Below, one piece after another: positions 1 to 17,385 of a DNA stretch of 17,385 bases (its first letter is position 1; each line of letters begins with the position of its first letter). The stretch comes from Candidatus Fermentibacterota bacterium (GTDB taxonomy: Bacteria > JAFGKV01): positions 1 through 17,385 of the forward strand of contig JAUXFG010000079.1 in NCBI GenBank assembly GCA_030620115.1, in the 5' to 3' direction. Below the pieces are notes generated by a model that was not told where the DNA came from, did no database searches, and was given only the letters and a program-made list of their open reading frames with translations. The position numbers and the translations under genes are program-made.

Positions 1-22
1 CGCGAGGACTTCGACTTCATTC

Positions 23-53
23 CCTCCGGGGCGTAGGCCCTACGGGCCGGAGG
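23..53. repeat. Imperfect stem-loop near left edge
   Basis: The arms CCTCCGG (23-29) and CCGGAGG (47-53) are perfectly complementary. After a GG/GG internal mismatch, CGTAG (32-36) pairs with CTACG (40-44) around a three-base GCC loop. No T-run follows on either strand, so this does not look like a classical intrinsic terminator. It could be a REP-like element or part of a feature that begins left of the window. Confidence 0.5.
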
Positions 54-66
54 CAGCATAAACTCC

Positions 67-124
67 GCGCGGCGATCCCGATGGGCGGATGAGATTGCTT
101 CGTCGCTATCCTCCTCGCAATGAC
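67..124. repeat. 58-bp dispersed repeat, copy 1
   Basis: First of two direct copies of a 58-bp sequence. The core at 85-124 (starting GCGGATGAGATTGC, ending CTCGCAATGAC) is identical to copy 2, and the first 18 bases differ at three positions. The ATTGC...GCAAT ends give it a weak palindromic character. It resembles the intergenic CATTGCGAGGAG...GAAGCAATC type of interspersed repeat seen in many unrelated bacterial genomes. No coding role is apparent. Confidence 0.85.
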
Positions 125-154
125 AGGTGGTGGAGCTGGGGATCGCGAGCGGGA

Positions 155-212
155 GCGCGGCGATCTCGGTGAGCGGATGAGATTGCTTCGTCGCTATCCT
201 CCTCGCAATGAC
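155..212. repeat. 58-bp dispersed repeat, copy 2
   Basis: Second copy, starting 88 bp after the first. The last 40 bases (173-212) are identical to 85-124. Its end abuts the TGGCCCGGATTTCTCACC element at 213-230, so two repeat families are stacked directly downstream of the glycosyltransferase gene. Confidence 0.85.
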
Positions 213-215
213 TGG

Positions 216-272
216 CCCGGATTTCTCACCGGGTTTCGACCCTCGCAGCAGAAAGCTGTTGAGAAGTCCGGG
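216..272 (-). repeat. Inverted pair of the GAGAARTCCGGG element at the end of the glycosyltransferase gene
   Basis: CCCGGATTTCTCA (216-228) and TGAGAAGTCCGGG (260-272) are complementary at 12 of 13 positions across a 31-nt loop. The second arm ends one base before the stop codon (273-275, minus strand) of the glycosyltransferase. In that gene's transcript the hairpin would therefore form directly after the stop. It may act as a 3'-end or terminator structure, but there is no U-tract. The same element recurs as direct copies near 9004 and 9064. Confidence 0.5.
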
Positions 273-1391
273 CTATACGATGGCGGCGAGTTCTTGTTCG
301 AGTTCCTTCAGGAATCGGCTTTGGGCGAATCTGGTGGACACGTCGTGCCATGCGTGCTCTCCCATGTTCTTTTTCCGGGCGGGATCACCAAAGATCCGCA
401 ATCTCGAAGCCATCTCAGTCGGATTTCCAGGGGAGAAGAGGAAGCCGCTCTTGCCATCGGAGATGATCTCTGCCGGACCGCCTGATCGCGATGCCACCAC
501 GGGCAATCCATGAGCCAGTGCTTCAAGGATCGAAAGGCCGAATGGCTCCTCCCACAGCGATGGGAACACGAGCACGTCATGCAAGGGGTACTGCTGGAGG
601 ATATGTGCTCTGTCGGCCCACCCACGGAATTCCACTCTCCGGTCAAGTCCATGGTCATGCACCCATACCTCCAATGCACGTTCATAGTCTTGACTGTCGG
701 CATCAGCACGGCCATACACGGTAAGTCTGAAATGATCAGGGAGCGATTCGAGTGCCTGCAGTGCAATATGGAGGCCCTTGTACTCGACAATCCTCCCGCA
801 GAAGAGCAATCTTACGGTGTCGTCGTTGTGGGGCGAGGGCGACCACGAGGTCGGGGTGGCAATGCCCGGGTATACTAGCCTGACGGAATGTGCGGGGAAG
901 CCTCTTGCCAGGAAATGAAAGCGGACGATTTGGCTTGCGGTGAGGAGGCGTACATTCACCAGGTTCCCGGGGCCATGGTGGGCGAGATCGTGGAGCATAA
1001 GATAGGCGGCGCGGGGCCGGTCGACGATGCTGGAGAACACCGCTGCGTGACCCAAGCCGAACGTGTTCCAGATCAGAACCACATCTACAGATACCCGTGA
1101 GAGCACTCTCTTGATGATCCTGGAATTTTCCTCTGCGGCCTGGACTGAGGAGAGGGTCGGATCGAACTGGAGTTCCCGAAGAACCGGCGTAATCTGCGAA
1201 ATGGAGCCGCGACCGCTTTCGTGTGTCGAGGTGAGCACCACGACGTCGTGTCCTCGCTTCCGAAGACCATCGGCAGTCTGCTGGCAAAAGAGCCCATACC
1301 CCCCCATATGATGCGGCGGATAGAGGTTGCTGACGAAAAGAATCCTCAACAGAGCTTCTATGGAGTGGAGATGATCAATGGATGTGCCCAT
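273..1391 (-). CDS. GT4-family glycosyltransferase
   Basis: Predicted GT-B fold glycosyltransferase of family GT4, which transfers a sugar from a nucleotide-sugar donor to a glycan or lipid acceptor at the cytoplasmic face. The N-terminal Rossmann half begins RILFVSNLYPPHHMGGYG, with the usual glycine-rich loop, and continues into RKRGHDVVVLTS. The C-terminal half shows LLFCGRIVEYKGL and the EX7E signature (EPFGLSILE), followed by ALAHGLPVVAS and the GG-PAEII donor-binding loop. At 372 aa it is near normal length. The ATG at 1391 overlaps the upstream gene by 34 nt. A TTG at 1349 (8 nt after that gene's stop) directly precedes RILFV, where such proteins usually start, and is a credible alternative; neither start has a good ribosome binding site. 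It probably shares a transcript with the upstream lipoprotein gene. Donor and acceptor are unknown. Confidence 0.88.
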   Translation of the reverse strand: MGTSIDHLHSIEALLRILFVSNLYPPHHMGGYGLFCQQTADGLRKRGHDVVVLTSTHESGRGSISQITPVLRELQFDPTLSSVQAAEENSRIIKRVLSRVSVDVVLIWNTFGLGHAAVFSSIVDRPRAAYLMLHDLAHHGPGNLVNVRLLTASQIVRFHFLARGFPAHSVRLVYPGIATPTSWSPSPHNDDTVRLLFCGRIVEYKGLHIALQALESLPDHFRLTVYGRADADSQDYERALEVWVHDHGLDRRVEFRGWADRAHILQQYPLHDVLVFPSLWEEPFGLSILEALAHGLPVVASRSGGPAEIISDGKSGFLFSPGNPTEMASRLRIFGDPARKKNMGEHAWHDVSTRFAQSRFLKELEQELAAIV

Positions 1392-2464
1392 GCGCCCGAG
1401 TCACAGTTGAAATCGTTTCGGGAGCCTGGACCGGTGCTCAGAGTGAGTTTGATGGAGCGATTCGCATACAGAGAGAGGTCGACGGTGACATCGACCCATC
1501 CACGATCACAGAGATTGACTCTGGGGCAGAGAGAATACTCGAGCAGCGTCTGTGGAGGGCTGCCGGCGAGCTCTGCTTCAATGCAAAAGAGCACGCCATC
1601 GCTGCTATCCCAGCAATTCTCGATGATTCCAAGAGAAGTGAATAACTTGGCGTCGACGCCGGGGATGAGTGTTCTGGTCACCGACCATGGGGGATGCGCG
1701 TACAACCCCTCTTTCGTGCGGTCGGAGAGCGTGAACGAGGTTGTCAGAAGCGGAGGAGACGATTCCTCATGACCGGGGGCAGAAGAAACGGCCCGGGTGG
1801 CGACAAAATCGTGATCCAACCGCCATTCTCCTGCCGCAAGACGTTGTTTCATCTTTTCGTACGGGAAGTTTCCCGCGGGGAGCGGCGGAGAATACACCAT
1901 GGGTTGGCCCCAGATGCACCAGTCCATGGAGTTGTCACCAGCAGGCCCTGGATCCGCGGATAGCTCGATCACTACTCGACTGTTGCCCCAGAACGACAGA
2001 TCCTGGGCGAGCTTGAGCCATACTTGGTGCTCGGGGTTATTGTGAGGATCAACATGTCTTTCCACAAGGAGCACGGTTTCAGGCGGATCGACCGCGTAGA
2101 GCACCACTCGAAAGAGAGCACCATCGAGGCTGCCCGTCCATGCCGTGGGTGCGAGGGTGATCCACGTGAGAAAGGTGGCGCCATGGTGAATGAAGACCGG
2201 AAATCTCACCACGCCTGGAGCCTGCATGTAGAGCCCCGTCCGAGTGATACCGTCAACAGTGGCTCTGGTTGTCCTGATCTCATCGGCGTTTTGCTCGGGG
2301 GGGCAAGCGGCAGACGGCAACGCTGCAGTGAAATCGGATTGTATATGGCAATGCCCGGCGTTGGCCATCTCCAACGGGTTTTCTGGGGGAGACGACGATC
2401 CACAGGCGACATGCACCAACAAGAGCAGATAAGAAACAAACCTTGCGTATTTCATGCCAGCCAT
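1358..2464 (-). CDS. Putative lipoprotein with two related beta-rich domains
   Basis: I do not recognise a named family. From the ATG at 2464 the product is 368 aa and begins with a signal peptide (KYARFVSYLLLLVHVAC) ending at a cysteine. The -3 residue is His, so the lipobox is imperfect. Two domains of about 120 aa follow and look like tandem duplicates. Each has GLY, then DG(A/V)LF, PP-TLL, a W...DLS segment, LS-xPG and a closing D...W...P. They lie at about residues 75-193 and 251-366 and resemble carbohydrate-binding-like jelly rolls, which is an inference. A longer reading to a TTG at 2530 runs into the octamer repeat, so I reject it. A weak AAAGAG lies upstream of 2464; the ATG at 2455 is also possible. 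The adjacent glycosyltransferase suggests an envelope or glycan context. Confidence 0.7.
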   Translation of the reverse strand: MAGMKYARFVSYLLLLVHVACGSSSPPENPLEMANAGHCHIQSDFTAALPSAACPPEQNADEIRTTRATVDGITRTGLYMQAPGVVRFPVFIHHGATFLTWITLAPTAWTGSLDGALFRVVLYAVDPPETVLLVERHVDPHNNPEHQVWLKLAQDLSFWGNSRVVIELSADPGPAGDNSMDWCIWGQPMVYSPPLPAGNFPYEKMKQRLAAGEWRLDHDFVATRAVSSAPGHEESSPPLLTTSFTLSDRTKEGLYAHPPWSVTRTLIPGVDAKLFTSLGIIENCWDSSDGVLFCIEAELAGSPPQTLLEYSLCPRVNLCDRGWVDVTVDLSLYANRSIKLTLSTGPGSRNDFNCDSGAWAHPLIISTP

Positions 2465-2524
2465 TGTACTCTTTGGATCATCTCGCAGCAAGATCAATAC
2501 TCGAATCCTAAGGCCTTGGTAACC

Positions 2525-2596
2525 GTTCAAAGGTTGGAAGGTTCGATGGTTGAAAGGTTCAGAGGTTCAGAGGTTCGGAGGTTCATGGGTTCAGAG
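2525..2596 (+). repeat. Tandem array of nine 8-nt units (GTTCRRAG-like)
   Basis: Nine consecutive octamers run without a gap from 2525: GTTCAAAG, GTTGGAAG, GTTCGATG, GTTGAAAG, GTTCAGAG twice, GTTCGGAG, GTTCATGG and GTTCAGAG. The period is exact while individual bases vary, as in an old microsatellite. The array lies in the 176-nt divergent gap between the lipoprotein gene and holC. The same unit recurs in inverse orientation near 8738-8769, including a 17-nt exact match. Confidence 0.9.
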
Positions 2597-2628
2597 GGAA
2601 ACGAAGTTACCTTATTTGGTATCTAGTC

Positions 2629-2634
2629 GAGGAG
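2629..2634 (+). promoter_or_regulatory. Ribosome binding site of the chi-like gene
   Basis: GAGGAG lies 6 nt before the ATG at 2641. It is the clearest Shine-Dalgarno sequence in the left half of the window and fixes that start. Confidence 0.75.
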
Positions 2635-2640
2635 TAGACA

Positions 2641-3081
2641 ATGCCTACATTTGCTTTCTACGAGCTTTCGCCGGGCAATAGGCCCGAGGGCCTTGCACGG
2701 CTCATTTCTTTCCTGGTCTCGCAAGGGAAAGTTGCCGTTTTCTTCGACGAGCAAGCGATGATTGCTCGATTGGGGGAATGTCTGTGGAATCTCCCCCCAT
2801 CGCTTTTGGTGCCGCACGGGGTCCATGGCAAGGATGCGGATGAGGAACTTGATCCTGTGATCCTCTATCCTCCAGGCGTCTCGACCCAAAGACGGATTGT
2901 AGTGCTCGCATCTTGTCTTTCCTACTCAGAGATCGGGGAACCGGATCTTGTGGTAGAGCCTGTCTCCTCTGATCCGCAGGACAAGAAGGAGCGCAGGGAC
3001 CGTTTCAAGCAATATCGGGAGGAGGGGAAGAACCCGTTGTTCGTGTCATGGAAAGAATGGGGGAGCTCCGGGTCGATTTGA
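2641..3081 (+). CDS. holC: DNA polymerase III chi subunit-like protein
   Basis: Probable homologue of HolC, the clamp-loader accessory subunit that links DNA polymerase III to single-stranded DNA-binding protein during replication. Family landmarks occur in order over 146 aa, the typical length: FYELSPG near the N-terminus, LARLISFLVSQGKVAVFF (residues about 19-36), then LGECLWNLPPSLLVPHG, matching the LD-LW...SFLPH core, and DPVILYPP. A Rossmann-like strand IVVLASCLSY follows. The C-terminal tail is charged (KKERRDRFKQYREEGKNP), like chi's final helix. It stands alone between a repeat array and an unrelated membrane protein gene, not next to pepA or valS, where proteobacterial holC is often found. 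Divergence is high, so the assignment rests on pattern and length. Confidence 0.65.
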   Translation: MPTFAFYELSPGNRPEGLARLISFLVSQGKVAVFFDEQAMIARLGECLWNLPPSLLVPHGVHGKDADEELDPVILYPPGVSTQRRIVVLASCLSYSEIGEPDLVVEPVSSDPQDKKERRDRFKQYREEGKNPLFVSWKEWGSSGSI

Positions 3082-3226
3082 TAGTGCTGGACCGCTTTCA
3101 GAGAAGATGGATCCGTGGACCGTGCTCGCATCCGATCGCGGAACCAACGACGTCGCGTATCTGTTTCCGCGGCACGATAGATGGATATATTGAGTTCGTG
3201 AGAGCGAGTAGAGGAGAAATGGAATT

Positions 3227-4726
3227 ATGCGCCGAGTGACGCACTGGGGTAGCTGGATGCTCGTGTGGATGGTCTTTGCCATCTCGTACACGCAGCTCCC
3301 GCTCTATTCCTCGAATCAGAATACATACTTCCTCCATGGCCTGGCACAGGCAGGAGTAGGATTATTGGCTCAAGACCGGCTTGCGACCACGTCGGACCCG
3401 GCGCCGGGTTTTTTCCTTCATCGTTGCGAATACTGTTCGGCTACTCTCCCCTCAGATGTTCCATATCTACCATGTTCTTCTCGTCGCCATCTATATTTAC
3501 AGTATTGGTATTACGATGAGTTCCTTCCCGAAGCGCTTCTTTTGCCTCGGGTTCCTGGCTCTCTTCCTCGTGCTCACGGCGTTTCACTCACCGTTTGCGT
3601 CCGGGTTCCTGTTTAGTGGACTCGCTGGCTACTCCATCCTTGGCACGACCCTCCAACCAAGCGCATTTGGCGTATTCCTTCTCTTCTCTGCGTGCTGGTA
3701 TCTCAGGGGGCGCCTTTTCCGCTCCGTGGTCTGTGCCGCGCTCACGGCGGCACTCCATCCGATCTACTTGTTGAGTGCGATCATCCTCATTGGCACGTAC
3801 ATGGTCCTCACGGCGCGAGAGAGGGGGAGTTGGAAGCAGGTACTGGGCGAGGGAGCTGCGGGCCTTGCTATCATGGCGCCGATTCTGGCATATGTGATCC
3901 TCGCATTCAGTCCCTCGTCACCGGAGGCGGCTCAGCAGGCACGGGAGATCCTTGTCACCTACCGTATGCCACACCACACCATGCCAACGATATAGTGGGG
4001 CCATATGCCGCAATCCAGATTGGGATTGTCCTCACCGCGTTTCTTCTCACGAGGGGGACCCGTATTTGCGCGATCCTTGTCGTACTGCTCGTCGTATCCA
4101 CTGTTCTGACGATCGTACAGATCCTCACAGGGAGCAATGCACTTGCCTTGCTGCTGCCTTGGCGGCCGTTCGTGTTTCTCGTTCCCGTTTCTACGGCACT
4201 CATCGTTGGCCGCGGCATTTCGTTTCTTGTCGGCCGCCTGGAAAGGCATAGAACAAGCAGACATGCTATCTTCGTGGTGATTGTAACAGCTTTGCTTGCA
4301 GCGCCTGTGATGGCAGGAGTGGCACACATGCAGAGGCAGTTCCGCGAAGCGCGGCGAAATCCGCTGAACGGAGTGATGGATTTCGTTGCCGCGGCAACGA
4401 AACGAGATCAGCTATACCTGATTCCCATCGGAATGGAGACGTTCAGGCTTCGCACTGGGGCTCCGGTGTTTGTGGACAAGAAGTCACACCCATACAAGGA
4501 TACCGAAGTGATGGAGTGGTACGGGAGAATCCAATCCACTAATGCATTTTACCGGGCCAGGGGTGATACCGCCTGCAGATTGTTGGGGGAGCTGTCCGCA
4601 CGGTATAGCGTGACACATGTCGTGCTTGGGAGAGATCGGTCGAAGATGACCTGCGATCTCCTGCATGAGCTGTATCGTGATCCATGGTTTGGGGTCTATG
4701 AGCTGGTTCCCTCTCGCAAGAGCTGA
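3227..4726 (+). pseudogene. Polytopic membrane protein (DUF6798-like), interrupted by two frameshifts
   Basis: One multi-spanning membrane protein of about 500 aa is spread over two frames. Residues 1-60 are read from the ATG at 3227 (GAGGAG about 9 nt upstream) up to DPAP at 3406. The next ~195 aa are in the following frame from 3408 (VFSFIVANTV) to a TAG at 3993. The last ~240 aa are back in the first frame from about 3980-3995 to the TGA at 4724. About ten hydrophobic spans are visible. LATTSDPAP, LQPSAFGVFLLF, HPIYLLSA, YRMPHH and a soluble tail with PVFVDKKSHPY...EWYGRIQ resemble DUF6798-type proteins as I recall them. The first slip lies in GGGTTTTTT, a typical indel site. The opposite signs and intact ends suggest sequencing errors or very recent inactivation. 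Function unknown. Confidence 0.7.
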
Positions 4727-4729
4727 TCA
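4724..4729. other. Convergent stop codons sharing one TGATCA palindrome
   Basis: TGA at 4724-4726 ends the membrane protein gene on the plus strand. TCA at 4727-4729 is the TGA stop of the minus-strand sulfatase-like gene. The two genes abut with no base between them, so any terminator must lie inside the opposing coding sequence. Confidence 0.85.
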
Positions 4730-6250
4730 TTGAACATACGTTGGACCATATTCTATGGCCGGCCGGGAAGCCATCTCGAGGCGGAAACTATTTAAGTATA
4801 TGCGCAGGAACTTAATCAAATTGAAGGACAGAAGCACATCCCGGAGTCCGTGGGCGGCGGACCCCGGCGTGGCAAGAAGGTTTTGTTTCTCGCCGGGGTC
4901 AGACGAGAGGTCGTAGAGTTCCTCCCGCACGAGATCACCCCACAGATCAACCGGGGTCTCCTGCGATTCCTCGATCTGTCTTTGTTGGTCGCTGAAGGGA
5001 ATGAAACGCTCCTCTGGAGCGATCCATTTCTGCACTGCAATGTATTTCAGGCTGCGGTGGATTACTGATCTCATCATGCACCGGTGTGGTATCAACAGTT
5101 CAGAGATAAGAGGCGCTCCCACATCATGAAAATGGAAGCCATCGTTTTGCTCTGCATAGAATACTCTCCCGTCGAAGCCCGTGTGATCATGGGGAATCTC
5201 CAGCAGGGAGAGCACCGTGGGAAGGATATCTATCAATGAGAGACGCGCATCGTACCGTCCAGGCCGGAGTGAGTCGCGACTCCAGAAAATCAGGGGCACG
5301 TGGAGGGATTCATTGTAGAGCGTCCATGCGTGTTCGAGATAACCGTGTTCGAGGAATTCCTCACCGTGGTCGGATGTGATCACCACAAGGGTTTTCCTCA
5401 GCACATCAAGGGCCTCCAATTTCTCAAACAGTATTTCGATGGCACGATCAGTCACTGCGATCTCCGCATCATAGCGGGTGACCAGATCCTCAAAGCGTTC
5501 TTCACCGGGCCCAAAGCCCTCCTCCATGAGTTGCCGATACCGTGGTCTGAATTGGTGAAAAAGCCTCAGCGGCCTGTCGAATACGCTCTCACGGAATCGA
5601 AGATACGTGTTCCGCGGCGGACTGTATGGTGAGTGTGGATCCTGGTAGTGGAGATACATCATGAAGCGTGAGTTGTGGGAATCTTCGACGAATTGTGCGG
5701 CGCGCTCTGAGACGAGATTGCCGCGGCCGCCCTGACTCCTAGGCCGCGGGCCGGACCCTTCCAGGAAGCACTCTGATTCATGGAAGCCATGCGTGAAGCC
5801 GGAATCACAGATTGCGAGCCAGTCGGTGAACAAGCCCGTCTGGTAGCCTACGCGGGAGAAGAGCGAGGCCAAGCCGGGGATCTCTGAACGGGGTCGCGCA
5901 CCCCAGCCGACGCTGCCGCTACGGGAAGGGAGTTGTCCCGAGAAGAGCGCGGAGACCGATTCTCTCGTATACGATGAGTTCGAGATAACGTGCTCGAATA
6001 CGATTCCCTCTGCCGCCAATGAATCCAGGAATCGGGAGGTGCGGCGGGGGTACCCATAGCAGCCAAGATGGTCAGCTCTCAGTGCATCGGCGACGATTAT
6101 AATGAGATTATAGCCACGAAGGCTCGCGAGCGTATCGGGCCGCGGTCCGCCGCATGTTATCAGCAGCACGGAGAGTAGCAGAAGCAAGGCCGTACTGGAA
6201 AGATGTCGAATCACGCCACGAAAGCCGCTATCTTTTCCCGGAAGCATCAT
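4727..6250 (-). CDS. Sulfatase-like (alkaline phosphatase superfamily) lipoprotein
   Basis: Metal-dependent hydrolase or transferase of the sulfatase/alkaline phosphatase superfamily, probably anchored in the envelope. A signal peptide ends in LLLLLSVLLITC-GG, a fair lipobox. Metal-site motifs are IIIVADALRADHLGCYGYP near the N-terminus, a YQDPHSPY segment and ITSDHGEEFLEHGYLEHAW with NESLHVPLIFW. At the nucleophile position (NSSYTRESVSALFSG) the residue aligned with the Cys/Ser converted to formylglycine is Thr, and the CxPSR motif is absent. The product may therefore be a phosphohydrolase, phosphotransferase or other Thr-using member, not a classical sulfatase. Both ATGs at 6250 and 6247 give a normal signal peptide; the frame is open to a GTG at 6301, 22 nt after the HD-GYP gene's stop. 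No start has a clear ribosome binding site. Probably co-transcribed with the HD-GYP gene. Substrate unknown. Confidence 0.82.
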   Translation of the reverse strand: MMLPGKDSGFRGVIRHLSSTALLLLLSVLLITCGGPRPDTLASLRGYNLIIIVADALRADHLGCYGYPRRTSRFLDSLAAEGIVFEHVISNSSYTRESVSALFSGQLPSRSGSVGWGARPRSEIPGLASLFSRVGYQTGLFTDWLAICDSGFTHGFHESECFLEGSGPRPRSQGGRGNLVSERAAQFVEDSHNSRFMMYLHYQDPHSPYSPPRNTYLRFRESVFDRPLRLFHQFRPRYRQLMEEGFGPGEERFEDLVTRYDAEIAVTDRAIEILFEKLEALDVLRKTLVVITSDHGEEFLEHGYLEHAWTLYNESLHVPLIFWSRDSLRPGRYDARLSLIDILPTVLSLLEIPHDHTGFDGRVFYAEQNDGFHFHDVGAPLISELLIPHRCMMRSVIHRSLKYIAVQKWIAPEERFIPFSDQQRQIEESQETPVDLWGDLVREELYDLSSDPGEKQNLLATPGSAAHGLRDVLLSFNLIKFLRIYLNSFRLEMASRPAIEYGPTYVQ

Positions 6251-6323
6251 GACATAGAGATTCGGGGGAAAGGATTCACGCCGGCGCGAGCGTGAACTCA
6301 CGAGACAAGGGTTTCATGCTTCG

Positions 6324-8648
6324 CTACTGGAGCTTGAAGCCATCTTTCTCAAAGACCGCGATGCATGCGTCCACCACTTCTTCGTCATAGAGCTTGCCGC
6401 GGTTTTTCGAGATCTCCTCGAGGGCGAGTTCCAAGCCCAAGGCTGGTCGGTAGGGCCGGTGGGACGACATGGCCTCCACCACGTCGGCGACGCCCAGGAT
6501 TCTCGCCTCCAGCGGGATCTCATCGCCTGAGAGGCCTTGTGGATATCCGGATCCGTCCAACCGCTCATGGTGTTTGAGTACCACTTCGGCGATGGGCCAC
6601 GGGAACTCGACTGTCTTGAGGATATCATGACCCACGGCGGGGTGTGCCTTGATCATGCTGAACTCGATGTCAACCAGTTTTCCTGGTCTGCTCAAGATGG
6701 CGGGAGGCACGTAGATCTTGCCGATGTCATGGAGCGTTCCCGCAACATTGATACCTTCGATCCGATCATCTTCGAGGCCCATTCGTCTGGCAATGGCCGT
6801 GGCGAGTTGCGCAACGCGGTGCTGATGGCCCGCGGTGTAGGGATCAGTTGTTTCCGCAGTGGCGGCGAGCGCGTGAACCGTACCTTCAAGTGTCTTTCGC
6901 AGCCTTTCGAAGGTCTGCTGAAGTTCTTCTGCTTTCTTCCGTTCGGTGATATCCTCGAGAACTCCGTCGTAGAATCTCACGCTCCCGTCATCGGCCTTCA
7001 CCGCCACAGCGGAAACTGAGCCGATCAAGGGCGAGCCACTCTTCGTCTTCAGCTTGAGTTCTTCCTCTCTGACAAATCCTTCGTTCAGCATTTTCTCATT
7101 GAATAGAGCCCTATCTTGAGGATCTTGATACAAGTCGCAGACATGTATGGAAAGAAATTCTTCTTTGTTGCCGTAGCCAAACATGTTGATCAGTGCAGGG
7201 TTTGCCTCGATAAAGCGGCCTCTTGGACCCACCGTGTTACGGTATACTCCCACGTTAAGATTTTCAGTCAGGGTTCGGTATTTCTCTTCGCTTTGTCGGA
7301 GAGATTCTATGGCGCTTTTTCGCGCAATAGCCAAAGCAACCTGTGTGGAGACAAACTCCAAGATCCCCTTATGTTCTTCTGTGTAGGTCGCCCCATTATC
7401 ATAGATCTGAACCACCAAGGCGCCGTATGTCCTGTTCTCATTCTTGAGAGGAACTCCGAGCCAGGCCTGGGCCGGAGTTCCGTGTCGGTGGATCTTTCCT
7501 TCATTCTCGAGTTCCGCCAGCAGCCGTGAGTCTGCGCAGATCGTTGTCCCCGTTTTCAATACATGATCGGTGAGGCTTCGGCCAAGCGGTCGTGGTTCCA
7601 GATGTGGATCGAGCTGATCCACGAAATAGGGGAATGAGACCATTTCCTTGTCGGCATCGTAGAGCGCGATGAAGAAGTTGTCCGCCGACATCAATGTACC
7701 GATCACCTCGTGGATGGATCGATAGAACGCCTCAAGCGCGGTCGTAGCCAACGCTGCCTGGGCAATCCGATGAATGGCCTCTTCGACGTTTCGAGCGCGT
7801 ACTCGCTCGGTGATGTCAAGCATGACGGCCACGGCCCATTGGAATTGCCCTTTCTCATTGGTCCATGGAGATGCGGAAATACTGATATGGCTGAGGTCGC
7901 CATCCTTGCGAATCACGCGGATCTCATAGGTGCTTGCGACACCTTTCTTCCGCTTCGCCGTCTCATGGAGAATCCTGAAGAAGTCCTCCTCCGGAACCAT
8001 ATCACTCATGTTCATTGCGCACAGCTCTTCTTTTGTATATCCGGTGATATTGGAGAAGGCTTGGTTGGCAAGAAGGATATTCTCATCGGGATCGACCATT
8101 ATCAGGCCTTCTTGGAGCGTTTCCACAAGGGTACGGTACTGCCGTTCACTTTCTCGAAGCGCCTCTTCAGCGCATTTTCGCTCGGTGATATCCTCCAGGC
8201 TGCCTTCATGATAGAGGATGTGACCATTCGCATCGCGAACAGTGCGGGAGTTATCGCGTACCCACATCATTGTCCCATCCTGTCGTCGCATGGGGATCTC
8301 GAGGTCGCGGACTGCCTCCTGGTCTTCTTTGGCTCCGAGCCATTTGTAACGCTCATCGGGGCTGAGATAGAGTTCAGAGGCATTGACGCCGAGCAGGCTT
8401 TCGAGATCCGGGAAGCGAAACATCTTGGCGAGCGCCGGATTCGCATCTATGATTTGACCTTCCTGGGTCGTGCGGTAGAGGCCCGTGGGGACGTGTTCGA
8501 ACAGGCTGCGGTATCGTTCCTCAGATTCGCGAACTGCTTCGGCGGTTTGTGCGCGACCATCTGCCGCTTGTTCCATGTGTGCAATGCGATGACACAGCTC
8601 CATCAGCTCGTGAGTGAGTTGTTCCTTGGTCTCCTTCTCGTGTTCCAT
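6324..8648 (-). CDS. PAS-PAS-GAF-PAS-HD-GYP cyclic di-GMP phosphodiesterase
   Basis: Cytoplasmic sensor protein of 774 aa that probably hydrolyses cyclic di-GMP in response to small ligands or redox cues. Order: a short helical leader (1-40), PAS (about 42-155, closing GSLEDITERK), PAS (167-283, closing MLDITERV), GAF (about 295-442, with GVPLKNENRTYGALVVQ), PAS (451-572, closing GVLEDITERK) and HD-GYP (about 585-770). The catalytic signatures are complete: H607/H610 region (AGHQHR), HD at 640-641 in GTLHDIGKIYVP, HHERLDGSGYP at 693-703 and ARILGVADVVEAM. There is no receiver domain, transmembrane span or GGDEF domain. The ATG at 8648 is preceded by AGGAG at about 8 nt. It is upstream of, and co-oriented with, the sulfatase-like gene. 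PAS ligands cannot be told from sequence. Confidence 0.93.
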   Translation of the reverse strand: MEHEKETKEQLTHELMELCHRIAHMEQAADGRAQTAEAVRESEERYRSLFEHVPTGLYRTTQEGQIIDANPALAKMFRFPDLESLLGVNASELYLSPDERYKWLGAKEDQEAVRDLEIPMRRQDGTMMWVRDNSRTVRDANGHILYHEGSLEDITERKCAEEALRESERQYRTLVETLQEGLIMVDPDENILLANQAFSNITGYTKEELCAMNMSDMVPEEDFFRILHETAKRKKGVASTYEIRVIRKDGDLSHISISASPWTNEKGQFQWAVAVMLDITERVRARNVEEAIHRIAQAALATTALEAFYRSIHEVIGTLMSADNFFIALYDADKEMVSFPYFVDQLDPHLEPRPLGRSLTDHVLKTGTTICADSRLLAELENEGKIHRHGTPAQAWLGVPLKNENRTYGALVVQIYDNGATYTEEHKGILEFVSTQVALAIARKSAIESLRQSEEKYRTLTENLNVGVYRNTVGPRGRFIEANPALINMFGYGNKEEFLSIHVCDLYQDPQDRALFNEKMLNEGFVREEELKLKTKSGSPLIGSVSAVAVKADDGSVRFYDGVLEDITERKKAEELQQTFERLRKTLEGTVHALAATAETTDPYTAGHQHRVAQLATAIARRMGLEDDRIEGINVAGTLHDIGKIYVPPAILSRPGKLVDIEFSMIKAHPAVGHDILKTVEFPWPIAEVVLKHHERLDGSGYPQGLSGDEIPLEARILGVADVVEAMSSHRPYRPALGLELALEEISKNRGKLYDEEVVDACIAVFEKDGFKLQ

Positions 8649-8737
8649 GGATGGGAGCTCCTGGTGGAAAGGCGGCGATTCACTTCGATTCCGAGAAAAA
8701 CACTAGTATCGACACAACGAATCAACGGTTCGGATTT

Positions 8738-8769
8738 CCGGTGAACCCTGAACCTCTGAACCCATGAAC
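8738..8769 (-). repeat. Octamer repeat, inverse orientation
   Basis: Read on the minus strand this is GTTCATGG, GTTCAGAG, GTTCAGGG and a degenerate fourth unit. Positions 8753-8769 are the exact reverse complement of 2581-2597 (17 nt), linking it to the nine-unit array upstream of holC. Confidence 0.8.
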
Positions 8770-8947
8770 GGCCATGACTCATCAATGCGCAATGATTGCG
8801 GGCGGATCGATTGGATTTGGGCGAAAACCCATCGATGTAAAGAGACAATAGAGGATTACAATTTCGCCATCTTTCTCTGAGGGTCAAGGCAGTGATTCTC
8901 TTCTTTCCCCAAGATCATGATCCTGCGGCGCGTATTTTTCGTGCATG

Positions 8948-8975
8948 GAGCCATGTGTCTCAGGCCTCATGGCTC
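8948..8975. repeat. 8-bp perfect inverted repeat
   Basis: GAGCCATG (8948-8955) and CATGGCTC (8968-8975) are separated by 12 nt. No T-run follows. It could be a protein-binding site or an RNA hairpin in the leader of the transglutaminase gene; its role is unknown. Confidence 0.4.
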
Positions 8976-9002
8976 ATGGCCAAGGGATTGATCCACATCT
9001 GA

Positions 9003-9078
9003 AGAGAAGTCCGGGGTAACGAAGCAGGCGGTGCCATATGCGCCGTTGTAGTAGAAGGCTGGTGAGAAATCCGGGCCA
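9003..9078 (+). repeat. Two direct copies of the GAGAARTCCGGG element
   Basis: GAGAAGTCCGGG (9004-9015) and GAGAAATCCGGG (9064-9075) lie 60 bp apart. The 18-nt stretch GGTGAGAAATCCGGGCCA (9061-9078) is the exact reverse complement of 213-230, and the first copy shares its 12-nt core with 261-272. All four copies lie outside coding sequence. Confidence 0.75.
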
Positions 9079-9204
9079 AGCACATATGGTCATTGCATGT
9101 ATGGCGAAACCGGGATACGTTGAGACGCTATCTACGGTTGAATTCAAGGGTCCCGCATGAGGGATGCCGAATATCAGGGTGATAATTGGTTTCGATTTTT
9201 TTCA

Positions 9205-9210
9205 AAGGAG
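9205..9210 (+). promoter_or_regulatory. Ribosome binding site that sets the transglutaminase start at 9217
   Basis: AAGGAG lies 6 nt before the ATG at 9217. That ATG opens directly on a signal peptide, whereas the upstream in-frame ATG at 9157 would add 20 residues with no such signal. Confidence 0.8.
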
Positions 9211-9216
9211 AATGAT

Positions 9217-12200
9217 ATGCGCAAGAGCTTCACACGGTTGTCTCGGTTGAGCGTTGTTGCACTGGTTTTCTTTTGTCTTGTTGCGACGTCGGTGGCTCAG
9301 GACAGCTCATCCGGCGAGGATTATTCCCGAGGACTTCTTGAGCGGATTGCTGTCATCGAGGCCGCGCGGGATGTGACGCAGGAACGGTTCCCTAATGCTG
9401 ATGATGTGCTGGTGGATGATCATATTCGCGTGCGGTATCACGCCGATGGCACCTATGTCGTGTGGGATGATACATATCTGAAGGTTTTGACCGAGAAGGG
9501 AAAGCGACAGCACCAGACGCTCTCAATCCATTTCACCATCCCCTACTCCAGGTACGATGACGAGGAGAAGGATATCGCCATAAGAATCCTGGAGCTGATC
9601 AAGCCGGACGGAACCGTTGTTCCTGTTGATGTGGAAGAACTCAGCCGCGTCATGATCGATCCCAGCAGTATGGGATCGAATATCTACAACCCCAACAGCA
9701 AGATCCTTCAGGCCACAATCCCCGGTCTCGAAATCGGGGATATGGTTCACTATGTCACGTATCGAAAGGTGCGTCAACCGCGCGTCCGGGATGTCTGGGC
9801 AGACTTGAATGTGTTTGAATATTCAAGCCCTCTCAAGCACATGATCTATGAGGTTATCGGACCAAGAGACAAGCCCCTGCGCAGCATTGTCCTCAAGGAT
9901 GAAATCCCTGGAACGGTGAAGCATACCAAAACTGAAGGTGACGATGATATCGTGTATCGCTGGGAGGTGCGGGATGTTCCCCGCATGTTCGCCGAGCCGA
10001 GCATGCCCGGGCTTACGGAGGTTGTGCAGCGTCTTCTTGTAAGTACAGCGCCTGATTGGGAGACCATCTCTCGCTGGTACTGGCAACTCTCTGAACCCCA
10101 CTACGACACCACGCCGGCCATGAAGCAGAAGGTTGCAGAGCTGACTGAGGGGCTTTCTGATAGGCGGGCGCGAATAGAGGCACTCTTCAGATGGGTCTCT
10201 CAGGAAGTCCGCTACCTGGGAATCACCACGGAGGCTGAGGCCCCTGGCTATGAACCCCATGACGTGGCGGAGACCTTTACGCAGCGGCACGGTGTCTGCC
10301 GGGATAAAGCTGCTCTGCTGGTGGCAATGCTGCGACTGGACGGTTGCAAGGCCTGGCCGATTCTTATCATGCAAGGGCCCACCAAGAAGGATATCGAGGT
10401 CCCGCTGCCCTGGTTCAACCATGCCATTGCGTGTGTGGAGAACGAAAACGGCTCCTATGTGCTCATGGATCCCACTGATGAGAGTACCAAGGAGATTCTC
10501 CCGGCCTATCTCAATGACAAGAGCTACATGGTGGCGAAGCCCGAAGGAGATACGCTCCGAACCTCGCCCATTGTCCCGGCCGAAGAGAACCTCATGCGCA
10601 TCACGACCACTGGTTCCATTGATGCCGCAGGGAAGCTCACGGCTGAGAGCAGTCTCGAATTCGAAGGCATCAATGACAATGGCTATCGAGGCTACTTTGC
10701 GCGAATCGCACCAGAACAGCGGCGCGAGTACTTTGAGGGTGCACTGAAGAATGTGATCTCAGGCGCCAGGATCACTGATCTTTCGATTTTGCCGGAGGAT
10801 ATGCTCGACACATCGACGCCACTTCACGTGACGACGTCTTTCGAGGCAGAGGACGTATTCGTTTCCGGTGATCACTCAGTGATGCTCCCTGTGCCACGGC
10901 TTGGTACCCGCGTTGGCTGGACCAGTTTTGTGCTTCGAGGAAGGACTGGTCTGGAGGAACGAGAATATCCACTGAAAACCACTATCGCCTGTGGAGTAGA
11001 GGAAACGATCCGGCTTGATCTGCCTCCTCTCCTGGGCGAGGTCTTATCCATGCCGAGCTATCCGTGCATCGACAACGAGGCAATCTCCTGGACACAGCGT
11101 GATGAATTGAGTGCAGATGGTTCGGTGCTCACGGGCGCCACGGAATTCCTGCTCAAGGCGGTGGAGTTCAGTCCGGAGGAGTACCTCACCCTCAAACAGG
11201 CACTGAAGGAGAGAGACCGAAGTCGTTACAAGATGCCGATCTTCGCCCGAGAAGAAGACGAAACGAGCGCCTTGATCGCGACATCTCAGAACGAGGGTGA
11301 CATCGAGACCCTGATTCTCGAGCAGCAGATTGAATACGATTTGGAGGATGCCCACAACTGGACCGAAACCGTGACGACCAAGAAGAAGATCCTGAGCTAT
11401 GCCGGCAAGAAGAGGAACTCGGAGCTCAAGATCCACTACAATCCCGTGTGGGAGGAAGTAACCTTTGAGTATGCTCGGGTTATTGCTCCCGACGGTTCCG
11501 TGCAGGAGATCCGGCCGGAAGAGCAGAATGTCATGGATGCCCCATGGGTGGGCAGTGCACCGCGTTACCCGGCCTCAAAAGTCCTGGTGTCGAGCCTTCC
11601 CGGCGTGGAAATTGGAAGTACCATAGAATACAAATATCTCCGACGATACAGTGATCATCCCTTTTTCGCCGCACGAACCGGGCTTTGGCGCATGGATCCC
11701 GTGGGGAAGCTGGAGGTGGTGGTCAGATATCCTTCGGAGCTCGAGATTGTCGCTGATTTGGATGCAAACGGTTTCTCGTATGAAGAGGGGATTGGAATTC
11801 CCGGGCCTGTAGTGCAGGAGGAGCGTCTTGTTGAGGGGAACAGGAGCATCTGTCGCTGGACGATACGAGAAGCAAGAGTCATCAAACGAGAAGACTCGGT
11901 TCCACCACTCGATGCCTTCACTCCCACGGTCACGGCATATGCCGGTGGATGGGACGCCTACGGAGATCAGGTCAGGGATGTCCTACGATCCAATGCCTCC
12001 GGACAGAACAATGCCGGACAGCGCGCCAAGGATCTTATGCGTGGGCTCAAGACGCCTGAGTCGAAACTTACGGCGATCCGGGATTTCGTAGCCCGGAACA
12101 TACGGCAGGCAGGTCCCCGGCTTGATGAGATTCCCTTTTCCCGGCTGAGCAAGGCCGATTTGACCCTGCAAGAAGGGTATGGGAATAGTGCCGACCGCGC

Positions 12201-13188
12201 GACGCTCCTCTACGCCATGCTGGCAAAGGCGGGCTTCAAGCCGGAGTTTGTCCTGGCCGGTTCCAAGGTGTCGAGAGTGAGGTCTCTCCAGGAGGCGGTT
12301 GGACAACATCCAGATCCTCGATGGTTCGACGAAGTGCTGGTTCGCGTACAAGAGAACGGCGAATACATGTACTTCAACGACACGGATCAGTACGCGGTGC
12401 TTGGCGCCACGCCGCACGAGGAGCGAGTGGGCCTTGTCCCGAAAGAGGGAGAATTGACGCGGATCCTCAGCAGAGCCGGCAAGGAGGCCAGGAAGGATCT
12501 TTTCTCCATGATTCGTCTTTCCGAGTCAGGCGATGCGACGATCAGGAAGATCCAACGCGTGTACGGCAGCCAGTATGCGGCAGCACATAAGAAGTACGCG
12601 GAGATGCCCCCTGAGGAGAGAGCGCGTCACCATCAGGAGTTGTTGACCTCCGTTGCGGAGGGGGCAATGGCTGAGGGGGATCTGATCACTGATTTTGATA
12701 CGCATCCAGGGACTGTGGAGTTCTCCGCCCGGGTGACGCAGTTCGGCGTACGGGATGGGGATTTTCTCTACTTCCGGTTGCCGGAAACCCTTGATAAGCT
12801 CATGAGGCTTCGCGGTGATACCCGGGAATCGCCACACTACCGCGATAAACATATTCGCACGAGAATCGTGACCATCGTGGCCCTGCCCGAAAAGTTCGGG
12901 AATGTCGAACTTCAGCCGGCCGAGTTTCTTTGGGTTGCACCTCTAAATTCGGGCACGGTAGCGGTGACCACGGGACAGTGGGTTGCCGGCAGCGCGGTTC
13001 CACCTGAGCTTTTCGGGCTCGATATAGAACTGACCGGCATAAAGGGTCGTGTGTTTTGGGTTGTGCATGATGCGGATCTTGATCCGGCACTCATTGATGC
13101 CTCGGACTATGCCGAAATGCTGGAGATCATGCGCCGGCTCGGCCATCCGGCTGCGCGTACCGTGCTGCTCGCACATTCGGCGAGTTGA
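9217..13188 (+). CDS. Exported tandem DUF3857-transglutaminase protein with degenerate second half
   Basis: A 1323-aa exported protein. The signal peptide (MRKSFTRLSRLSVVALVFF...) is probably cleaved after SVA near residue 27. It consists of two halves, each a DUF3857-like beta domain followed by a transglutaminase-like domain and a beta tail. Half 1: DUF3857 at about 60-250 (ILQATIPGLEIGD), transglutaminase at about 310-440, DUF3858-like tail at 460-610. Half 2: DUF3857 at about 700-890 (VLVSSLPGVEIGS), transglutaminase-like at about 945-1065, then the tail. Half 1 keeps the papain-like triad: C361 (GVCRDKA), H402 (WFNHAI), D418 (DPTD). Half 2 has Ser991 (GNSADRA), Glu1039 (WFDEVL) and Asn1054 (NDTD) there, so it is probably inactive. 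Such proteins are common in Bacteroidota-type genomes, but their substrate is not established. It is followed after 55 nt by the TPR gene. Confidence 0.88.
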   Translation: MRKSFTRLSRLSVVALVFFCLVATSVAQDSSSGEDYSRGLLERIAVIEAARDVTQERFPNADDVLVDDHIRVRYHADGTYVVWDDTYLKVLTEKGKRQHQTLSIHFTIPYSRYDDEEKDIAIRILELIKPDGTVVPVDVEELSRVMIDPSSMGSNIYNPNSKILQATIPGLEIGDMVHYVTYRKVRQPRVRDVWADLNVFEYSSPLKHMIYEVIGPRDKPLRSIVLKDEIPGTVKHTKTEGDDDIVYRWEVRDVPRMFAEPSMPGLTEVVQRLLVSTAPDWETISRWYWQLSEPHYDTTPAMKQKVAELTEGLSDRRARIEALFRWVSQEVRYLGITTEAEAPGYEPHDVAETFTQRHGVCRDKAALLVAMLRLDGCKAWPILIMQGPTKKDIEVPLPWFNHAIACVENENGSYVLMDPTDESTKEILPAYLNDKSYMVAKPEGDTLRTSPIVPAEENLMRITTTGSIDAAGKLTAESSLEFEGINDNGYRGYFARIAPEQRREYFEGALKNVISGARITDLSILPEDMLDTSTPLHVTTSFEAEDVFVSGDHSVMLPVPRLGTRVGWTSFVLRGRTGLEEREYPLKTTIACGVEETIRLDLPPLLGEVLSMPSYPCIDNEAISWTQRDELSADGSVLTGATEFLLKAVEFSPEEYLTLKQALKERDRSRYKMPIFAREEDETSALIATSQNEGDIETLILEQQIEYDLEDAHNWTETVTTKKKILSYAGKKRNSELKIHYNPVWEEVTFEYARVIAPDGSVQEIRPEEQNVMDAPWVGSAPRYPASKVLVSSLPGVEIGSTIEYKYLRRYSDHPFFAARTGLWRMDPVGKLEVVVRYPSELEIVADLDANGFSYEEGIGIPGPVVQEERLVEGNRSICRWTIREARVIKREDSVPPLDAFTPTVTAYAGGWDAYGDQVRDVLRSNASGQNNAGQRAKDLMRGLKTPESKLTAIRDFVARNIRQAGPRLDEIPFSRLSKADLTLQEGYGNSADRATLLYAMLAKAGFKPEFVLAGSKVSRVRSLQEAVGQHPDPRWFDEVLVRVQENGEYMYFNDTDQYAVLGATPHEERVGLVPKEGELTRILSRAGKEARKDLFSMIRLSESGDATIRKIQRVYGSQYAAAHKKYAEMPPEERARHHQELLTSVAEGAMAEGDLITDFDTHPGTVEFSARVTQFGVRDGDFLYFRLPETLDKLMRLRGDTRESPHYRDKHIRTRIVTIVALPEKFGNVELQPAEFLWVAPLNSGTVAVTTGQWVAGSAVPPELFGLDIELTGIKGRVFWVVHDADLDPALIDASDYAEMLEIMRRLGHPAARTVLLAHSAS

Positions 13189-13243
13189 GGGTTTGCGCAG
13201 GATGGCGTCTTCCTGAACACGGGCCAGACTCGGGGGATCTGAT

Positions 13244-14230
13244 TTGCCCATGGATGCCAAAGCGAGCTTCCTGAAACTGAGGCTTGACGAAGTCAGGAGA
13301 CTCAAGTCAGAGGGGAGGCTCGATGAGGCAGCCCGGCTTCTTGAGGAGACGTGGGAGAGCGCCCCCGGGCATCCACACCTCGTATTGAGTTTCGCTGGTC
13401 TCTATCTGCGAAAGAAAGAACCAGAGAAGGCGGTGGAATTGCTCAAGGCGCACCGTGAGAAGTTGTTTGGTGATCGTATCTATCATAACCTCCTGGCGCA
13501 GGCTCTCCGGGGGGTGGGCAGCCCGAAGGAGGCGCTGGAGGAAGTCCGTCTCGTCCAGGGAACCGATCCTGATCAAGCGAGCCTGACCGCACAGATTCTT
13601 TTTGATCTGAGCGAGTATGAAGAGGCGTATGCCCTTCTCAAGAGGGCTCTCTCGATTCACTCCGAGCATCGAGGGCTCCTGCGTCTTCTCGCCCGGAGCG
13701 CGGAGAAAATGGGGAGGCCGGACGAAGCGCTCGATCTCATCGAGAGACTCCTCCGAATCGAGCCCACCGATAAGTTCGCCTATAAGGAGAAGATCCGGCT
13801 GAAGATGGCAGGCCTCGGAGCTCAAGGCGCCGATGAACTCGATCGGCTCCTCAAGCTCAAACGGGGCCGCGAGAACATACATCTTCTTAGCCTCAAGGCG
13901 AAGAAGCTGTACGACGAAAAAGCGTACGAAGATGCAGCCCGCGTCTTTGCCGAGGTATTGGATCGAGCACCACAAAACCGGTACAACCGTTGTATGCTTG
14001 GATACTCCCTTCGCAAGTCGGGGAAGCCCAGGGAGGCGGTTGCGCACTTGAGTATCTCGTTCCTCGAGAATCCGAGAGACAGGTTCGTGCGGGCAAGTCT
14101 GGAGAAGAGTTGCAAAGAGATCGGAGATCTGCCGCGCTTGGCGGATTTGGCGCGGCAAGCACTCGCCGCACATCCTGACTTGCGCTTTCTTTGGGGTTGG
14201 GTGAAGATGGGCGAGAAAGAGAACGAATAA
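13244..14230 (+). CDS. TPR-repeat protein
   Basis: A 328-aa soluble protein built almost wholly of tetratricopeptide-type helical pairs: about seven or eight units from residue 10 to 310, with the usual small and aromatic positions, e.g. GRLDEAARLLEE, KEPEKAVELLK, GSPKEALEEV, GRPDEALDLIERLL, KAYEDAARVFAEVLD and GKPREAVAHL. There is no signal peptide or membrane span, so it is probably a cytoplasmic scaffold or adaptor. The TTG at 13244 has GGGGGAT about 6 nt upstream. The in-frame ATG at 13250 is possible but badly spaced from that site. It ends 11 nt before the ATPase start, and the next gene's ribosome binding site overlaps this stop codon, so translation may be coupled. A role as partner of the ATPase is an inference. 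Confidence 0.85.
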   Translation: MPMDAKASFLKLRLDEVRRLKSEGRLDEAARLLEETWESAPGHPHLVLSFAGLYLRKKEPEKAVELLKAHREKLFGDRIYHNLLAQALRGVGSPKEALEEVRLVQGTDPDQASLTAQILFDLSEYEEAYALLKRALSIHSEHRGLLRLLARSAEKMGRPDEALDLIERLLRIEPTDKFAYKEKIRLKMAGLGAQGADELDRLLKLKRGRENIHLLSLKAKKLYDEKAYEDAARVFAEVLDRAPQNRYNRCMLGYSLRKSGKPREAVAHLSISFLENPRDRFVRASLEKSCKEIGDLPRLADLARQALAAHPDLRFLWGWVKMGEKENE

Positions 14231-14241
14231 GGACAGGCGAC

Positions 14242-17200
14242 ATGAAGGGTGGGGAAAGAATGAGGGTCGGAGATCTGGTGGGTATCAACCCGATCAAGAC
14301 GGTGATCCACCTGAAGGACTCCGACCAGGCCCCCGATGAGCTTGTCTCTAGCTTTGTGATTACCGATGAGGTGGAATTCGGGCTCAAGATCCTTCTTTCG
14401 CGCATGGCGCGTGGAGCGGGAGCCGGCCTCTTCGTCAAGGGGCACTATGGCACGGGCAAGTCCCATTTCCTTGCCTATCTTACCTTGCTTTTTCGGGGAC
14501 ATTCGGAAGCCTCTTCTCTCCTGCAGACCGCGCCGGAACTTATTCCCCTATGGCAGGAGCTGCCTCGCGTGGGCGTGGCCAGCGTCTCCCTGCTTGACTA
14601 TCAGGCCACCTTCTCGTTGGAGGAGATCGTCTGCGCCGGGTTGGCAAAGGAGTATGAGGTCATCTATCCAGGGCCCAACCGGCGTGAGTTCTTTTCCAGC
14701 ATCAAGGCGGCCCAGGAGAAGCGCGGGCAAGAGGGGCTGGTCATTATTCTCGATGAGCTTTCCGAGTTTCTCCGGGCCACTCCGTCAGGGCCCCCATTCA
14801 ACGAAGATCTGAGATTCCTCCAGTTCTTGGGCGAGGAGGCCTCCTCCTTCCCCCTCTGGATCCTGGCCTCGTTGCAGGAGGATATTGAGCATACGGGGCA
14901 TATTGCCACTGCGGTGTTCCTGAAAATCAAGGATCGCTATCCCCTCCGAGTCACGTTCGATATGCCCCATGTGCGCGAGCTGGTGGCCACACGGCTTGTG
15001 TACAAGAAAAGCGGCGCCGAGGAAGGCCTCCGCTCAGTATGGCAAGAGCTTTCCAGCGCCTTTCCCCGCGTTGGCTTTACCTACGATGAGTTCTTCCCGC
15101 TCTATCCTCTGCATCCAGCCACCATCGATTTCTTCGAAGAGCTCAAGTTCCTTCTCTCGCAGAAGAGGGGCGTGGTGGACTTCATCTACTACCGGCTCAA
15201 GGGCGATCCAGACCGAAACATCAGCCCCTTCCTGGATATGGAAGCCGCACGACTCCTTACCCCTGATTACATCTTTGATCACTTTCGATCGCGTCTTGCG
15301 GAGCTTCCCGAAGCTGCTGCGTATGTGGATCGTGTGTGGACCTACTTCAAGAAGGAAATCCCCCGTTTCTTTGATGATGAGGGTGACCGGGAGGTGACAC
15401 TTCGTGTCGTCAAGATACTGATTCTCAAGGCCCTCTCGTCGGGGGGAGGTCAACTCAGCGTCCGGGAGCTTGCCGAAGCGCTCCTCATACCCCATTCCCA
15501 GCTCGATCCGGAACTCAACTATTTCTATCTCAAGGACATCCTGGATACGATCTGGAAAAAGGGTGCCTTCGTGGTCAGAACGGAGGAAGGCGATGATCTC
15601 GAAGTCTCCTACTCGATCTCCCTCAAGGAGGATCTGAGTCTCCTTCTCGCGCGACGACTCAAGGCGTTGAGAAAGGATCTCAAAGACCCCGCCGACACCC
15701 TTTTTCGGGGAGCCCTTACCCTTGTCGCGCAACCTCATCTTCCGCTGGCGTCCCTCGGGCTCGAAGAGAAATGGACCATCACGTGGCAGAATACCTCACG
15801 AGAAGGACGGGTGAGACTGGGGCTTCTCTCAGAGCTTGATCCCGAGAAGATGGAAGAGGCCGCCAGGGTATTCGGGCAGACGGAAGCGGATTGGTTTCTT
15901 TTCGTGGGACACCCATATCATGTGCAAGACCAGAGAAGCCGCCTTATGGACACCCTTTTGCCTGCGGCGCGGACCAGGGATCTGAAGACGGTTCTGTTCT
16001 GGCTGCCGAAAGAGGTCCCATTGAACGAGCGGCTCCTGGAGATGGCGGCGCGCCTCGAATTGAAGCGAAGACTTGCCGCTGATCCGGATTCGAAGAGGGT
16101 CACCAAGCTTCTGGATGAACTGATCGTCGATGATCTGCCGCTCCTGCGTGAGTGGCTCAACGAAAGCTATTTCTCCGGAGAGGCGGTGAACCCCTTTGAG
16201 GAAGAGGCCGTGGACCTCTCGCGTTTTGGCCTCATCCCCTTTGAAAACCTTCTTACCGGAATCCTCGGGGCGCCTCTTGCGCGTGCCTTTCCGCGACATG
16301 CAGCTGTTGCACCCACGGCGAGAAGCGTGCTCACCACGGCTGTGGAGGAGGTGGTGGAGAAATTCCTGCGTCCCGGAGAACTGAGTCTCGAGCCGGGCCG
16401 GGGCTTCAACCTGCGCGTGGTCATCGAAGGGTATCTCAAACCATTGGGACTTGTGCATGGCTCCAGGCGAAGCTATCGGCTGAAGGTGGATCCGCAGAAG
16501 AATCAGCTTCTCGCGCATCTGCTGCAAGAGGTTGGACCTGAAGGCATCAACCGCGAGGCGCTCTACTGGCGCCTGAGAAAAGGCCCCTACGGGCTTGATC
16601 AGACCTCCAATCACATCCTCGTGCTTGCACTTGTGCTTTCAGGAGTGCTCATCCCTTTTTCACGGGAACGACGCGTCCCGCTGTCCCGGATCGGCTACCG
16701 TAGGATCTCGGGAATAGAGTTCTTGAAGCGCGGGAGACTCATCGCACACCGGCTCTCTGAGCGGCTCGCCGAGCTTGACTGGCTCGACAAGGGCTTCCGT
16801 CGCATGGATATCACGCTTGCTTCGCAAGAGAAGTTGTGGCGTCACCTGATCGAGGAAGCCTCCAGGCTGCGCGACATGACCGACAGGCTCCACACGTTTC
16901 TCCAGAGATACCATGACTTTGAAGTGCTCAAGGATCTGCCACTCGATCGTCTGCCCAAGGACCTCGAAGACGCGGGGCGTTTTTTGGAGCTTATCCAGGT
17001 CTCCAAACCGGCGATAGAAGGGCTGGAGACGTTCTTGGAAGGCGTGGTTCATCTTCCCTTCTGGAAGGACACGAGAGCCCGGATGATTCGATTTCTCGAT
17101 TTTTTTCAGAATGAGTTCGATCGATATCTTTTTTTGCGCAGCTACCTCGAAGAGGCCGGAAAGGTCCTTCCGCCGGGTACGCCGCACGAGCATGCGCGCG

Positions 17201-17385
17201 AGTTGTGGGAAGAGGCCGCGGGGTTCGCGCGTGACCCGTCTGCATTTTTTCAGCCGGACTTCTTGTCGAGCCTGAACCATACCTTCGAGCTTTTCCTCGC
17301 GAAATACACTGTGGTCTACTGTGAAGCGCATGACGAGGCGTTTGGCCTCGAGGTCTACGAAGACATGGCCGCCCTGCGGCAGACC
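14242..17385 (+). CDS. Large P-loop ATPase, PglY/BrxC (DUF6079)-like, truncated at window edge
   Basis: The frame is open for 1048 codons from the ATG at 14242 to the last base, so the C-terminus is missing. AAGGA overlapping the TPR stop is its ribosome binding site. MRVGDLVGINPIKTVIHLKD precedes Walker A GHYGTGKSHFLAYL (GHYGTGKS at 67-74). Walker B is LVIILDELSEFL (D171, E172), followed by LWILASLQE and YPLHPATIDFFEEL (288-301). Winged-helix-like segments follow near 386-460 and 745-815 (GPYGLDQTSNHILVLALVLSGVLIP), then a long helical region with FLAKYTVVYCEAHDEA. The KGHYGTGKSHFL motif, large size and PYGL winged helix are those I associate with PglY/BrxC ATPases of BREX anti-phage systems and DUF6079 relatives. 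The substrate is not known; DNA or nucleoprotein remodelling is an inference. A diverged DUF499-type ATPase is the main alternative. Confidence 0.75.
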   Translation, partial: MKGGERMRVGDLVGINPIKTVIHLKDSDQAPDELVSSFVITDEVEFGLKILLSRMARGAGAGLFVKGHYGTGKSHFLAYLTLLFRGHSEASSLLQTAPELIPLWQELPRVGVASVSLLDYQATFSLEEIVCAGLAKEYEVIYPGPNRREFFSSIKAAQEKRGQEGLVIILDELSEFLRATPSGPPFNEDLRFLQFLGEEASSFPLWILASLQEDIEHTGHIATAVFLKIKDRYPLRVTFDMPHVRELVATRLVYKKSGAEEGLRSVWQELSSAFPRVGFTYDEFFPLYPLHPATIDFFEELKFLLSQKRGVVDFIYYRLKGDPDRNISPFLDMEAARLLTPDYIFDHFRSRLAELPEAAAYVDRVWTYFKKEIPRFFDDEGDREVTLRVVKILILKALSSGGGQLSVRELAEALLIPHSQLDPELNYFYLKDILDTIWKKGAFVVRTEEGDDLEVSYSISLKEDLSLLLARRLKALRKDLKDPADTLFRGALTLVAQPHLPLASLGLEEKWTITWQNTSREGRVRLGLLSELDPEKMEEAARVFGQTEADWFLFVGHPYHVQDQRSRLMDTLLPAARTRDLKTVLFWLPKEVPLNERLLEMAARLELKRRLAADPDSKRVTKLLDELIVDDLPLLREWLNESYFSGEAVNPFEEEAVDLSRFGLIPFENLLTGILGAPLARAFPRHAAVAPTARSVLTTAVEEVVEKFLRPGELSLEPGRGFNLRVVIEGYLKPLGLVHGSRRSYRLKVDPQKNQLLAHLLQEVGPEGINREALYWRLRKGPYGLDQTSNHILVLALVLSGVLIPFSRERRVPLSRIGYRRISGIEFLKRGRLIAHRLSERLAELDWLDKGFRRMDITLASQEKLWRHLIEEASRLRDMTDRLHTFLQRYHDFEVLKDLPLDRLPKDLEDAGRFLELIQVSKPAIEGLETFLEGVVHLPFWKDTRARMIRFLDFFQNEFDRYLFLRSYLEEAGKVLPPGTPHEHARELWEEAAGFARDPSAFFQPDFLSSLNHTFELFLAKYTVVYCEAHDEAFGLEVYEDMAALRQT

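What the first reader, a model, noticed from the sequence alone, without database searches (positions are those of the whole stretch)
14242..17385. BREX-type (PglY/BrxC-like) ATPase immediately behind a TPR gene: possible start of a defence locus
The Walker A motif in the GHYGTGKSHFL context, Walker B, a YPLHP motif and PYGL winged helix point to the large ATPases of BREX and related anti-phage systems. Known BREX types pair this ATPase with BrxA/BrxB or PglW, not with a TPR protein. A TPR gene 11 nt upstream, with overlapping translation signals, is not an arrangement I recognise. If a methyltransferase, PglZ-type phosphatase or helicase follows to the right, this could be a variant system with the TPR protein as an extra component. 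The left border is also unusual, because the upstream neighbour is an exported transglutaminase protein.
Basis: partly seen in the sequence, partly recalled or inferred. Interest (0 to 1): 0.72.

Follow-up and report, generated by a model that had tools for sequence, protein, structure and literature searches.

The report
TPR plus BrxC–PglZ fusion ATPase module
The window ends inside a large DNA-handling ATPase related to the BREX anti-phage protein BrxC, and comparison with about 45 relatives shows that this ATPase normally carries a built-in PglZ nuclease and travels with one dedicated TPR-repeat partner gene, forming a compact, methyltransferase-free relative of BREX that I could not find described.

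Summary
In detail: a TPR gene (13250-14230) is followed 11 nt later by an open ATPase gene (14242-17385) that the contig end cuts off. The ATPase is BrxC-like by profile, predicted fold and motifs, but it is not the start of an ordinary BREX locus. In a tree it belongs to a clade well separated from the BREX-3 BrxC/PglY set used as outgroup. Most of that clade's members are 1,400-1,970-residue single chains: a BrxC-type ATPase joined to a C-terminal PglZ phosphodiesterase/nuclease domain with all seven catalytic residues kept. A member of one specific ~330-aa TPR family sits by 32 of 35 such fusions, against 1 of 7 complete clade members without PglZ and 0 of 42 BREX-like loci. The pair survives inversion to a divergent arrangement. 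No fused member has a neighbouring PglX methyltransferase (0/35; 14/16 BREX controls do), BrxF or separate PglZ. The pair is patchily distributed across many phyla. Best reading: a self-contained two-gene BREX-derived module, probably an ATP-controlled DNA nuclease with a TPR regulator/sensor, and probably anti-invader. The window copy's PglZ half lies beyond the contig end and is absent from the genome bin, so it is inferred. Defence function is untested.

The parts
13250..14230 (+). TPR protein gene (326 aa from ATG 13250; TTG 13244 also possible)
   Evidence: TPR_19 E 8.7e-27; member of a family with a shared C-terminal L-x-G-x-x-K/R motif, aligned in 26 loci
14242..17385 (+). BrxC/PglY-like AAA+ ATPase, cut off by the contig end (start ATG 14242 or, by homology, ATG 14260); the PglZ half is expected beyond 17385
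   Evidence: DUF6079 E 7.6e-34, BrxC PADLOC E 5.7e-29, model pLDDT 89 and BrxC Z 23.5; tree
14440..14466 (+). Walker A, GHYGTGKSH
   Evidence: sequence; G, G, G, K, S and H invariant in 35 aligned sequences
14740..14772 (+). Walker B, VIILDELSEFL
   Evidence: sequence; D and E invariant in 35 aligned sequences
15103..15117 (+). YPLHP motif
   Evidence: sequence; Y, P and P invariant in 35 aligned sequences, H nearly so
16585..16596 (+). PYGL motif
   Evidence: sequence; the G is invariant in 35 aligned sequences
14219..14241 (+). TPR-ATPase junction: TPR stop TAA 14228-14230 overlapped by an AAGGA-like ribosome-binding site, 11 nt to ATG 14242
   Evidence: in homologues the two genes are often 1-40 nt apart or overlapping
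13169..13249 (.). left border of the module: nucleotide similarity to the two sister genomes stops at 13184 (G001) and 13169 (G002)

Best explanation
It is a compact two-gene relative of BREX. One protein joins a BrxC-type ORC/Cdc6-like AAA+ ATPase (AAA+, winged helix, alpha/beta and coiled-coil region with a zinc-binding Cys cluster) to a PglZ-type two-metal phosphodiesterase/nuclease; the other is a dedicated TPR adaptor. Shown by sequence and model: the ATPase family, the TPR partnership, the fused PglZ domain with intact active site in relatives, and the absence of a PglX methyltransferase beside fused members. Inferred: the ATPase assembles on DNA in an ATP-regulated way as BrxC does, and presents the tethered PglZ nuclease to it. 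The covalent fusion replaces the BrxB bridge that holds BrxC and PglZ together in BREX, and the TPR protein recognises the trigger or regulates ATPase assembly. Self versus foreign would then be decided by that trigger rather than by methylation. The most likely role is defence against phages or other invading DNA. For the window copy, the PglZ half is inferred from relatives because the contig ends first.
For: ATPase: (BrxC Z 23.5 over 408 residues; next family, ORC/Cdc6, Z 15). Separate clade from BREX-3-like BrxC (SH-aLRT 100) with the window inside the mostly fused part. Fused PglZ: motifs D,T,D,H,D,H,H conserved in nearly all fused members; AlphaFold model of the L042 C-terminus matches PorX PglZ (Z 22.5) and BREX PglZ (Z 15.5, 422 residues); profile match to BREX-3 PglZ E 2.3e-13 with D, T, D-x3-H and DHG in register. 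TPR partner: the only widely recurrent neighbour, 30/47 by simple clustering and 37/48 by profile; 32/35 with PglZ versus 1/7 without; 0/42 at BREX-like loci; TPR and ATPase distances correlate, r 0.69, 0/2000 permutations. The pair is kept in both co-directional and divergent orders, the divergent ones in one supported clade. No PglX, BrxF or separate BREX-type PglZ beside fused members, with working positive controls. Accessory distribution: absent from both sister genomes; 2 of 40 genomes in the class of G076, and absent in a congener. Literature: PglZ is a metal-dependent nuclease (PMC12205998); BrxB bridges BrxC and PglZ (PMC13326643).
Against: The PglZ half of this copy is not in the contig or the bin, and 7 complete clade members lack PglZ. 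No enrichment of defence genes was seen next door: neighbours are mostly metabolic or transport genes, apart from SNF2 helicases in 3 loci. The module was not found on plasmids (best hits are distant BREX-3 proteins), in phage records or in viral contigs. Three Halanaerobiales copies sit in partly conserved surroundings, as a housekeeping gene would. No activity has been measured for any member.
Confidence: 0.62

Rival explanations
1. A housekeeping or stress-response DNA-processing complex (repair, replication or chromosome maintenance) that re-uses BrxC and PglZ domains, with the TPR protein as scaffold and no role in defence.
For: Neighbours are ordinary genes rather than defence genes. Three Halanaerobiales copies share surroundings. 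RecQ and SNF2 helicases sit beside it in L041, L042 and L054. No plasmid or viral copies found.
Against: Very patchy: absent from both sister genomes and a congener, 2 of 40 in one class. The BrxC relatives discussed in PMC13326643 come from defence systems.
Confidence: 0.2
2. A fragment of an ordinary BREX or BREX-related locus whose methyltransferase, PglZ and helicase lie to the right, beyond the contig end.
For: The ATPase is BrxC-like, the right side is unseen, and one distant PglZ-less clade member, L077, does have a PglX-like methyltransferase directly downstream.
Against: The window lies inside the mostly PglZ-fused, TPR-paired part of the tree. Methyltransferase 0/35 beside fused members. 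The bin holds no other DUF6079 protein and no PglZ except a PorX-like regulator.
Confidence: 0.1
3. A signalling enzyme: PglZ as a phosphodiesterase of cyclic or linear oligonucleotide messengers, as in PorX, with ATPase and TPR as sensor and switch.
For: The closest solved fold to the fused domain is PorX PglZ (Z 22.5). BREX PglZ also cleaves cyclic oligonucleotides (PMC12205998).
Against: BREX PglZ also cuts dsDNA, and the attached ATPase is of a DNA-binding family. No nucleotide-cyclase gene recurs beside the module.
Confidence: 0.08

Closest known systems
BREX core complex BrxB:BrxC:PglZ (Type 1 structures 9zdx, 9zll, 9zn5; BREX-3 DUF6079 + PglZ loci)
   Same: BrxC-type AAA+ ATPase fold (Z 23.5) and PglZ catalytic domain (Z 15.5 to BREX PglZ) with the same catalytic motif set
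   Different: ATPase and PglZ are one chain; a TPR protein is the constant partner; no PglX, BrxF or separate PglZ beside fused members. The structural match starts at residue ~168 of BREX PglZ, so the N-terminal part appears to be missing
BREX-Related (BR) and BREX-Related Capture (BRC) systems (PMC12839542)
   Same: BrxC/DUF499-like ATPases redeployed outside BREX; Type-3 BR and BRC use PglZ as presumed effector
   Different: BR systems keep a methyltransferase and helicase, and BRC keeps HerA, DUF4007 and a STAND NTPase as separate genes; none is described with a BrxC-PglZ fusion or a TPR partner in the passages read
PorX-type response regulators with a PglZ domain
   Same: closest solved fold of the fused domain (Z 22.5, 261 residues)
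   Different: PorX has a receiver domain and no BrxC-like ATPase; one PorX-like protein exists separately in this genome

Membership tests
DUF6079 / BrxC-PglY ATPase family | Significant match to the DUF6079 / BrxC N-terminal AAA+ profile with intact Walker A and B | tested here: met
   Pfam 116.8 bits against cut-off 23; Walker residues present and invariant; fold match to BrxC Z 23.5
DUF6079 / BrxC-PglY ATPase family | Full-length match to the BREX equivalog models | tested here: not met
   NCBIfam BrxC 67.8 bits against cut-off 400; PglY 13.9 against 1700. The protein is truncated, but Pfam and PADLOC also match only its N-terminal third
BREX system | BrxC/PglY ATPase present | tested here: met
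BREX system | PglZ present | tested here: inconclusive
   Fused C-terminal domain in 35 homologous loci; in the window the contig ends first and the bin lacks it
BREX system | PglX methyltransferase in the locus | tested here: not met
   In homologues: 0 of 35 PglZ-fused loci, 1 of 47 in all (L077), against 14 of 16 BREX-like controls. The window's right side itself cannot be read
BREX system | BrxA and BrxB (or type-specific counterparts such as BrxF) | tested here: inconclusive
   BrxF queries: 0 clade loci against 14-15 of 16 controls; the single BrxA query also failed in the controls; BrxB not queried
PglZ phosphodiesterase family | Seven catalytic and metal-binding residues on an alkaline-phosphatase-like fold | tested here: met
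   In homologues: D,T,D,H,D,H,H conserved; PorX Z 22.5; profile match to BREX-3 PglZ. Not testable for the window copy
BREX-Related (BR/BRC) systems | Methyltransferase plus helicase (BR), or HerA plus DUF4007 plus STAND (BRC) | tested here: inconclusive
   Methyltransferase 0/35 beside fused members and helicase in only a few loci; HerA, DUF4007 and STAND not searched directly, though no such family recurs among neighbours

The most novel reading that the evidence does not exclude
A methylation-independent, single-effector immune system derived from BREX: BrxC and PglZ merged into one DNA-loading nuclease, with a TPR protein as invader sensor or licensing factor in place of BrxA, BrxB and PglX.
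Probability: 0.5. Interest if true: 0.86.

Novelty: new variant of a known kind. Interest (0 to 1): 0.73.

Why it matters
How BREX stops phages is still open, partly because BREX loci encode four to eight interdependent proteins that also methylate DNA. A natural form in which the ATPase and the nuclease are one chain, with a single partner and no methyltransferase, would let the restriction half be studied alone. It would also show whether the BrxC-PglZ core can tell invader from host without methylation.

Tried and rejected
Extending right: the window is the entire contig; no second match to the ATPase DNA in the genome; a profile of the C-terminal half of homologues found only the PorX-like regulator and weak noise. 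Viral contigs with the protein and with the alignment, and phage records: nothing. Plasmids gave only distant BREX-3 proteins. Neighbour scan with PADLOC: only SNF2 helicase models recur, from 3 loci, and 25 of 82 matched families were shown. A literature search for BREX + PglZ + tetratricopeptide gave no paper; the one paper with PglZ domain, TPR, ATPase and fusion is about GmrSD. Pfam alone barely sees the fused PglZ (best E 0.0015), which may be why it has been overlooked. No base-composition break marks the module.

Full report
WHAT IS THERE. The window is a complete 17,385-base contig (G000:C26) of a 4.1-Mb draft genome; only two other genomes of its phylum are held. At its right end a TPR gene (13250-14230) is followed, 11 nt after its stop, by an ATPase gene open to the contig end (14242 or 14260-17385). 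The ATPase matches Pfam DUF6079 over residues 7-350 (E 7.6e-34), and its best PADLOC match is BrxC/PglY (E 5.7e-29). It is far below NCBI's cut-offs for BREX BrxC and PglY.

FOLD OF THE ATPASE. An AlphaFold2 model of the window protein with 34 homologues (mean pLDDT 89) matches the solved BrxC ATPase first (9zll, 9zdx; Z 23.5 and 22.9 over ~410 residues), clearly above the ORC/Cdc6 initiators (Z about 15). This covers residues 2-455; the rest was not separately tested.

RELATIVES. A survey of 386 varied genomes gave six others with a long match (28-37% identity, E 1e-74 to 1e-162) besides weaker BREX-type hits. The named records of the PglZ-fused group in that scan are MAGs or environmental assemblies. 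In a tree of the N-terminal ~500 residues this clade and 14 BREX-3-like BrxC proteins fall on two sides of a branch with SH-aLRT 100 (quick method, no bootstrap). Only BREX-3-like and a few other BREX-like sequences served as outgroup; Types 1 and 2 were not in the tree.

A FUSED PglZ. Most complete members run on to 1,400-1,970 residues. After a conserved zinc-type Cys cluster comes a domain with invariant D...T...D-x3-H...DHG...HG. Pfam's PglZ model barely detects it (10 of 17, best E 0.0015). Two further tests identify it. The AlphaFold model of the L042 C-terminus (pLDDT 87) matches PorX PglZ (Z 22.5, 261 residues) and BREX PglZ (Z 15.5, 422 residues), far above other phosphodiesterases (Z about 10). 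Profile comparison with three BREX-3 PglZ proteins gives E 2.3e-13, with the catalytic D, T, D/H and DHG lined up. The match to BREX PglZ begins near its residue 168, so the N-terminal domain of BREX PglZ appears to be missing. PMC12205998 shows that PglZ is a metal-dependent nuclease; PMC13326643 shows that BrxB bridges BrxC to PglZ. A covalent fusion would make that bridge unnecessary; this is inference.

THE TPR PARTNER. Among all neighbours, the TPR protein is the only family that recurs widely: 30 of 47 loci by simple clustering, 37 of 48 by profile search of six-frame translations. With a PglZ domain 32 of 35 have it, and two of the three exceptions have under 1 kb of upstream sequence. 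Of complete members without PglZ only 1 of 7 has it (Fisher p 1e-4; loci are related, so this is descriptive). Of 43 BREX-like control loci one strong hit appeared, L092, which is itself a truncated clade member; 0 of the other 42 had one. TPR and ATPase distance matrices correlate (r 0.69, 0 of 2000 permutations); this would also follow from shared descent of any two genes that travel together. The TPR gene is usually directly upstream, often overlapping. In one supported subclade it is divergently transcribed, so the pairing outlives operon order. In L041 a RecQ helicase lies between the two genes; in L041, L042 and L054 an SNF2 helicase is close by.

NOT A BREX LOCUS. Searches of the clade loci with BREX-3 genes found a PglX-like methyltransferase only in L077, a distant PglZ-less and TPR-less member; 0 of 35 fused members had one, while 14 of 16 BREX controls did. 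BrxF and separate PglZ: none in the clade. The BrxA query failed in the controls too, so BrxA is untested. Surroundings were often limited: only 17 loci have 5 kb on both sides. In the window's genome DUF6079 occurs once, and the only Pfam PglZ is a PorX-like response regulator on C185. The continuation of the window's gene was not found. So the PglZ half of this copy is inferred from its place in the tree and not seen; I put that at about 85%.

BORDERS AND MOBILITY. The upstream transglutaminase gene is shared with two sister genomes (80% and 71% identity), which lack both the TPR gene and the ATPase. Nucleotide similarity ends at 13184 and 13169. Upstream order also differs and those contigs end soon after, so this shows variability, not a defined insertion. 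In the class of another carrier (G076) 2 of 40 genomes have the protein, in different families, and a congener lacks it. This patchiness fits an accessory, horizontally moving function. Against that, no copies turned up on plasmids, in phage records or in viral contigs, and neighbours are mostly ordinary metabolic genes.

MOST LIKELY WORKING. Shown by sequence and model: a BrxC-type ATPase, a fused PglZ active site in relatives, a dedicated TPR partner, no methyltransferase beside fused members. Inferred: ATP-regulated assembly on DNA brings the tethered nuclease to its target; the TPR protein senses or licenses; the outcome is restriction of invading DNA. I give about 0.6 to this overall. The structural description of the family alone would deserve about 0.9.

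NOVELTY. The 2026 survey of BREX and related systems (PMC12839542) contains neither TPR nor tetratricopeptide. The BrxC, PglZ and BRC sections I read describe no BrxC-PglZ fusion; I did not read that paper's supplement, and preprints are not held. I therefore call it a new variant of a known kind.

Noticed in passing
G000:C185 10263-11963 (-) (L121): PorX-like response regulator (receiver plus PglZ domain), the only Pfam PglZ protein found in this genome; a sensor-kinase-like ORF lies directly upstream of it.
   Followed up: partly
L077 10013-16282: An Armatimonadetes member of the ATPase clade without PglZ or TPR is followed directly by a PglX-like methyltransferase, perhaps a link between BREX-related systems and the fused form.
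   Followed up: partly
L041 210-12052; L042 6924-9575; L054 6094-8553: SNF2-type helicases close to the module in three loci, and a RecQ helicase inserted between TPR and ATPase in L041.
   Followed up: partly
L035 and L036: Two PglZ-less, TPR-less relatives carry instead a small upstream gene with an apparent membrane segment and share several downstream genes with each other.
   Followed up: no
L057, about +6.8 to +7.2 kb from the ATPase start: A second stretch matching the PglZ profile (E 3.5e-26) downstream of the module.
   Followed up: no
window 9157-13188: Protein of 1,343 aa with two DUF3857 stretches and a transglutaminase core, apparently a duplicated architecture; conserved in both sister genomes independently of the module.
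   Followed up: partly
G002:C15 1-349 (L127): ORF resembling the end of a transposase beyond the transglutaminase gene, on the side where the window carries the TPR-ATPase pair.
   Followed up: no
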